From contig NZ_JAUSKL010000107.1 in NCBI RefSeq assembly GCF_030646925.1, positions 1 to 64,000 on the forward strand: 64,000 bases of DNA, read 5' to 3'. Of this stretch, positions 1-64,000 are shown in pieces. The notes beneath the pieces are model-generated. The model had not been told where the DNA came from. It did not search any database and was given only the letters and a program-made list of their open reading frames with translations. This DNA comes from Candidatus Binatus sp. (lineage in GTDB: Bacteria; Desulfobacterota; Binatia; Binatales; Binataceae). The translations under genes were made by a program, and so were the position numbers. Position 1 is the first letter of the stretch, and the number at the start of each line of letters is the position of its first letter.

Positions 1-1
1 G

Positions 2-160
2 ATCGGGATGATCCCGGGGACGATCCTGTTCGCGTTTCTGGGCGACGCACTGTGGCATCCGCTGTCGGCGAAGTTCGTGCTGGCGGTGCTGCTGATCGGA
101 ACGTCGGTGGGATGCGGCGAACTTTATCGGCGCTGGTCGAACCTCCGGTTCGACGACTAG
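2..160 (+). CDS. VTT/TVP38-DedA-type membrane protein, C-terminal fragment
   Basis: Only the last 52 residues lie in the window, reading from the left edge to a TAG stop. The fragment begins IGMIPGTILFAFLGDAL, which matches the conserved Gly/Pro-rich region of the TVP38/TMEM64 (VTT domain) family of inner-membrane proteins. It is followed by one hydrophobic segment (KFVLAVLLIGTSVG) and a short basic tail. Members of this family are thought to act in membrane lipid handling or scrambling. The family call rests on this short motif only. The next gene starts about 70 bases downstream on the same strand. Confidence 0.55.
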   Translation: MGMIPGTILFAFLGDALWHPLSAKFVLAVLLIGTSVGCGELYRRWSNLRFDD

Positions 161-230
161 CGGCTAACCCGCCGGTGCCCAGAGACCGCAGATTATTGTT
201 CGATCCGTCGCCGCGTATTACATTTAAGGC

Positions 231-452
231 ATGAAACGCGACGTCGTAACTGTTCGTCTCGACAGCGACCTGAAGCCGTTGCTTGAAAAAGCGGTTCGAC
301 GATCGGGCAGAACGCGCAGCGAGATCGTCCGCGAAGCGCTCCGGCGTCATCTGCTGATTCTTCAGTTCGAACAAATCCGGAATCGTGTGATGCCGTTGGC
401 TGAGGCGCGCGGCTACCTGATCGACGAGGACATCTTCAAAGACGTTTCGTGA
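231..452 (+). CDS. ribbon-helix-helix (CopG-type) antitoxin
   Basis: A 73-residue protein with the layout of a ribbon-helix-helix DNA-binding antitoxin. An N-terminal strand (VVTVRLDSDL, residues 5-14) is followed by helices carrying the RSGRTRSEIVREALRRHL signature. Such proteins dimerise through the strand, bind their own operator and neutralise a toxin with the C-terminal tail. The stop overlaps the start of the PIN toxin gene in a GTGA junction, so the two are translationally coupled as in VapBC-like modules. The operon should be autorepressed by the antitoxin (family knowledge). The antitoxin reads intact although its partner is frameshifted. Confidence 0.8.
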   Translation: MKRDVVTVRLDSDLKPLLEKAVRRSGRTRSEIVREALRRHLLILQFEQIRNRVMPLAEARGYLIDEDIFKDVS

Positions 453-858
453 GAGTCTTCTTCGACACGAACGTGCTGGTCAGCGCGTTCGCAACGCGAG
501 GGCTTTGTCGCGATTTGGTCGCACGCGTCATCCGAGAACACGAGTTGCTGACGTCGGAGGTAGTGATCAAGGAAGTTCGGCGCCTACTCAAACGAAAGCT
601 GAAGGTCAATGACGTCACAATCGAAGAGACCGAGGCGTTTCTGCGCAACTTTCACGTCGAGACGCGGACTGAGGATCTTCCCGCCATTTCATCAACGACA
701 AAAGCGATCTCGAGGTGTTGGGCTCAGCCGTGGCCGCCCGCGCGGAAGTCTTCATAACAGGAGACCGCGAACTGCTTGAACTTGGCAAGTCAATTCGCGG
801 TCTCGACATTCTCGAACCGCGCGGCTTCTGGGAGCGAAGCCGCGGTCGCAAGCGGTAA
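449..858 (+). pseudogene. PIN-domain (VapC-like) toxin, frameshifted
   Basis: The GTG start gives MRVFFDTNVLVSAF, the N-terminal acidic strand of a PIN ribonuclease with the first catalytic Asp in FDTN. This frame runs into unrelated sequence and stops at 757. The missing half is in another frame from about 686 to the TAA at 856-858: FINDKSDLEVLGSAV, then VFITGDRELLEL with the late catalytic Asp, then LEPRGFW. One extra T in the T-run at about 686-689 would join the halves as PAI-FINDKSD. The lesion is therefore a one-base deletion in a homopolymer, which could be a real mutation or a sequencing error. If real, the module has lost its toxin. Confidence 0.8.
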
Positions 859-870
859 CTTTCGATTTCC

Positions 871-2187
871 TTAAGTGCCGGATTCCCAGCTCGCGAGATA
901 CTTCTTCTGCTCGGCGGTGAGGGTGTCGAGCTTGATGCCCATCGCGGCGAGTTTCACCGCGGCGACGTCCTGCTCGATCTCGACCGGCACTTCATGGACC
1001 TTTATTTCCAGATGCTTGGCCTTGGCGGCCCATTCGGAAGCCATCGCCTGCGTGGCGAAGCTCATGTCCATGACCTGCGCGGGATGACCCTCTGCGCACG
1101 CGAGGTTAACCAACCTGCCCTCGCCCAAAACGTAAACGACGCGGCCGTTCGACAGATGATACGCATCGACGTTGCGGGTGACGTTCTTCTCGACTTTCTT
1201 CGCGGTGTCGGTCAAATAGGCCATGTCGATCTCGACGTCGAAATGGCCCGAGTTGCTGAGGAACGCGCCGTCACGCATCAGGCCGAAATGAACCGACGAG
1301 AGCACGTGCTTGTCGCCGGTGGCGGTGATGAAGATGTCGGCGACTTTCGCAGCGTCGATCATTTTCATCACGCGGAAACCGTCCATCGCGGCTTCGAGCG
1401 CGCGAATCGGATCGACTTCGGTTACGATCACGTCGGCACCGAGTCCGCGAGCGCGCGATGCGATACCGCGGCCGCAATAGCCGTAGCCTGCGACGACGAT
1501 GACCGAGCCGGCGATAAGCACGCCGGTCGCGCGGATGATTCCGTCGAGCGTAGATTGGCCGGTGCCGTAGCGATTGTCGAACAGATGCTTGGTTTGCGCG
1601 TCGTTCACTGCCACGACGGGGATTTTCAGCGCGCCGTCCTTGGCCATCGCACGCAGCCGGATGACGCCGGTGGTGGTCTCCTCCATGCTCGCTTTGACCT
1701 GCTCGGCAAGGCTCGCGTATTCGGTGTGGAGGAGACTTACGAGATCGGCGCCGTCGTCCATCGTGATGGTGGGATGGCGTTCGAGCACTGCGCGCAGATG
1801 GCTGTAATAGGTATCGCGATCCTCGCCGTGAATTGCGTAGGTGGGGATGTCGTACTGATCGACCAGTGCGGCGGCGACATCATCCTGGGTCGAGAGCGGA
1901 TTCGAGGCGCAGGCGAACACCTCGGCGCCGCCCGCTTTCAAAGCGCGCAGCAGGTTGGCGGTTTCACAGGTGATATGCAGACAGGCTCCGAGGCGCTGGC
2001 CCTTCAGCGGCAGTTCCTTGGCAAAACGATCGCGGATTCGCCGCAACACGGGCATCTGCTTGTCGGCCCATTCGATTCGCTTGCGGCCCGCTTCCGCGAG
2101 TCCGAGATCGTGAACATCGTATTCCGGCAGGGTGGAGTTGGCGCGGGCTTTGGGCATGACTTTACGCTTGGCGGCAGTCGTCGACAT
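871..2187 (-). CDS. ahcY: adenosylhomocysteinase (SAH hydrolase)
   Basis: A 438-residue NAD-dependent S-adenosylhomocysteine hydrolase that splits SAH to adenosine and homocysteine and so removes the product inhibitor of methyltransferases. Visible marks are [10 protein letters not shown] near the N terminus, the central catalytic area around [13 protein letters not shown] and [10 protein letters not shown], and the NAD-binding loop [10 protein letters not shown]. The C terminus ends SWESGT, as in archaeal and Thermotoga-type enzymes, and lacks the HYRY tail of the long form. The ATG at 2187 is chosen over an upstream start because it has a GGAG ten bases before it and follows metK by 49 bases. 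The metK-ahcY order makes a SAM-cycle operon. Confidence 0.95.
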
Positions 2188-2236
2188 CTTGGTAAATCTC
2201 CGGGAAATCTTTCGTTGTTGAGGCGTGCGGATCCGG

Positions 2237-3421
2237 CTAGCGGCCGTTTCGACCGAACGCATTCTTAAGTTGCTCGGCCATGTCGGTGCGCTCCCACGGG
2301 AAAAATCCGTCCACGGGAGGACGGCCGAAATGCCCGTACGCGGCGGTCGATTGATAGATTGGGCGCTTTAGATTCAAGGTTTTGATAATGCCCGCGGGGC
2401 GAAAATCGAACAGCTCGCGCAGCGTGGCCGAGAGCTTTTCTTCGGACACCGTGCCGGTATCGAACGTATCGATCAGCAGCGAGACTGGTTCAGCGACGCC
2501 GATCGCGTAAGCGACCTGGATTTCGCATTTGGTCGCGAGGCCGGCTGCGACGACGGTTTTCGCGACGTGGCGCGCCATGTAGCAAGCCGAGCGATCTACT
2601 TTGCTCGGGTCTTTGCCCGAGAACGCGCCGCCACCGTGACGGCCGTAGCCGCCGTAAGTATCGACGATGATCTTGCGGCCGGTGAGTCCGCAATCGCCGT
2701 GCGGTCCGCCGATTACGAAGCTGCCGGTCGGGTTGACGTGATACACCGTGTCGCGCGTGAGGTACTGCGCGGGGATGGTCTTTTTGATCACTTCTTCGAT
2801 CATCGATTCGCGAATCGTTTGGTACTTCACGTTAGGCGAATGCTGAGTCGAGATGACGACCGCGGTGACTTCGACCGGGCGGTTATCGACGTAGCGAACG
2901 GTGACCTGGCTTTTGGCGTCGGGGCGCAGGAAATCGACCTTCTTCGACTTGCGCATCCGGGTGAGGTTTTCCATCAGGCGATGAGCCATCGCGATCGGCA
3001 GCGGCATCCGCTCGGGCGTCTCGTCGCACGCGAAACCGAACATCAGGCCCTGGTCGCCGGCGCCCTGTTCCTTGTGCAGTCCCTCGCCCTCGGTCACGCC
3101 TTGGGAAATATCGGGCGACTGCGGCTCGATCGCGGTGAGGACTGCGCACATATTGCCGTCGAAACCGACGTCGGCGTTGTCGTAGCCGATACCAATCGCG
3201 GTCTTGCGGGCGATATCGACGAAATCGGGGTGTCCTTTGCTGGTGATCTCACCGGCGAGCACGATTAGTCCGGTCTTGGTGAGGGTCTCGAGCGCGACGC
3301 GTGAGTTGGGATCTTCCTTGAGGAGAGCATCGAGGACGGCATCCGAGATCTGGTCGCACATTTTATCGGGATGACCCTCCGAGACGGACTCGGAGGTGAA
3401 CAGGAAATTCTTCAACGGCAT
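2237..3421 (-). CDS. metK: S-adenosylmethionine synthetase
   Basis: A 394-residue methionine adenosyltransferase forming SAM from methionine and ATP. Conserved features are [17 protein letters not shown] near the N terminus, the [10 protein letters not shown] motif at about residue 120, and the Gly-rich loop [15 protein letters not shown] at about residue 265. The start [12 protein letters not shown] has an AAGGAG nine bases upstream, so the ATG at 3421 is preferred to an upstream alternative. It is first in an operon with ahcY. A sigma70-like promoter lies about 165 bases upstream and the intervening leader can fold, with one hairpin covering the ribosome binding site. Cytoplasmic homotetramer by family knowledge. 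Confidence 0.97.
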
Positions 3422-3579
3422 TCGCGGTAGCTCCTTGGCAAGAGGTTGCGGGCGCGCCACGGCCGACAGTAATTCAACCTGGCAAACTGGGTCGCGGCAC
3501 TGAGTTCGTTCAAGTCAGTTAGATTCAACGCATCGCAGCAGCGAAGTTCGCTGCTATGCGGGCGGCATTGCGGCTGTGG
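3422..3579 (-). promoter_or_regulatory. structured 5' leader of metK, possible cis-regulatory RNA
   Basis: The region from the predicted transcription start to the metK ATG is about 158 bases long. It contains a strong hairpin at 3537-3555 (AGCAGCGAA pairing with TTCGCTGCT). AGGTTG (3475-3480) can pair with CAACCT (3443-3448). An alternative hairpin pairs CTCTT (3440-3444) with AGGAG (3431-3435), which is the ribosome binding site. The second and third pairings share two bases and compete. This looks like a leader that controls translation, but it does not match the SAM-I, SAM-II or SAH riboswitch consensus as I know them. Confidence 0.4.
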
Positions 3580-3585
3580 ACGAAT

Positions 3586-3614
3586 GATATAACTGACCGA
3601 TTGGGCAGGGTCAA
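3586..3614 (-). promoter_or_regulatory. sigma70-like promoter of metK-ahcY
   Basis: On the minus strand TTGACC (3609-3614) is separated by 17 bases from TATATC (3586-3591). Spacing and boxes fit a housekeeping sigma factor. Transcription would begin near 3579 and give the long metK leader. Confidence 0.6.
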
Positions 3615-3655
3615 GGTCCATTAGCTGCTTCAAGGCGCACAAAAGCCAAAGCAGT

Positions 3656-3922
3656 TCATTCTTCGCCGAAGCGGTTTTCGAATAAGTCCTGCACCGCTTT
3701 TAGCGCTTCGCGAGCGTCGGCACCTTCGGTGCGCAGCTTCAGTTTCGAGCCAATCCCGGCGCCGAGCATGATAATCGAGGTGACGCTCTTGGCGTTGGTC
3801 ATGGTTTTGCCGCGGCCGATCATCACTTGCGAGGAGAACTTTGAGGCGGTTTGCGCAAGGGTCGATGCTGCGCGCAGATGCAGCCCGAGCCGATTCTTCA
3901 CCTCCACAGTCGCCTCCGCCAC
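3656..3922 (-). CDS. HPr-like phosphocarrier protein
   Basis: An 88-residue HPr-family protein of the phosphotransferase system, or a nitrogen-type PTS analogue. The phosphorylatable His lies in NRLGLHLRAAS (residues 9-19), where most HPr proteins read GLHARPA. The second conserved patch is NAKSVTSIIMLGA, with a Ser at the regulatory position followed by the Gly-rich stretch. The GTG at 3922 is preferred because AAAGG lies seven bases upstream; a GTG two codons earlier is also possible. The DHH phosphoesterase gene is upstream on the same strand and metK is downstream. No sugar permease or enzyme I lies nearby, so a regulatory PTS role is a reasonable guess. Confidence 0.85.
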   Translation of the reverse strand: MAEATVEVKNRLGLHLRAASTLAQTASKFSSQVMIGRGKTMTNAKSVTSIIMLGAGIGSKLKLRTEGADAREALKAVQDLFENRFGEE

Positions 3923-4024
3923 GTTCACGCCTTTACGATAAAGGTATCCGCGTGCGCGGTAAACGGGGCGGGCGGGCGATTCTCGCCGCATTATGCCGCG
4001 GGCACGATCGTGAGGCCGGTTACG

Positions 4025-5071
4025 CTACGAACCATTGCGTCCGTTAGGGGAGCGGCCGTCGTCGCCTTCGGTCGTCTTTATGATTTGCCCGGCGAACAAG
4101 TCGCGCAGCCGCGCCTCGATTGCGGGATCGCGCGTGGTCTTTTCGCGGCGCCGCCAACTGGTAAGCGGGATGACTGCCTTGGCCATATTGCGATGCCCGC
4201 CGGCGCTGCCGATATCGCCGAACAGAGTCTTTACCAGTTCACCGGCGTTGGCGCGGCCCATCCCATGATTGCGGACGCTGATGACGAGATTTTTGCCGAG
4301 CTTGCCGGCCACGGCGACCCACTCGACTCCTTCGAACTGGAGGCAGAAGTCGGCCATCTGCACAATCAGATCATCGCGTTCGACGCGGCCAAGATTAAGC
4401 ACGATCAACTTGTCCTCGACCACCATCCGCTTCATCGCGCGGCCTAAAATCTGCGCGAAACTCAGCGGCAGTTCGGGCCGATCGATCTGGCGCATCAGAT
4501 TGTAATTTGCCAGCGGCGTGAGATGCGTGAACGCCTGCAGGTCGTCCTCGGTGACGCGCCGCGAAAGCATCAGGGTGTCGCTGCGGATGCCGTAGAGCAG
4601 CGCGGTCGCGAGGCGTTCGCTGATGCGCTCATCGGCGGTCATCAGGTACTCGGTCATGATGGTGGCGGTGGCGCCGTAGCGAACACGGACATCCTCGAAC
4701 GGCGCGTTGCCGGAGTCGTAACCGGGATGATGATCGATCACGATATCGGCGCGGGGAATTTTTTCGCCGAAGAACGGCGGCTGCACGTCGACCATCGCGA
4801 TCTTGTCGAAGGTGTCGAGTTCTTCGGTGGTCGCCTGGGCGATCTCGATTTCGAGCAGATGCACCATCGTGCGGTTTTCGGGGCGGGTGACGGGAGTGAA
4901 GGAAAAGATCGGCGTGGTCTGCTTATTGCGCCCGAGCAGCGTGCGCAGCGCCATCGCGCTCGACATCGCGTCGGGGTCGGGATCGTCCTGGAGCAGAATC
5001 GCGACGCGATCACCCTCGCAGACCATCGCACGCAGTTCCTTGATTTTCTGTTTGGTAAAAGCTGGGTCCAT
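4025..5071 (-). CDS. DHH-family phosphoesterase (NrnA-like)
   Basis: A 348-residue protein with both halves of the DHH/DHHA1 fold. The DHH domain shows DPDPDAMSSA (about residue 30), VDVQPP and IDHHP (about residue 115), which bind two divalent metals. The DHHA1 domain ends in SAGGHRNMAKAVIPL (about residue 290), the substrate-binding Gly-rich loop. Relatives are nanoRNases, pAp phosphatases or c-di-AMP/pApA phosphodiesterases. Sequence alone does not choose between these substrates. There is no CBS or other added domain. It starts close to a divergent small zinc-ribbon gene and ends about 100 bases before the HPr gene. Confidence 0.85.
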   Translation of the reverse strand: MDPAFTKQKIKELRAMVCEGDRVAILLQDDPDPDAMSSAMALRTLLGRNKQTTPIFSFTPVTRPENRTMVHLLEIEIAQATTEELDTFDKIAMVDVQPPFFGEKIPRADIVIDHHPGYDSGNAPFEDVRVRYGATATIMTEYLMTADERISERLATALLYGIRSDTLMLSRRVTEDDLQAFTHLTPLANYNLMRQIDRPELPLSFAQILGRAMKRMVVEDKLIVLNLGRVERDDLIVQMADFCLQFEGVEWVAVAGKLGKNLVISVRNHGMGRANAGELVKTLFGDIGSAGGHRNMAKAVIPLTSWRRREKTTRDPAIEARLRDLFAGQIIKTTEGDDGRSPNGRNGS

Positions 5072-5263
5072 TTAGGATTGGGATGAAGTTCTGCGCGGCC
5101 GAGGTCGAACTATCGGCGGATCAGATGCGGGTTGTCGGCGAAGCAGGCGGCGGTCGGAAATGACCGGCAACTATAGGGTTCGTCGGAATCGGCGAGAATC
5201 ATCGGATTTCGGGGATTATCACAGCGCAAAGATCTGACGCAATGATGTATGATAGCAGGTTAT

Positions 5264-5515
5264 ATGGATCCGTCCGAATCTCATCCGACTAAATTCAACT
5301 GCGCGATTTGCCGGCGGCCGACGGCGGAATGGCTGATGCGCATCTTGGTCGAGGATATTGCCGGCTTTCGGCAGGAAGCGCTGATTTGCGCTAATTGCGC
5401 GGTCAAACTGCGCCTCGCGTCCGAAAAAATGCGCGACCTGCAAATCGATCCGTGGGTGCACGAGGCGGTGGCGGCCGTTTTGCGCGGCGATCAATCGGAA
5501 CAGGAAAACGGCTAG
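5264..5515 (+). CDS. small zinc-ribbon protein
   Basis: An 83-residue protein of unknown function. Two CxxC knuckles, CAIC (about residue 14) and CANC (about residue 44), are spaced like a treble-clef or zinc-ribbon fold. The rest is helical and charged. An in-frame ATG exists five codons earlier at 5249, but the ATG at 5264 has an AGG before it and I prefer it. The stop is two bases before the lysS ATG, so the two genes are probably co-translated. A role near translation is suggested only by that position. Confidence 0.65.
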   Translation: MDPSESHPTKFNCAICRRPTAEWLMRILVEDIAGFRQEALICANCAVKLRLASEKMRDLQIDPWVHEAVAAVLRGDQSEQENG

Positions 5516-5517
5516 CG

Positions 5518-7137
5518 ATGGCGGGTGCGGGCAAAAACGAATCACAGGCGCCGGCGGTCTCAGGCGCGACGCTATGGCCGCGCGAGGAAGCGGAGCGGCT
5601 CCGCGAGCGGGTGTCGTCGTACGAGGCATCGCGGCCGGTGATTTTTCAAAGCGGCTTCGGACCGTCGGGATTGCCGCATCTCGGCACGATGTGCGAAATC
5701 CTGCGGCCGTCGTACGTGCGCCACGCATTCGGGAAGATCGAACCGTCGCGGCCGACGCGGCTGATCGTTTTCATCGACGACATGGACGGGCTCCGCAAAG
5801 TGCCGGAGAACGTGCCGCGCCGCGAAGAAATCGCGCAGCATCTCGGCCAGCCGGTGTCGAAGATTTCCGATCCGTTCGGATGCTGCGCCAGTTTTTCGGA
5901 GCACATGGTCGGCCTGCTGACAAAATTTCTGGAGCCGGTCGAAGTCGAGTACGAACTGATCCGGTCGTCGGAGATGTATTCGGCGGGACGCTTCGATGAG
6001 GCGCTCAAGCTGATCCTCGAAAAGCATCAGGCGATCACCGCGATCATCACGCCGACGCTGCGCGAGGAAAATCGCGCGGGATGGTCGCCGTTCATGCCGC
6101 TTTGTCCGCGCTGCGGGCAGGTAATCGAGCGCAGGGTGACGGCGTATCACGTCGAGCGCGCGGCGATCGAGTTCGTCTGCGAGAAGAGCGCGGGCGGCGT
6201 TGCCGGATGCGGCTTCAGCGGCGAGCAATCGGTGCTGGGCGGCAAAGCGAAGGTGCAGTGGAAAGTCGATTGGGCGCTCAGATGGTACGCGCTCGCAGTC
6301 GATTACGAACTTTACGGCAAGGACCTCACCGATTCGGCGCGCCTGTCGGGACAAATCCTGCGCGTGCTCGGCGGCAATCCGCCGCTGGGGTTTCCGTTCG
6401 AGATGTTTCTCGACGAAGAGGGGCGCAAGGTATCGAAGTCGATTGGGCGCGGCGTGACGGTCGAGCAATGGACGCGCTACGCGCCGATCGAAGTGCTGAA
6501 GATGTTCCTGCTGCAGAATCCGCGGCGCGCACGGAAATTGTTTCTCGGCTCGATTCCGCAATACGTCGATGAATTCCTCGGCGCGCTGCGCGAGCACGCC
6601 AACGCGGATGAAGCCGCGCAGAAAAGCTCGGCGCTCGAGTTCGTGCTACAGAAAAATACGCCGCGAAGATTCAACAGCGATCTCAGTTTCGGGATGATGA
6701 TGAACCTGGTCGCGACGCTGGGAAGTTCGGATCGCGATTTCATCTGGAAATATCTGACCAGCTACGACACGGCGATCGCGGGCGACGCGGAGACCGAAGC
6801 GATGGCGCGCACTTTGATCGAGTGCACGCTGAATTTCTACGCGGATTTTATCGAGCCGACGAAGCAGGCATACGCGCCGACCGGCGTTGAGCGGGAGCAG
6901 TTGCAGAGCCTCGTCGAGTTTCTCGGAGAGCATCGGGACGCGAGCGCCGAGGAGATCGAGAAGAAGATTTATGATCTCGGGCGCGAGAATTACGACAAGC
7001 CGGGCAAGATTTTTCCGCTGATGTATCGATCGATCCTGGGGCAGGAGAGGGGCCCGCGCCTGGGCGCGTTTATCAGGCTCGCGACGCCGGCGCGCGTGCT
7101 CGAGTTGCTCGACGCCACGCTCGCCCGTTCCGCCTAG
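5518..7137 (+). CDS. lysS: class I lysyl-tRNA synthetase
   Basis: A 539-residue LysRS of the archaeal (class I) type, which charges tRNA-Lys with lysine using a Rossmann-fold catalytic domain. The HIGH-like motif is PHLGT (about residue 55) in GFGPSGLPHLGTMCE, and the KMSKS-like motif is KVSKS (about residue 310). A CPRC knuckle (about residue 200) and later cysteines form the zinc-binding insert. The C-terminal part is the alpha-helical anticodon-binding cage. Most bacteria use the unrelated class II enzyme; class I occurs in archaea, spirochaetes and alphaproteobacteria. No class II lysS is seen in the window. The stop overlaps the convergent hemW stop. Confidence 0.93.
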   Translation: MAGAGKNESQAPAVSGATLWPREEAERLRERVSSYEASRPVIFQSGFGPSGLPHLGTMCEILRPSYVRHAFGKIEPSRPTRLIVFIDDMDGLRKVPENVPRREEIAQHLGQPVSKISDPFGCCASFSEHMVGLLTKFLEPVEVEYELIRSSEMYSAGRFDEALKLILEKHQAITAIITPTLREENRAGWSPFMPLCPRCGQVIERRVTAYHVERAAIEFVCEKSAGGVAGCGFSGEQSVLGGKAKVQWKVDWALRWYALAVDYELYGKDLTDSARLSGQILRVLGGNPPLGFPFEMFLDEEGRKVSKSIGRGVTVEQWTRYAPIEVLKMFLLQNPRRARKLFLGSIPQYVDEFLGALREHANADEAAQKSSALEFVLQKNTPRRFNSDLSFGMMMNLVATLGSSDRDFIWKYLTSYDTAIAGDAETEAMARTLIECTLNFYADFIEPTKQAYAPTGVEREQLQSLVEFLGEHRDASAEEIEKKIYDLGRENYDKPGKIFPLMYRSILGQERGPRLGAFIRLATPARVLELLDATLARSA

Positions 7138-8282
7138 ACGAATTCGGCGAAGACGGAGTCGGCCATTTCGAGGCCGCGATCGGTAAGCTTGATACGGCCG
7201 CGATCGAGCGTGAGCAATCCGTCGTTGAAGAGCGGAGTGGCGGTCGCGCCGAAGATACATTCGAAGTTGCGGCCGAAGCGATCATGGAAATCGCGGAGCG
7301 CAAAGCCGTCGCGGAGCCGCAGATTCAGGAACACGAACTCGCCCTGCGAACTGGTCTCATCGACGTTTTCGGAGCCAGCCTCGGCGAGGCCGCGCTCTTC
7401 GATCGCCGCGATGTAGCGCGCCGGGAATTTTTCATTCCACCATCGCCGTCCGCCTTGACCGTCGCGAGCATAGCTATGCGCGCCGGCGCCGATTCCGATG
7501 TAACTTTCGCCGCGCCAGTAAGCGAGATTGTGGCGCGCTTCGTGGCCGGGCGGCGCGTAATTCGAGATTTCGTACATCGGGTAGCCGCGGCGCGGAATTT
7601 CCTCGCGCACGGTCGCATACATCGCGGCCTGCTCGTCGGTCGGCAACTGCTTGATTCGTCCACGCTTCAAGTCGGTGAAAAAAGCGGTGCCTTCCTCGAA
7701 GGTCAGGTTGTAGGCGGAAATGTGATCGGGCTCGAGCCCGACGGCTGACTCGATATCGAACAAAATGTCGGCGACGGTCTGGCCGGGGACGGCGAAGATC
7801 AAGTCGAGGTTGAGGCGATCGAAGCCGGCGCGATGCGCCAGTTTGGCGGCCTCGCGCGTTTCGTCGGCGGTGTGGATGCGGCCGAGGAATTTCAGCGTGG
7901 CATCGTTGAACGATTGCGCGCCGAAGCTGATGCGATTGACGCCCGCCGCGCGCATCCCGCGCAATTTTTCAGCGTTGACGGTGCCGGGATTTGCTTCGAG
8001 CGTGATCTCTGCGCCGGAATCGATTCCGAAAATTCGCGCGGCTGCGTCGATAATCGCGCCGATTGATTTTGGATCGAACAGCGACGGAGTGCCGCCGCCA
8101 AAAAAGATCGTCTTGATGCGTTCGCCGGCAAACGGCGCCATCGCGGCGCGACGCTCGAGTTCAGCAATCAGCGTGGCGGTGTATTGATGCTCGGGCCACG
8201 ACGCGGCGGCGTGCGAATTGAAATCGCAATACGGGCACTTGGACTGGCACCACGGAATATGGACGTAGAGTGAGAAGCTCAC
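7134..8282 (-). CDS. hemW: HemW-like radical SAM haem chaperone
   Basis: A 382-residue radical SAM protein of the HemW/HemN group. The cluster motif is CQSKCPYC in YVHIPWCQSKCPYCDF (residues 6-21), which ligates a 4Fe-4S cluster. GGGTPSL (about residue 63) is the SAM-binding GGE-like strand. The extra N-terminal Cys that is conserved in true HemN oxidases is absent, which favours the haem-trafficking protein HemW over coproporphyrinogen dehydrogenase. It converges with lysS, sharing four bases at the stops, and diverges from murJ. Confidence 0.85.
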   Translation of the reverse strand: MSFSLYVHIPWCQSKCPYCDFNSHAAASWPEHQYTATLIAELERRAAMAPFAGERIKTIFFGGGTPSLFDPKSIGAIIDAAARIFGIDSGAEITLEANPGTVNAEKLRGMRAAGVNRISFGAQSFNDATLKFLGRIHTADETREAAKLAHRAGFDRLNLDLIFAVPGQTVADILFDIESAVGLEPDHISAYNLTFEEGTAFFTDLKRGRIKQLPTDEQAAMYATVREEIPRRGYPMYEISNYAPPGHEARHNLAYWRGESYIGIGAGAHSYARDGQGGRRWWNEKFPARYIAAIEERGLAEAGSENVDETSSQGEFVFLNLRLRDGFALRDFHDRFGRNFECIFGATATPLFNDGLLTLDRGRIKLTDRGLEMADSVFAEFV

Positions 8283-8384
8283 GCGAACATTGTAGCCGTC
8301 CGCGCGCGCTGCGGCATCAGCAGAAGAGGGGGTGCTACAACATGGTGGAGGCGGTCGTTATACTGCCGATCGCGAGAGCGGGAC

Positions 8385-10106
8385 TTGTCTGAAATAGCCT
8401 CAAAACACACAAAAAACGCGGTTGCGTTATCCGATGGTTCGGAGATGGAAGCGTCGGCGATCGCGGACGCGCAAGCGCAAAACGAATCGGGCAACGCGAG
8501 CGGCGAGGCTGGCGGATCGACGGCAAATCGCGCGGGCACGATCGCGGGCGGCGTGCTGCTCAGCCGCATCGCAGGGCTGATTCGCGACAGCATTTTCGCG
8601 CACTACCTCGGCAACTCCGCGACCGCCGACGCGTTTAAGGCCGGCTTCCGCATCCCGAATATTTTGCAGAATCTGTTTGGCGAGGGCGTGCTGTCGGCGT
8701 CGTTCATCCCCGTGTACGGAAAATTGCTTGGCGAGGGCGATACCGAAACTGCCGACATGGTGGCATGGGGCGTCGGCGCGATTCTGACGCTTGGAGTTTC
8801 GGTGCTGGTCGCGCTCGGGGTGATGGTGACGCCGTATCTGATCGACGTGATCGCGCCGGGCTTCGAGGGCGACAAACGCGAGTTGACGATCCAGATCGTG
8901 CGCATCCTGTTTCCGGGCGCGGGCTTGCTGGTGATCTCGGCGTGGTTCCTCGGCGTGCTGAACAGTCATCACAAATTTTTTATTTCATACACGGCGCCGG
9001 TTGCGTGGAACGTCGCGATGATCGCGGCGCTCTTGTGGTACGGACCGCGGCGGTCGCAGGATGGGCTCGCGATCGCGATCTCGTGGGCGTCAGTGGTTGG
9101 CTCGGCGCTGCAAATCGCGGTGCAGGCGCCGGCGACGATGGCGCTGCTGAGCAAGCATCGGATCGATTTCGCGCGCGTCGCGGCGCCGCTGCGCGCGGTG
9201 TTTCGTAATCTGACGCCGGTCGTCGCGAGCCGCGGAGTCGTCAACCTGACGACCTACGTCGATAACGTGCTCTCGAGCTTGCTGCCGACCGGCGCGGTCG
9301 CAGCGCTCAACTACGGGCAGTTGCTCTACATGATGCCGATCAGTCTGTTCGGCTACTCGGTCGCGGCGTCGGAGTTGCCGGCGATGTCCCGCGCGGCGGG
9401 CGCGATGCCCGAGCAGATGAACGCGATTTTGCGCACGCGGCTGAACCACGGGCTGCGCCAGATTGCGTTCATGGTGATTCCGTCGTCGGCGGCGTTCCTG
9501 ATTCTTGGCGACGTGATCGTCGCGCTGATTTACCAATCCGGCGCGTTCACGCACAGCGATTCAATTTACGTGTGGGGCGTGGTCGCGGGCTCGGGAATCG
9601 GACTGCTCGCCGCGACGATGGGGCGACTTTACAACTCCGCGTTCTACGCATTGTTCGATACGCGGACGCCGCTCAGGTTCGCGATGATTCGCGTCGCGCT
9701 GACGCTGGTGCTCGGTTACCTGTGCGCGATTCCGCTGCCGCACCTGATCGGCATCGCGCAAAAATGGGGAGTCGCGGGACTGACGGCGTCGGCGGGCGTC
9801 GCGGGATGGGTCGAGTTCGCGCTGCTGCGGGCCTCGTTGAACAAGCGGATCGGATGGACCGGGCTCGAGCAATCGTATCTCGCCAGGCTGTGGACGTTGT
9901 CGATCGGCGCCGCGATTCTCGCGTTCGGGTTGAAACTCCGAATCGCGGGACTCGGTCCGCGGATCGGCGGCCTCGCGATTCTTTCAGTGTACGGCGGAAT
10001 CTATCTGCTGGGCGCGTGGATGATGAAAATGCCGGAACTGCGACTGATAGTCGCGCAGATCACGCGCCGGTTCGGGGCGCGCGCAAACGATCGATCACTG
10101 CGGTAG
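8385..10106 (+). CDS. murJ: lipid II flippase MurJ
   Basis: A 573-residue polytopic inner-membrane protein of the MurJ/MviN family, which moves lipid II across the membrane for peptidoglycan synthesis. The first transmembrane segment carries the conserved LLSRIAGLIRDSIFAHYLG (about residues 63-81), followed by ADAFKAGFRIPN, FGEGVLSASFIPVY and about a dozen further hydrophobic helices. The TTG at 8385 is the longest start and adds a hydrophilic tail of about 50 residues; an ATG at 8445 is an alternative. The 3' end overlaps the convergent hldE gene by 47 bases. Confidence 0.93.
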   Translation: MSEIASKHTKNAVALSDGSEMEASAIADAQAQNESGNASGEAGGSTANRAGTIAGGVLLSRIAGLIRDSIFAHYLGNSATADAFKAGFRIPNILQNLFGEGVLSASFIPVYGKLLGEGDTETADMVAWGVGAILTLGVSVLVALGVMVTPYLIDVIAPGFEGDKRELTIQIVRILFPGAGLLVISAWFLGVLNSHHKFFISYTAPVAWNVAMIAALLWYGPRRSQDGLAIAISWASVVGSALQIAVQAPATMALLSKHRIDFARVAAPLRAVFRNLTPVVASRGVVNLTTYVDNVLSSLLPTGAVAALNYGQLLYMMPISLFGYSVAASELPAMSRAAGAMPEQMNAILRTRLNHGLRQIAFMVIPSSAAFLILGDVIVALIYQSGAFTHSDSIYVWGVVAGSGIGLLAATMGRLYNSAFYALFDTRTPLRFAMIRVALTLVLGYLCAIPLPHLIGIAQKWGVAGLTASAGVAGWVEFALLRASLNKRIGWTGLEQSYLARLWTLSIGAAILAFGLKLRIAGLGPRIGGLAILSVYGGIYLLGAWMMKMPELRLIVAQITRRFGARANDRSLR

Positions 10107-11583
10107 TGCTGCGCCCGTCGAGCATCGGCGCCAGCGCGACTCGTCCGCCGCGCGATTCGACGAACGCCTGGCCATCGACGGTTTTGCCGCGCCAATCATC
10201 GCCCTTGATCAAAACGTCGGGCTTGACGGCGCGAATGATCTTCTCCGCGCGGGCGTCGTCGAAAATCACGACGTAATCGACCGCCTCCATCGCCGCGAGG
10301 ATGCGCGCGCGCTCACTCGACGGATAGATCGGTCGCGCGTCGCCTTTGATCGCGCGCACGCTGCGATCGCTGTTGAGGCCAACCACCAGCAAGTCGGCCT
10401 GCGCGCGCGCGAATGCGAGACTCTGCACGTGACCCGCATGCAGCAAATCGAAGCATCCGTTGGTAAACGCGATTCGGCGGCCAGCGCGACGCTCGCGCTC
10501 GAGCACGCTCTTGAGTTCGTCGAGCGACAGGATCTTATGCTCGTAGCTGCTGTGAACGGGGCTCAGCGCGCGGGCGAGATCGTCGCGCGTGATCACTTCG
10601 GTGCCGAGGCGCGTGACCTCGATGCTGGCGGCGAGATTCGCGATGCGCGCGGCGGATGAATAGCCGAGTCCGGCGATCGAGAACATCCCGAACACGCTCA
10701 GCACCACATCGCCGGCGCCGGTCACGTCGTACACGTCGCGCGGCGCGGTCGGCACGTAAGTGTCATGGCCGCCGCGTTCGGCGAGATACATGCCGTCGCG
10801 ATCGAGCGTGATGAGACACGCTTCGAGGCCGAGTTTGCGGACCAGGGTCTCGGCGGCTTTGCGCCATTCGTCGCGATCGGTCAGATGCATCCCGGTTGCC
10901 AGTTCGGTTTCGAAGCGATTGGGCGTGAGCGCGGTGGCGCCGCGATAAATGGAAAAATCAGACGTGCGGCGCGGATCGACGATCACCGGGATGCCGCGTT
11001 TGCGACCGCCGTCGATCAGCGCGCGCAGCACGGCCGGCGTGAGCATCCCCTTGTCGATGTCGGAAATCAGCACGCCGTCGACGCGTTGCAATTCCGCCGC
11101 GATGCGCTTGATCAGTTCTCGTTCACGTACGGCGCTCAGCGGGCGCGGATCTTCTTCATCGACGCGCAGCAGTTGTTGCGTCCCGCGATGCGCTGCCTGC
11201 ACGGAACCGAGCATCCGATCCTTGACAGTGGTGGGACGATCGGGATCGGTGAGCATCGCGCGCGTCGCGATTCCGAGAGCGGCAAAGATTTCGCGCAGCA
11301 GGCGGCCATTGCGATCGCTGCCGACGACGCTGAGCGCGGAAACGTCGGCGCCGAGCGCGCGCAAATTCGCCATCACGAAACCCGCGTTGCCCGGGCGCTC
11401 CTCGCGGCGCTGCACGCGCAAAATTGGAATCGGCGCCTCGGGCGAGATGCGCGAAACGTCGCCCCAGATGTACCGGTCGAGGATCACTTCGCCCGCGACC
11501 ATCACGCGGAGCGGCTTGAGCGCGGGCAGAGTCGGGCGATCGGAATTGACATTCGCAGGTGAAGGCGGTTTGTGTCGGGCCAT
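10060..11583 (-). CDS. hldE: bifunctional heptose 7-phosphate kinase / heptose 1-phosphate adenylyltransferase
   Basis: A 507-residue fusion for the ADP-heptose pathway of lipopolysaccharide inner core. Residues 1 to about 340 form a PfkB-type kinase with SRISPEAPIP near the start, RPGNAGFVMANL and the catalytic GAGDVVLSVF (about residue 280). Residues from about 365 form the adenylyltransferase, with FTNGCFDLLHAGHVQSL as its nucleotide-binding motif and NSDRSVRAIKG. Both active-site regions are present, so both steps should occur. Together with lptFG this supports an LPS-bearing outer membrane. The 3' end overlaps that of murJ. Confidence 0.95.
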   Translation of the reverse strand: MARHKPPSPANVNSDRPTLPALKPLRVMVAGEVILDRYIWGDVSRISPEAPIPILRVQRREERPGNAGFVMANLRALGADVSALSVVGSDRNGRLLREIFAALGIATRAMLTDPDRPTTVKDRMLGSVQAAHRGTQQLLRVDEEDPRPLSAVRERELIKRIAAELQRVDGVLISDIDKGMLTPAVLRALIDGGRKRGIPVIVDPRRTSDFSIYRGATALTPNRFETELATGMHLTDRDEWRKAAETLVRKLGLEACLITLDRDGMYLAERGGHDTYVPTAPRDVYDVTGAGDVVLSVFGMFSIAGLGYSSAARIANLAASIEVTRLGTEVITRDDLARALSPVHSSYEHKILSLDELKSVLERERRAGRRIAFTNGCFDLLHAGHVQSLAFARAQADLLVVGLNSDRSVRAIKGDARPIYPSSERARILAAMEAVDYVVIFDDARAEKIIRAVKPDVLIKGDDWRGKTVDGQAFVESRGGRVALAPMLDGRSTTAVIDRLRAPRTGA

Positions 11584-11658
11584 GATGCGAGATGATACAG
11601 CGCGGTCGGGGCAGCGTTAAATGCGCCCGCGGCCGTTCGCGAGCACGACACCAACTTT

Positions 11659-11690
11659 TGTCATTCTGAGCGAAGCGAAGAATCCCGGAT
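11659..11690 (+). repeat. half copy of a dispersed palindromic repeat
   Basis: The stretch starts TGTCATTCTGAGCG and ends AATCCCGGAT. It matches the reverse complement of the right arm of the palindromic element at 60539-60610, apart from about nine bases absent here. It lies between hldE and an SDR gene. The rest of 11584-11793 shows no gene. Confidence 0.55.
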
Positions 11691-11793
11691 CTTTTTTTTC
11701 CGTTGGGCACGATCCTGCACCCTCACCGCCTCGACGCTTCGCGCCTCGGCCGCCTCTCCCGCAAAAAAGCGGGCGAGGCAAAGAGGGGGCGAA

Positions 11794-12558
11794 TCAGCGG
11801 ATCGCGAAGCCGCCGTCAACGCAGATGGTCGCGCCGGTCACGAAGTCGGATGCGTGCGAGGCGAGAAAAATCGCGGCGCCGGCCATCTCCTCGGGCTTGC
11901 CGAAGCGCCCGGCGGGCGTGCGCGTGATGATTTCCTCGAAAAATTTGCCGGACTGCGCAGGCACTGTGAGGTCTGTATCGATCCATCCGGGGATGAGCGC
12001 GTTGACCTGGATATTGTGCGGCGCGAGTTCGATCGCGAGCGTTTTCGTCGCTTGCACGAGTCCGCCCTTGGCCGCGGCGTACGCGATTCCGCTTTGCGCG
12101 CCGAAAATCGAGTATTCGCTTGCGATGTTGATGATCTTGCCGCGCTGGTGTTGCGCCATCGATTGCGCCGCTATCTGCGAGAGGAAAAAGCACGAACTCA
12201 GATTGGTCTCGACGACGCGGTCCCAATCCTCGGCGCGGAACTTCATCGCGCCGCGCATCACGGCGATACCGGCGTTGTTCACGAGGATCGATACGGGGCC
12301 GAGTTTGCGCTCGACGTTTTCCATCGCGGGGCGGAGCTGATCGCGCTGGGTGACATCGAGCTTGAGTGCGATCGCCGGGACGCCGAGACGCTCGAGTTCG
12401 GCGAGCACGCCGCGATTCTTGTCTTCGTTGCGCGCGAGGATCGCCACCGCGGCGCCGGCTTCCGCGAATCCGAGCGCGATTCCGCGGCCGATTCCACCGT
12501 TGCCACCGGTGACGACAGCGACGTTTCCGCTCAAGTCGAACATTTTTGGCGCAGCCAT
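11794..12558 (-). CDS. SDR-family oxidoreductase (tandem paralogue A)
   Basis: A 254-residue classical short-chain dehydrogenase. The Rossmann loop is TGGNGGIGRG (residues 18-27), NNAG follows at about residue 91, and the catalytic Tyr and Lys sit in YAAAKGG (about residue 157). The C-terminal IPGWIDTD and the end VDGGFAIR are typical. TGGNGGIG with a following ARN suggests NADP(H) or NAD(H); the substrate is unknown. It is closely related to the next gene upstream, with shared start PKMFDLSG and shared ITRTPAGRF near the end, and the two probably arose by duplication and are co-transcribed. Confidence 0.9.
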   Translation of the reverse strand: MAAPKMFDLSGNVAVVTGGNGGIGRGIALGFAEAGAAVAILARNEDKNRGVLAELERLGVPAIALKLDVTQRDQLRPAMENVERKLGPVSILVNNAGIAVMRGAMKFRAEDWDRVVETNLSSCFFLSQIAAQSMAQHQRGKIINIASEYSIFGAQSGIAYAAAKGGLVQATKTLAIELAPHNIQVNALIPGWIDTDLTVPAQSGKFFEEIITRTPAGRFGKPEEMAGAAIFLASHASDFVTGATICVDGGFAIR

Positions 12559-12609
12559 GATTTCACCACCAACTCCGCGATAGAATCGAAAATCGAAATC
12601 GAAAACATA

Positions 12610-13386
12610 TCAGCGAATGAAAAATCCGCCATCGACGAGAATATCGGCGCCGGTGACGAAGTTCGACGCCTGCGACGCGAGGAATATCGCCGCGCCCGCC
12701 ATCTCGGACGGCTCGGCGAAACGGCCGGCGGGCGTGCGCGTGATCATCTCTTCCTTGATCGCGGCGTAGCGCGGATCGTTGCGAATCCAGTCGGTCATGT
12801 CGGTGGTGGTCCAGCCGGGCGCGAGCGAATTGACCTGGATATTGTGCGGCGCAAGCTCGATCGCGAGGCATCGCGTGAGCTGCAACAGGCCGCCCTTGCT
12901 CACGCCGTACGACGGATAAATCGGCGTGCCCTTGAAACCGCCGATGCTCGCGACGTTGATGATCTTGCCGGCGTGGCGCGGAATCATCGACTGGGCTGCG
13001 TATTTCGACAGCAGAAAGCACGACGTGAGATCGGTTTCGATCACCGAATCCCAGTCTTCTTCGGTGTGATCGAGCAGGCCCTTCAGCACGGCGAACGCGG
13101 CGTTGTTTACCAGGATGTCGAGCGGGCCAAGCTTGCGTTCGATATCGTCGAGGGCGGGCTTCAGGAGCTTGCGATTCGAAACGTCGAGCCGCGTCGCCAT
13201 CGCGGACACGCCGATTTTCTGCAACTCCGCGAGCGTCGAGTCGTTGCGTTCCTGGTTGCGGCCGATGATCGCGACCGACGCGCCAGCCTCGGCCAGTCCG
13301 AGCGCGATCCCGCGCCCGATGCCGCCGTTGCCGCCCGTAACCAGGGCAACCTTACCGCTCAGATCGAACATTTTCGGATTGGGCAT
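12610..13386 (-). CDS. SDR-family oxidoreductase (tandem paralogue B)
   Basis: A 258-residue classical SDR, with TGGNGGIGRG at residues 18-27, NNAAF in place of NNAG, and Tyr/Lys in YGVSKGG (about residue 160). The ATG at 13386 is supported by a GGAGG eight bases upstream. It is the first gene of the pair and is followed after about 50 bases by paralogue A. The pair diverges from the HpaB-family gene across a 157-base gap, so the SDRs may act on the product of that enzyme; this is inference from position only. Confidence 0.9.
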   Translation of the reverse strand: MPNPKMFDLSGKVALVTGGNGGIGRGIALGLAEAGASVAIIGRNQERNDSTLAELQKIGVSAMATRLDVSNRKLLKPALDDIERKLGPLDILVNNAAFAVLKGLLDHTEEDWDSVIETDLTSCFLLSKYAAQSMIPRHAGKIINVASIGGFKGTPIYPSYGVSKGGLLQLTRCLAIELAPHNIQVNSLAPGWTTTDMTDWIRNDPRYAAIKEEMITRTPAGRFAEPSEMAGAAIFLASQASNFVTGADILVDGGFFIR

Positions 13387-13543
13387 TCGAGATTCCTCCA
13401 AGGGGAAATCAGGCAAGCGTGCGCTGACGGCGGGCTCAGCAGATAGACAGTGCGTGCTGATGGCTTCTATATTGGGCTTTCGCGCCCGCCGCAACTTAAG
13501 CTCGCGAGCGGCGGCGACAATTCAAACACAGGAAAAAGAACAA

Positions 13544-14974
13544 ATGGGATTACGGACGGCTGAGCAATACAAGAATTCGCTGCGCGATGGGCGCGCAGTG
13601 TTTTTTCGGGGCGAGAAAGTCGCCGATGTCACCGCGCATCCGGTGATCGGAATCGCGGTCGAGCACGCGGCGCTCGATTACCGCATGGCCGACGACCCGA
13701 AGTATCGCGAGCTGGCAGTGGTGAAAGAAGGCGGCGACGAATACAGCCGCTATTTTCATATCCCCAGAAACAGCGACGATTTGCTCAAGCGCAGCGCGCT
13801 GATCGCGGCCTCGACGCGCGAGGGCGCAACGCTGGTGGTTCTGATCAAGGAGATCGGAACCGACGCGCTGCTGGCGCTGAATATCATCGGCGAGCGGATG
13901 GCCGCGGCGGGCAAGCCTGAATACAAGGAACGAATTCACAACTACTATCGCAACTGCCGCGACAATGACTTGGCGATCGCGGTGGCGCAGACCGACGCGA
14001 AGGGCGATCGCGCGCTCGGGCCCACCCAGCAGGATCATCCGGATTATTACGTGCGCATCGTCGAGGAGCGGCCGGACGGGATCGTCGTGCGCGGCGCGAA
14101 GGTGCATACCAGCGTATCGACCAATACCAATGAAGTGATCGTGCTGCCGACGCGGGCGATGCGCGCGGAAGACAAGGCCTATGCGGTCGCGTTTGCGCTG
14201 CCGATCAACACGCCGGGCCTGAAACTGATCGCGTCACCGCACGGCTCGAGTCACAAAAACGAATTCGAGCATCCGCTGAGCGCGCGCCACAAGATGATGG
14301 AGACGCTGACGGTGTTCGACGACGTGTTCGTGCCGAAGGAGCGCGTGTTCCTGCAGGGCGAGATCGAGTTCGCAGGATTGCTCGCGCTGACGTTCGTGCG
14401 GTTCCATCGCTTCACCGCGGTATCGTACAAGCTGCCGTTGCTCGAACTGATGTGCGGTGCGGGCTTCGCAGTCGCGGAGGCCAACGGAATTTCGCGCGCG
14501 GGTCACGTGCGCGACAAGCTGACGCATCTGGCGGCGTATCACACCACGGTGCGCGGATTGATCGAGCATGCGGCGCGCACCTGCACCATCGAAGACGGCG
14601 TCGCGGTGCCGAATACGTTGCTGACCAACGTCGCGAAATATCACTTCGCGCACAACTATCATCAGGCGGTGCAAATCGTGCAGGACCTCGCGGGCGGCCT
14701 GCTCGTGACGGCGCCGGCGGCCGAAGATCTCACCAGCGAAGCGACCCGCGAGTATGTGCTGAAATACATGGGCGGCGCGAAGGGCTTCGATGCGGAGAAG
14801 CGGCTCCGATTGCTCAACCTGGTGAGCGATCTGACCTCGTCGGAATTTGGCGGATATCAGGAAGTGCTCGCGGTCCATGCCGAGGGCGGTTTCGAAGCGG
14901 AGAAATTACAGGCGTATCGCGAGTACGATTTCAAAACCGTCGCGGCCTACGCGCGCAAACTGGCGGGAGTTTAG
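13544..14974 (+). CDS. HpaB/4-hydroxyphenylacetate 3-hydroxylase family protein
   Basis: A 476-residue protein of the HpaB / 4-hydroxybutyryl-CoA dehydratase superfamily, FAD-dependent enzymes with an acyl-CoA-dehydrogenase fold. The N terminus GLRTAEQYKNSLRDGR and KVADVTAHP are typical of HpaB. VRGAKVHTSVSTNTNEV corresponds to the flavin-binding central region. The Cys pair and Cys/His that ligate the 4Fe-4S cluster in the CoA dehydratases are not visible at the expected places, which argues for a flavin monooxygenase. A small flavin reductase partner (HpaC) is not adjacent. An aromatic or phenolic substrate is likely but not shown. Confidence 0.8.
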   Translation: MGLRTAEQYKNSLRDGRAVFFRGEKVADVTAHPVIGIAVEHAALDYRMADDPKYRELAVVKEGGDEYSRYFHIPRNSDDLLKRSALIAASTREGATLVVLIKEIGTDALLALNIIGERMAAAGKPEYKERIHNYYRNCRDNDLAIAVAQTDAKGDRALGPTQQDHPDYYVRIVEERPDGIVVRGAKVHTSVSTNTNEVIVLPTRAMRAEDKAYAVAFALPINTPGLKLIASPHGSSHKNEFEHPLSARHKMMETLTVFDDVFVPKERVFLQGEIEFAGLLALTFVRFHRFTAVSYKLPLLELMCGAGFAVAEANGISRAGHVRDKLTHLAAYHTTVRGLIEHAARTCTIEDGVAVPNTLLTNVAKYHFAHNYHQAVQIVQDLAGGLLVTAPAAEDLTSEATREYVLKYMGGAKGFDAEKRLRLLNLVSDLTSSEFGGYQEVLAVHAEGGFEAEKLQAYREYDFKTVAAYARKLAGV

Positions 14975-15062
14975 GCGGCGCGGGCAACCGCACGATTGCG
15001 GGATTCTGGCGGTTTGAAAAAAGCCGCGATGCGCGATGCGTCGCGGCTCTCGTGCGTCTGCG

Positions 15063-15476
15063 CTATTGCAGCGGTGGTTCGTCGTCGGGCGGCGCGATCA
15101 CCGGCGATCCGTGATGCATCACCATGTACCATTTGAGCCCGACACGCTCGAAGACGTTGGTGCTCAGCACGGTCGAGCGTTGTGCGCCGTCGTAGCCGCG
15201 CTGGGTCAGGTTTTCCTCGACGATCATGATTGCGAGGTCGCCGCTGATCAGCACTTCCATCTCGCCGAGTTCGAACTTCATTTCGAAAACGTTGTCGAAG
15301 ATGCGCTCCCAACTCGCCATGATCGGGCCCCATCCGGAGAGCTTTCGCCATCCCGGATGGATGCAAATGATGCGCGGGTCACGCAGCCAGATCGCTTCCA
15401 TCTTCTCGGTGTCGAGGCTTTCGAACGCTTCGTAAAAAGCGCGATTGGCGGCGAGCACTGCTTCTCGATCTGACAT
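15063..15476 (-). CDS. SnoaL/NTF2-like protein
   Basis: A 137-residue protein with the NTF2-like cone fold: N-terminal helix AANRAFYEAFESLDTEKMEAIW, then CIHPGWRKLSGW and a strand-rich half ending WYMVMHHGSPV. The family (DUF4440/SnoaL-like) covers small ligand-binding proteins and isomerases; no specific reaction can be assigned. The ATG at 15476 begins the conserved region, whereas the longer reading frame adds a tail with no family features. It lies between the HpaB-family gene (convergent) and eutC. Confidence 0.75.
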   Translation of the reverse strand: MSDREAVLAANRAFYEAFESLDTEKMEAIWLRDPRIICIHPGWRKLSGWGPIMASWERIFDNVFEMKFELGEMEVLISGDLAIMIVEENLTQRGYDGAQRSTVLSTNVFERVGLKWYMVMHHGSPVIAPPDDEPPLQ

Positions 15477-15537
15477 AAGTTCCTGTCTGACTTTTACACT
15501 ATTTTTTTCGTGAACCCTGCGCCAGCAGCGCAAAGTA

Positions 15538-16317
15538 TCAGGCGGGCGGCGAAGTCTTTGCGGCGAGCGAAGCGCCGGTCGCGGCGAAGCGGATCGCGTC
15601 GTCGATCAAAGCGGCGAGTTTGCGCGCGGCTTCGGCAATCGGAATTCCGCCGCGATGGATATTCGATATCACCGTGCGATCCGGCTCGGCCGATTCGAGC
15701 GTGGGGCGGTAGATGACGTACGCGCTCAGGCTTTCGGCGGTGGCGAGTCCGGGCCGCTCGCCGACGATCATGCAAACGACATCGGGATGCAGAATTTCGC
15801 CGAGATGATCCTCGATTCGGACGCGCGCATTGCGGATGAAGAGCGGTTTCAGGAGGCGATAACGCGATGCGAGCGCGCGATTCAGCGACTTCAACAGCGG
15901 CGCCGCATTTTTTTCGACGGCTGCCGACGAGAGCCCGTCGCCGACGCAGATCAGCACCGAGCATTTCGACGCGCGCTTCGATGGCGCCGACGCGAGCCGC
16001 TTCAATTGCGCGATGCTCTCACGGTCGAGGCGGCGGCCCCGTTCCGGATAGCGCAGATATTCGTCGCGGGTGCGCGCCTCGGAATGAACTTCGAGCAAAC
16101 CGTTGCGCCGCGCCCAGTCGCGGGGCACTTCGGTGAGGACCGCATCGACGGCGCGCGCGTGATCGGCGCGCAGCGCGAGCATCGCGGCAGTCGTGTAGCG
16201 CGGACCCGCGCGTCCGACGCCAAGGCGGGCCGGAGTCGCGCGCTTCATCGCATCGAATTCTGCGGCTGATGCGGATTCGAATTTTGACCCTGATGACATC
16301 TCAAAGATTTCAGGCAT
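15538..16317 (-). CDS. eutC: ethanolamine ammonia-lyase small subunit
   Basis: A 259-residue EutC, the small subunit of the adenosylcobalamin-dependent enzyme that splits ethanolamine to acetaldehyde and ammonia. Visible marks are TPARLGVGRAGPRYTT near the N terminus, VGDGLSSAAVEKN (about residue 125) and GERPGLATAESLSAY (about residue 187), which contact the cobalamin. The start overlaps the eutB stop by eight bases, so synthesis of the two subunits is coupled. No microcompartment shell genes, EutA reactivase or aldehyde dehydrogenase lies nearby. Confidence 0.93.
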   Translation of the reverse strand: MPEIFEMSSGSKFESASAAEFDAMKRATPARLGVGRAGPRYTTAAMLALRADHARAVDAVLTEVPRDWARRNGLLEVHSEARTRDEYLRYPERGRRLDRESIAQLKRLASAPSKRASKCSVLICVGDGLSSAAVEKNAAPLLKSLNRALASRYRLLKPLFIRNARVRIEDHLGEILHPDVVCMIVGERPGLATAESLSAYVIYRPTLESAEPDRTVISNIHRGGIPIAEAARKLAALIDDAIRFAATGASLAAKTSPPA

Positions 16318-17683
16318 GCGCCGACATCAGCAGGGCGCCGTCGCCGGCGCGAGCGGTGAGGCGGCCGTCGCGCAGAAGTCCGCGATCCTCGCACCAATGC
16401 TCGAATTCCGGCGCGGGGCGAAGATTCAGCACCGCGCGCAGCGCGGCGGCGTCGTGATAGCTGGTGCTTTGATACGAGAGCATCACGTCGTCGCCCATCG
16501 GCACCGCCATGAAGTAGTTGCATCCGGCGCTCGCGAGCAGCACCGCGAGATTCTCGCAATCGTTCTGATCGGCGCGCGCGTGATTGGTGTAGCAGGCGTC
16601 GGCGCCGTGCGGCACTCCGAGCAATTTGCCCATCAGGTGATCTTCGAGACCGGCGCGCGTGATTTGCTTGGCGTCGTACAAATATTCCGGACCGATAAAA
16701 CCGACGACGGTGTTGACCAGCAGCGGCGAGTAGCGGCGTGCGAGTCCGTAGCATCGCGCCTCGAGCGTCACCTGATCGCTGTTCTCATGCGCGCCCGCGG
16801 AAAGCTCGCTGCCCTGTCCCGTTTCGAAGTACATCAGGTTGGGCGAGCGCAGTCGGCCGCTCTCGCGAATCATCGCGTAGCCTTCGTCGAGCATCGCGAC
16901 CGTGATGCCGAAACCCGCGTTGCCCTTCTCGGTGCCGGCGAGGCTCTGGAACATGATGTCCATCGGGGCGCCCGCTTCGAGCGCGCGCATCTGGGTGGTG
17001 ATATGCGCGAGCACGCAGTTCTGCGTCGGCGCGCCGGTGCGATCGATAATGCCGGCGGTGAGTTCGAGCAGGCGGCGCACGTTGTCGGGCTCGTCGATGC
17101 AGGGATTGATTCCGATCAGCGCGTCACCGGTTGCGTAGCTGAGGCCTTCGTACGCGGCGCCTGCGATACCGGCGAGATCGTCGCGCGGATGATTGGGCTG
17201 GAGACGCGTCGAGAGGCGGCCGGGCAATCCGATCGTGGTGCGAGCCTTTGTCACAACGCGAATCTTCGATGCGATCGTGATCAAATCCAGATTCGAGCAG
17301 AGCTTGGCGATGGCGGCGGCGATCTCGGCGGTCAGGCCGGGGCTGGTCGCGAGAATGATCTCGCCGGTCGTCGCGTCGTCGAGCAGCCATTCGCGAAACT
17401 CGCCGACGGTCGAGTTGCGCACTCGCGCAAAGGCGTCGCGGTCGAGGGCGTCATCGATCACGCGCGTCACTTCGTCGCGTTCATAAGGCACGACCGGATT
17501 TTCGCGGAGGTCGTTCAGCGTCAAATCGGCGAGCACGGTCTTCGCGGCGATTCGTTCCTTTTCGGAGCGGGCGGCGATGCCGGCCAGTTCGTCGCCACTG
17601 CGGGCTTCGTTGGCGCGCGCGAGCAATTCGCGAACCGAGCGAAAGCGGTATCCGGTGCCGAACAGCCGCGTCGATAGTTTCAT
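16310..17683 (-). CDS. eutB: ethanolamine ammonia-lyase large subunit
   Basis: A 457-residue EutB, the catalytic TIM-barrel subunit. Recognisable stretches include GDALIGINPCIDEPDN (about residue 192), GTEKGNAGFGI (about residue 253) and GVPHGADACYTNHARADQND (about residue 357), the well-conserved C-terminal region. Length agrees with the family. It follows the racemase-like gene by only 17 bases and overlaps eutC, so it belongs to a four-gene minus-strand operon that begins with a PLP dehydratase. Confidence 0.95.
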   Translation of the reverse strand: MKLSTRLFGTGYRFRSVRELLARANEARSGDELAGIAARSEKERIAAKTVLADLTLNDLRENPVVPYERDEVTRVIDDALDRDAFARVRNSTVGEFREWLLDDATTGEIILATSPGLTAEIAAAIAKLCSNLDLITIASKIRVVTKARTTIGLPGRLSTRLQPNHPRDDLAGIAGAAYEGLSYATGDALIGINPCIDEPDNVRRLLELTAGIIDRTGAPTQNCVLAHITTQMRALEAGAPMDIMFQSLAGTEKGNAGFGITVAMLDEGYAMIRESGRLRSPNLMYFETGQGSELSAGAHENSDQVTLEARCYGLARRYSPLLVNTVVGFIGPEYLYDAKQITRAGLEDHLMGKLLGVPHGADACYTNHARADQNDCENLAVLLASAGCNYFMAVPMGDDVMLSYQSTSYHDAAALRAVLNLRPAPEFEHWCEDRGLLRDGRLTARAGDGALLMSAHA

Positions 17684-17700
17684 CGAAGGATCCGGTTGCG

Positions 17701-18402
17701 CTAGTCGGCGCGGGTTGCTTCACGGAGCGCGGCCCGCGCGAGGATTCGCGTTGAATCGAGCACGGGCAACGGCGAATCGCCGGGGCTTATCAGCAGTGGA
17801 ATCTCGGTGCACGAGAGCGCGACCGCGTCGCATCCGCGAGCCTTGAGATCGGCGATCACGCTGCGAAAGTAGGCGCGGGCGGATTCCTCGAAGCATCCAT
17901 GGACGAGGTCTTCGAAGATGATCCGATTGATTCGGGCGCGCTGCTCGCGGCTGGGAATTTCGTGCGCGATTCCGCGCTCCGCCAGCTTCGGCGGGTACAC
18001 CGGACCTTCCATCAGGTAGCGCGTGCCCAGCACGCCGACCCGCCCGAATCCGCACTCCGCCGCGACGCGCGCGACTTCATCCGCGATATGGAGCCATCGA
18101 AGCGGCGAGCGGTCTTCGAGCAGATCGAACGCCTGATGCGCAGTATTATCGGGGCAGATCAAAAAGTCGGCGCCGCAAGCAGCCAACTTCCGCGCCGATT
18201 CGAGCATCAGAGCGGCGACGTCGTGCCATCGGCCGGCGTCGATATGCCGCATGTATTCGCCGAGCGGAAAGGTATGCATCGAGATTTCAGGATGCATATG
18301 ACGGCCCAGCATCGCGGCGGCTTCCGCGCAGATCGTGCGATAGCAAAGCGCCGCGCCCTCCGCGCTGACTGCGACGATTCCGAGGTGGCGCGGATTGCTC
18401 AC
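17701..18402 (-). CDS. aspartate/glutamate racemase-family protein
   Basis: A 233-residue protein of the cofactor-independent Asp/Glu/hydantoin racemase family. The two catalytic Cys regions are ICPDNTAHQ (Cys at about residue 85, followed by the conserved DNT) and LSCTEIPLLI (about residue 193). EYMRHIDAGRW is also typical of aspartate racemases. The GTG at 18402 overlaps the stop of the upstream dehydratase in a GTGA junction, which decides the start. It may racemise aspartate or another small amino acid; its place next to a Ser/Thr-dehydratase-like gene and eutBC suggests amino-acid or amino-alcohol catabolism. Confidence 0.85.
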   Translation of the reverse strand: MSNPRHLGIVAVSAEGAALCYRTICAEAAAMLGRHMHPEISMHTFPLGEYMRHIDAGRWHDVAALMLESARKLAACGADFLICPDNTAHQAFDLLEDRSPLRWLHIADEVARVAAECGFGRVGVLGTRYLMEGPVYPPKLAERGIAHEIPSREQRARINRIIFEDLVHGCFEESARAYFRSVIADLKARGCDAVALSCTEIPLLISPGDSPLPVLDSTRILARAALREATRAD

Positions 18403-19382
18403 GCCTCGATGCCGTCGGTGCCTGAGCCGCAGACGACCGCGCAGACGCGCTCGCCCTCTGCCGGGCGATAGTGGCTGCCGAGGATCGTCGCGACCGCCGC
18501 CGCGCCGGCCAGTTCGGCGGCGATTCCGAGCTCGAACCAGAGCCATCGCGCGGCGTTTCGCATCTCGTCGTCGGTGACGAGAAAAATTTCGGAAACGTGC
18601 TCTTGCACCAGGTCGAGATTCAATTGCTCGCTCGCGCGCGCGCCGAGCGGCCCCGCTGCGGTTTCGATCTTCTCGAGTTCGATCCGGTGGCCGGCCTTGA
18701 TGCTCTTATAAACCGTTGCCGCGCCGACCGGCTCGACGCCGATGATCCTGATGCCCGGCCGTATCGCGTGCGCCGCAATCGCGACCCCCGAAATCATTCC
18801 GCCGCCGCCGATCGCGACGACGATCGTATCGATGTCCGGCGCGTCTTCGAGAATTTCGAGCCCGATGGTGCCCTGGCCGGCGATAATCACCGGGTCGGCG
18901 AACGGGTGGAAGTACGCCATCCCGTCGCGCTCCGCGACCGCGAGCGCCGCGCGATTGCTGTCGTCCCAGCTCGCTCCTTCGATCACCAGCCGCGCGTCCC
19001 AACGGTTAAGCTTGTGAATTTTTTCCTCGCTCACCGTGACCGGCAGGTAGATCGTGGCGGGCACGCGCGCGAGCCGTCCGGCGTACGCGACCGCGAGTCC
19101 GTGATTGCCGCCCGAGGCGGTGATGATCCCGCGCGCGGTCGCATCGGGCGTGAGCGACTTGAGTTTGTTGACCGCGCCTCGCGCCTTGAACGATCCCGTC
19201 ACTTGCAGGCATTCGAGTTTCAGTTGCAATGACTCGGCGCGATTAACCGCGTCGCGCACCGGGCTGCACGACATCAGGGGCGTGCGGCGAACATAACCCT
19301 TGATCCGAGTTGCTGCTTCGCGAATCTCGCGAATGGTGATTTCCGATGCCTTGTGTTTTTCGTAATTTGTCGAGAGTCCCAT
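18399..19382 (-). CDS. PLP-dependent threonine/serine dehydratase-like protein
   Basis: A 327-residue fold-type II PLP enzyme. The cofactor Lys lies in TGSFKARGAVNKL (about residue 58), the substrate loop is ASGGNHGLAVAYAG, and the phosphate is held by IGGGGMISG (about residue 180). There is no ACT regulatory domain, so it resembles catabolic threonine dehydratase, serine dehydratase or serine racemase. The product of threonine would be 2-oxobutyrate plus ammonia. It is the first gene of the operon with the racemase-like gene and eutBC. The ATG at 19382 is chosen by the start of the conserved region. Confidence 0.88.
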   Translation of the reverse strand: MGLSTNYEKHKASEITIREIREAATRIKGYVRRTPLMSCSPVRDAVNRAESLQLKLECLQVTGSFKARGAVNKLKSLTPDATARGIITASGGNHGLAVAYAGRLARVPATIYLPVTVSEEKIHKLNRWDARLVIEGASWDDSNRAALAVAERDGMAYFHPFADPVIIAGQGTIGLEILEDAPDIDTIVVAIGGGGMISGVAIAAHAIRPGIRIIGVEPVGAATVYKSIKAGHRIELEKIETAAGPLGARASEQLNLDLVQEHVSEIFLVTDDEMRNAARWLWFELGIAAELAGAAAVATILGSHYRPAEGERVCAVVCGSGTDGIEA

Positions 19383-19633
19383 GGCTGGCTCAAACCTAGC
19401 GGCCCTGAGCTTCCCAGCCAAGCCTTTTCAGTCGATGCGCCGGGGCAGACCGACATCCGGGTCTCATCAATGCTGAGAGGCCGTGACGGTTGCTGCAAGC
19501 GCGCGAAGATCCCGATTCTGCGTCAGTCCATCCGACCGCGCTGCCCCCGGAGCCAGAAAGTTTGCGGTGTTGCGGCGGCAGTGCGCCGTCCTCTTTGTGT
19601 CATCCTGAACGGGATGCTATCGCCGACGACGAA

Positions 19634-19655
19634 CTCGCGGCGAGAAGTCGCCGCG
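19634..19655. terminator. GC-rich hairpin between SDR and dehydratase genes
   Basis: TCGCGGCGA and TCGCCGCGA form a nine-base-pair stem with a four-base loop, 25 bases past the stop of the minus-strand SDR gene. No T-run follows, so it may be a weak or factor-dependent terminator. The rest of 19383-19679 holds no supported gene and no recognisable cobalamin riboswitch. Confidence 0.35.
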
Positions 19656-19679
19656 ACTATGAAGCCGCTTTTCGGCGCG

Positions 19680-20381
19680 TCACCAGGTCTCGCCGAACGG
19701 CCTCACCTCGACGTTGAACGACCACGCGCTGCGATCCTGATGCGCGACGTGCCAGATCTCGTCGGCGATCGCCGCGGGCTTGATGAAGTAATCGTCCGGC
19801 GCGTCGGGCCGCATCTTGCGCGTCCACGCCAGATCGATCACCGCGTCGATCACCACATACGCAACGTGAATGCCTTTAGGGCCAAGCTCGCGCGCGATCG
19901 CTTCGGCGAGAACGCGCTGGGCCGCCTTGGTCGGCGCGAAGCCCGCGAAATTGGCCTTGCCGCGCAGCGCCGAGGTATTGCCGCTGGCGACGATCACGCC
20001 CTTGCCAGCCTCAATCATCGCGGGCGCGAGGCGCCGCGCGAGGTAAAGCAGCGCCATCGCGTTCACCTGGAAGTTGCGGTTCAGCACCTGCGGATCGATC
20101 TCCAGGAAATTGCCGAAGGCGCCGCCGACCGCGTTGTGGATCACGACTGACGGCGCGCCCAGTTCGGCGCGGACCGCTGCGATCGTGGCGTCGAGTTGCG
20201 CTTCGTCGGTGACGTCGCACGGATATGCGCGCGAGTTCGCAATCTCCGCTTGCAGCGCGGACAGGCGTTCGCGATTGCGCGCGAGCATCGCGACGCCGTA
20301 GCCGCCCTTCGAGAAGCGGCGCGCCAACGCTGCGCCGGTGCCCGGTCCAACTCCAGTGATAAGCGCGACTTGCTTCGTCAT
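19680..20381 (-). CDS. atypical SDR-family protein with Phe in place of the catalytic Tyr
   Basis: A 233-residue Rossmann protein. The dinucleotide loop is GVGPGTGAALARRF (residues 10-23), with MLARNRERL after strand 2 and HNAVGGAFG in the place of NNAG. The catalytic stretch reads GFAPTKAAQRV, so the usual YxxxK has Phe where Tyr is expected while Lys is kept. Ser is present in VASGNTS. It may be a dehydrogenase with altered chemistry, a reductase using another acid, or a binding protein. The ATG at 20381 begins the conserved part. It diverges from the LLM-class oxidoreductase across a gap containing a perfect palindrome. Confidence 0.8.
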   Translation of the reverse strand: MTKQVALITGVGPGTGAALARRFSKGGYGVAMLARNRERLSALQAEIANSRAYPCDVTDEAQLDATIAAVRAELGAPSVVIHNAVGGAFGNFLEIDPQVLNRNFQVNAMALLYLARRLAPAMIEAGKGVIVASGNTSALRGKANFAGFAPTKAAQRVLAEAIARELGPKGIHVAYVVIDAVIDLAWTRKMRPDAPDDYFIKPAAIADEIWHVAHQDRSAWSFNVEVRPFGETW

Positions 20382-20416
20382 CTGATGACTCCTCGAATGG
20401 CGCAGATTTCTGCTCA

Positions 20417-20431
20417 GTTGCAAATTGCAAC
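20417..20431. promoter_or_regulatory. perfect 15-base palindrome, candidate operator
   Basis: GTTGCAAATTGCAAC is symmetrical about its central A. It lies 36 bases upstream of the minus-strand SDR start in the divergent gap before the LLM oxidoreductase, where an operator for a dimeric repressor would act on both genes. No regulator gene is adjacent. Confidence 0.4.
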
Positions 20432-20602
20432 CGACGCTACCCGCGCGCTTTCGATGAGTCAAATCGCGGCCGGAAACCTTGTAAATCCCGCTTCACTGCA
20501 TTAACCCTGAAAGTCCAACGACCCTTGTCGAACGCCGCACGGGAACGCGAAGTCCTCGCGGCGACAACCCTGACGCGCAAGCGCCATGCGGAGGACAATC
20601 GA

Positions 20603-21712
20603 ATGAAAGTAGGAGCATCGTTCTTTTTTCAAAACTATTTCCGTGCTGAGAAGCCTGACTGGGAGATCTATCGCGAGGACCTCGAGCTGGCTGAGATGGT
20701 CGAGCCGCTCGGTTTCGATTCCATCTGGGGCGTCGAGCATCACTTCTCGCCCTACACGATGATCCCCGACGTCCTGCAGTTCCTGACCTTCATGGCGGGG
20801 CGCACGCGCCGAGTCGGCTTTGGCTCGATGGTGGTGGTGCTGCCGTGGCACGATCCGGTGCGCGTCGCCGAGCAGATCGCGATGCTGGATAATTACTGCG
20901 GCGACCGCGATCTCGTCTTGGGCTTCGGCCGCGGCGCAGGCCGTATCGAGTACAACGGCTTTCGCGTGCCGATGAGCGAATCGCGCGAGCGCTTCACCGA
21001 AGGCGCGGAAATCGTGCGGCTGGCGCTCAGCCAGGAGCGGTTCTCTTACGACGGCAAGTATCATCACATCCCGGAGATGAGTATCCGGCCGCAGCCGCGC
21101 CACAAAAATCTAACCGATCGTTTCTACGGCGCGATCATCTCACCGGAAACCGGCGATATCATGGCGAAGCAGGGGATGGGGATGCTGGTGATCCCGCAGA
21201 AGTCGTGGGCCGAGCACAAGAAGGACTACGATCACTTCAAGGAGTCATGCGCGAAGTTCGGGCATAAGGCGAAGAAGCCGATAGTGTCCACCTTCATCTA
21301 CTGCGGCGAGACTGAGAAGGAAGCAGTTGAAGGCGCCGAGAAATGGATCGGCAACTATGCCGACACCGCGATCAGTCACTACGAGTACGACGAGCCCGAG
21401 CATTTCCGCAACGCGAAGGGTTATGAGTTCCACGCGAAGATGGCGGATGCGACCAAGGGCAATGCTAGCTCGTTCCGCCAGATGTTCACCAAGACGCAGG
21501 TCTTTGGCACGCCGGCGCAATGCGTCGAGACGCTGCGCACGATCGCGAGCACGATGGATGCGGCGGAGTTCGTCGGCACCTTCAAGTTCGGCGGGATGCC
21601 GCTGGAAGTCGCGCAGCGCAGCATGAAGCTGTTCGCGACCGAAGTGCTGCCGCATGTCCAGAGTAAGGAATCGCGGGTACAGCAAAGCGCGGCTGCCGGC
21701 GGAGGACATTAG
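20603..21712 (+). CDS. LLM-class flavin-dependent oxidoreductase
   Basis: A 369-residue luciferase-like monooxygenase (bacterial luciferase TIM-barrel fold) using FMN or F420. Typical stretches are LELAEMVEPLGFDSIWGVEHHF (residues 28-49, quoted from LELAEMV to VEHHF), RTRRVGFGSMVVVLPWHDPVRVAEQ, and LGFGRGAGRIEYNGF. The C-terminal part with FGTPAQCVETL is the substrate lid region. The ATG at 20603 has a GGAGG eight bases upstream. The oxidised substrate is unknown. A SnoaL-like gene follows about 150 bases later on the same strand. Confidence 0.9.
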   Translation: MKVGASFFFQNYFRAEKPDWEIYREDLELAEMVEPLGFDSIWGVEHHFSPYTMIPDVLQFLTFMAGRTRRVGFGSMVVVLPWHDPVRVAEQIAMLDNYCGDRDLVLGFGRGAGRIEYNGFRVPMSESRERFTEGAEIVRLALSQERFSYDGKYHHIPEMSIRPQPRHKNLTDRFYGAIISPETGDIMAKQGMGMLVIPQKSWAEHKKDYDHFKESCAKFGHKAKKPIVSTFIYCGETEKEAVEGAEKWIGNYADTAISHYEYDEPEHFRNAKGYEFHAKMADATKGNASSFRQMFTKTQVFGTPAQCVETLRTIASTMDAAEFVGTFKFGGMPLEVAQRSMKLFATEVLPHVQSKESRVQQSAAAGGGH

Positions 21713-21864
21713 TCAGCAGCGCCGAAGCGGTAAGTGGTGAGTAAGCTTGGCGGGATCGATCGAAGGATCGGTCCCGTTTCTTTCTCGGAGGTCGCTTACT
21801 ACAGCTAACTGCAATGTAGGCATCGATTCTAACCCAGGGTAAGCAGCTACAAGGAGAAGCTCCT

Positions 21865-22383
21865 ATGGCAACCGATCTGGAAGCTAGAGTGCGTGAGCTC
21901 GAGGCCAAGGTGCTCGAAATAGTCGAGCGTGAAGCGATTCGCGATCTGCGCTTTCGCTACCACGAGTGCATCAACGAAGCGAAGATGGCGGAAATTCCCG
22001 ACTTATTCACCGATGACGGCGTGCTGGAGTTCGGGCACTTAGGCAACGCCAAAGGACGCGAGCAGATCAACAGCTTCTTCTCGGGTCTCGCCGGCACTCC
22101 TTCGAAGACTGGCGAACCGCCGCGGCGACGACTCTATCGCGTCAAGCAATTCATCCACAATCATGTGATAAGGCTTCACGGCGACACCGCCGACGGCTAC
22201 GCGTACCTGGAGGCCAAGCCCGTTTACAACGGCGAAAGCTACGTCGTCGCCGCGCGCTATGATGACGAGTACATAAAGCAGAACGGCCAGTGGAAGTTCA
22301 GCAAGATGAAGCTGACTCCTTACTTCATGGTACCGTTGAAGGAAGGATGGGCCGGCGACGACCTGCTTAAGATGGGCCGCTAG
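21865..22383 (+). CDS. SnoaL/NTF2-like protein
   Basis: A 172-residue NTF2-like protein. The N terminus has a short coiled-coil-like helix (LEARVRELEAKVLEIVEREAI), then RDLRFRYHECINEAKMAEIPDLF and TDDGVLEFG, a pattern shared with SnoaL_4-type dehydratase or isomerase proteins. An AAGGAG lies just upstream of the ATG. It probably belongs with the LLM oxidoreductase as a small helper or ring-modifying enzyme, though this is only position-based. Its TAG stop coincides with the edge of a small inverted-repeat element. Confidence 0.78.
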   Translation: MATDLEARVRELEAKVLEIVEREAIRDLRFRYHECINEAKMAEIPDLFTDDGVLEFGHLGNAKGREQINSFFSGLAGTPSKTGEPPRRRLYRVKQFIHNHVIRLHGDTADGYAYLEAKPVYNGESYVVAARYDDEYIKQNGQWKFSKMKLTPYFMVPLKEGWAGDDLLKMGR

Positions 22384-22565
22384 CTGGGTGTTGAAAAACC
22401 AAGGCCGACTGCCTGTATTGATCTCCGGTGCTTCAACACCCTGCGTAACAACTGACTTCTTACCTAGAACCTCTCCCCCGTTGGAGGAGACCGGTGAAAA
22501 ACCTCTTTGGGGGAGAGAAGAGAGAGGGAGCAGGCGTTGAAAATTACTTTTTCAACACCCTGCTA
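22381..22565. repeat. 185-base element with 18-base terminal inverted repeats (MITE-like)
   Basis: The left end TAGCTGGGTGTTGAAAAAC and the right end, read in reverse as TAGCAGGGTGTTGAAAAAG, are inverted copies with few mismatches. A third copy of TTCAACACCC lies at 22432-22441. Inside is a second inverted pair, CCTCTCCCCC and GGGGGAGAG. There is no open reading frame of note. It looks like a non-autonomous mobile element or a palindromic repeat, and its hairpins may also end transcription of the upstream gene. Confidence 0.55.
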
Positions 22566-22618
22566 GGCGACATAGCACTCATACTGGCTTGTCGCCGACG
22601 ATCCTTCGCGGGCGGCAC

Positions 22619-23476
22619 CTAGGACGGCTTCTTCATCTGGAATGACGGCCCCGACCATTCGTCATCGAGAATCGAGGTGTTGTCCCCGGCAGCTCGCGGC
22701 AGGTTGCCGCCGACCATGCCCGACGTCACGGCGCCATCGACGACCATCGCTTGTCCGCTGACGAATTCCGAATCATCGCTAGCGAGAAACAGCGCCATCG
22801 CGGCGATATCCTCGGGCCGTCCCGCGCGCGGCCACGGCTGGAACGCCGCGAACAGTTGCGTCGCAGTCTGCTCACCGCCCGGGATTCGATTGTAGGTCAG
22901 CGGCGTCGCGATCAGTCCGGGGCAGATGCAATTGACGCGAATCTTGTCCTTTGCCAGTTCGATCGCGGCCGAGCGGCTGAGACTGATCACGCCGGCCTTG
23001 GCCGCGCAATACGCGTGCAATCCGGCGGCGCCGCGGATTCCGGCGATCGAGGCGGTCGAGATGATCGAGCCGCCGCCCTGTTTGCGCATCTCGGGCACCG
23101 CATGTTTGATTCCGAGAAACACCGCGCGGAGCAGAATCGCGAAGCTGCGGTCCCAGTTTTCGGCGCTGGTCTTTTCGAGCGGGCCGACCGCGCCGCCAAG
23201 GCCTGCGTTGTTGTAGATCACGTCGAGGCGACCGAATTCTTTGACCGCGCGATCGACGGCGCCTTTGATGTCCTCTTCGCTCGACACGTCGGCGAGTTGG
23301 AAAACCGCGCGGCCGCCGTTCTCCTTGCAATCGCGCACCGTGGCGTCGCCGCCTTCGCGGTTGAGATCGGCGATCACGATTGCGGCGCCTTCGCCGGCGA
23401 ACCTGATCGCGGTGGCGCGGCCGATGCCGCTCGCTGCGCCGGTGATTACTGCAACTTTCTGGTCGAGTTTACCCAT
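22619..23476 (-). CDS. SDR-family oxidoreductase
   Basis: A 285-residue classical SDR. The Rossmann loop is GAASGIGRATA (residues 13-23), strand 2 ends IADLNREGG, NNAG lies at about residue 88, and the catalytic Tyr/Lys are in YCAAKAGVISLSR (about residue 157). ADLNREGG with Asp after strand 2 favours NAD(H). The C-terminal tail of about 30 residues after the VVDGAVTSG motif is longer than usual. The ATG at 23476 starts MGKLDQKVAVITG. The substrate is unknown. Confidence 0.9.
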   Translation of the reverse strand: MGKLDQKVAVITGAASGIGRATAIRFAGEGAAIVIADLNREGGDATVRDCKENGGRAVFQLADVSSEEDIKGAVDRAVKEFGRLDVIYNNAGLGGAVGPLEKTSAENWDRSFAILLRAVFLGIKHAVPEMRKQGGGSIISTASIAGIRGAAGLHAYCAAKAGVISLSRSAAIELAKDKIRVNCICPGLIATPLTYNRIPGGEQTATQLFAAFQPWPRAGRPEDIAAMALFLASDDSEFVSGQAMVVDGAVTSGMVGGNLPRAAGDNTSILDDEWSGPSFQMKKPS

Positions 23477-23617
23477 GATTTTTCTCCGCGATGAGTTTGA
23501 GGCCCGCTCGCGCGACGCGGCGATCGAGCCTTGATTTACTGGCAAGCCTCGATTACTGATCAGTCTCTTTCAATAGCCGCGTCCCGCCCCAATTGCCAAC
23601 CGCTCGCGCCACGGCGC

Positions 23618-23857
23618 TCACCAGTTCTCGCTGCCGACCGGTGCGCTCCAATCAGTTTCGCGATGACGGTTCTTAGGTGTGATCCCTGAGACCAGCTCCT
23701 GCAGGCTGTACTCGCGATGAACGGGAGCAAGGACGAGGTTGCGTCCGAAGACTCTCACTTCGACATTAGACCCCTCGCGGAGCCCGACTTTCCTAGCCAC
23801 GGCTTTCGGGATCCGAACACCTAGGCAGTTACACCATTTTGCAATCCGTGCCCTCAA
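23618..23857 (-). CDS. AbrB/MazE-type antitoxin, orphan
   Basis: A 79-residue swapped-hairpin AbrB-family protein. It starts MRARIAKWCNCLGVRIPKAV, closely following the MazE pattern (KWGNSLAVRIPK) with Cys replacing Gly and Ser, and continues REGSNVEVRV. The C-terminal 35 residues would bind a toxin. TTG is the likely start, behind an AGAGGGG. No MazF-like toxin follows in either direction, so the module seems to have lost its toxin or the protein works as a plain regulator. Confidence 0.75.
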   Translation of the reverse strand: MRARIAKWCNCLGVRIPKAVARKVGLREGSNVEVRVFGRNLVLAPVHREYSLQELVSGITPKNRHRETDWSAPVGSENW

Positions 23858-23894
23858 TGCCTACCCCTCTTTCTAGATTCTCAAGATATGCAAC

Positions 23895-23990
23895 GGATAT
23901 ACACCGACGCCGGCCGATTCGTGGCGCAGCGATCCACCGAGACTCCGCCTTGGCGATTGCGATCGGCGATCACGACTGCGGCGCCGCAAT
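23895..23990 (-). pseudogene. SDR gene remnant
   Basis: Read on the minus strand, this stretch encodes CGAAVVIADRNRQGG, which is the second strand of an SDR Rossmann fold and matches GAAIVIADLNREGG of the SDR at 22619-23476. No start, no Gly-rich loop and no active site remain. It is probably a fragment left by the insertion or rearrangement that brought in the Mrr gene and the orphan antitoxin. Confidence 0.5.
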
Positions 23991-24037
23991 GCACCTCGAC
24001 ATGCGATTGGCAACTGATTTGTTAGGCGACTGCCGCC

Positions 24038-24961
24038 TCAATCGCTGACGAAATAGTCTTCGTCGATTTTCTTGATGTGAAGAGTTTCCTCAATCCGGAC
24101 CCCTACGTTGTACTTCACCATCAGACGGGCGAGGTGATGTCCGTCAATGAGCACGATGCGGCGAGCAATTTTCTCGACGAAGGCGCTTGCCGGAGCCGTG
24201 AAATAGGATGTAGTAACAAACACTCCTTTCGTGGCCTTCACACTTTCAAGACTTCCCGCAAAACCTCGGATTTCAGGCTCGCTTACGGCTAGGTCTCGCT
24301 TGTAGCGTTTCGCTTGCACGTAGACTCGATCCAATCCAAGGGGATCCTGGTCGATCACACCGTCTAAACCACCATCACCCGTTTTGCCGATTGCCCGACC
24401 CGCCTCATCGCGGAATCCTCCGTATCCCATAGCCATCAAGACGGAAACAATAAGCGTCTCAAAAAATGAGGGAGGCGCGGCAATGACACGATCTAGCAAG
24501 TCAGTCTGAAGGCTCTTTTCAATTTCTTGGTGTGTCGCTCTCAACAGTTCGTCCGGAGTCTGGCTTGATTGTTCAAGTACCGCGACAGCCTGTTCAATCT
24601 TCTCTCCGTCGACATTCCGTTCTCCCGATCGGAACTCCTCAAACTTTGGATACTGTCGCAAGAACGAAATATCGATTCGCGAAGGAGGCGCGGATAGCAC
24701 GCCGCTGCCTAAATTTGTGATTCGGAAATATCCGCGCTTGGTCGCTTCAAGGAGCCCGGCCTTCGCAAGATAGGGTTTTGCCCAGCCGATTCGATTCGCG
24801 AGGGTGGTTTGATGACCGCTGGGCAACATTTGGTTCCGCTCGTCTTCGCTGAGCTTGAAGTCGTCAGCGAGCTTCGTGATGACATCACCGATGCTAACCT
24901 CGTCACTGCCGGCGGTCTTCAAGACCGGCAACATCAAGGTCTGAAAGTCTGGAATTGCCAT
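24038..24961 (-). CDS. mrr: Mrr-type restriction endonuclease (type IV)
   Basis: A 307-residue Mrr homologue, which cleaves methylated or otherwise modified DNA. The N-terminal winged-helix domain (Mrr_N) contains LANRIGWAKPYLAKAGLLE (about residue 54). The C-terminal PD-(D/E)xK catalytic domain has FETLIVSVLMAMGYGG, GKTGDGGLDGVIDQD with the catalytic Asp, and VYVQAKRYK with the QAK triad (about residue 218). All catalytic residues are present. It is next to tRNA-Leu, a common site for island insertion, and its base composition looks more AT-rich than the neighbouring metabolic genes. Confidence 0.93.
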   Translation of the reverse strand: MAIPDFQTLMLPVLKTAGSDEVSIGDVITKLADDFKLSEDERNQMLPSGHQTTLANRIGWAKPYLAKAGLLEATKRGYFRITNLGSGVLSAPPSRIDISFLRQYPKFEEFRSGERNVDGEKIEQAVAVLEQSSQTPDELLRATHQEIEKSLQTDLLDRVIAAPPSFFETLIVSVLMAMGYGGFRDEAGRAIGKTGDGGLDGVIDQDPLGLDRVYVQAKRYKRDLAVSEPEIRGFAGSLESVKATKGVFVTTSYFTAPASAFVEKIARRIVLIDGHHLARLMVKYNVGVRIEETLHIKKIDEDYFVSD

Positions 24962-25084
24962 GGCCCGTCAGTCCTAGCGAGCACAGTCGGAGTGAGTGGT
25001 GAAAGCGACAGCTCCTACCGCTCAGCAGCACGGAATCGAATTTGCCCGAGCGGTTGGTCATCACAGATTCTAGTTCAGCGTTGA

Positions 25085-25170
25085 TGGTGCCGAGGGGGGG
25101 ACTTGAACCCCCATGTGCTTGCGCACGGAGGATTTTGAGTCCTCTGCGTCTGCCATTTCGCCACCTCGGC
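25085..25170 (-). tRNA. tRNA-Leu (anticodon CAA)
   Basis: A long-variable-arm tRNA. The acceptor stem pairs GCCGAGG with CCTCGGC, the anticodon loop is CTCAAAA with CAA in the centre, the T-loop is TTCAAGT and the 3' CCA is encoded. Confidence 0.95.
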
Positions 25171-25290
25171 ACATCGAGATGGAGGAGACCGTCATCTTAG
25201 GCAATGATGGCAATCACGGCAACGGATCGTTCACCGAATATGAAGCAGGAAAAGAAAAAGTCACTTTCCCGTGAGTGACAAGACTGCCTA

Positions 25291-28200
25291 CTACGCGCTG
25301 GCTGGGGCAGACTCGCGGGCGTGGCGCGTCCCGAGCAGGTAGATGCCGGCGGCGAGCGCCGTCGATAGCAGCATCGCGAATGCCAGCCCCCCGATCACCG
25401 CGATCGCCAGCGGCTGCTGAACCTTCGCACCCGCGCCAAATCCCAACGCGAGCGGAAACAGGCCGGCGGCCGTCGCCAGCGTAGTCATCAGAATCGGACG
25501 CAGCCGCATCCGGGCCGCCTCGAGGATCGCCTCGCGCGGCGGCGCGCCCGAATCAACTTCGCGCTCCGCGTGATCGAGCAACAGGATGCCATTCTTCGCC
25601 GTGATGCCCGCCACCATGATGATTCCCATGAACGACGAGATGTTGAGCGTGACGCCGGTCAAATTGAGCGCGATGAAACTCCCCGCGAGACACGAGATCG
25701 CCGCAAGCAGGCAGGCGAGCGCAGGCGTCATCCGCGCGAACTCCCACACCAGCACCAGGAACATCATGACGGTGCCCGCGACTAGTACCAGCGCCAGTTC
25801 GCGAAACGATTGCTGCTGCTGCGCGTAGAGGCCGCCATACTCGATCGACGTCCCGGCCGGCAGCGGCATCGTGGCGAGGCGCCGCTTGACCTCGGCCATC
25901 GCGGTGCCGAGATCGACGCCTTCGAGCCGCGCCGTCACGTGCACCACCGCGCGTTGCCGCTCGCGCGCACTCTGGCTCTTCTCGCCGACGAAATTCAGCT
26001 TGGTCACCGACGCCAACGGCACGCGCGCGTTGGTCGCCGACTTCAGCAGCACTTCGGACATCGTCGCGTTATTGCTCTGAAAAGCCTCGGGATAACGCAC
26101 GCGCACGCCGATCAATCGATCGCCCGCCAGCACGTTGGTGGCGACGGTGCCGCGCACGACGGTCTCGAGCGCCGCGCGGATGTCTTCCGCCGTGAGTCCG
26201 TAGCGCGCCGCCGAAGTGTTATCGACGACGACCTCCTGCTCCGGGATGCTCATGACGATTCCGTCGAAGGCGTCGACCACGCCGGGAATCGTGCGGATAC
26301 GCTCGGCCACCTCCCGCGCGGTCGCTTCGATCGTTTTTTTGTCGATGCCGAAGACCTTGACTTCGATTGGTTCTGGGAAGCCAGACAGGTCGCCGATGAG
26401 ATCCTGCAGCATCTGCGAGAACTCGATCCTGACGCCGGGGAGCGAACTCAGGATGCGGCTCCGCACCGAGCTCATCACTTCGTCGATGTTGCGTTTGCGA
26501 TCCTGCTTGAGGCGCACCGAGATGTCGCCGCGATTCGACTCGGTTAGAAAGAACCCGAGCTGTGCGCCGGTGCGGCGGCTGAACGCGGCGACCTCGGGAG
26601 TGGTCTTCAGCACCGACTGAAGTGAATCGAGCAGCGCGCTGGTGTCGGTCATCGTGCTCGGCGGCGGGGTGGTGTAGTCAAGGATGAATGCGCCTTCATC
26701 GAGCGGCGGCAGATAGTCGGAACCGAGGTTGCGATAGGCCACGATCGCGATTCCGATCGAGATGGTCGTGGCGATCAGCGAGAGCGCGGGCAATCGCACG
26801 AACGGCTTGAGACTCGCAACGTAGGCCGATTGCACGAATTTATAGATGCGGCCGGCTGCGCGCGCATTTCCGCGAAAGCGGCTGAGGGCGAGTTCGAGTG
26901 CGGGCGTGAAGTAAATCGCGAGCAATAGCGAGATCGCGAGCCCGCCGCCGAGCGTCGCTGCGAGTGATCGAAAAAACACTCCGGTCACGCCGGAAAGAAA
27001 AATCAGCGGCGCGAATACGACGATCACGGTCATCGTCGAGGCGAGCAGCGGACGGCCGAGGTTGGCGAGCGCGCTCGACACCGCCGCTTGGGTCGATTGC
27101 CCGGCCGATAGCTCGCGATGAATCGCTTCGATCATCACGATCGCGTCGTCGATGAAAAGTCCGATGCCGGCGGCGAGACCGCCGAGCGTCATCATGTTGA
27201 ACGAGAGGCCAGCGGCTTTCATCACGACGAACGTGATCGCGACGGTGCAGGGCACCACGATCGCCGCGACGATCGCGCTGAGCGGACTCATCGTGAATGC
27301 CAGCACGACCAGCACCGCGAGCACGAGCCCGAGCGCAATCGCGTCGCGCACGCTGTTGTACGATTCGGTGATGAGCGCAGATTGATCGTACGAAATCGAG
27401 AACTGCACGTCGGTGTATCGGCGGCGAAAATCGGCGAGGATTTTGCGCGCTTCGTCGGCGATCTGCACCGTATTGCCGCCGGGCCGCCGCGAAATTCCGA
27501 CCAGCACCGCGGCGCCATTCTCGGACGCGGTGCGAACGTAATCCTCCTTGATACCCTGCTCGACGCTCGCGACGTCGCTCACGCGGACCGGCTGGCCGCC
27601 CTTGCTGGTCAGCGGCAGCGCGGCGATTTGATCACTGCTGTGCAGGTCGCTGGTGACGACGGTGAGCAGCATCCGATGCGATTCGTTCATGCGGCCCGCG
27701 CCGGCGATCACGTTGCTTCGGGTCAGGCCGGCGACGACGTCTTGCGGCGCCAGATCGTGCTCGAGCATCTTTTCCGGATCGAGACGCGCGACGAACTCGC
27801 GCGTCTTGCCGCCGACCAGCACGACGCGATAGGTGCCCTCAATTCGATGCAGGCTCGGCACCAAATCGTAGTTCGCGATATCGGTCAGCTCGGCCAGGCT
27901 GCGGATTCGCGAGCTCAAACTCACGTCCACGATTGGAAACGTGCCGGTAGTGAGCAGCAGCGAATCGATCGACGTTTCGGGCGGCAATCGTCCGAGAGTT
28001 TCATCGACGGCGGTAACCAGCAACTCGAAGCTGCTCTGCGGATTCGCGTCCTCGCCAAAGGTGACGTCCACCTCGGCCGCGCCGCGGGTCGTGGTCGAGC
28101 GGACCATCGTGACGCCGGTGACGCCGTAGGCGACTTCCTCGATCGGGCGCGTCACGGAGGCGAGCACTTGTTCGGCCGGCAAGTCGCCGCTCTCAGCAAT

Positions 28201-28326
28201 AATTGTTGCGCGGCGAAACGTGATCTCGGGAAACACGGCGCTCGGAATCGTCGTCGCGAGGATCAGTCCGAGCAAGCTTGCCGCGGTGACCGCGACCAGC
28301 GCGAGCGCCGAGGTGCGGCGCGTCAT
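25291..28326 (-). CDS. RND-family efflux permease
   Basis: A 1011-residue inner-membrane proton-driven RND pump subunit. TM1 lies at residues 8-28. The large periplasmic porter domain includes EEVAYGVTGVTMVRSTT. TM4 carries the proton-relay acids in GIGLFIDDAIVMIEAIH (about residue 390), and the second half repeats the layout with a large loop and six helices. It forms a tripartite pump with the MFP and outer-membrane genes, whose reading frames overlap it by four bases. The sequence sits between the heavy-metal (CusA/CzcA) and hydrophobe (HAE) branches; no metal-binding Met triad could be picked out, so the substrate is open. Confidence 0.93.
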   Translation of the reverse strand: MTRRTSALALVAVTAASLLGLILATTIPSAVFPEITFRRATIIAESGDLPAEQVLASVTRPIEEVAYGVTGVTMVRSTTTRGAAEVDVTFGEDANPQSSFELLVTAVDETLGRLPPETSIDSLLLTTGTFPIVDVSLSSRIRSLAELTDIANYDLVPSLHRIEGTYRVVLVGGKTREFVARLDPEKMLEHDLAPQDVVAGLTRSNVIAGAGRMNESHRMLLTVVTSDLHSSDQIAALPLTSKGGQPVRVSDVASVEQGIKEDYVRTASENGAAVLVGISRRPGGNTVQIADEARKILADFRRRYTDVQFSISYDQSALITESYNSVRDAIALGLVLAVLVVLAFTMSPLSAIVAAIVVPCTVAITFVVMKAAGLSFNMMTLGGLAAGIGLFIDDAIVMIEAIHRELSAGQSTQAAVSSALANLGRPLLASTMTVIVVFAPLIFLSGVTGVFFRSLAATLGGGLAISLLLAIYFTPALELALSRFRGNARAAGRIYKFVQSAYVASLKPFVRLPALSLIATTISIGIAIVAYRNLGSDYLPPLDEGAFILDYTTPPPSTMTDTSALLDSLQSVLKTTPEVAAFSRRTGAQLGFFLTESNRGDISVRLKQDRKRNIDEVMSSVRSRILSSLPGVRIEFSQMLQDLIGDLSGFPEPIEVKVFGIDKKTIEATAREVAERIRTIPGVVDAFDGIVMSIPEQEVVVDNTSAARYGLTAEDIRAALETVVRGTVATNVLAGDRLIGVRVRYPEAFQSNNATMSEVLLKSATNARVPLASVTKLNFVGEKSQSARERQRAVVHVTARLEGVDLGTAMAEVKRRLATMPLPAGTSIEYGGLYAQQQQSFRELALVLVAGTVMMFLVLVWEFARMTPALACLLAAISCLAGSFIALNLTGVTLNISSFMGIIMVAGITAKNGILLLDHAEREVDSGAPPREAILEAARMRLRPILMTTLATAAGLFPLALGFGAGAKVQQPLAIAVIGGLAFAMLLSTALAAGIYLLGTRHARESAPASA

Positions 28327-29345
28327 TGCCGCGCCTCGGCGACGCGCACCTGCAATCCGTCGGAGAGCGCATAGCCGCCCGACGTTACGACCTGATCGCC
28401 AGGCTTCACGCCTGCGGTCACCTGCGCGCGAGCGGCGTCGCGAAGCCCAAGTTTGACCGGCGTGCGACGCAACTTTCCGTCCTGGCCGATCACAAACACG
28501 TGGTACTGATCGGCGCCCGGATCCTGGAACAGCGCGGCGATGGGAATCACAGTCGCGTCGGATGAATGCGAAGTCTCGACTCGCACTTCGACTGGCTCGC
28601 CCGCCGCGTCGATCCGTTCGCTGCCGGCAAAATCCAGCCGCACGGACGAGGTCGAGCTGTTCGCGTCGAAAGTCGGCATCACCGCCACGATGCGCGCGGG
28701 AATCTGCGCCCCGGGACGAATCGGCGTCGTCAACAATGCGGGCATCCCGGGTCGGAGCAGCGACAGTTCGCTCAGCGGCACTGAGGCTTCGATATAAAGG
28801 TTCGCTGGATCGATCAAATCGATCAGCGGATCCATGTCCGCGACCATCTGCCCCGCGGTGACGGGCGGTTGCGACACGACGCCCGACTCCGGCGCGACTA
28901 CCGGGATACCGGCGCTGTGATTATAGCGGCCGACCGACGCGGTGAGTTGATCGGCGTCATGCGGATCGATTTTGCGCGCGACGGCGAGTCCCGCCTGCGC
29001 CGCCTCGATTTCGCGATTGACGATATGCGCGACGACCTGGCCTTTGTGCACCTTGTCGCCACTGCGCAGATTGACTCCCAGCACTCGCCCCGGCGTGGGC
29101 GCGCGAATTATCACGTGGCGCGCCGCGACCGTCTTGCCGAGCAATCGCAGGTCGTTCGCCATCGACTGAGTTTGCGCCTTCGCCGCCGTCACCAGCATCA
29201 CGGGGTTGGGCGTGGGTGCTTCGGCGCTTTCGTCAGCGCTTTTCGTATGACCGCATCCCGCGAGCATCGCAATCGCGAGCATCGCCGCCAGCATCAGCGG
29301 CGAGCCCCTCGTCGCGACAATTCGTGAATGGCGATCGCGCATCAC
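28323..29345 (-). CDS. RND efflux periplasmic adaptor (lipoprotein)
   Basis: A 340-residue membrane-fusion protein. The signal peptide ends in a lipobox, AMLAGCGH, so it is probably lipid-anchored. The biotinyl-lipoyl halves VIIRAPTPGRVLGVNLRSG and VVAPESGVVSQPPVTAGQMV flank a short helical hairpin, followed by a beta-barrel domain and a C-terminal membrane-proximal domain ending GGYALSDGLQVRV. It links the RND permease to the TolC-like channel. The first codon may be GTG at 29345 or ATG at 29342; both overlap the upstream stop. Confidence 0.9.
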   Translation of the reverse strand: MMRDRHSRIVATRGSPLMLAAMLAIAMLAGCGHTKSADESAEAPTPNPVMLVTAAKAQTQSMANDLRLLGKTVAARHVIIRAPTPGRVLGVNLRSGDKVHKGQVVAHIVNREIEAAQAGLAVARKIDPHDADQLTASVGRYNHSAGIPVVAPESGVVSQPPVTAGQMVADMDPLIDLIDPANLYIEASVPLSELSLLRPGMPALLTTPIRPGAQIPARIVAVMPTFDANSSTSSVRLDFAGSERIDAAGEPVEVRVETSHSSDATVIPIAALFQDPGADQYHVFVIGQDGKLRRTPVKLGLRDAARAQVTAGVKPGDQVVTSGGYALSDGLQVRVAEARQ

Positions 29346-30601
29346 TGGATACGGCCGTAGAGCAGGTTCGCTTCGGCGGCGGCCTCGCGCGCGTTGAACT
29401 CCTGATCGTGGCGCTGGAGGCGGAGCTGCTGCGCGACCTGGTAGGCGTCCAGCACTTCGAGCATCGTGACGGCGCCGCCGCCGAGGAATCGCGTCCAGGT
29501 CAGCGCGAACGCGTCGTCGGCGGTCGGCTGGACGCGATAGAGAATTTCGAGCTGGCGCGTGGCGATATCGTAGCGCTGGAGCGCGTCGGCGATTCGCCGC
29601 GTGAGCAGGTACTCGGCCTGGCGCGCCTGCGCGAGCGCCGAATGCTCCTTCGCGCGCGCGAGATCAATGTGCGACGAGATGAGGCCGCCGTCGAATAGCG
29701 GCATCGATACCACGGTGTCGTACGAGCCGCCGAAGTTGTGCCCGATCGTCGGACGCGGATCGACGCCGAGAAAGCCGGTGGTGAATGCCGCCTGCAATGT
29801 CGGCAGCCGTTCGGCCTTGGCGGCCTTGATTTGCTGGGTGGCGGATTGGATCGCGCGCTGCGCTGCCTGCATCACGGGGCTCTGCTTCAAATCGCCCGAC
29901 GGTTTCGCCGGCACGCCGCTTATCATCGCGATGTCGAGATCGCCGTGATTGGGCTCGCCCATCAGCGCGCCCAGCGCCTCCGACGCTCGCTGCGCGTTGC
30001 CGCGTGCGACGTCGAGCGCAAGTTCATCGGCGTCGCGCGCGGTCTCGACCTTGAGCACGTCGTTGGTGATCATGCGCCCGCTCTTATTCAGCTCGATGAT
30101 CGTCGCGACATAGCGATTCAGCCGATCGAGACTGGTCTGCAGATCGCGCTGAGTGCCGCGCGAACGCACCAGGTCGAAGTACGCGACCGTCGTATCGAAT
30201 ACGATTTGCGCGCGTGCCGCCGCGACACCCAGCCGCGAGGCCTGCGCGACGTACTCCGCCGCGCGCACTCGCGCCTGGCGCCGTCCCCAATCCCAGACGG
30301 TGTAGTCGAGCGTCACCAGCGCCGTGGAAAGTCCGCGGTTGGTGACGACCTGGTCGTAGCCGGGCGCCTGGTAATATTCGCCGCCGCTCGCGACATTCGG
30401 ATACAGCGGAGCGCGCTGCTCGCGCACGTGCGCGGCGCTGATATCGCTGGCAGCCGCCGCGATACCAACAGCCGGCGCCGCGTGCAACGCGCGATCGATC
30501 GCGTCGGGCAGAGTCAGGGGTAGGGCCGCAGCTACCGAAGCGCAGGCGAGCACTCCGGAAACGATAAACGCGGCCATGAGATGCGGGCGTCGGCGCTCCA
30601 T
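29342..30601 (-). CDS. TolC-family outer-membrane efflux protein
   Basis: A 419-residue outer-membrane factor. A signal peptide (MAAFIVSGVLACASVAAALP) is followed by two repeats of the OEP domain with long helices. The first includes LPDAIDRALHAAPAVGIAAA and YPNVASGGEYYQAPG; the second includes KAERLPTLQAAFTTG and TRRIADALQRYD. The protein would trimerise as the exit duct for the RND pump encoded just downstream. It begins about 80 bases after the histidine kinase gene, so all five genes may share a transcript. Confidence 0.9.
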   Translation of the reverse strand: MERRRPHLMAAFIVSGVLACASVAAALPLTLPDAIDRALHAAPAVGIAAAASDISAAHVREQRAPLYPNVASGGEYYQAPGYDQVVTNRGLSTALVTLDYTVWDWGRRQARVRAAEYVAQASRLGVAAARAQIVFDTTVAYFDLVRSRGTQRDLQTSLDRLNRYVATIIELNKSGRMITNDVLKVETARDADELALDVARGNAQRASEALGALMGEPNHGDLDIAMISGVPAKPSGDLKQSPVMQAAQRAIQSATQQIKAAKAERLPTLQAAFTTGFLGVDPRPTIGHNFGGSYDTVVSMPLFDGGLISSHIDLARAKEHSALAQARQAEYLLTRRIADALQRYDIATRQLEILYRVQPTADDAFALTWTRFLGGGAVTMLEVLDAYQVAQQLRLQRHDQEFNAREAAAEANLLYGRIQ

Positions 30602-30679
30602 CGTTCAAACATAACAGCGCGGTAGCAAGCTAACCAATTAACGATTGTTTAGATGACTGACGGTTTGTAGAGAATGAAA

Positions 30680-32053
30680 TCAGACAGCCGCGCGAGCGGC
30701 GGGAGCCTCTTTGCCGACCGCCGGCAGTGTCACAACGAACTCGCATCCACCGCCCGCGCGATTCGCCGCGACGATCTCGCCGCCGTGAATTCGCGCGATT
30801 TCCTTGCACAGGCTTAAGCCCAGTCCGCTGCCTTCGCCCGGCGACGCCGCGCCCCGAAAGAATCGATCGAAGATGAACGGCAACTCGATGTCCGGTATCG
30901 GCGGCCCGCTGTCCGCAACGCTCAAGCTCGCGTGGGCGCCGTTTCCCGCGACCGCAACTTCGATCCAGCCGCGCGCCGGCGTGAGCTTGAGCGCGTTGTC
31001 GAGCAGGTTCACCAGCAGGCGCCGCAGATGCGCGCGGTTGCCCTCGACCGGCACCGGCTCCGGCGCGTTAAGGCGCAGTTCGACCTCGTGCGCGTCGGCC
31101 AGCGGTTCGACCGTCGACGCCACCTCCGCGGCGAGTTCGCTGAGATCGAGGCGTTCGCGATTCACCGCGACTTCGCCGTTGAGCCGCGCCAGCATCAGTA
31201 GTTCGTCGGCGATCTTGCAGAGCGCGAGCACCTCGCGATGCGCCGCGTTCAACGCTTCGAGGTTCTCGCGCTCCGATCGCTCTTTCGCGAGCGTAACTTC
31301 GAGCCCGGTGCGCAAAACCGCAAGCGGCGTGCGCAGTTCATGCGCCGCATCGGAGGCAAATCTACGCTCGGTCGCCGACGCGCGCTCGAGCCGCTCCAGC
31401 AGCGCGTTGATCACCGAAGATAGGCGCGCGATCTCGTCGGCTACAGGAGCCACCGTGAGCCGCGAGTCGAGATTGTTCGGATGAATCGCCGCGAGCGCCG
31501 CCGTTACCGATTCCATCGGCCTGAGCGCGCGCCCCGCGAGCCAGTAGCCGCCGGCGACGCACAAAATCAACACCACCGGCAGAATCAGAATCAGGCTGGC
31601 GCGCAGACTATCCACCGAATCGTGCACCAGGCGGGCATTCACACCGCTCTCGACGTAGGCCGGCTGGCCGTCAAGTTCGAGCGGAGCGACCGCGAATCGA
31701 GACGATCCGTTCGCCACGATTTGCGGGCGCGTCGGCAAGTTAGCGGCGAGCGACGGCGGAATCGTATGGATGTTGCCGTAATCGATCGCGACGCCGCGCG
31801 AATCGATCAGGCGCACGCGGCGGCCCGGCCCGATATCGGTCTCGCGGCTGAGCGCCTCCAGGATTGCGCTTGCGCCTTTTCGGCCCGCGCGCTCGATTTC
31901 CTTCGCGGTGGTGTCTGCTTCTTCGAGCAATCCGGCATCGACGGTGCTCAGTTGCTGGTGCTCGAAGAGTTGCAGCACGATGATGCCGACCGCGCACAAA
32001 ATCGTTGCGAGAATTATCGCCCAGTAAAGCGTCAGCCTGGCTCTGATTGTCAT
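30680..32053 (-). CDS. sensor histidine kinase (CusS/QseC-like)
   Basis: A 457-residue membrane kinase. TM1 lies at about residues 8-28, a periplasmic sensor region at about 30-160, TM2 at about 165-185, then a HAMP domain (RALRPMESVTAALAAI), the H-box DAAHELRTPLAVLR (phosphorylated His at about residue 245), the N-box NLLDNALKLTP and the G-box GSGLGLSLCKEIARIHGG. It should phosphorylate the response regulator encoded just upstream. The position beside an RND pump suggests it senses a toxic metal or compound and controls the pump. Confidence 0.92.
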   Translation of the reverse strand: MTIRARLTLYWAIILATILCAVGIIVLQLFEHQQLSTVDAGLLEEADTTAKEIERAGRKGASAILEALSRETDIGPGRRVRLIDSRGVAIDYGNIHTIPPSLAANLPTRPQIVANGSSRFAVAPLELDGQPAYVESGVNARLVHDSVDSLRASLILILPVVLILCVAGGYWLAGRALRPMESVTAALAAIHPNNLDSRLTVAPVADEIARLSSVINALLERLERASATERRFASDAAHELRTPLAVLRTGLEVTLAKERSERENLEALNAAHREVLALCKIADELLMLARLNGEVAVNRERLDLSELAAEVASTVEPLADAHEVELRLNAPEPVPVEGNRAHLRRLLVNLLDNALKLTPARGWIEVAVAGNGAHASLSVADSGPPIPDIELPFIFDRFFRGAASPGEGSGLGLSLCKEIARIHGGEIVAANRAGGGCEFVVTLPAVGKEAPAARAAV

Positions 32054-32092
32054 GCTGATAAGCCACCGCGGAGCATCGGCGATGCAGCGCGG

Positions 32093-32773
32093 CTATTCCG
32101 CGCGAATCGTGTAGCCGACGCCGCGCACCGTGACGATCAACGAGCGATCGATGCGCGGATCGATCTTTTGCCGCAGGCGATTCACGAAAACTTCGATCAG
32201 GTTGGTGAGCGCCTTGTAGTCCGAATCCCAGACTGTTTCCGCGATCATGTCGCGCGTGACGACCTGCCCCGCGTTGCGCATCAGCAGTTCGAGCAGCATC
32301 TTCTCTTTCGGCGACAGGTTCACCACGTGCTCGCCTATCCGCGCGCGGCGCTTGATGGTATCGAATTCGAGGTCGCCAACTCTGAGAATTGGCGAGGACG
32401 TTTGCGAGCGCCGCCGTCCGAGCGCCTTGATTCGCGCCACCAACTCGGCGAACGCGAATGGCTTGGCGAGATAATCGTCGCCGCCGCTGTCGAGCCCCGC
32501 AACTCGATCGTCGAGCGAGCCGCGCGCCGTCAGAATCAGCACCGGCGTCTGATTGCCCGCCGCGCGCATCTCGCGCAGCAAGTCGAGTCCGCTTTTGCCC
32601 GGCAGTTGGAGATCGAGCACGATCAGGTCGAGCGATCCGCTCGCGATTATCTTCTCGGCCGCGTCCGCGCTCGCCGCGCCTTCGACGGCGAAACCCTCCT
32701 CGACCAAACCCCGCTTGATCGCTTCGAGCAGCCGGACTTCATCCTCGACCAACAGGATGCGCAGCGAATTCAT
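32093..32773 (-). CDS. OmpR-family response regulator
   Basis: A 226-residue regulator. The receiver domain has the acidic pocket LLVEDE, the phosphorylated Asp in LIVLDLQLPGKSG (about residue 52) and the switch Lys in YLAKPF. The C-terminal winged helix includes LSPKEKMLLELLMRNAG and VNRLRQKID with VRGVGYTIR at the end. The ATG at 32773 begins MNSLRILLVEDE. The cognate kinase gene follows after 39 bases. Confidence 0.94.
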   Translation of the reverse strand: MNSLRILLVEDEVRLLEAIKRGLVEEGFAVEGAASADAAEKIIASGSLDLIVLDLQLPGKSGLDLLREMRAAGNQTPVLILTARGSLDDRVAGLDSGGDDYLAKPFAFAELVARIKALGRRRSQTSSPILRVGDLEFDTIKRRARIGEHVVNLSPKEKMLLELLMRNAGQVVTRDMIAETVWDSDYKALTNLIEVFVNRLRQKIDPRIDRSLIVTVRGVGYTIRAE

Positions 32774-32824
32774 GTCCCGATGCTTACACGGCGGCGGCGG
32801 CAAAAAAAGCCGTCGAAGCGCGCG

Positions 32825-33466
32825 TCAGAAGACCAGCGAGATGATGCCGGCGGCGACCAGCGCGCCCGCCCAAATCATGTCGAGATTGATCCACGCGCTG
32901 CGCAGAATCGCGAGCCCGACGTAATCATAAACCACGATCGCGATCGCGCCCATTGTGAGCATCATCGCGCCCGTATGCAGCAGCATCACCGCGACTGCCT
33001 GCGTCATCGTGTGCGCCGCTTGCGCCATCGCCATCGCATGGCCCGCGTGCTCGCCCTCGGGCGCCATCCGGAGCAGGATCGGAAACAGCATCAGGCCGGC
33101 GCCGTGCGCCGACGCCATCAGAAACGACCAGAGCGTCAGCTCGAAGGCGTTCACGCGCATCGCAACCCAGCGCGGATGCGCCCGCGGCCAGATGAAGCGA
33201 AACAGCCCGAACAGGATTAGTGCGCCCGCGCCGATCGGGCGTAGCCATTCGATCGCTACGAAGAGCCGCAACCCGCCGATGAGCGCGACCACCACGCCAA
33301 TCGATAGCAGGTGCCCGACCGCGATTGGCGCCAGCGACCACAAGACTTTCGCGCGCCGCCGCTCCTGCAATCCCAGCGCGACCGCGAACAGCCAGCCCAT
33401 CGACGGATCGACGCCGTGATAGGCGCCGAGCGCCGCGACTGCGATCCACGGCCACGCCGCGGTCAC
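32825..33466 (-). CDS. multi-helix membrane protein with His-rich segment
   Basis: A 213-residue integral membrane protein with about six hydrophobic segments. Features that may bind a metal are AAYHG-like LGAYHGVDPSMGW at the N terminus, ASAHGAGLM, and EHAGHAMAMAQAAHTMTQ in the middle. It resembles small sulfite-exporter or nickel/cobalt-transporter-like membrane proteins, but I cannot assign a family. The GTG start overlaps the stop of the selenium-binding protein gene (GTGA), so the two are translationally coupled and presumably work together. Copper delivery to that protein would fit its known cofactor, as inference. Confidence 0.65.
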   Translation of the reverse strand: MTAAWPWIAVAALGAYHGVDPSMGWLFAVALGLQERRRAKVLWSLAPIAVGHLLSIGVVVALIGGLRLFVAIEWLRPIGAGALILFGLFRFIWPRAHPRWVAMRVNAFELTLWSFLMASAHGAGLMLFPILLRMAPEGEHAGHAMAMAQAAHTMTQAVAVMLLHTGAMMLTMGAIAIVVYDYVGLAILRSAWINLDMIWAGALVAAGIISLVF

Positions 33467-34857
33467 GGATAGCAGAACGAATCGGACGAAGAATCGCCGC
33501 CTTCGAGCCGAATCTGATGCGCGCGCACGCCTTCAAAGGTCGTGAAGAATTTCGGATCGACCGCCATCCCGCCCGCCGGGTCGCAATCGATCTTGGCGAT
33601 CCATCCGCGAATCCCCTCGGGATAAAATTGCGCGTCCCACGCGTTGTAGAGCGAGTTCGATACGAAGATCCGCCGCCCGTCGCGGCTGAGTTCGAGCATC
33701 TGGGGCGCGCCATTCAGTGGACCCGCGCCGCTCGGATGCGATGCGTGCGCGACGATTCCGCCGAGCCGAATCGAGCCGGTCTGCTTCGGATGAAACGGAT
33801 CGCTCACGTCGAACTGTTTCAAATCTCCCGTGCCGAAACACGCGACGTACAGAAACTTGTCGTCGAGGCTGAGATTGAGATCCGTGATCAGCGGCGGCAC
33901 CGCCTTGAACGGCTTGAGCGCCGGCGGCAGCACGCTTTCGTCCGCGGGTTCGGGCGGAATCTCGATCACTTTCTGAACCTTCCAATCATCTCCTTCGCGA
34001 TGCCACAGCCAGATCGACGCCGTCAGATCCTTGGTCGATACGACGACGCCGACAAAGCCGAAGGTCTTGGTCGGGTCGTGCGACGGCCGCAACTCGAGCG
34101 CCATCTGCTGCTCCGCCCCCAGATCGAGCGTTTGCAGATGCCGCCGTTTCTTAAGATCCCAGATATGGATCGAATGCCCGTACTTGTTGCTCAGCAGCAA
34201 CTCCGGAACGACGCCGTTCTCGATCATGTTCGGCGTGCCCCATTCGCTGGTGACCGCGACGTCGTAGCCGAGATGCCACCAGAAATCGTAGCCGAGGTAT
34301 TGCGGCCCGCGATCCACTTCCCAGCGGCCGAGCACGTCGAAGCTCTCATGATCGAGCAGGAAAATTCCGCCAGGGCCGTCGCCGTTCGGCGCACCCAGCG
34401 CGCTCACGTAAATCGCGTCCGGGCCGCAATGAATCGTATGCGGCCGGCTGTATCCGGTGCGCGACGCGATTTCCTCCGGCTCGATGATCTTCACGATTTT
34501 CGGATTTCGCGCATCGGGCTTGGTGTCGAAAATGTAGATGCGCGAAGAGCGCAGGCCGGGCACCAGCAGATAGCGGCGCTCGATATGCGGATGCGGTGCG
34601 TACGGGCACAGCGCCGCGCTGCAGGCGTTCCATCCGAAATGATGCAACTCGTCGCCGACCCCTGGAACCTCAACGCGCCCAACGACTTGCGCGTAAGTCT
34701 TCGATTCGGGATCGAGGTCGAGCACGCACAAAGCGTCGTGGCGTCCGTTGGCGGGCGTCGGGTTGAAAGTCACCACATAGCCGAGTTTCTCGCGCGGCGC
34801 CTGCATCGCCATCCGCGCCGACGGGTAAAAGGTCTGATCGGGTTTCCACAGCGCCAT
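33463..34857 (-). CDS. selenium-binding protein SBP56 / methanethiol oxidase homologue
   Basis: A 464-residue beta-propeller protein of the SBP56 (SELENBP1/MtoX) family, close in length to characterised members. Conserved stretches are GDELHHFGWNACSA (about residue 70), SRPHTIHCGPDAIYVSALG, GYDFWWHLGYDVAVTSEWGTP (quoted in part: DVAVTSEWGTP) and WDAQFYPEGIRGW near the C terminus. Bacterial MtoX oxidises methanethiol to formaldehyde, sulfide and peroxide and needs copper; other members bind selenium. No signal peptide is evident. The ATG at 34857 begins MALWKPDQTFYPS. It leads a minus-strand gene run through the two-component system and efflux pump. Confidence 0.9.
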   Translation of the reverse strand: MALWKPDQTFYPSARMAMQAPREKLGYVVTFNPTPANGRHDALCVLDLDPESKTYAQVVGRVEVPGVGDELHHFGWNACSAALCPYAPHPHIERRYLLVPGLRSSRIYIFDTKPDARNPKIVKIIEPEEIASRTGYSRPHTIHCGPDAIYVSALGAPNGDGPGGIFLLDHESFDVLGRWEVDRGPQYLGYDFWWHLGYDVAVTSEWGTPNMIENGVVPELLLSNKYGHSIHIWDLKKRRHLQTLDLGAEQQMALELRPSHDPTKTFGFVGVVVSTKDLTASIWLWHREGDDWKVQKVIEIPPEPADESVLPPALKPFKAVPPLITDLNLSLDDKFLYVACFGTGDLKQFDVSDPFHPKQTGSIRLGGIVAHASHPSGAGPLNGAPQMLELSRDGRRIFVSNSLYNAWDAQFYPEGIRGWIAKIDCDPAGGMAVDPKFFTTFEGVRAHQIRLEGGDSSSDSFCYP

Positions 34858-34989
34858 AGTTGATTCACCACCCTCAAGATGTGGAAGAAAAGTATCCCGC
34901 GCGGCAAATCCCAATCAAGCGCGATTTTTATACACGTGAAGGTGCAATGCTCTGGCTTGCTGAAGCGTGATTCTCGGGATTTGCTTTGA

Positions 34990-35019
34990 TTGAAACGATT
35001 ATCGGGAGCGACCCATACT
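34990..35019 (+). promoter_or_regulatory. sigma70-like promoter of the restriction-modification operon
   Basis: TTGAAA (34990-34995) is followed after 18 bases by CATACT (35014-35019), about 25 bases before the first methyltransferase start. Box match is moderate. The remaining bases between the divergent SBP56 gene and here contain nothing else I can name. Confidence 0.45.
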
Positions 35020-35044
35020 GTACACGCTGGAGATCTAAGAGGGA

Positions 35045-36634
35045 GTGACGGAAACTAAACATCGATCGAGCGAGTCTGGTCGGCCCACCGACTACGCCGA
35101 TGTCGTTGGCGCGGGCGCCGTCGCAAGGAAAACGGCGATGGAACGAAAGGAAGGCGGAATCTACCTCACCCCCGTGTCGGTCGCTGACTTCATTGCCGCA
35201 CAAATCAGCTTCAGTGGAGGCGTCGTCCGCATCCTTGATCCGGCAGCCGGATCAGGGACATTGCTGTGTGCCGCGGTCGAACGATTGGTCTCAACTTGTA
35301 AGTCGTTTCGCGAAGCCGAAATAACAGCTTACGAAACCGATCCGAACCTGCAAGTTGCGCTCACAGACGCCCTCGATAATCTCAGACGCTGGGCGAGTGA
35401 ACGACACGTTCAAATCCGGGTACTCATTGAAAAGAATGATTTCGTTCTCGCCCATTCCGAACTTCTCGGGACCAATCGCCGGTTGTTCCAAACTCCTGCG
35501 ATAAACCCATTCGATTTAGTCATTGCAAATCCGCCGTACTTCAAGCTCTCAAAAGTTCCTGGCCGCCAACAAAATCAGAGCACAGTGATTCGAGATCAAC
35601 CGAACATCTACACGCTTTTTATGGCGGCGGGCGCGGAACTCTTGAAAGACGGCGGCGAGTTGCTGTTTATCGTGCCCAGGAGTTTCGCTTCCGGCCCGTA
35701 CTTCCGGTCTTTCAGAGAGAGTTTCTTCGGGAAAGTTCGGCCCGTTCGAGTTCACATATTTGGGTCCCGGCGCGACGCTTTCGGCCGCGATGCAGTTTTG
35801 CAAGAAAATATCATATTCAAGGGCGTTCGAGATCGGCGATGGCCGCAGAGTAACGAGAGATTCATGCTGTGTGTATCCAGTACCGGAGGTATCTCGGACC
35901 TCGATAAGGTGAGAGAACGCAACTTGCCCCTCGATAGAGCCTTGTCCATGGCTACCAGCAGCAAGGTTCTTAGGCTTCCTCTCCAGCGGAAAGAAGATGA
36001 AGCGGTCGAGTTGGTTGACTCGTGGACGGGCTCTCTTCACGAGTACGGAATGGAAATTTCAACGGGCCCGGTGGTTCCGTTTCGAGCCGCAGAGCTGCTA
36101 GATGACACAGGTTGTCCAGCCAATAGGTACGCTCCACTCATATGGATGCATCATGTGCATGCGATGCGCATTTCTTTTCCAAACGGAACCCGGAAACCTC
36201 AGTTCATAGAGAAAAGGGCTTCTGAGCGGTCGCTGCTGATTCCCAATCGAAACTACGTCTTTTTGCGTCGATTCAGCGCGAAGGAGGAAGCACGCCGACT
36301 CGTGGCGGCCCCATGGCTCAAAGGTTTCGCGGCGTCGCCGCTACTGGGTATCGAAAATCACCTGAACTACATATATCGATTGAGCGGAGAATTGGATGAA
36401 CGCGAAGCCTATGGCCTGGCAGCCCTCTTATGCAGCGAATTGCTCGACACTTACTTCCGCGTTTCAAGTGGCAACACCCAGGTTAGCGCAACTGAGCTAC
36501 GGGCTATGCCTTTACCCCCGCACGAAACCATACTAGCCATCGGCCATCGAGCCAAAGAGTTGAACCGGGTGGGCGACGAACTGGAAGAGATAGTAAGAGA
36601 CGCGATCAATGCCGCCATCGAAAAAGGCCATTAG
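35045..36634 (+). CDS. N6-adenine DNA methyltransferase (gamma class, type II R-M)
   Basis: A 529-residue DNA methyltransferase. Motif X-like GGIYLTPVSVADFI (about residue 37) precedes motif I ILDPAAGSGTLL (about residue 64), which binds SAM, and the catalytic motif IV NPPY (about residue 165), which marks N6-adenine methylation. The C-terminal half is the target-recognition part. The GTG at 35045 gives the longest product; an ATG at 35138 with AGGA eight bases before it is a serious alternative. It overlaps the PstI-like endonuclease gene by 26 bases and should protect the same site. Base composition is lower in GC than the flanking chromosome. Confidence 0.9.
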   Translation: MTETKHRSSESGRPTDYADVVGAGAVARKTAMERKEGGIYLTPVSVADFIAAQISFSGGVVRILDPAAGSGTLLCAAVERLVSTCKSFREAEITAYETDPNLQVALTDALDNLRRWASERHVQIRVLIEKNDFVLAHSELLGTNRRLFQTPAINPFDLVIANPPYFKLSKVPGRQQNQSTVIRDQPNIYTLFMAAGAELLKDGGELLFIVPRSFASGPYFRSFRESFFGKVRPVRVHIFGSRRDAFGRDAVLQENIIFKGVRDRRWPQSNERFMLCVSSTGGISDLDKVRERNLPLDRALSMATSSKVLRLPLQRKEDEAVELVDSWTGSLHEYGMEISTGPVVPFRAAELLDDTGCPANRYAPLIWMHHVHAMRISFPNGTRKPQFIEKRASERSLLIPNRNYVFLRRFSAKEEARRLVAAPWLKGFAASPLLGIENHLNYIYRLSGELDEREAYGLAALLCSELLDTYFRVSSGNTQVSATELRAMPLPPHETILAIGHRAKELNRVGDELEEIVRDAINAAIEKGH

Positions 36635-37562
36635 GATTGCTCAGGCTGGAGCCATCCTTAAAGACTTCGGCCTTCCTGCGGCTCAGCAAAATCAGATTTC
36701 TTCTCTTACCCTTCTTGCGCTGTGCGGTTTAAGAGTAAACGACCCTTGGTCGAGCGCAAGCCGCGAGGCTCGCACAGTTACAAAGGGAATTATGGATTTC
36801 ATTTCGCGGAATTACCGCGTCAGCTATGCTCCGAATACTCGTGAGACTGTGCGGCGTCAGGTTCTCCATCAATTCGTGCTTGCCGGGCTAGCGAACTACA
36901 ATCCGTTCGAGCCCGAGCTTCCAACTAACAGCCCGCGTGCTCACTATGCCGTCTCTGAAATCGCTCTTGAAGCAATCAGGTCCTACGGAGCGGCAGGGCA
37001 CGAGGGATGGATCGCAAGATTTCTTTCCACCCGAACGACTCTTATCGAATTATTCGAACGCCGACGCTCAAAGCGCTTGATTCCAATCACGTTTCCAGAC
37101 GGGATATCAGTTCGACTCTCACCAGGTGCACATAACAAATTGCAGAAAGCGATTGTGGAGCAGTTCGCGCCGCAGTTCGTACAGTCCGCCAAGCTGCTCT
37201 ATCTGGGTGATACAGCGCAAAAGAATCTCTATCACCATGCGGAGACCCTCAACGCCTTGCGCATTCCGGTGACCGAGCATGACAAACTGCCCGACGTGAT
37301 TATTTTTGACGAAGCGCGAAATTGGATATTTCTGGTCGAAGCCGTGACCTCCCATGGACCAATGTCCAACAAACGAGTGCTTGAGCTAGAGGAACTATTC
37401 CGAGCATGCCCGGCAGGTCTAATCTACGTTTCTGCGTTTCCGGATTTGGCCAGCTTCCGCAGACACGTACGAGAGATCGCTTGGGATACCGAAGTATGGA
37501 TTGCCGATCTCCCTGAGCACTTGATCCACTACAACGGCGATCGGTTCTTGGGACCTCGATAA
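36609..37562 (+). CDS. BsuBI/PstI-family type II restriction endonuclease
   Basis: A 317-residue protein matching the BsuBI/PstI family, whose known members cut CTGCAG. The N-terminal half is a helical domain (LTLLALCGLRVNDPW). The catalytic half contains KLLYLGDTAQKN (about residue 197), then LPDVIIFDEARNWIFLVEAVTSHGP (key residues PD, E and the following HGP, about residues 228-252) and KRVLELEELF. The partner methyltransferase overlaps its start. CTGCAG as the recognised site is inference from the family. No control (C) protein gene accompanies the pair. Confidence 0.9.
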   Translation: MPPSKKAIRIAQAGAILKDFGLPAAQQNQISSLTLLALCGLRVNDPWSSASREARTVTKGIMDFISRNYRVSYAPNTRETVRRQVLHQFVLAGLANYNPFEPELPTNSPRAHYAVSEIALEAIRSYGAAGHEGWIARFLSTRTTLIELFERRRSKRLIPITFPDGISVRLSPGAHNKLQKAIVEQFAPQFVQSAKLLYLGDTAQKNLYHHAETLNALRIPVTEHDKLPDVIIFDEARNWIFLVEAVTSHGPMSNKRVLELEELFRACPAGLIYVSAFPDLASFRRHVREIAWDTEVWIADLPEHLIHYNGDRFLGPR

Positions 37563-37711
37563 CGACGATCCAGAAACAGAGGCTAAGCTAGCTTATCTCT
37601 ACAGGGAGCCTCCTTTTTCGGGCGAGATCTCCCGTTGCCGGATCGAGGTGGGACTGAGGTAGATTAGACGGCGCAGCGAAGAACGCATCGCATACAACAG
37701 CGGGGAGCGCC

Positions 37712-38521
37712 ATGGACTTAAAGACGGTTCTCTACGAAAAGCACGATCGCATCGCGAAGGTCACGCTCAATCGTCCGCGCTACAAAAACGCGCAATCGCG
37801 CCTGATGCTCGAGGAAATGGATCAGGCGTTCCTCGACGCCAACGCCGACGACGATGTCCGCGTGATCATCCTCGCCGGCGCGGGCGAAAGTTTCTGCTCG
37901 GGCCACGATCTCGGCACGCCCGAGGACAAGGAGGACAATGCGCGCCGGCCGTTCCCCAAGGGCGTGCGCGGCGAGTACGCGCGCTCGCGCCAGTTGTTCC
38001 TCGACAACACGCTCCGGTGGCGCGATCTCGACAAGCCGACGATCGCGCAGGTGCAGGGCCTCTGCATCTTCGGCGGATGGATGTTTGCCGCCGCGATGGA
38101 TCTGGTCGTCGCCTCCGACGACGCCAAGTTCCTGCCGTCGCTGCTGCAATACTTCTCGATCCCGTGGGACATGCCGCCGCGCAAGGCCAAGGAAATTCTT
38201 TTTCAGAGCCGCTTCGTCGCGGCCGAAGAGGCGGCGCGCCTGGGCTTCGTGAATATCGTGGTGCCGCGCGCCGAGCTCGAGGCCGAGACGATGGCGCTCG
38301 CCAATCGAATCGCCGAGAGCGACCGTTTCACGCTCCGCATGCTCAAATGGGCGATCAATTCCGCGCAGGACGAGATGGGCTACAGCAACGCGATTCGCAA
38401 CGCCCACTCGCATCACATGGTGCTCGGCCTCGGCGGCTTCATGAAGGCGCAGATGCAGGGAAAAGGGCTGCCCAAGCGGATGCCGGGGGTCGAGCAGGCA
38501 CTCAAGAAATTGCAAAAATAG
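37712..38521 (+). CDS. enoyl-CoA hydratase/isomerase-family protein
   Basis: A 269-residue crotonase-fold protein. The oxyanion-hole stretches are GESFCSGHDLG (about residue 62) and CIFGGWMFAAAMDLVVAS (about residue 115), followed by FLPSLLQYFSIPW. The two Glu residues that act in true enoyl-CoA hydratase would fall in these last two stretches, and neither is visible. It may catalyse another crotonase reaction such as isomerisation or thioester hydrolysis. A GGGGAG precedes the ATG. The gene stands alone between the R-M operon and the L,D-transpeptidase. Confidence 0.88.
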   Translation: MDLKTVLYEKHDRIAKVTLNRPRYKNAQSRLMLEEMDQAFLDANADDDVRVIILAGAGESFCSGHDLGTPEDKEDNARRPFPKGVRGEYARSRQLFLDNTLRWRDLDKPTIAQVQGLCIFGGWMFAAAMDLVVASDDAKFLPSLLQYFSIPWDMPPRKAKEILFQSRFVAAEEAARLGFVNIVVPRAELEAETMALANRIAESDRFTLRMLKWAINSAQDEMGYSNAIRNAHSHHMVLGLGGFMKAQMQGKGLPKRMPGVEQALKKLQK

Positions 38522-38700
38522 GCAGACGGCGTAGCCAGGACTGATCTTCGTGACGATTGTGGCAGCCGGCGGAAACCGAGCGGGCGTGCATTTCATTACC
38601 TTTGGTCCTGTAAATTGACTGCATCGGCAATTCTATTTCGACTCAATTCGCACGAAGCGCCATAATCCAGCTTGTGGACCAATCGCTGAAGGCATCCTGA

Positions 38701-39762
38701 TTGGCGCGCGCGCTTTACCGAACGATCGCGGCTTCCCTCTTGATCGCGTTGATCGCGAAGAGCGCCGACGCCTTTCTTTGGTTCGGCTCGGGTCCGACCG
38801 CGACCGTCACCGCGACGCCGACCTCGTCGCCGACCCCAACCACTTCCAGCTCGCCGACACCGTCGCGCACGCCGACCAAAACTCCGATCCCCAAGGCGAC
38901 GCCCGCGCCGCTTGCACACAACGTCGTCGGCGGCGAGTTCGATTTCATCGCCGGCAATCATACTTCGTTTTCCAGGATTGGCTCGCGCTTCGGCATCGGC
39001 CCGAAACTCCTCGCGCGCGAAAACGGCCGGCTGATGACAGACAAGGTCAACGAAGGCGACACCATTCATATCGACAATCGCCACGTGGCGCCGGTCGAGA
39101 TCACCAACGGGATCATCATCAATCTGCCGCAGCGGATGGTGTTTCACTTCGAGGACGGCCGGGTCGATGGGACCTTTCCGGCGGCGGTCGGACGACCCGA
39201 GAAGAAGTGGCAGACGCTGACCGGGAAATTCAAAATCGTGCAACTGCGCGAGGATCCGACCTGGCGCGTGCCCGCGTCGATTCAGGATGAAATGGAAGCC
39301 GAGGGCAAGGAAGTCGTCGATGAGGTCGAGCCCGGCCCCGACAATCCGCTCGGCAAATTCTGGATCGGGCTGAGCCTGCCGGTGCTCGGGATTCACGGCA
39401 CCAATCGCCCGCTCAGCATCTACAGCTATCGCACCCACGGTTGCATCCGGCTGCATCCCGACGATATCGAGGCGCTGTATGATGAAGTCGATCTCGGCGA
39501 ATCGGGCGAGGTCGTTTACCTGCCGCTGATGCTCGCGAGACTTGACGACGGTCGAGTTTTCCTTGAGAGTCAACGCGATATCTACCGGCGCGGGACCGGC
39601 GGTATCGACGCGGTGCGGGCACTTGCAGGCGCCAATCATATCAGCGAGTCGATCGATTGGGTTAAGGCGGAGGCGGTGGTGAACGACATGGATGGAATCG
39701 CGCGCGACATCTCGACAGCGCCGGTAAGCTCGGCCTCGATCGCAACCGGCGCGGCTAAATGA
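38701..39762 (+). CDS. L,D-transpeptidase (YkuD domain)
   Basis: A 353-residue exported protein. An N-terminal signal segment (LYRTIAASLLIALIAKSADA) is followed by a Thr/Ser/Pro-rich linker at residues 35-70 that probably spans periplasm. A LysM-like region (about 75-120) precedes the catalytic domain with GIHGTN and the active-site SYRTHGCIRLHP (Cys at about residue 247). It would make 3-3 cross-links in peptidoglycan or attach proteins to it. The start is TTG. The stop overlaps the next gene, an M15 endopeptidase, by four bases. Confidence 0.92.
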   Translation: MARALYRTIAASLLIALIAKSADAFLWFGSGPTATVTATPTSSPTPTTSSSPTPSRTPTKTPIPKATPAPLAHNVVGGEFDFIAGNHTSFSRIGSRFGIGPKLLARENGRLMTDKVNEGDTIHIDNRHVAPVEITNGIIINLPQRMVFHFEDGRVDGTFPAAVGRPEKKWQTLTGKFKIVQLREDPTWRVPASIQDEMEAEGKEVVDEVEPGPDNPLGKFWIGLSLPVLGIHGTNRPLSIYSYRTHGCIRLHPDDIEALYDEVDLGESGEVVYLPLMLARLDDGRVFLESQRDIYRRGTGGIDAVRALAGANHISESIDWVKAEAVVNDMDGIARDISTAPVSSASIATGAAK

Positions 39763-40337
39763 AAACTCCAGTCGGGCGGCCCGTCGTGGAAAGGACGGCG
39801 ATCACGCGCCGGCGCTTTTTTGCCTTAGGCGCGCTCGCAACCGCGCAACTGATCGTACCGGGTATCGCGATGGCGCGGACCCGCGTGCGCCTCCGTCAGC
39901 GAAGTCTGAAATTCTACAATCTGCACACTGGCGAGAGTCTCAAGACCACCTACTGGGTCAACGGCGAGTATCGGCCCGAGCAACTCGAGCGGGTGAACTA
40001 TATCCTGCGCGATTTCCGCGCCAACGAGATCAAGCCGATCGATCCTTCGCTGCTCGATCTGCTGGCCAACATCCACCGGCGAATCGGCTCTTCGCATCCG
40101 TTCCAGATTATTTCCGGTTATCGCTCGCCGATCACCAACGCGATGCTGCACGCGAACAGCGAAGGCGTTGCGGTGCATAGCCTCCACCTCGACGGCAAGG
40201 CGATCGATATCTGCGTAGAGGGCCGCAGCCTTTCACAGATACGGCGCGCAGCTTGGAGCTTGCAAGGCGGAGGCGTCGGCTACTATCCACGCTCGGGCTT
40301 CGTGCACGTCGATACCGGCCGCGTCCGCTGGTGGTAG
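39759..40337 (+). CDS. DUF882/M15-family murein endopeptidase, Tat-exported (MepK-like)
   Basis: A 192-residue protein with a twin-arginine-type leader, TRRRFFALGALATAQLIVPG (residues 16-35). The peptidase domain contains FQIISGYRSPITNAML, SLHLDGKAIDI with the metal-binding His and Asp, and a second His in GFVHVDTG, as in zinc-dependent M15 peptidases and E. coli MepK (YcbK). MepK cuts 3-3 cross-links, the product of L,D-transpeptidases, which fits the four-base overlap with the upstream transpeptidase gene. It is thus likely to remodel the bonds made by its neighbour. Confidence 0.88.
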   Translation: MKTPVGRPVVERTAITRRRFFALGALATAQLIVPGIAMARTRVRLRQRSLKFYNLHTGESLKTTYWVNGEYRPEQLERVNYILRDFRANEIKPIDPSLLDLLANIHRRIGSSHPFQIISGYRSPITNAMLHANSEGVAVHSLHLDGKAIDICVEGRSLSQIRRAAWSLQGGGVGYYPRSGFVHVDTGRVRWW

Positions 40338-40374
40338 CGCGCTGATTCCGCGCAGCCGGCTTTCACGGCGATCG

Positions 40375-40539
40375 CTAATCTGATTTGTCGCGGGAGCGTT
40401 TTGGCGCCGCGACGTCCCGCAACGCCTCGCCTTCGGACGAGCTGCTCGCCATGTGCTGGGTCATCGCGTCGAGCTCGATGCCCAGCGCGTCCGCGACTCG
40501 ATCGATAAAATTGAACAGGCTCGCGATCGTGACGATCAC
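40375..40539 (-). pseudogene. C-terminal fragment resembling a carboxymuconolactone-decarboxylase-type protein
   Basis: A 54-codon frame reads VIVTIASLFNFIDRVADALG near its start, the typical last helix of AhpD-like or peroxidase-related CMD-domain proteins. No catalytic CxxC or upstream domain is found. It begins over the TGA that ends the selenoprotein gene, one frame away. It may be the remains of an AhpD-like gene that partnered the peroxiredoxin, or a C-terminal extension cut off by a frameshift. Confidence 0.35.
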
Positions 40540-41129
40540 TTACGCGGCACGCGGACACCGCGAAGTATCGCGTTCATCGTCGCGCGGAAAAACATCTCGC
40601 CGGGCCACAAGCCATGCTGCCGCGGTTGCGAGGCGGATTCAGCGCTCCCCTTGCCGAGGCCGCGCACCAGTTCGAGCAATTGATTTATATCGGTGCGCCT
40701 CGCGACCGTTTCCAGCGCGCGAAAGCGAATGACGCGATCGCGATCGCGATCGATCACGAATACCGCTGGATACGCGATTCCACCCATCTCCTTGGTGTTC
40801 AACACTCCATAGGATTTGACGACGGTGCGATCCGGATCGCAGAGCAGCGGAAACTTGAGCGCGAGTTGTTCGCGCAGCGGCGCGGATCGAGCCGCATCGT
40901 CCACGGAGATCGCCGCTACCTCGGCCCCGGCGCTGCGAAATCGATCTGCCTCAGCCGAATAATCCGCCAACTGGCGGAGGCAAAACGGTCACCAATGGCC
41001 GCGGTAAAATATCAGCACGCACGGACCGCCCGACACCAGTTCGGAAAGGGTCCGCGTGGCGCCAGCCGAGTCGGCAATCGAAAAGTCGGGAGCTGCCTGC
41101 CCGACCGCCAGAACTTCTTGCTCGTTCAT
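40536..41129 (-). CDS. peroxiredoxin-like selenoprotein (in-frame UGA as selenocysteine)
   Basis: A 197-residue AhpC/TSA-type thioredoxin-fold protein read from the ATG at 41129 through an in-frame TGA at 40989-40991. Before the TGA it reads APDFSIADSAG and VLIFYRGHW; after it PFCLRQLADYS, AEVAAISVDD, PLLCDPD and YPAVFVIDRD. The TGA replaces the N-terminal residue of a CPFC-type redox motif, giving U-P-F-C (codons 47-50). A hairpin 16 bases downstream fits a bacterial SECIS element. The protein probably reduces peroxides or disulfides in the cytoplasm, with the following Cys resolving the selenenyl intermediate. A gene finder that treats TGA as stop would report only the part from 40970. The alternative, a nonsense mutation of TGC to TGA, cannot be excluded. 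Confidence 0.8.
40964..40982 (-). promoter_or_regulatory. candidate bacterial SECIS hairpin
   Basis: In the mRNA, CCGCC (40973-40977) pairs with GGCGG (40964-40968) around the loop AGUU, with G at the second loop position. A lower stem UGCCUC/GAGGCA can extend it across an asymmetric bulge. The apical loop lies 16 bases after the UGA, at the short end of the distance known for SelB-dependent SECIS elements. Confidence 0.65.
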
Positions 41130-41239
41130 CGGATTTGGTTTGCCTCGAATAGAGGATGCACACCATCATGTCCATGCGTGCTGTTCAGCGGCAAGTGTTA
41201 TTTCAGGTGGGCGCTCGCAACTTCAAAAGGAAATCAATT

Positions 41240-41626
41240 GTGAAGATGAAAATAATCGCATCGGCGGTGACGGCGGGATTTCTCGGATTCGCGGCGCTCG
41301 GCGCCGGAGTGGCTCACGCGCAGGATCCCACGGCCACCGATCCGAAGCACTACAAGCTAGAGCTGGAGAACGATCACGCGCGCGTGCTGCACGTCACGGT
41401 CGAGCCCAACGGCAGGGTCGAACTGCACGAAATGAATGGAGCGGTGGTTGTGCCGCTGATCGACTACGAATCGACGCTCAAGACCGCCGACGGCAAGTCG
41501 GTGATAGTCGAGCGCAAAATAGGCAAGGCGGCGTGGTTGCCCGCCGGCGGACGCGAGATCGAAGCGGGGGCGAAAGGCGTGGACGCGCTCCTGATCGAAC
41601 TCAAGAACGCCGCTCCTGCGAAGTAA
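41240..41626 (+). CDS. exported cupin-like small protein
   Basis: A 128-residue protein with a clear signal peptide ending GAGVAHAQDP (cleavage after about residue 28). The mature part is strand-rich: LELENDHARVLHVTVEPNGRVELHEMNGAVVVPL, then IGKAAWLPAGG and ALLIELKNA, the pattern of a one-domain cupin or RmlC-like barrel. The few His residues (HARVLHV, ELHE) might bind a metal. The GTG at 41240 has AAGGA eight bases upstream and is preferred; ATG at 41246 is possible. Function unknown; it diverges from the selenoprotein gene. Confidence 0.7.
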   Translation: MKMKIIASAVTAGFLGFAALGAGVAHAQDPTATDPKHYKLELENDHARVLHVTVEPNGRVELHEMNGAVVVPLIDYESTLKTADGKSVIVERKIGKAAWLPAGGREIEAGAKGVDALLIELKNAAPAK

Positions 41627-41657
41627 CCATCCGGTTAATTAATCGGGCGGGGCCCGA

Positions 41658-42568
41658 TTAGATATACATCGTGCCTTCGCCGGAGATCGCGCATCGTCCG
41701 CCGATTCGAACGCCGATCGTATCGCCGGTGCGCGTCACTTCGACTTCGATCCGGCTGGGGCGGCCCATCTCGATTCCCTGATCGATCGCGAATCGGCATC
41801 GCGGCGCCGCAGGAATCAATCGATGCATCGCGGCCTAGGCGCCGAATGGACCCGCCGCGCCGCCGGTCGCCGGATCCTCGGCGATTCCGACTGTATGCGG
41901 CGCGAACATCCGCGCGCGCACACCAAACTCGCGCGAATCCCCGATTGCGAACATATGCAGCGCGAGTTTCTCTTCGTGCGCATCGAACAACGCCGCCAGC
42001 GCCGGCCCGTTGGGAGCGCATCGCCCGAGCGCCTCGACCGATTTGATCGGCACGAAGAGAAACGGCACGCCGGTCGATACGATCTGGATCGGTAGATCGC
42101 CGCGGATGTCGGCCGGATCGATACCGAGCGCACTCGCGATGCGCGCGCGATCGTCGCGAATCGCGCCGTATGTGGGCTCGCGATGCGTCATCCAGACGAA
42201 TTCAGGCTGGCGATGAACGCCTTCCACCGCGACGCTGATCGGCCCGATTTCGAGCTGCAGTATCGCCACGGTGCTGGGACCTTCGAGCACGATCTCGCCG
42301 CGGCTCGCGAGCACCCACGCCGTGCCGACCGTCGGATGCCCCGCCATCGGCAGCTCGACTCTCGGCGTGAAAATTCTCACTCGGCGAACCGCGGCTGCGA
42401 TTTCGGGCGCGGACACAAAAGTCGATTCGCTGAAATTGAGTTCGTGCGCCAGCGATTGCATCTCGGTTGCGCTCAGCCCGGCGGCGTCGGTGAAAATTGC
42501 GAGCTGGTTTCCGCCGAATCGCTTCGCGGTGAAAACGTCACCAGTATGAATGAGTATCTGCGCGGCAT
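41658..42568 (-). pseudogene. PhzF-family isomerase/epimerase, frameshift plus nonsense codon
   Basis: The PhzF pattern is nearly complete but broken twice. From the ATG at 42568 the frame gives MPRRYSFIL, then one base is missing near 42540 and the following frame reads DVFTAKRFGGNQLAIF and HELNFSES (active-site Glu). The middle part has MAGHPTVGTAWVL and the GIAEDPATGGAAGPFGA strand. A TAG at 41835-41837 interrupts this where Tyr is usual, and the same frame continues AAMHRL through QGIEMGRPSRIEVEV to TAA at 41658-41660. PhzF proteins isomerise small substrates with a DapF-like fold. With two lesions the gene is probably inactive unless both are sequencing errors. Confidence 0.8.
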
Positions 42569-42653
42569 CACGCGATTCTGCCCTGATGATAAACGCGAGC
42601 CAATCCGTATTTTCTGGTTGGATTGAACGTAGCCAGGTCGTAAAATCGCGGCG

Positions 42654-43358
42654 ATGAGTTCCGCTCGTTCATCAGAACCTGTCTCGCCGCCCGCGGTGCG
42701 GGTGCGCGAGGGTTACGACCGCTGGGCCGAGGTGTATGACATCGATGGCAATCCGCTGATCGCGCTTGAAGCGCCCGAAGTGCAGCGGATGCTCGGCGAA
42801 GTGCGCGGCCTCGATGTCGCGGACGTCGGAGCGGGCACGGGGCGGCATTCAATTCGCCTCGTGGCGGCAGGCGCAAACGTCGTTGCGCTCGATCTCTCGG
42901 AGGGAATGATCAGCGCGGCGCGCGCCAAGCCGGGGATCGAGCGCGTGCGCTACGTGATCGCCGATTGCGGCGCGACGCTGCCGCTCCGCGACCGCAGTTT
43001 CGATCGCGTGCTCACGTGCCTGCTCGCCGATCACGTCGCGTCGCTCGACTTGTTTTTCGCGGAGCTTAGGCGCATATGCCGCCGCGGCGGATTTATCGTG
43101 CTGAGCACGGTGCATCCCGCGATGCATCTGCGAGGCGTGCGCGCGCGCTTCACCGATCCGGCGAGCGGGCAGAAAATTTATCCGGTGAGTTACGAGTTCG
43201 CGATTTCTGATTACGTGATGGCCGCGAGACGCGCGGGTCTCACCTTCGACGAAATCTGCGAGCGCGCGTTCGATGAAGCACAGGCGGCGAAGCTGCCGCG
43301 CGCCGCACAATATGCCGGATGGCCGATGCTGCTCGCGATGCGCCTGTCTCCCAAATAG
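42654..43358 (+). CDS. class I SAM-dependent methyltransferase
   Basis: A 234-residue methyltransferase of the Methyltransf_11/UbiE-like type. Motif I is DVADVGAGTGRHSIRL (about residue 54), motif II VVALDLSEGM with the acidic residue binding ribose, then LPLRDRSFDRVLTCLLADHV and GGFIVLSTVHPAM. All SAM-binding motifs are intact. The substrate is unknown; the N-terminal YDRWAEVYD is common in small-molecule methyltransferases. It diverges from the broken phzF gene. Confidence 0.9.
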   Translation: MSSARSSEPVSPPAVRVREGYDRWAEVYDIDGNPLIALEAPEVQRMLGEVRGLDVADVGAGTGRHSIRLVAAGANVVALDLSEGMISAARAKPGIERVRYVIADCGATLPLRDRSFDRVLTCLLADHVASLDLFFAELRRICRRGGFIVLSTVHPAMHLRGVRARFTDPASGQKIYPVSYEFAISDYVMAARRAGLTFDEICERAFDEAQAAKLPRAAQYAGWPMLLAMRLSPK

Positions 43359-43448
43359 AGAACGGCGGCCTCAAGCCGAGCGCATCCGCGATGCGCGCGC
43401 GCCGCGCTCAACAAATCAGCCGAACGCAAATGCTCGGTCGAAGATTGA

Positions 43449-44162
43449 TCAACTATGCAGCGGTGGCTCCATCTCGCCCAAAGACAGCGCCAGCGTTTCT
43501 CTTGTCGCCCAAGGCTCAAGGAAGATCGCATCCCACCCCGGTAGGATTTTGCGGCTCAGCATTTCTGCGAACAGATCATAAGGTTGGTCGTATAAGAGAA
43601 GTATGAACTTCTCAGTGATCGTACGGATTGCATCGATCGCTTGATCCAAATCGCGAAACTTGGTGCGGACGTCAGCTGACAGATTGCTGTGAGCGGCTCG
43701 TTTGTTCGCGAACTCGATCGCTTTCTTACACTGGCGAAAAAGCAGAGCGCGGTCATCGCCTAGCAGACGTCGGCAGGCATCAGCCTCGAAGGGCGCGCTC
43801 CCTCTCTGGCGCGCTTCCAGCATCGCGCTCTCCGCTTCGTTTGGAAAGTGTTTCTCGAAACCCGTCCACAAGTCGCTAGGATCGCGGATCGCGTCATCGA
43901 GGATTTTTATGAGGCTAATATCACGCCGTTGGTAGTGCTCGCTCGTGAGGCGTCGAATGCCGACACTGGTTGCTACACCGTATATGACTTGGCTCCAATC
44001 GGAGAATTTTCTGCGCGACTGACCTTGGAGTCTCTTGTTCCGACGGACGATCTCCTGCAACGTTCGGAAAACGTATCGATTGAAAAGAAGCCCGACGACC
44101 TCGTTTCGGACCGGTATCAGTAAGTCAGCCAGATCTATGGTACGCTGCGGCGCTCTGCTCAT
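43449..44162 (-). CDS. HEPN/AbiU2-like protein, possible defence gene
   Basis: A 237-residue, largely helical protein without signal peptide. The middle has RRDISLIKILDDA, and the C-terminal half has NKRAAHSNLSADV followed by a long helix, similar to the RxxxAH-type pattern of HEPN ribonucleases and AbiU2-like abortive-infection proteins. A GGAG precedes the ATG by nine bases. It lies in a patch that looks AT-richer than its surroundings, next to an EVE-domain nuclease candidate. The family assignment is by pattern only and could be wrong. Confidence 0.5.
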   Translation of the reverse strand: MSRAPQRTIDLADLLIPVRNEVVGLLFNRYVFRTLQEIVRRNKRLQGQSRRKFSDWSQVIYGVATSVGIRRLTSEHYQRRDISLIKILDDAIRDPSDLWTGFEKHFPNEAESAMLEARQRGSAPFEADACRRLLGDDRALLFRQCKKAIEFANKRAAHSNLSADVRTKFRDLDQAIDAIRTITEKFILLLYDQPYDLFAEMLSRKILPGWDAIFLEPWATRETLALSLGEMEPPLHS

Positions 44163-44545
44163 AAATTTTCACTCCGGCACCGATACAAGCATCGGCGTTT
44201 CGCTGTTCAACTCTTTATTCTCACAACCTCGCGAACATTACGCTCACTCCTGACATTCGTCGTTCTCAGAGAGCGGCTGACGGAAACGGCGGCGCAACGT
44301 ATAACAAATCGGCCATCACTGAGAGACCACGCCTGAGTGTATCGCGGGTCCTCCTTCGTCGCGTTCAGAGGGCCACACCTGCCAGCGTTTCCTCAACTTA
44401 TCGCTGTCCTAGTTTTCGGGTTTTGGGTCACTTTTGATGGCGTGCGCCAGTACTCGGGAGCGGCGCCAACCATCTGGAAGATATGCGAGCGATTGAAAGT
44501 CTGCTAACCGTTAGCTAATCCACAGAACGCCAACACGAGAGGCGT
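44163..44545. other. intergenic region without a supported gene
   Basis: This 383-base gap separates the divergent HEPN-like and EVE-nuclease genes. It is comparatively AT-rich, has no frame with recognisable protein features, and presumably holds both promoters, though no convincing pair of boxes stands out. Confidence 0.5.
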
Positions 44546-45643
44546 ATGCGATATTTTCTCAACCTTTTCTCACCTGAAACGTATGAGGCCTGGAAGCGGT
44601 CGGCACGAGATGTCTCGGGATTTCGGGTTCGTCAAAAGAACGCTGCCGACCGGATTTCACCCGGCGACAAGTTGGTCTGCTACGTAACTAGGCTCTCACG
44701 CTGGTTCGGGCTGTCTGAGGTGGTAAGCGGTCCCTACCTGGATGAGTCGCCCACCTCCTATCCAGAAGCCGATCCCTTCATGCTTCGATTCAAGGTGCGC
44801 CCGCTCGTCCTCTTAGAAATCGAAAAGGCTGTGCCGATTTACGAGGATTCAGTCTGGCAGGTTCTGTCATTCACAAAGAACCACGACAAGGGAGTCTCTA
44901 CATGGACCGGTAAAATACGGTCGAGCCTAGTGCAACTGGACGACGCAGACGGCAAGTTCATTGAGGAGATGCTCATCCGCCAGCAGAATGACGGCAACTT
45001 GTACCCGGTTGATCGGGACGAATACCAAAAGCTGTTTGCCAACACTGTACGGAGAGCCGATAAGATCGTTTCGGTTTCGGTACCGAGCGATTCGGAGTTA
45101 GAGGAGCCGCGATCGACCAATGTTGAAGTCCGCGAATCGATCAAAGTTCAAGCGCTCATCGCTGAAATTGCTTCTCGAATGGGCTTGAAAGTCTGGATAC
45201 CTAAATCGGATCGAAGTGCGGTCGAGCGAGAAGCGCCCATCGTGATGAACTCGATCATCGAGCGGTTACCCTTTAGCTACGACGAAGTCACTCTCCGCAC
45301 AATTGAGAATATTGACGTGCTTTGGCTGCGGGGCCGATCGATAGTTCGGGCATTCGAGGTTGAGCATACAACTTCGGTTTATTCTGGAATCCTACGAATG
45401 GCCGATCTTCTCGCCTTGCAGCCAAACATGGATATCAAGCTGCACATAGTCGCTCCGGCTTCCAAGCGCGAGAAGGTGTTTCAGGAAATCCGCAGGCCGG
45501 TATTTTCCCTTCTAGAACATGGCCCACTCGCGGAAACCTGCACCTATTTGTCTTATGAAAGCCTGCGCGAGCTTGCCGAGCAAAAACATCTGGCTCATCT
45601 TTCCGATACCGTGCTCGACGAATACGCTGAAGAAGCCGAATGA
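44546..45643 (+). CDS. EVE-domain protein with PD-(D/E)xK-like C-terminal domain (candidate modified-DNA endonuclease)
   Basis: A 365-residue two-domain protein. The N-terminal domain (about residues 1-140) begins RYFLNLFSPETYEAW and has GDKLVCYVTRLSRWFGLSEVV, the pattern of the EVE branch of PUA-like folds that read modified bases. After a charged linker the C-terminal domain (about 195-350) contains ENIDVLWLRG and IVRAFEVEHTTSVYSGILRMADLL, a D...ExE arrangement with flanking strands that fits a PD-(D/E)xK nuclease core. Such EVE fusions are proposed type IV restriction enzymes acting on modified phage DNA. A small gene of unknown function follows on the same strand. Confidence 0.72.
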   Translation: MRYFLNLFSPETYEAWKRSARDVSGFRVRQKNAADRISPGDKLVCYVTRLSRWFGLSEVVSGPYLDESPTSYPEADPFMLRFKVRPLVLLEIEKAVPIYEDSVWQVLSFTKNHDKGVSTWTGKIRSSLVQLDDADGKFIEEMLIRQQNDGNLYPVDRDEYQKLFANTVRRADKIVSVSVPSDSELEEPRSTNVEVRESIKVQALIAEIASRMGLKVWIPKSDRSAVEREAPIVMNSIIERLPFSYDEVTLRTIENIDVLWLRGRSIVRAFEVEHTTSVYSGILRMADLLALQPNMDIKLHIVAPASKREKVFQEIRRPVFSLLEHGPLAETCTYLSYESLRELAEQKHLAHLSDTVLDEYAEEAE

Positions 45644-45803
45644 AAGAAATTGCTCGAAGTTGTGCTAACGGGTACCGAACTGGGACCAGTCGGCGTCTCC
45701 TCGCACAACTCACGGCAATTCGTAGTCTCTGAAACCTGGACAGACAGACTGATTCAAATTGGCCGGCCCAGAAAGCCTGGACGCCAAGGAGCGCAGAGCC
45801 AAA

Positions 45804-46238
45804 ATGAAAATGACAAGAATGAAGGTTTCAGACTTGGAAATTGACCCGTCACTTCAGCCGAAGCCTGATCCAGAGTGGACACGCCTTGCCAAAGCCGCAC
45901 TTCAAGGCGAGTTGCCCGTCTACTTTGCCGCCATTCCTCTAATCCTTTGCGTGCCGTTCGATCTCGACTACCGACCCGATCTGCATCCGGTTGGCAGGCA
46001 AGCAATTCACCAATTCGTCGAAGCGGCGAAACTGCGGGAGTCGAACAGCTTGATCGTTTATCCGCGCGGTAAGTGGTTCGTGATTTCGGACCACTACATC
46101 GATCTCTTTGCGGCCCTTGAGGGGCGACCGGACTTCCTTACCTGCTTTATTCTGGGGAAGCCTGACAACGACGTGATCCACGACCTTCAGGGACCAGTTG
46201 CCCTTCAAGACGTGCCCAGGTTTTTCGGTCTCGCGTAG
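45804..46238 (+). CDS. protein of unknown function
   Basis: A 144-residue soluble protein I do not recognise. It has a Pro/charged start (DLEIDPSLQPKPDPEWTRL), a hydrophobic middle (LPVYFAAIPLILCVPF), and SLIVYPRGKWFVISDHYIDLFAAL, followed by DFLTCFILGKP. The regular strand/helix pattern looks like a folded domain. The ATG at 45804 is used; a TTG at 45759 would add 15 residues. It follows the EVE-nuclease gene by about 160 bases, so it might be a partner or a passenger of the same insertion. Confidence 0.55.
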   Translation: MKMTRMKVSDLEIDPSLQPKPDPEWTRLAKAALQGELPVYFAAIPLILCVPFDLDYRPDLHPVGRQAIHQFVEAAKLRESNSLIVYPRGKWFVISDHYIDLFAALEGRPDFLTCFILGKPDNDVIHDLQGPVALQDVPRFFGLA

Positions 46239-46320
46239 AAGGCGAAACGCACGTCACCTCAGTCTGACGCCCCACCTATCTCCCTTCTAAACAGCGCGTA
46301 GCGCGCATCCTCATCCCAAC

Positions 46321-46357
46321 GGGAAGTCCGAAACCTGCGTGAGGTTTCGGACTTCCC
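46321..46357. repeat. dispersed palindromic repeat, copy 1, and likely bidirectional terminator
   Basis: GGGAAGTCCGAAACCT and AGGTTTCGGACTTCCC form a perfect 16-base-pair stem with a five-base loop. The left arm and preceding bases recur at 57055-57088, and a related hairpin is at 56874-56900. It lies between two convergent genes (stops at 46238 and 46465), where it could end transcription from both sides. Confidence 0.7.
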
Positions 46358-46464
46358 CGAATGTTTCGTGTGAAACGTTACCGAAAAAATGACTGTTAAA
46401 TAACGGCGAATCCGCTAATCGACAGCCGAGACCGCCGTTCACAGTTTCTGAAAAAAATTTGCGA

Positions 46465-47700
46465 TCAGTTGCCGACGACAAAGACGCAACTCGTGGTGCC
46501 GCTGCCGCCGATATTGAGCATCGCGAATTTCTTCGCGCCTTCGACCTGATACTCGCCGGCCGTATGCGTGATCTGGCGATGACAATCGAGCATCTGGCGC
46601 ACGCCGGTCGCACCCACCGGATGGCCCGCGCCGATTAGCCCGCCGCTCGGATTGATCGGCAGCTTGCCGCCCAGCTCGATCACGCCTTCCTCGATTGCTT
46701 TCCACGATTCGCCGGGCTTCGTGATTCCGAAATGATCGATCGCCATGTACTCGGAGGTGGTGAAGCAGTCGTGCGTCTCGATCCCCGACAGTTCCAGCGG
46801 CGAGCTGATCTCGGCGCGCTTGAACGCGTCGAGAATTGCCTGCCGTGTATGCGGCAAGACGTAAGCATTGTCCTTGCTCTCGGCGACCTTGGTGGCGAAT
46901 TCGAGCGGCGCAGTGTGATGGCCCCATCCGAGGATGCGCGGAATCTCCTCGAGCTTAAGCCCGTTGCGCTTTGCCCACGCGCTCGCGAATTTTTCCGACG
47001 CGAGGAACACTGCGACCGAGCCGTCGGTGACCTGCGAACAATCGCTAATCTTGATTCGTCCGCCGATGACGGTGTTGAACTTGCTCTCGCGCTGCGCGTG
47101 GCTCTCGCTCATGAACCAATTGCGGGTCTGCGCGTTGGGGTTGCGCTTGGCATTCGAATAATTGACCGCCGAGATGTGCGCGAGATACTCGTCCTTCAGG
47201 CCGTAGCGCTTGTCGTATTCGTCGCCCAGCCGGCCAAAGAGTTTCGGAAATGGAAACTCGATTCCCTTCGCCTCGCGCTCGTACCATGCCGCGGTGCCGA
47301 GATAATCGCCGCCGGTGGTCGAATCGACGGTCTTCATTTGCTCGACGCCAACCACGCACGACAAGTCATAGCGGCCCGCTTCGATTTCGGCGGATGCAGC
47401 GATCAGCGCGATCGATCCGGACGCGCAGGCGGCCTCATGACGGCTGGTCGGCAGTCCGGAAAACGCGGGATCGATCTCGATGAAGAACGCTCCGACATGC
47501 CCCTGCTTGGCGTACAACTCGGCCGCGAAATTGCCGACGTGCGAGGTCTCGATTTCGCGCGGCTCGATCTTCGTAGCTTCGAGCGCGGCCAATGTCGCCT
47601 CGCGCATCATGGCGACGAAGTGCTTGCCTTCCTTGGACCAATTGCGGGCGAAGTCGGTTTGCGCTCCACCCAATACATAAACAGGCGCTGGCTTTGTCAT
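46465..47700 (-). CDS. thiolase-family acetyl-CoA acyltransferase (SCP-x-like)
   Basis: A 411-residue thiolase superfamily protein. The nucleophilic Cys is in SRHEAACASGS (about residue 86), ETHDCFTTSEY carries a second conserved region, and the C-terminal stretch NPSGGLIGAGHPVGATG includes the catalytic His. The end NIGGSGTTSCVFVV includes a Cys near the position of the second catalytic Cys. The type resembles SCP-x and lipid-transfer-protein thiolases acting on bulky acyl-CoAs. It follows a 3-hydroxyacyl-CoA dehydrogenase gene by 27 bases, so the two form the last steps of a beta-oxidation-like route. Confidence 0.9.
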   Translation of the reverse strand: MTKPAPVYVLGGAQTDFARNWSKEGKHFVAMMREATLAALEATKIEPREIETSHVGNFAAELYAKQGHVGAFFIEIDPAFSGLPTSRHEAACASGSIALIAASAEIEAGRYDLSCVVGVEQMKTVDSTTGGDYLGTAAWYEREAKGIEFPFPKLFGRLGDEYDKRYGLKDEYLAHISAVNYSNAKRNPNAQTRNWFMSESHAQRESKFNTVIGGRIKISDCSQVTDGSVAVFLASEKFASAWAKRNGLKLEEIPRILGWGHHTAPLEFATKVAESKDNAYVLPHTRQAILDAFKRAEISSPLELSGIETHDCFTTSEYMAIDHFGITKPGESWKAIEEGVIELGGKLPINPSGGLIGAGHPVGATGVRQMLDCHRQITHTAGEYQVEGAKKFAMLNIGGSGTTSCVFVVGN

Positions 47701-47727
47701 CGCGCGCTCCTTTCGATCATTCAATTT

Positions 47728-49014
47728 TTATCCGACAAACGTGCGGCCATATTGCAGCACACCGCCCACGAAAAGTTTAGCGTCGCTCGATGCCGCCTGC
47801 CCGAGTGCTGGCGGCACCGGCAGGCCGAGCCGCTCGAGCATCGCGACGGTATTCTTCGCGCCGAGCAAATCGACGATCGCCGTCGGCGGCGCCCAATTGA
47901 AGCCGTACGACATGATCGTATCCACGTCGGCGGGAGTCGCCGCCACTTCGCCCACGCGATTCAGCGCGTAACTTACATAGCCCAGCACGACGCGGCGGCA
48001 AAGGTCGGCGTCGGCAGTTTTCGCGTCGGCGAACACTTTGAGCGCGTCTGAATAGCGCCCCACGCGATGAAACTGCTTCATCTGCTCGACGAACTCGATC
48101 GGCGCCGGCTTCACCATCGGGACGTGATTGCCGGTCTTTGGATCGAGCACGAAAACTTCGGCGCCACTGCGTCGATAGAAGCCGCCGCGCTGGGGAGTCT
48201 TGTCGCCGAGGCATCCCTGCTCGAGCGCGCGATGCATATACGCGGGCATCTTGAAACAATCGCGCGCTTCGTCGTTGGTGTTGGCGAACACGTTATCGAC
48301 GATCGCCTGATGCACATCCCAGCCGACCAGATCGACCGTCGCGAGCGGCGCCATCGCGCGCCCGGTATGCGGCCCGATCAGGTAATCCATGAATGCGACG
48401 CCATGCTCGGTCGCCAATTGCGCGACTTCGTTGAGAACCTTGAAGCCGACCCGATTGCCCACGAACGCGGGCCGGTCCTTCGTCACGATCACCTTGCGGC
48501 CGAGCCGCTTGGTGAGTATCGCGACGCAGTTCTTCACCACCTCGGCGTCGGTTTCTGGACTTGGAATCACTTCGGTGCCGACGATCACGTGCGGCGGATT
48601 GAACAGATGGATACCGAGAAAATGGTGGCGGAACGATTCGCTGCGGCCGGCCGCCATCGCGCCGATCGAGAGTCCCGAGGAACCCGTCGCGACGATCGCG
48701 TCCGGGCGGCGATACTTGTCGACCAGTTCGAAGAATTGCTTCTTGAGCGGCAGATCTTCAGCGAGCGATTCGAAGATCAAGCCGGCCTCACCGACTGCGC
48801 GAGCGAGATCGCGGTCGTAGGTGCCGAGCGAAATCCGTTCGGCGATCGCGTCGGCGCGGGCTAAATTTTGCACATCGGCCAGCGCATCGGCGCACTTGTC
48901 GTTAGAGCGCGCCAGCAACGTGACGCTGAATCCGGCGCCAGCGAATACGCATCCTGCGCCGGCGCCCATCGTGCCGTTAGCGCCGATAATCACGACCTTA
49001 TTGTTGTCGGCCAA
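47728..49014 (-). CDS. 3-hydroxyacyl-CoA dehydrogenase
   Basis: A 428-residue NAD-dependent dehydrogenase. The N-terminal Rossmann loop GANGTMGAGAGCVFA (about residue 11) departs from the usual GxGxxG by an inserted pattern but is clearly homologous. ESLAEDLPLKKQFF and HFLGIHLFNPPHV with the catalytic His follow. The two C-terminal helical domains are KDRPAFVGNRVGFK and a second copy with YALNRVGEVAATPADVD. TTG is the start, with GGAG six bases upstream. It is co-oriented with and closely upstream of the thiolase gene. Confidence 0.9.
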   Translation of the reverse strand: MADNNKVVIIGANGTMGAGAGCVFAGAGFSVTLLARSNDKCADALADVQNLARADAIAERISLGTYDRDLARAVGEAGLIFESLAEDLPLKKQFFELVDKYRRPDAIVATGSSGLSIGAMAAGRSESFRHHFLGIHLFNPPHVIVGTEVIPSPETDAEVVKNCVAILTKRLGRKVIVTKDRPAFVGNRVGFKVLNEVAQLATEHGVAFMDYLIGPHTGRAMAPLATVDLVGWDVHQAIVDNVFANTNDEARDCFKMPAYMHRALEQGCLGDKTPQRGGFYRRSGAEVFVLDPKTGNHVPMVKPAPIEFVEQMKQFHRVGRYSDALKVFADAKTADADLCRRVVLGYVSYALNRVGEVAATPADVDTIMSYGFNWAPPTAIVDLLGAKNTVAMLERLGLPVPPALGQAASSDAKLFVGGVLQYGRTFVG

Positions 49015-49195
49015 GCAGTTCTCCGGTCCTTGATGGAATCGGGATTTCGAGGCGACTGGCCGTGCAGTTCAATCCAGTTGGTCGCGCTCACGAGGCGTAA
49101 AAATCTCCGATCAGCCGCGAACGGATGTTATCCGAGCAGCGTCAGCCATGCCACAGCCGCGACAGCAAGGATTGTCTGCCATCTAGAAAATTCTC

Positions 49196-50713
49196 CTAAG
49201 GCTCGTGCCATGCGCGGCCGTCGGCACGAATCAGATCCTCGGCCGCCTGCGGTCCCCAGCTACCGGCCGGATACTCGACGAGCGGCACTCGCGACGCATC
49301 CGTCCACGAATCCAGGATGCCTTGCACGAACTCCCACGATTTCTCGACGAAGTGCCCGCTCGGAAAGAGCGTATGGTCGCCGTCCATCACGTCGAGCAGC
49401 AGCCGCTCGTATGCGTCGGGCGATACGCCGCCGCCAAAAGTGCTTTCGTAGCTGAGATTCATCCGCACGGGGCGCAGCGTGATATCGAGCCCCGGCTGCT
49501 TCGCCATCACGTCGAACGAAAATCCTTCGTCGGGCTGGATGCGAATCGTCAGCAGGTTGGCGGGCACCGCGGCTTCGCGATTGAAGAGAATCTGCGGCAC
49601 GTCCTTGAACTGCACGAAAATCGAACTGGCCCGCTTCGGCATCCGCTTGCCGGTCCTGATGTAGATCGGCACGCCGGACCATCGCCAGTTGTCGATATAA
49701 GTTTTGAGCGCGACGAAAGTCTCAGTGTCCGAATTGTCGGGGATGTTCTGCTCGTCCATGTAGCCGACGACCGGCTTGCCGTTCTCGACGCCGGCGCTGT
49801 AACGCGCGCGCACCGTATGCGACCGCGCAGTGTCGGCGTGAATCGGGCGCAGCGCCTGCAGCACGTTGAGCTTGGCCTCGCGGATCGCGCTCGCGTTGAG
49901 CGAGACCGGCGGCTCCATCGCCAGCAGCGACAGCGTCTGCAGGATGTGATTCTGCACCATGTCGCGCAGCGCGCCCGCGCCGTCGTAGTACATCGCGCGC
50001 GTGCCGAGGCCTTCTGCCTCCGCCACAGTGATTTGCACATGATCGACGTTGCGCGCACCCCACAGGCGCTCAAAAATATTGTTCGCGAAGCGCAGCACCA
50101 TCAGGTTCTGCACGGTCTCCTTGCCGAGGTAATGATCGATGCGGAAAATCTGCGACTCGTCGAGATTCTCAAGCAGCGCGCGATTGATTGCGAGCGCGCT
50201 TTCGAGGTCGTGGCCGATCGGCTTTTCGACCACCACGCGGGTGAAATTCTTCGCCTTGGGATCCGCGATCAAGCCGGCCTGCTTGAGCCGCGCGACCGAA
50301 TCGCGGATCGCGTCGGGCGGGATCGACAAATAGTAAACGCGATTTGCCAGTATCCCGCGGGCCTTTTCGATCGATTCGAGCTTCGCCTTCAGCTTGTCGA
50401 AGCCGTCGGGCTGATCGAGACCCGCAAGATAGTCGAGGCCATCGACAAAACTTTGCCAGCATCCTTCTTCAACCTTCAGCCGTGAGAATCGATTCGTCCA
50501 GTCGCGCGCGCTCGCGTGGAACTGGTCGAGACTGAGTTCACGGCGCGCGAAACCGAGCACCGCGCTCTTGGCCGGCATCGCACCCTGCCCGCAATGAACG
50601 AGATTGTAGAGCGCCGGGATCAGTTTGCGCTTGGCGAGGTCGCCCGACGCGCCGAAAATCACGACGGTGCACGTCGGCGCGGGTTGCGTTCGATGAATCG
50701 TCAGACTTTCCAT
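49196..50713 (-). CDS. zwf: glucose-6-phosphate 1-dehydrogenase
   Basis: A 505-residue enzyme for the first step of the oxidative pentose phosphate pathway, making 6-phosphogluconolactone and NAD(P)H. The coenzyme loop is IFGASGDLAKRKLIPALY (about residue 20), the EKPIGHD motif follows at about residue 165, and the active-site RIDHYLGKE at about residue 190. Length agrees with the family. The ATG at 50713 has an AAGGA ten bases upstream; a TTG eight codons earlier is less likely. No other pentose phosphate gene (pgl, gnd) is adjacent. Confidence 0.95.
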   Translation of the reverse strand: MESLTIHRTQPAPTCTVVIFGASGDLAKRKLIPALYNLVHCGQGAMPAKSAVLGFARRELSLDQFHASARDWTNRFSRLKVEEGCWQSFVDGLDYLAGLDQPDGFDKLKAKLESIEKARGILANRVYYLSIPPDAIRDSVARLKQAGLIADPKAKNFTRVVVEKPIGHDLESALAINRALLENLDESQIFRIDHYLGKETVQNLMVLRFANNIFERLWGARNVDHVQITVAEAEGLGTRAMYYDGAGALRDMVQNHILQTLSLLAMEPPVSLNASAIREAKLNVLQALRPIHADTARSHTVRARYSAGVENGKPVVGYMDEQNIPDNSDTETFVALKTYIDNWRWSGVPIYIRTGKRMPKRASSIFVQFKDVPQILFNREAAVPANLLTIRIQPDEGFSFDVMAKQPGLDITLRPVRMNLSYESTFGGGVSPDAYERLLLDVMDGDHTLFPSGHFVEKSWEFVQGILDSWTDASRVPLVEYPAGSWGPQAAEDLIRADGRAWHEP

Positions 50714-50865
50714 GCGGCGTTCATCCTTCGACGGCAAGCTGACTCCGAAGCCCGCTGGCGCGAAGCAGCCCTGACTGATAAATCTGACATGTTTTCGACC
50801 CTCATGATAAAGTCAATTTTCCCTGCCGAGAAACTCATGCGCGATTTCGGAAATCCGCGACTCCC

Positions 50866-51312
50866 GTGAGCTCGACCAGCTTCGGCACCGCGGCCGATCC
50901 GCCGCAGCGCGGATGGCTCGCGACCTGGTTCCCGGTGCTGGCGTGGGGAATCGTCATCTCGATGCTGTCCACCTCGGCGTTTTCGTCCGATAAAACCGCC
51001 GCCATCATCGATCCGATCCTGCAATGGCTGATGCCCGATATCAGCGGTCCTGCGATGTCGGTTTGTCATCTGCTCGTGCGTAAATCCGCGCACTTCACCG
51101 AATACGGAGTGCTCTTTTTTCTGCTGGTGCGCGGTCCGATGGCGCGGCGGCCGTATGTCGCGCTGGCGCTCTGCCTCTTCTACGCGATGGCCGACGAGGG
51201 GCATCAATTGCTCGTGCCCGGCCGCGGCGCGTCGCTCTACGACGTCGCGCTCGATTCGAGCGGTGCGCTGTTCGGCAACTTCCTGACGCTGGCGATAGCG
51301 GAATTCGCGTAA
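50866..51312 (+). CDS. VanZ-like membrane protein
   Basis: A 148-residue inner-membrane protein with about four helices. RKSAHFTEYGVLFFLLVRG (about residue 72) and ADEGHQLLVPGRGASLYDVALDSSGALFG (its key part EGHQLLVPGR then DVALDSSGA) match the VanZ family, where similar proteins affect glycopeptide resistance or envelope function. Here the physiological role is unknown. The start is GTG. It is the only plus-strand gene in this part and converges with the GST gene. Confidence 0.85.
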   Translation: MSSTSFGTAADPPQRGWLATWFPVLAWGIVISMLSTSAFSSDKTAAIIDPILQWLMPDISGPAMSVCHLLVRKSAHFTEYGVLFFLLVRGPMARRPYVALALCLFYAMADEGHQLLVPGRGASLYDVALDSSGALFGNFLTLAIAEFA

Positions 51313-51339
51313 TCTGCATCACGCGGCCGCGTTCGATCG

Positions 51340-52008
51340 TTACGCGGCGGGGTCGAGGCGCGAGCTGATCCGCTCGACGCGGCCGAAGAACCCGATCAGA
51401 TTCTTCAGCTCGGCGGGAATCTTGAGCTCGCCGGTAAACGCAAAATAATAAAGCTGGCCGTATAGCGAGAAGTCGGCGAGCCCGATTCTGCCGGTCAGGA
51501 ACGGCCGCGACGCGAGTTGCTCCTCGAACGGCGCCAGCGCCGCGCACGCGCGATTCCAGTTCGCGGTTTCATCCGCGATCGTGCGCTCGACAAAGCCCGC
51601 GCCGTACTTGCGCTCGCGAATCAGGCGCCAAAGTGCGGCGCGATCGGCGCCCTGGCTGCCGTAGTATTTAAGTTCGTCGGCGAGGGCCGCCGGATACACC
51701 GACTCTTCGAGGCGATTATCGATATAATCCGCGAGCGCGAGATGCAGTCCGCGCCATCCGGGCGGAAAAATCGTCGGCTCCGGATGCATCTCCTCGAGCC
51801 GCATCGCGATCCGCGCCGAATCGACTATCGTTTCGCCGCTCGCGAACGTCACCGCCGGCACCGTCATCTGTCCCGACGCGATCAGCAGTTCCTTGCGCTC
51901 GAGATAATCAACTTCCACCACCTCGAAATCGACGCCCTTGAACTCGAGCAGCTTGCGAACCTTGGCGCAGAACGGACTGCCGAGAAATTGATACAGCTTC
52001 GCCGCCAT
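51340..52008 (-). CDS. glutathione S-transferase-like protein
   Basis: A 222-residue protein with an N-terminal thioredoxin-like domain: LYQFLGSPFCAKVRKLLEFKG has SPFC in the position of the catalytic Ser/Cys, and QMTVPAVTFASGETIVDSARI contains the cis-Pro and the glutathione-binding segment. The C-terminal helical domain includes ASRPFLTGRIGLADFSLYG. It may conjugate or dehalogenate a substrate; none can be named. It follows directly on the HAD gene with no gap and ends the minus-strand operon. Confidence 0.88.
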   Translation of the reverse strand: MAAKLYQFLGSPFCAKVRKLLEFKGVDFEVVEVDYLERKELLIASGQMTVPAVTFASGETIVDSARIAMRLEEMHPEPTIFPPGWRGLHLALADYIDNRLEESVYPAALADELKYYGSQGADRAALWRLIRERKYGAGFVERTIADETANWNRACAALAPFEEQLASRPFLTGRIGLADFSLYGQLYYFAFTGELKIPAELKNLIGFFGRVERISSRLDPAA

Positions 52009-52701
52009 CTATGATGCTCCGAGGAGTGCTCTGAGGATGTCGTCGAGATCGAGCCCGCGAATCGACGGACGCACCACGTCGGCGTTCGCGAGGTCCGCCG
52101 CCGTCGCGGTATGGCAGATCGCGAGCACCTTCATGCCCGCGCGATGCGCCGCCTCGATTCCGGCGGGTGTGTCCTCGATCACCAGGCATTCGTAGGGCAT
52201 CACCGGGTCGCGCTGGCGGAGCATGAATCCGATCCGGCCGAGCGCCAGCAGCATCCCGTCGGGCGCCGGCTTGCCGTGCTCGACGTCGTCCGCCGCGATG
52301 ATATCGAGAAAAAATTCGCGCAGCTTCGCGCGGCGCAAGATCGCTTCCGCCTCAACGCGCAGCGTGCCGGTCGCGATAATCAACGGGAACCGCGCGGCGC
52401 TGGCGCGCACGAACTGTTCCGCACCGTCGTAGAGAACGTCGCGCTCGGCGATGATCGCCTGGTAGATCGCGGTCTTGCGCGCGATCAGCGCGGCGATGCG
52501 ATCCTCGCTCGGTGCGATGCCATGTTCGCGCAGCACGGTCGTGAAGCAATCGCGATCGTCGTAGCCGATCAGCCGCTTGAAATAGTCGTCGCTCACTATT
52601 TCGATTCCGTCGGGACGCAGCGCGTCGTTGAACGCCACCAAATGAAGCGGTTCGGTTTCGACGAGAGTTCCGTCGAGGTCGAATATCACGGCGCGAATCA
52701 T
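52009..52701 (-). CDS. HAD-superfamily hydrolase (beta-phosphoglucomutase/phosphatase type)
   Basis: A 230-residue HAD subfamily IA protein. Motif I is IFDLDGTLVETEPLH (Asp nucleophile at residue 8), motif II IIATGTL, motif III in GKPAPDG and motif IV VIEDTPAGIEAA. The cap is the helical C1 type. It could be a sugar phosphatase, phosphoglycolate phosphatase or phosphomutase; the EPLH after motif I is common in beta-phosphoglucomutase relatives. It is followed immediately by the GST gene and preceded by the M24 peptidase gene. Confidence 0.88.
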   Translation of the reverse strand: MIRAVIFDLDGTLVETEPLHLVAFNDALRPDGIEIVSDDYFKRLIGYDDRDCFTTVLREHGIAPSEDRIAALIARKTAIYQAIIAERDVLYDGAEQFVRASAARFPLIIATGTLRVEAEAILRRAKLREFFLDIIAADDVEHGKPAPDGMLLALGRIGFMLRQRDPVMPYECLVIEDTPAGIEAAHRAGMKVLAICHTATAADLANADVVRPSIRGLDLDDILRALLGAS

Positions 52702-52728
52702 GTCGGGGCTATCGTTTATCTGGCCGGC

Positions 52729-53931
52729 TCACGCTTTGGAAGTAGGCCTCGGCAATAGCGCCACGATCTCACGCTGGCGCGGTTCGCCGCTGACCAGCGC
52801 GCGGCCGTTTTCGATCGTCATGTCGAGTTCGCTGCGCACGCCGAATTTGCCCGGCAGGTAAATTCCCGGCTCGACCGAAAAGCAGGTGTGCTCGATCAGC
52901 GCGCGATCGTCGAGCGTTTCGAGCGAATCGAGATTGGCGCCGGTGCCGTGCACTTCGCGTCCGATCGAGTGCCCGGTGCGATGCACAAAATTGTCGCCGT
53001 AGCCCGCCGCTTCGATCACGCCGCGCGCGGCGCGATCCGCCTCGCGTCCCGAGATCGTTCGACCCGCGTTGACGCGATTCGCGACCGCCTCGACCGCCGC
53101 GTCCCGCGCCCGCGCGACAATCTCAAACACGTGCGCATGCTCGGCCGGAATCGCGTCGCCGGCGAACGCGACCCACGTGAAATCGGCGTAAATACTCTCC
53201 GGCGCCGGCTCCTTCGCCCACAAGTCGAGCAGGACGAAGTCGCCAAGCTTCAGCGCCGCGCTCGACGCTCGCGACACCGCGTAATGCGGATCGGCGCTGT
53301 GCGCGTTGATCGCGACGATCGGCGGCTCGTCGGCGACCAGTCCGTGCGCCCCGATTCGTTCCATCACGAAATCCTGGATCGATGCCTCGTCGCATGCGAT
53401 TCGATCGCTAAGGCGCCGCGCGAGTTCTTCAAAAGTTTCATCGACCACGCGCCGCAGTCCGACTGCCGCCCGATGATGACTCGCCATCTGCACGTCACTC
53501 AGCGTCGCCTCGAAGCGCTGGATCAAGTCCGCCGCGCTGACCACTTCGACGCCCATCGATCGGATCAGTTCAACCGTGCCCGCATCGACGCGCGAGACAT
53601 ACGGAATCGCGCATCCGGGCGAGTAGTCCATCGCGATTTTGCGGCATCCGCCGAGCGCGTTGCGCAGCGCCGCGACCATCTCGGCGTGCGATCGATAAAC
53701 GATCTTCTCCGCTGCCAGCGCGTCCAGGCGATGCGCCTCGACCGCCGATACGATCGCGCGCGGCCTGCCGTCGGCCGGCACGAAGCAGAACCATCGGCGC
53801 GTCGCGATACCGCCGCTCGCCAGTCCGAGGATCCGATACGCCAACGGATCGCTCAGCCGAAAATCGTAGAAGAGCCAGCCGTCGAGCGACGCGGCGCGGA
53901 GCGCGTGCGCTATTTCGCCGAGCCGCGTCAT
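52729..53931 (-). CDS. M24-family metallopeptidase (Xaa-Pro aminopeptidase-like)
   Basis: A 400-residue protein with a creatinase N-like domain (about 1-150) and a pita-bread catalytic domain. Metal ligands can be read as Asp in LLDLWAK, Asp in YADFTWV, His in HRTGHSIG, Glu in SVEPGIY and Glu in VRSELDM, so the dinuclear centre is complete. It probably cleaves N-terminal residues before proline, or acts on a related substrate. The start overlaps the stop of the PPOX gene by four bases. Confidence 0.9.
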   Translation of the reverse strand: MTRLGEIAHALRAASLDGWLFYDFRLSDPLAYRILGLASGGIATRRWFCFVPADGRPRAIVSAVEAHRLDALAAEKIVYRSHAEMVAALRNALGGCRKIAMDYSPGCAIPYVSRVDAGTVELIRSMGVEVVSAADLIQRFEATLSDVQMASHHRAAVGLRRVVDETFEELARRLSDRIACDEASIQDFVMERIGAHGLVADEPPIVAINAHSADPHYAVSRASSAALKLGDFVLLDLWAKEPAPESIYADFTWVAFAGDAIPAEHAHVFEIVARARDAAVEAVANRVNAGRTISGREADRAARGVIEAAGYGDNFVHRTGHSIGREVHGTGANLDSLETLDDRALIEHTCFSVEPGIYLPGKFGVRSELDMTIENGRALVSGEPRQREIVALLPRPTSKA

Positions 53932-54398
53932 CCCTCCTGTCCGAGCTTGAAGCGATTGCCCCAGGCGTGCACGTGCTCCGGCTCGATTTTCACGATTGGA
54001 TTCTTCTCCGGCTCGAGCGCCATCCCGCGGTACTGGCCGTACTTGTCGCGCAGGTTGCGCAGCGCGAGCATGTATTCCTTCTGATCGTCCACCACCCGCG
54101 CTTGCCCCTGGATCAGCACGTAGCCGAGCTGCGTCCAGTCCTCTTCATAGCAATCGATAACAACGGCGACGCGCGGATTCTCCGCGATATTGCGCATCCG
54201 CTTGATTTTGCGGCCGGGCTGGCGCTTCGGCTTTTCGTCGATCACGAAATAAATCCGCGCGCCGTCGAACCAATAGCAGAGCGGCACGTTGTGCGGGGCG
54301 CCGGATTGATCGGCCGTCGCGAGCCGCGCCACGCGCGCGCCCATGATGAAGTTGCGGACCGTCGAGTTCATCAGCAACGCCAGCGATTGGTCTGACAT
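53928..54398 (-). CDS. PPOX-class protein, probable F420-dependent (Rv0121-like)
   Basis: A 156-residue split-barrel flavin/F420-binding protein. ARVARLATADQSGAPHNVPL (residues 22-41) and DEKPKRQPGRKIKRMRNI, followed by PRVAVVIDCYEEDWTQLGYV, match the Rv0121 branch of F420-dependent PPOX proteins. It would bind deazaflavin F420 or FMN and reduce a small molecule. It sits between the HEAT-repeat gene, adjacent by one base, and the M24 gene, overlapping by four bases, so it is in the same operon. This adds to the evidence that the host uses F420. Confidence 0.8.
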   Translation of the reverse strand: MSDQSLALLMNSTVRNFIMGARVARLATADQSGAPHNVPLCYWFDGARIYFVIDEKPKRQPGRKIKRMRNIAENPRVAVVIDCYEEDWTQLGYVLIQGQARVVDDQKEYMLALRNLRDKYGQYRGMALEPEKNPIVKIEPEHVHAWGNRFKLGQEG

Positions 54399-55243
54399 CA
54401 GCGCTTCTCCAACCGGTTGAGCGCGCCCTGCGCGGCGCGCGCGAGCGCGGGATCGGTCTCGCTCGCGGCGGCAATTCTGAGCGCCGGCAAAGTGCGCGAA
54501 GTTGAACTGCGAACATGTCCGATCGCGACCGCCGCCGCGCGCCGCACGCCCGCGTCGGGATCCGATTCGAGGCTCTTGAGCGCGATTCCCGCCGCGTCGC
54601 CGCTGCTATCGTCGATTTTCGCGAGCACCGAAAGCGCGGCCAGCCGGATATGCACGTTCGCGTCGCGCGCCGCCCGTTCCAGCAGCGCCAGCACGTCGGC
54701 GCCCGCGATTCCGAGATCGCGGATGCAATAAAGCGCCATCTTGCGCGCATTCGGATTGCCATCGGCGGCGAGCGAAATCATCCGCGCGCGGACTTCATCA
54801 CGATACGCCCGGCCAAGCTGCACGACGAGCACCGATGCGGCCCATCGGATGTCGCCGTCGTCGTCGCCGAGCGCCTCGCAAAGCGCGGCGGCGCATTCGA
54901 TTGCCAAATTGTCGCCGCCGAGTTGCGCGAGCGCATACGCCGCACCAAATCGCGCGCGCCGATTGCCGCGCACCATCGTGCGCTCCAGCGCCTCTCGCAC
55001 GCGACAATCGCCCGCATTCGCGGTCGCCGCCAGGGCGTCGATCGCCCGGCGCTGCAGGAGCTTGCGCTCCGCGCCGATGCAAGCGATCAGCAATCCCTGC
55101 ACTTCGCTGCTGATGTCCTCTGGCGCCGCGAGGATCGAGTCGATCGCGGCGAGTTGCCGCGCGATATCGTTCGACCGAAGCTCCGCCGCGATTCGATCAT
55201 CGCGATCGATTGGCGCGTCACTTGATTTGATTTCGTCCGTCAT
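54398..55243 (-). CDS. HEAT-repeat protein
   Basis: A 281-residue protein built from helical repeats of about 30 residues. Examples are RRARFGAAYALAQLGGD, DGDIRWAASVLVVQLGR, NARKMALYCIRDLGIAG, NVHIRLAALSVLAKID and DAGVRRAAAVAIGHVRS. Such arrays act as scaffolds or bilin-lyase-like and phosphatase-associated proteins; no catalytic motif is seen. Its ATG overlaps the stop of the upstream lipoate-ligase-like gene (ATGA), which fixes the start at 55243. It probably serves one of the enzymes in the operon. Confidence 0.8.
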   Translation of the reverse strand: MTDEIKSSDAPIDRDDRIAAELRSNDIARQLAAIDSILAAPEDISSEVQGLLIACIGAERKLLQRRAIDALAATANAGDCRVREALERTMVRGNRRARFGAAYALAQLGGDNLAIECAAALCEALGDDDGDIRWAASVLVVQLGRAYRDEVRARMISLAADGNPNARKMALYCIRDLGIAGADVLALLERAARDANVHIRLAALSVLAKIDDSSGDAAGIALKSLESDPDAGVRRAAAVAIGHVRSSTSRTLPALRIAAASETDPALARAAQGALNRLEKR

Positions 55244-56286
55244 TTCGCCGCCGCAATCAGCCGCACGATATTCGACATCTCGCCGGCGCCCAAAATGAAA
55301 TTTCCGTTGCGCGAAAACGTCCGCGTCACCGCGCGCGCGACCGACGCAAGGTCGTGCGGATGCCCGCGAAGTTCTGCTTCCAGTTCCGCGATCGCCGCGG
55401 TATTCGCGATGAAGTCCCCGCTTAGCATCGCCGCTTCGATTGCGCCCTCGGCGTCCAGCGCGACGCGCGCCTCGATCGATCCGAGCTGCCCCGCGATCCG
55501 ATTCGTGCGCGTCATCGACGACGACCCCGTCCGATTCAGCCATCCCGAATCCGCGAGTGCGTGCCCGCGATACGTCCCGTGTGCGGATTCCTCCGGACTG
55601 AGTTCCCGCCTCTTCGCTGCGCCAAGTAGCGTTTCATATCCCGCCGCGATCGCGCCGGCGAGTTCATCGAACCCGATATCGCGATCAAGCTCGCGAGTAA
55701 GCTTGGTCGCCGAGTCGGGACCGTACATCCGGCACGCCACGACGCCGTCCGGGTCGAACCGTTCCAGATCATGCACGACTTCTTCCATCCCGCGATTCAC
55801 CGCGAGCGTCGCCTCGAAGAGCATCGCGCCGGACTCATTGACGTTATACGTGCACATCGCGATTTCGCACTGTTCAAAGGTTATCGCGTCGCGCCCGGGG
55901 TAGAAACAATTGAGCCCGAGCCCGCGGAGCCCGGTCAGCAGTCCGCGCGCATAGCGATTCATGATCTGTTCGGGCTTGAGCGGCGCGGCTTCGTCGATGA
56001 GGAGCGCCGTCCGCGACGGGAGAATCAGCGCGAGCCCGAGCCATCCTTCGCCCGCGCCGACAACCCGTCCGCCGGTCAGCCGCCGGTACGCATTGATTCC
56101 CGCGCGTTCCGCCGGCCCGCCGTACAGATGAAACCGGCCGAGCGACAGATATCGCCCCGGCGCGCGATAAATCAGCAGGAGCGGCGGCGTCGCCCGCGCG
56201 GCGACCGCGTCGAGGAAGTGCAATTCGAGGCCGGCGAGCGCATCGGGCGCCAGTGCCGATGCTGCGATTACATCGAAGGCGGCCAC
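55240..56286 (-). CDS. lipoate-protein ligase A-like protein, lacking the catalytic Lys
   Basis: A 348-residue member of the biotin/lipoate A/B ligase fold. YRAPGRYLSLGRF and RRLTGGRVVGAGEGWLGLALI (key residues RR, GG) correspond to the lipoyl-AMP-binding loop, but the usual His-Asp after the Gly-rich turn is altered. The conserved Lys of LplA (in K-V/I-x-G) appears as Glu in CEIAM (about residue 140). A C-terminal accessory domain (FSRNGNFILGAGEM) is present. It may be an octanoyl or other acyl transferase, or non-catalytic. It leads a tight minus-strand operon with HEAT, PPOX, M24, HAD and GST genes. Confidence 0.75.
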   Translation of the reverse strand: MAAFDVIAASALAPDALAGLELHFLDAVAARATPPLLLIYRAPGRYLSLGRFHLYGGPAERAGINAYRRLTGGRVVGAGEGWLGLALILPSRTALLIDEAAPLKPEQIMNRYARGLLTGLRGLGLNCFYPGRDAITFEQCEIAMCTYNVNESGAMLFEATLAVNRGMEEVVHDLERFDPDGVVACRMYGPDSATKLTRELDRDIGFDELAGAIAAGYETLLGAAKRRELSPEESAHGTYRGHALADSGWLNRTGSSSMTRTNRIAGQLGSIEARVALDAEGAIEAAMLSGDFIANTAAIAELEAELRGHPHDLASVARAVTRTFSRNGNFILGAGEMSNIVRLIAAAK

Positions 56287-56477
56287 TCCACGATGCTATC
56301 CGCGCGCCTCCCGCCGTATCAAGGCGAGCTATCAACGCGATCGTCCGGCAAATTCACATGTTCTGAGGATCTTGTCGCGTTTAGTTTCGGATGATCGCGC
56401 TGTCAGAAATGTCGATTACGGGATTCGTCGGACGACCATATGATGTTCACACCTTTATCCCGATTAGGAGCAAAGCG

Positions 56478-56843
56478 ATGAGATATCTATGCGCCGTCTA
56501 CTTCGAACCGAAGGCATTGGAATCACTGTCCGCGCTTGAGCGCGCGGCGCTCGACCGCGACTCGATGGCCTACGACGAAGAGTTGCGGCGAAGCGGTCAT
56601 TACCTCGTGTCGGACGCGCTGCAGCCGGTGAGCAAGGCCCGGACGGTGCGAGTCCGGAAGGGCAAAGTATCCGCTATCGACGGTCCCTTCGCCGAGACCA
56701 AGGAGCATCTGGGCGGCTTTATCCTGATCGAAGCGAAGGACATGAACGAAGCGATCCAGCTTGCATCGGGGATCCCGCTGGCGAAGCTCGGCAGCATCGA
56801 AGTGCGCCCCTCAATGGAGATCGCGCCGCCCGCCGAACGCTGA
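56478..56843 (+). CDS. YCII/DGPF-domain protein
   Basis: A 121-residue dimeric ferredoxin-like alpha+beta protein of the YCII-related family. The DGPFAETKEHLGGFILIEAKD stretch (split as DGPFAETKE at residue 69 then GGFILIEA) is diagnostic. The typical early His/Asp pair of YciI is not obvious. Family members often accompany ECF sigma factors, but none is adjacent here. GGAG lies seven bases before the ATG at 56478, which makes that start firm. Confidence 0.88.
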   Translation: MRYLCAVYFEPKALESLSALERAALDRDSMAYDEELRRSGHYLVSDALQPVSKARTVRVRKGKVSAIDGPFAETKEHLGGFILIEAKDMNEAIQLASGIPLAKLGSIEVRPSMEIAPPAER

Positions 56844-57161
56844 CCCGCACCCCCCGCGGGGAAGAGAGAAGAGGTCCGAAACCCCTCACGGGTTTCGGGC
56901 TTCCTGGGGTGACGCGCAGCCGACTTCGGGCCGTAGGGCCGAATCGCAATAAGACAGGATGCGCGCTCCGCGCTGTGCATAGTTTGCGATCAAAGCTGCT
57001 GAAAACTAGAGGTTTGCACGGTGCCCTCTCAGCAGCCTACTAACAGGCCGGAGGCCGCATCTTCATCACAACGGGAAGTCCGAAACCTCGTGAGGTTTCA
57101 GGGGAATGGTTTTTCCGAGGATCGGACTTGCGCTGCAGCGGCGAGGGGGCGCGATCGCGCG
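56844..57161. repeat. intergenic repeat cluster (copies 2 and 3 of the palindromic family)
   Basis: Two members of the family seen at 46321 lie here. At 56874-56900, GTCCGAAACCC and GGGTTTCGGGC form a stem. At 57055-57088 the sequence GCATC-TCATC-CAACGGGAAG-TCCGAAACCT recurs with two differences from the 46 kb copy, then degenerates. Between them is an inverted pair, GCTGCTGA and TCAGCAGC (about 56996-57046). No gene is supported. Confidence 0.6.
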
Positions 57162-58262
57162 TCAGCGTTCTTCGCCGAAGAGGAAGATCGACAGCGCGAT
57201 CATCGCGAACATGAAGTTCGGCAGCCATGCTGCGAGCCACGCCGCGAGCAGCCCGGAGCGTCCGAGCGACGACGTGATCCCGAACGACAGCCAGTAGCCA
57301 AACCCGATCAGAATCGCGAGCAGAAAGCTCCGTCCGAGACTCGAATTGCGCGGCAATGGATCGAGGCTAAGCGCCATCCCGAGCGCGACCATGATCAGGC
57401 ACGCAAGCGGCATCGCGTATTTCAAATCGCGATCGACGACGTAGCCGCCGGGGTCGAGCCCCTTGCTGCGCAAATCATCGATATACCGATTGAGTTCCCA
57501 CAGGCTGAATTCTTCCGGCTCGACGCGCAGCAGGCCGAAGTCAGCGGGAGTCAGGCCGAGATCGAGGCGCATCTTGGCGGTTTTCTTGACGTTGCCGTTG
57601 GGTTCCATCTCGAATGAATTGGGCTGATCGGGAATCCATCGGCGGCCGTTCCATTTGGCGCTCTCGGCGCGCACGAGGTCCTTCAGGCCGAACTGATCGT
57701 CGAGCTGGTAGTGGCTGACGCCGACCAGTTCTTTGCGCTTGCCGTCGAACACGTCGGCGGAGACGAAGCCGTCGCGCACGCGGACCCAGATTCGCCGATT
57801 GGCGAACACCCCTTTCAGTTGGCGCTTTTTCAACTGCACGTCGTAGAGGTACTTCGCCTGGCGCGTCGCAGCCGGCACGACCATCTCGCTGAGGACGAAA
57901 TCGGCGCCTGAGATCAGGATCGCGATCGCCAGCACCGGCACCGCCATCTCGAGCCGGCTGATACCGAGTTGCTGGCAGGCCAGCACTTCGCCCGATCGAT
58001 TGAGCAGCGCGAAGCCAAGCAGCACGCCGGCCAGGCTCGCGACCGGCATGATCTGCGACATGATAAGCGGCAGCTTGAGCGCGAAGTACTCGAGTCCGAT
58101 AAGGCCGAGGCCGCCGTAATGAAGCAGATCGTCGAAGCGATCGAAGACGTCGCCCAGCAGGTAGGCGGCGGTGAAGGCCGCGAGGCAGACGAGGAAGGGG
58201 CCGAAGAATTGTCCCGCGATAAAGCGATCCATCACGGGCGACAGGCGCGGACGAAGTCTCAT
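57162..58262 (-). CDS. lptG: LPS transport permease LptG
   Basis: A 366-residue inner-membrane subunit of the LptB2FG ABC transporter that extracts lipopolysaccharide and feeds it to the Lpt bridge. Three N-terminal helices (MDRFIAGQFFGPFLV, LPLIMSQIMPVASLAGVLLG), a periplasmic beta-jellyroll domain (about 110-260) and three C-terminal helices (PLACLIMVALGMALSL) give the YjgP/YjgQ layout. The ATG at 58262 overlaps the lptF stop in an ATGA junction, which rules out the much longer frame upstream. Confidence 0.93.
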   Translation of the reverse strand: MRLRPRLSPVMDRFIAGQFFGPFLVCLAAFTAAYLLGDVFDRFDDLLHYGGLGLIGLEYFALKLPLIMSQIMPVASLAGVLLGFALLNRSGEVLACQQLGISRLEMAVPVLAIAILISGADFVLSEMVVPAATRQAKYLYDVQLKKRQLKGVFANRRIWVRVRDGFVSADVFDGKRKELVGVSHYQLDDQFGLKDLVRAESAKWNGRRWIPDQPNSFEMEPNGNVKKTAKMRLDLGLTPADFGLLRVEPEEFSLWELNRYIDDLRSKGLDPGGYVVDRDLKYAMPLACLIMVALGMALSLDPLPRNSSLGRSFLLAILIGFGYWLSFGITSSLGRSGLLAAWLAAWLPNFMFAMIALSIFLFGEER

Positions 58263-59449
58263 GCTGGTTGCCGGCTCCGCTCGAAGCGCTCGACGAAATC
58301 CCAAATCAGGTCGCCGGGGCCGCGGCCCTGGTCGCCGCGATCCGACGCGGCGCGGTAGAAGAGCCAAAAAGCGAGCGCGGCGAACACCACGTTGGGGAGG
58401 CTCATCGCGACGAGCGCGTCGAGCCTTCCACGCTGCGCGAGCGTCTCGCTCACGCGCATCAGCGAGTAATAGAGGAAGAATAGCGCGACGCTTACGCCGA
58501 AGCGCTCCGAATGACCGCCGCGCGCCGGCCTGAGCCCGAGCGAGACTCCGAGCAGCGCGAACAGCAGCGTCGCGACCGGGACCGTGTAGCGGCTGGCTAG
58601 TTCGGTCTCGGCGAGGTAGTCGGGCTTGCCCTTGGCGCGCGCCTCGTGAATCGTTTGCTCGAGCACGGGATAGGACATCTCTTCGGGGTCGAGATCGGTC
58701 ACGCCCATCGCCATCTCGGGGCTGATACTCAAATCGTAAACGCGAAAACTGGTTACATGCGACGTGTCGGCGGATTGCTCGACGCCAAAGATCGAGCCGT
58801 CGAACAGCCGGAGTGTGATCGACCGGTTCTTTTCGTCGGGCAACAGGATTCCGCGCTTCGCGATAATCGTGTTCTGCTGCTTCGGGTCGCGCGCGTCGGA
58901 GATCATCACGCCGGTCATGGTCGAGTCGGCGTCGTTCATCTGATCGATATAAACCACTAGGCCCGGGAAGCTGCTGTTGAAGACTTTTTCGCGGAGCCCC
59001 GCGGTCGTGCGGCTCTGGCTCAGTTCGTAGAGCGTCAAGCGCAGATGCGAATTGGCCCACGGCCGCAGCGAGAACGCGAAGTAACTCGAAAGCGCATAGA
59101 CCACGAATGCAAACGCCATCACCGGCACCGCGAGGCGGTAGAGACTCACGCCGCAGGCGCGCGCGGCGGTCATTTCCTGATCGCTCGACATCCGGCCGAA
59201 GCCCATCAGCACGCCGAGCAGCACCGCCATCGGAAAGGTCAGTTCGAGAAACGCCGGCATTATCAATCCGATAATGTGTCCGACCTCGCCGAGCGTCACG
59301 CCGTGATTGACGACCATCTCGGTGAGCTTCAGCATCCGGCCCGTGACGAGTGCGAAGGTGAGGAGAGCCACGCCGACCAGGAACGGCGAGATCACTTCGC
59401 GCGCGACGTAGCGGTCGAGGATCGAGAAGCCTGGAAGTGCGAGTCTCAT
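58259..59449 (-). CDS. lptF: LPS transport permease LptF
   Basis: A 396-residue YjgP/YjgQ permease and partner of LptG. The N-terminal helices include ILDRYVAREVISPFLVGVALLTFA and a PAFLELTFPMAVLLGVLM segment, with the cytoplasmic coupling stretch SSDQEMTAARACGVS. The periplasmic domain reads FNSSFPGLVVYIDQMND. The C-terminal helices include YTVPVATLLFALLGVSLGL. The ATG at 59449 starts MRLALPGF; a longer start adds ten residues without support. Translationally coupled to lptG. The ATPase LptB and the LptA/C bridge are not in the window. Confidence 0.93.
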   Translation of the reverse strand: MRLALPGFSILDRYVAREVISPFLVGVALLTFALVTGRMLKLTEMVVNHGVTLGEVGHIIGLIMPAFLELTFPMAVLLGVLMGFGRMSSDQEMTAARACGVSLYRLAVPVMAFAFVVYALSSYFAFSLRPWANSHLRLTLYELSQSRTTAGLREKVFNSSFPGLVVYIDQMNDADSTMTGVMISDARDPKQQNTIIAKRGILLPDEKNRSITLRLFDGSIFGVEQSADTSHVTSFRVYDLSISPEMAMGVTDLDPEEMSYPVLEQTIHEARAKGKPDYLAETELASRYTVPVATLLFALLGVSLGLRPARGGHSERFGVSVALFFLYYSLMRVSETLAQRGRLDALVAMSLPNVVFAALAFWLFYRAASDRGDQGRGPGDLIWDFVERFERSRQPA

Positions 59450-59590
59450 GATCGGGCGCGAAGTTTCACCACTGATCAAACTCTAAACTTACGCGCGCAT
59501 GATTGGAACTTCGGATCAAACGGCGCTTGCAGTTTGAAGCGAGCAGAGACGTGATCGAGCGGGCACTGTGGCGGTCTGATATTATCGCGC

Positions 59591-60511
59591 ATGATGAAAG
59601 ACTTCCGCGACAAGGGCCGCAAGCCGCGCTTCAACCGCGGCGGCCCGAAGCCGCGGCGCTTCGAGAAGAGCGCGCCGCCGAATCAATCGCAGCCGAAAGC
59701 GCGGCCATCGCCGGCGCCGACGATGCGCGAGGATCGCCGGCCAGCGGATCGCGCAAGCGCCGGCAACGAGCGCGAGATCGTGTACGGCGTCGAGCCGATT
59801 CGCGAACTGGTGGCGGCGGCGGCGGCGACGATTCGGGCGCTGTACGTGAAATCCGGCGACGAGCGGCGCTTCTCGCCAGAGATCAACGAAGTGCGCACGG
59901 CAGGCGGCCGCGTCGAATTTGTCGATGACGCCGGACTCGAGCGGCTCGCGGGCCAGGCCGCGCGTCATCAGGGGATCGCGGCCCTGATGCGCGAATACGA
60001 GTACGCGCCGATCGAGGAAATCCTCGAGCACAAGCCCGACCCGGTGCTGCTCGTCGATGGCGTCACCGATCCGCGCAATCTGGGCGCGCTGATGCGATCG
60101 GCCGAGGGCGCAGGCGTCGGCGCGGTCGTGCTCGCGCGCGATCGCACAGTCGGGATTACGCCGGCGGTGGTGAAATCGTCGTCGGGCGCGTGGATTCACC
60201 TTAAGGTCGCGCGATGCGGCAACGTGGCGCGCACGCTCGAACAATTGAAGGAAGCGGGTTACTGGATCGCGGCGCTGGCGGCGGGCGGCGCGACCTCGAT
60301 CTATGATCTTGATACGACGCGCAAGCTGGTGATCGTCGTGGGATCGGAGGGCCGCGGGGTGCGCGAGATCGTGAGGAAGGGGGCCGACTTCGTGGTGGAC
60401 ATCCCGATGCGCGGCAAGGTCGCGTCGCTCAACGTGTCGGTGGCGGGCGCCGTGGCGCTGTACGAGATCGCGCGCCGCCGGGCGGAATCGGCGCGCACGA
60501 CCGGTTCGTGA
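59591..60511 (+). CDS. rlmB: RlmB/TrmH-family rRNA 2'-O-methyltransferase
   Basis: A 306-residue SpoU-class methyltransferase with a trefoil knot, probably modifying G2251 of 23S rRNA. After a basic tail of about 55 residues come VYGVEPIRELVAAA (substrate-binding N domain), then LLVDGVTDPRNLGALMRSAEG (motif 1 with NxG), VVGSEGRGVRE (motif 2) and DIPMRGKVASLNVSVAGAVALYE (motif 3, with key residues SLNVS). All knot motifs are intact. The Arg/Lys-rich start may aid RNA binding. The gene is divergent from lptF. Confidence 0.92.
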   Translation: MMKDFRDKGRKPRFNRGGPKPRRFEKSAPPNQSQPKARPSPAPTMREDRRPADRASAGNEREIVYGVEPIRELVAAAAATIRALYVKSGDERRFSPEINEVRTAGGRVEFVDDAGLERLAGQAARHQGIAALMREYEYAPIEEILEHKPDPVLLVDGVTDPRNLGALMRSAEGAGVGAVVLARDRTVGITPAVVKSSSGAWIHLKVARCGNVARTLEQLKEAGYWIAALAAGGATSIYDLDTTRKLVIVVGSEGRGVREIVRKGADFVVDIPMRGKVASLNVSVAGAVALYEIARRRAESARTTGS

Positions 60512-60538
60512 GACGGTCTTCTTTTGGATCTATCTCAG

Positions 60539-60610
60539 TGTCATTTCGAGCGCAGCGAGAAATCCCGGATCCGGGATTCTTCGCTTCGGCAGCCTCCGCT
60601 CTGAATGACA
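60539..60610. repeat. 72-base palindromic element
   Basis: The element begins TGTCATTTCGAGCG and ends CGCTCTGAATGACA. Inner arms GAAATCCCGGA and TCCGGGATTC pair around the centre. A half copy is at 11659-11690. It fits a dispersed palindromic repeat or MITE and may terminate rlmB transcription. Confidence 0.6.
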
Positions 60611-60650
60611 GAAAGGAGATGCTCGCGGAGCAAGAACCAGACCCGGAAAT

Positions 60651-60663
60651 GCCCGAATCGGGC
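60651..60663. promoter_or_regulatory. short palindrome upstream of the tRNA promoter
   Basis: GCCCGAATCGGGC is a perfect inverted repeat seven bases before the -35 box of the tRNA cluster. It might be a binding site or a small terminator for upstream transcription. Confidence 0.3.
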
Positions 60664-60670
60664 GTTTAGC

Positions 60671-60699
60671 TTGACAGGCCGGGAGGTGCCGAATAGCTT
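60671..60699 (+). promoter_or_regulatory. sigma70-like promoter of the tRNA/translation cluster
   Basis: A consensus TTGACA (60671-60676) and TAGCTT (60694-60699) are separated by 17 bases. Transcription would start near 60706, about 27 bases before the first tRNA. Confidence 0.65.
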
Positions 60700-60732
60700 T
60701 TTCTTCTTAATGTCGTTTGCTTAACGTCGTTT

Positions 60733-60804
60733 GCCGATGTAGCTCAACGGTAGAGCAACTGATTTGTAATCAGTAGGTTGCGAGTTCGATTCTCGCCATC
60801 GGCT
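60733..60804 (+). tRNA. tRNA-Thr (anticodon TGT)
   Basis: Acceptor GCCGATG pairs with CATCGGC, the anticodon loop is TTTGTAA, and the T-arm is GCGAG-TTCGATT-CTCGC. CCA is not encoded. Confidence 0.95.
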
Positions 60805-60822
60805 TGGTCGGCATCGGCTTGA

Positions 60823-60908
<86 letters not shown>

Positions 60909-60934
60909 GTATGATAGAGGGTTCGACGGAGCGA

Positions 60935-61010
60935 GCGGGAATAGCTCAGTTGGTAGAGCGCGAGCCTTCCAAGCTCGGGGTCGCGGGTTCGAGTCCCGTT
61001 TCCCGCTCCA
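60935..61010 (+). tRNA. tRNA-Gly (anticodon TCC)
   Basis: Acceptor GCGGGAA pairs with TTCCCGC, the anticodon loop is TTCCAA with TCC in the centre, and CCA is encoded. Confidence 0.96.
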
Positions 61011-61108
61011 CAGGTTTGACGGTTTTGGGGCGCGTAGCAAGTAGAGAATCGTTCGGGGCGATCGAACGAGAATTGATTCCGGGATTTTTCCGGTTGAGCG
61101 CTACGGAC

Positions 61109-61181
<73 letters not shown>

Positions 61182-61233
61182 TTCCAATCTTGCGCCGTTT
61201 AAACGGCGCGCCGGTTTTGGAGCGGATGCGACT

Positions 61234-61386
61234 ATGAGAGATTTGATTTCACTGGCGTGCGAGGGTTGCAAGCAGCGCAACTACACCACCACCAAAAACA
61301 AGAAGACCCAGACCGACAAGTTTTCGATCAAGAAGTTCTGTCCGAAATGCCGGGCACATACGGTCCACAAAGAGAATAAAGTTTAG
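61234..61386 (+). CDS. rpmG: 50S ribosomal protein L33
   Basis: A 50-residue zinc-ribbon protein of the large ribosomal subunit, starting [17 protein letters not shown] and ending [17 protein letters not shown]. Two CxxC knuckles (CEGC and CPKC) show the zinc-binding form. It lies between tRNA-Thr and tRNA-Trp, as usual for the secE-nusG region. A GGAG is 12 bases upstream of the ATG. In many genomes tuf lies just before it; here it does not. Confidence 0.95.
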
Positions 61387-61456
61387 CCCGAGCGCGCCGG
61401 ATCCCCGTACGCAGGGCGCGGCGGCCGCGCGCGGGTATCGCCGGCAGTGGAAGCGA

Positions 61457-61534
61457 GGGCCAGTAGCTCCAATTGGCTAGAGCGTCGGACTCCAAATCCG
61501 AATGTTCCAGGTTCGAATCCTGGCTGGCCCGCCA
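61457..61534 (+). tRNA. tRNA-Trp (anticodon CCA)
   Basis: Acceptor GGGCCAG pairs with CTGGCCC, the anticodon loop is CTCCAAA, the discriminator is G and CCA is encoded. Confidence 0.95.
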
Positions 61535-61599
61535 TCTTGCGGGGAAGGGTAAATTTGCGCAAGGCCCGGATGGAGCGGTCCTTGCTTTGGATGCATTAA

Positions 61600-61803
61600 A
61601 TGGATAGATTAAAAAGTTACCTCAATCAGGGCGTAAACTTCTTCAAGGAAGCATGGACCGAACTCGCGAAGGTCCACTACCCCTCGCCCAAGGAGACCAT
61701 GCAGGCCACGATTGTGGTGGTGGGCCTGACAATAGTGATGTCCCTGTGGTTGGGAGTAGTTGATTTTTTCGCGGTGCGCGGCGTGCAGATGCTGCTCCGC
61801 TGA
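61600..61803 (+). CDS. secE: preprotein translocase subunit SecE
   Basis: A 67-residue single-span protein that clamps SecY in the translocon. An amphipathic helix (NFFKEAWTELAKVHYPSPKETM) with the conserved KV-PS/T-KET pattern precedes one membrane helix (ATIVVVGLTIVMSLWLGVVDF). It is the short, one-helix form of most bacteria. It sits between tRNA-Trp and nusG, its classic place. Confidence 0.96.
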   Translation: MDRLKSYLNQGVNFFKEAWTELAKVHYPSPKETMQATIVVVGLTIVMSLWLGVVDFFAVRGVQMLLR

Positions 61804-61871
61804 GCGGGCGGTATCGGCCACAGGAAACGATCGCGGGGAAATTAATCGGTAGGCCACGGCTCTGAAAAGAA

Positions 61872-62435
61872 ATGACTGAAGTTCTAAACGACACCGCCAA
61901 GCCTGGGATGAAGTGGTACGTGGTCCACACCTATTCCGGCTATGAGCACAAGGCCAAAGCCGCGCTCGAGGAGCGCGTGCGCTCGCTCCATATGGAGGAG
62001 AAGGTCGGCAAGGTGCTGGTGCCGATCGAGCGCGTGCAGGAACTCGGCAAGGGCGGGCAGCGCAAAGTCTCGAGCCGCAAATTTTTTCCTGGCTACATCT
62101 TCGTGCAGATGGTGCTCAACGACGAGACCTGGCACATAATCAAGAATACGCCGAAGATCACCGGCTTCGTCGGCCATTCGACCAATCCGCCGGAAGTGCC
62201 GGAATCGGAAGTCGGCGAGATCGAGCAGCAGATGGAAGAGGGGGCGCTCCGGCCCAAGCCCAAGGTGCTGTTCGAAGTCGGCGAGGCAATCAAGGTGGTG
62301 GACGGCCCGTTCCAGGACTTCAATGGCACGGTGGAAGAAGTCAAGCCCGAGAAGGGCAAGGTGCGGGTTTTGATCTCAATCTTCGGCCGCGCGACGCCGG
62401 TCGAACTCGATTTCGTGCAGGTGGAAAAAGCCTGA
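61872..62435 (+). CDS. nusG: transcription termination/antitermination factor NusG
   Basis: A 187-residue NusG. The NGN domain starts MKWYVVHTYSGYEHKAKAAL and includes KFFPGYIFVQM, which contacts RNA polymerase. GFVGHSTNPPEVPESE is the linker region. The C-terminal KOW domain reads VGEAIKVVDGPFQDFNGTVEEV with KGKVRVLISIFGR, the contact for Rho or ribosomal protein S10. Complete and normal. Confidence 0.97.
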   Translation: MTEVLNDTAKPGMKWYVVHTYSGYEHKAKAALEERVRSLHMEEKVGKVLVPIERVQELGKGGQRKVSSRKFFPGYIFVQMVLNDETWHIIKNTPKITGFVGHSTNPPEVPESEVGEIEQQMEEGALRPKPKVLFEVGEAIKVVDGPFQDFNGTVEEVKPEKGKVRVLISIFGRATPVELDFVQVEKA

Positions 62436-62595
62436 GACGACGACTGCGGCGCGAAACGACATTGAAGACGTCGCGCGGTTTGGCGATCGCGCTGCGAGAG
62501 CGAGCTCCGACGCATCCATCTGAATCTATCTGGAAGCTATCTGAACGAAAACTGAACTGAGTACGAATGACCGAACGGCAGGACTCTGAAATCAA

Positions 62596-63021
62596 GTGGC
62601 TAAGAAAGTAGTTGGATCGATTAAACTGCAAATACCCGCTGGCGCGGCGAATCCGTCGCCGCCGGTCGGGCCGGCGCTCGGCCAGCGCGGCGTCAATATC
62701 ATGGAGTTCTGCAAGGCGTTCAACGCGCAGACGCAGAACATGCAGGGACTAGTGATTCCGGTGGTGGTGACGGTCTATGCCGACCGCTCGTTCACCTTCA
62801 TCACCAAGAGTCCGCCCGCGTCGATCCTGCTGCTCCGCGCGGCCGGGGTCGAAAAGGGATCGCCGATGCCGAACAAGAACAAGGTCGGCAAGGTGACGCG
62901 CGCGCAGGTCGAAGAGATTGCCAAGACCAAGTTGAAGGATCTCACGGCGGCCGACTTGAGCGCGGCGATCAACACGGTCGCGGGCACTGCCCGGTCTATG
63001 GGTATCGATGTCACTGAGTGA
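62596..63021 (+). CDS. rplK: 50S ribosomal protein L11
   Basis: A 141-residue L11. [40 protein letters not shown] (key part [16 protein letters not shown]) is the factor-interacting N domain, and [14 protein letters not shown] closes the rRNA-binding C domain. The start is GTG. A 160-base leader separates it from nusG and contains three short direct repeats of ATCTG(A/G)A, which may be part of L1-mediated control of the operon. Confidence 0.97.
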
Positions 63022-63075
63022 CATCGAGGATTGGGGAATCGACGTTACCGACTGAAGAGGACGGGCGCACAGAAG

Positions 63076-63786
63076 ATGGCAGGCAAGAAATATCAGGAAG
63101 CGGCCAAAAAGATCGATCGCGAGAAGCGCTATCCGCTCGACGAGGCGCTCAAGCTGGTGATCGATAACAAAGTCGCGAAGTTCGATGAAACGGTCGAGAT
63201 TGCGGTGCGGCTAGGGGTCGATCCGCGCCAGGCGGATCAGAATGTCCGCGGCACCGTCGTGCTGCCGCATGGTACCGGCTCGGTGGCGCGGGTGCTGGTC
63301 GTCGCGAAGGGCGAGAAAGAGCGTGAGGCGCGCGAGGCCGGCGCAGATTTCGTCGGCGGCGACGAGATAATCAAGAAAATCCAGGAAGAGAACTGGCTCG
63401 ACTTCGACCGCGTGATCGCGACGCCCGACATGATGGCGCAGGTCGGACGAATCGGCAAAATTTTAGGCCCGCGCGGCCTGATGCCCAATCCCAAGGTCGG
63501 CACCGTCACCTTCGACGTGGCGAAAGCGGTGGCGGAAATCAAGGCCGGCAAGGTCGATTACCGCGTGGACAAGGCGGGCGTCGTTCATGCGCGAGTCGGC
63601 AAGATCAGTTTCGGCCCGGATAAATTGCTCGAGAACACGCGCGCGCTGCTCGGCTCGATCGTACGCGCCAAACCGGCCAGCGCCAAGGGCAACTACGTGC
63701 GGAGCGTCGCGGTGAGCTCGACGATGGGCCCCGGAGTGCGGGTCGATACGGCGGCGGCCGCAGCGAAGGCATTGGCCGCGGCTTAA
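63076..63786 (+). CDS. rplA: 50S ribosomal protein L1
   Basis: A 236-residue L1 that forms the mobile stalk at the ribosomal E site. [25 protein letters not shown] and [19 protein letters not shown] are the family signatures (key residues [16 protein letters not shown]). The ATG at 63076 starts [14 protein letters not shown]; an upstream in-frame start adds 15 residues without family support. L1 commonly represses its own rplKA mRNA. Confidence 0.97.
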
Positions 63787-63832
63787 AGCATCGCGGCGCG
63801 TTTGGACAAGATTGGATTCGGATAGAAATTAG

Positions 63833-64000
63833 ATGAAGAAGCAAGAAAAGACCGCGCTGGTCGATGACCTGAAGCAGAGTTTCGGGCGCGCGAGTATCGC
63901 GCTCGTGTCGGAATACCGCGGGATGACTGCGGCGGAATCGACCGAGATGCGGCGACGCCTGCGGGCCGTGCGCGGCGAGATGCGAATCGCGAAAAACACG
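63833..64000 (+). CDS. rplJ: 50S ribosomal protein L10, N-terminal part
   Basis: Fifty-six codons are present before the window ends. The reading MKKQEKTALVDDLKQSF, then ASIALVSEYRGMTAAESTEMRRRLR and MRIAKNT, matches the rRNA-binding N domain of L10. It follows rplA by 46 bases; rplL would be expected next, outside the window. Confidence 0.95.
   Translation, partial: MKKQEKTALVDDLKQSFGRASIALVSEYRGMTAAESTEMRRRLRAVRGEMRIAKNT

Follow-up and report, generated by a model that had tools for sequence, protein, structure and literature searches.

Selenoproteins of the peroxiredoxin-like type

Members of the AhpC/TSA family (PF00578) with a UxxC motif have figured in lists of selenoproteins since 2005, and the Sargasso Sea and GOS data yielded Prx-like selenoproteins with UxxC (PMC1088965, PMC2398784). 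The Prx-like thiol:disulfide oxidoreductases (PF00578, UxxC or UxxU; reference WP_010940744.1, and 'Prx-like 1' of the GOS study) have widespread Cys homologues (PMC13188914, PMC9312934, PMC2398784, PMC1088965). Three further groups are close to them: the Sec-peroxiredoxins, with Thr-x-x-Sec (TxxU) at the peroxidatic position; the cd02970 AhpC/TSA selenoproteins (PF13911), with UxxS; and the SelL-related redox proteins (NF040769).

The gene described here lies on the minus strand of a 64,000-nucleotide stretch of a Candidatus Binatus contig, hereafter the window. Judged from its sequence, it almost certainly encodes a single-domain, thioredoxin-fold Prx-like UxxC selenoprotein in which UGA at codon 47 is decoded as Sec by means of SelB and a hairpin. 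The features discussed below are as follows.

40536..41129, minus strand: putative Prx-like UxxC selenoprotein gene, 197 residues with U47 and C50, stop codon TGA at 40536-40538
40989..40991, minus strand: putative Sec codon 47, an in-frame TGA (TGA in 11 relatives, TGC or TGT in Cys homologues)
40963..40978, minus strand: presumed SECIS hairpin TCCGCC-AGTT-GGCGGA (codons CGC CAG TTG GCG invariant in 8 genes)
40539..40625, minus strand: subfamily-specific C-terminal tail with a conserved PGxMFxRAxxNAxxxGV helix (from the alignment and the model helix)

Placement among the known classes

PF00578 and UxxC are common to the gene and the Prx-like oxidoreductases; the conserved C-terminal tail sets the gene apart, the comparison with WP_010940744.1 being one of domain and motif only. 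In a peroxiredoxin alignment, U47 falls at the Thr (Thr/Ser) of the TxxC motif and C50 at the peroxidatic Cys. The Sec is thus three residues before the peroxidatic Cys, which assigns the protein to the thioredoxin-style UxxC Prx-like type and not to the Sec-peroxiredoxins, with which it has the peroxiredoxin fold in common. The first-pass annotation had called the product peroxiredoxin-like, with Sec in the first position of a CxxC-type redox motif. The UxxC motif stood; the description is refined to Prx-like, with Sec at the Thr and C50 in the peroxidatic position.

Like the cd02970 proteins, the product is peroxiredoxin-like with Sec first in its motif, but it has UxxC where they have UxxS, and PF13911 (AhpC-TSA_2) does not match it. 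Among NCBIfam models none is passed by the protein; the nearest is the SelL-related NF040769, which matches residues 12-125 at 51.5 bits, below its curated cut-off of 120. The existence of UxxC selenoproteins related to AhpC/TSA, given as background in the first-pass annotation, is borne out by the literature (PMC1088965, PMC2398784). Because such proteins are already known, the gene is an addition to a described class of bacterial selenoproteins.

An AF2 model in which the TGA was read as Cys has a mean pLDDT of 88.4, and its best PDB matches are Bcp4 and other peroxiredoxins, including AhpE. The UPFC motif (residues 47-50) sits at the start of helix 48-59, preceded by core strand 37-41, so that UxxC opens the helix that follows this first core strand.

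A single frame across the TGA

From ATG 41129 to the TGA at 40536-40538, the translated minus strand is interrupted solely by the TGA at 40989-40991, in the context FYRGHW-U-PFC. Residues 9-129 form an unbroken Pfam match to PF00578 spanning this codon (3.6e-32; 111.4 bits against a curated cut-off of 26). The open frame and the continuous homology described in the first-pass annotation are both there, and all of its coordinates are correct. At 40733-40750 (minus strand) the gene has two additional residues (DR) relative to its relatives, which apparently arose from a local GATCGC repeat.

As had been predicted for standard gene calling, the mechanical ORF caller lists a protein of 144 residues starting at TTG 40970, which lacks 53 codons and with them the UxxC motif. 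Such a listing might be taken to indicate two separate products, a peptide of 46 and a protein of 144 residues. This is highly improbable, since the catalytic motif would fall between the two parts, the domain match continues over the TGA without a gap and the full-length ATG start is common to the relatives.

Conservation of the in-frame TGA

Relatives were sought in 58 close, 148 class and 395 phylum genomes, sets that overlap. Eleven relatives (33-69% identity), each with one in-frame TGA, are read as Sec forms: six from the same family (L024-L029), four from elsewhere in the class (L068, L069, L031 and L032) and one from elsewhere in the phylum (L094). In all eleven the TGA occupies the identical codon, within FYRG(H/Y/F)WUP(F/Y)C or FFRGHWUPFC, and the closest proteins have both the start and the C-terminal tail in common with the gene. 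In homologues from Pseudomonadota, Bacillota and Myxococcota this position is occupied by TGC or TGT. The in-frame UGA therefore aligns with a Cys of homologues, as expected had it replaced the first Cys of the redox motif, which the first-pass annotation proposed.

These alignments bear on two trivial explanations. The assembly is a draft of 126 contigs, in which a TGC or TGT might have been misread as TGA; that 11 other, independent genomes have TGA at this codon too refutes such an error, whose probability we consider negligible, and codon 47 is thus not a misread Cys codon. It is just as hard to credit that a nonsense mutation has left the remainder of the gene to decay. The neighbouring phzF-like gene does carry a private in-frame stop, a TAG, but in the gene itself the same TGA recurs across the class, the codons 3′ of it are under purifying selection (dN/dS 0.12-0.33), and the tail and the position of the stop are conserved.

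One member of the same family, L030, has the Cys form; it retains CLRQLADY, with TTA as its Leu codon. When Sec and Cys forms are placed in one tree they are interspersed, with five changes on the best tree. This was set aside as evidence on their history, as the supported branches still allow a single origin.

The presumed SECIS hairpin

The bSECIS model calls for a stem of 4-16 bp, a loop of 3-9 nt with G in one of its first two positions, a distance of 16-37 nt from the UGA and an MFE of at most -7.5 (PMC13188914). The first-pass annotation had noted a hairpin, with a G-containing AGUU loop, beginning 11 bases after the TGA, and TCCGCC-AGTT-GGCGGA is found there: it starts at the 11th base past the TGA (10 bases between) and its loop at the 17th. 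With 6 bp, G at position 2 of the AGTT loop, a loop 16 nt from the UGA and a local MFE of -11.0 kcal/mol, it satisfies the published constraints.

The energy of this single sequence was rejected as proof of a SECIS element. Synonymous-codon shuffles equal it in 3-43% of trials (p 0.03-0.43), and among the TGA trinucleotides of the window at least 5% have a comparable stem after them. In the minimum-energy structure of the gene's own 50-base fold these bases pair otherwise, the short hairpin being a local fold only. Since shuffles and background TGAs weaken the hairpin taken by itself, support for a SECIS element rests more on codon conservation.

In the eight closest genes, synonymous identity is 79% at codons +3 to +9 and 50% at the remaining codons. 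There are 39 degenerate columns with a conserved residue, and the codon is invariant in six; four of these six are the consecutive hairpin codons +5 to +8, CGC CAG TTG GCG, identical in 8 of 8 genes. Six invariant columns placed at random would cover those four with a chance of about 2 in 10,000, by an arithmetic that ignores relatedness. Elsewhere in the same genes, TTG accounts for 19 of 136 Leu codons. The TTA of the Cys form L030, a single case, would unpair the innermost base pair.

Compensatory change in the hairpin is almost absent among the relatives. That of L026 has 4 bp and one mismatch, while L032 and L069 have a GGT-loop hairpin instead, which fits the bSECIS model. The core CGCCAGTTGGCG was tried as a class-wide selenoprotein marker and discarded, as each genome contains it several times, on the same order as its reversed control.

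The selenocysteine machinery

The draft assembly (126 contigs, 98% complete) encodes SelA, SelB, SelD and a tRNA-Sec (UCA), all four of the components that the first-pass annotation had wished to see sought. The match to selA scores 580 bits, that to selD 383 bits and that to selB 365 bits (cut-off 242), the last in two stretches within one 703-aa frame; contig C58 carries the three genes together. The tRNA-Sec, with a TCA anticodon, scores 74.2 bits. Thus selB and tRNA-Sec, on whose presence the earlier reading had been made to depend, are both in the genome.

The selD gene (L019 1531) is itself a selenoprotein gene. Its own active site contains an in-frame TGA (AAGUAGKLG), followed at 17 bases by a GGC-loop hairpin, GGTCC-GGC-GGACC, which fits the bSECIS model.

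Of the 10 class relatives with the TGA form, 9 have a tRNA-Sec. None was found in the 88% complete assembly of the other, G034, whose congener G025 has one. A tRNA-Sec is also present in most tested members of the family without the selenoprotein gene, so the Sec trait is general to the family.

Genome-wide recoding of UGA, or near-cognate readthrough as Cys or Trp, would likewise allow translation past codon 47 without Sec. We regard this as very improbable: the gene's own stop codon is UGA, at a place where relatives have TAA, TAG or TGA, the TCA-anticodon tRNA scores as tRNA-Sec, selA, selB and selD are present, and the Cys of the homologues is the classical partner of Sec. Given the conserved codon and the complete machinery, Sec decoding is by far the best explanation, and both lend support to the original proposal that the organism decodes UGA as Sec and that this enzyme uses it.

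C-terminal tail and genomic neighbourhood

The tail has no Pfam match. The AF2 model places a helix at residues 176-189 (pLDDT about 70), and PGxMFxRAxxNAxxxGV is conserved in both Sec and Cys forms. A tentative and rather doubtful reading is that of a distinct, Sec-favouring Prx-like subfamily, marked by the FYRGHWUPFCLRQLA block, a conserved C-terminal helix and a SECIS sequence nearly fixed across the class and still recognisable in L094. Within that subfamily reading, the helix might tether the protein to membranes or a partner.

YkuD and DUF882-like genes adjoin the selenoprotein gene in the window and in L024 of the same genus. In L025, also of the genus, a phzF-like gene stands immediately upstream of it, and other genes flank it elsewhere in the family. 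Neighbourhoods compared across genus and family suggested no functional partner.

In the window, the phzF-like gene (PF02567; 41661-42548, minus strand) is interrupted by an in-frame TAG at 41835-41837. Past this codon the homology continues (54% identity to L096), and the frame is open there in seven relatives; the TAG is probably either a sequence error or a nonsense mutation private to this gene. At 35045-37562 (plus strand), genes for an Eco57I-type N6 methylase and, after it, a BsuBI/PstI-type restriction endonuclease appear to form a restriction-modification pair.

Proposed mechanism and significance

During translation, SelB carrying Sec-tRNA-Sec would bind the hairpin just 3′ of UGA47, and the complex would insert Sec at this codon. 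UGA198, followed by no such hairpin, would terminate translation. Sec47 may then act as the nucleophile, a Sec47-Cys50 selenenylsulfide being formed and exchanged in a cycle that would reduce either a peroxide or a disulfide. Such a cycle, with a peroxide or a protein disulfide as substrate, is the natural reading.

Ordinary gene callers would split this gene into two, and table-11 ORF calling strips the active site from it and from all Sec-containing relatives. Read through its UGA, the gene would provide a bacterial lineage, seen here as draft genomes, with a further redox enzyme that depends on selenium.
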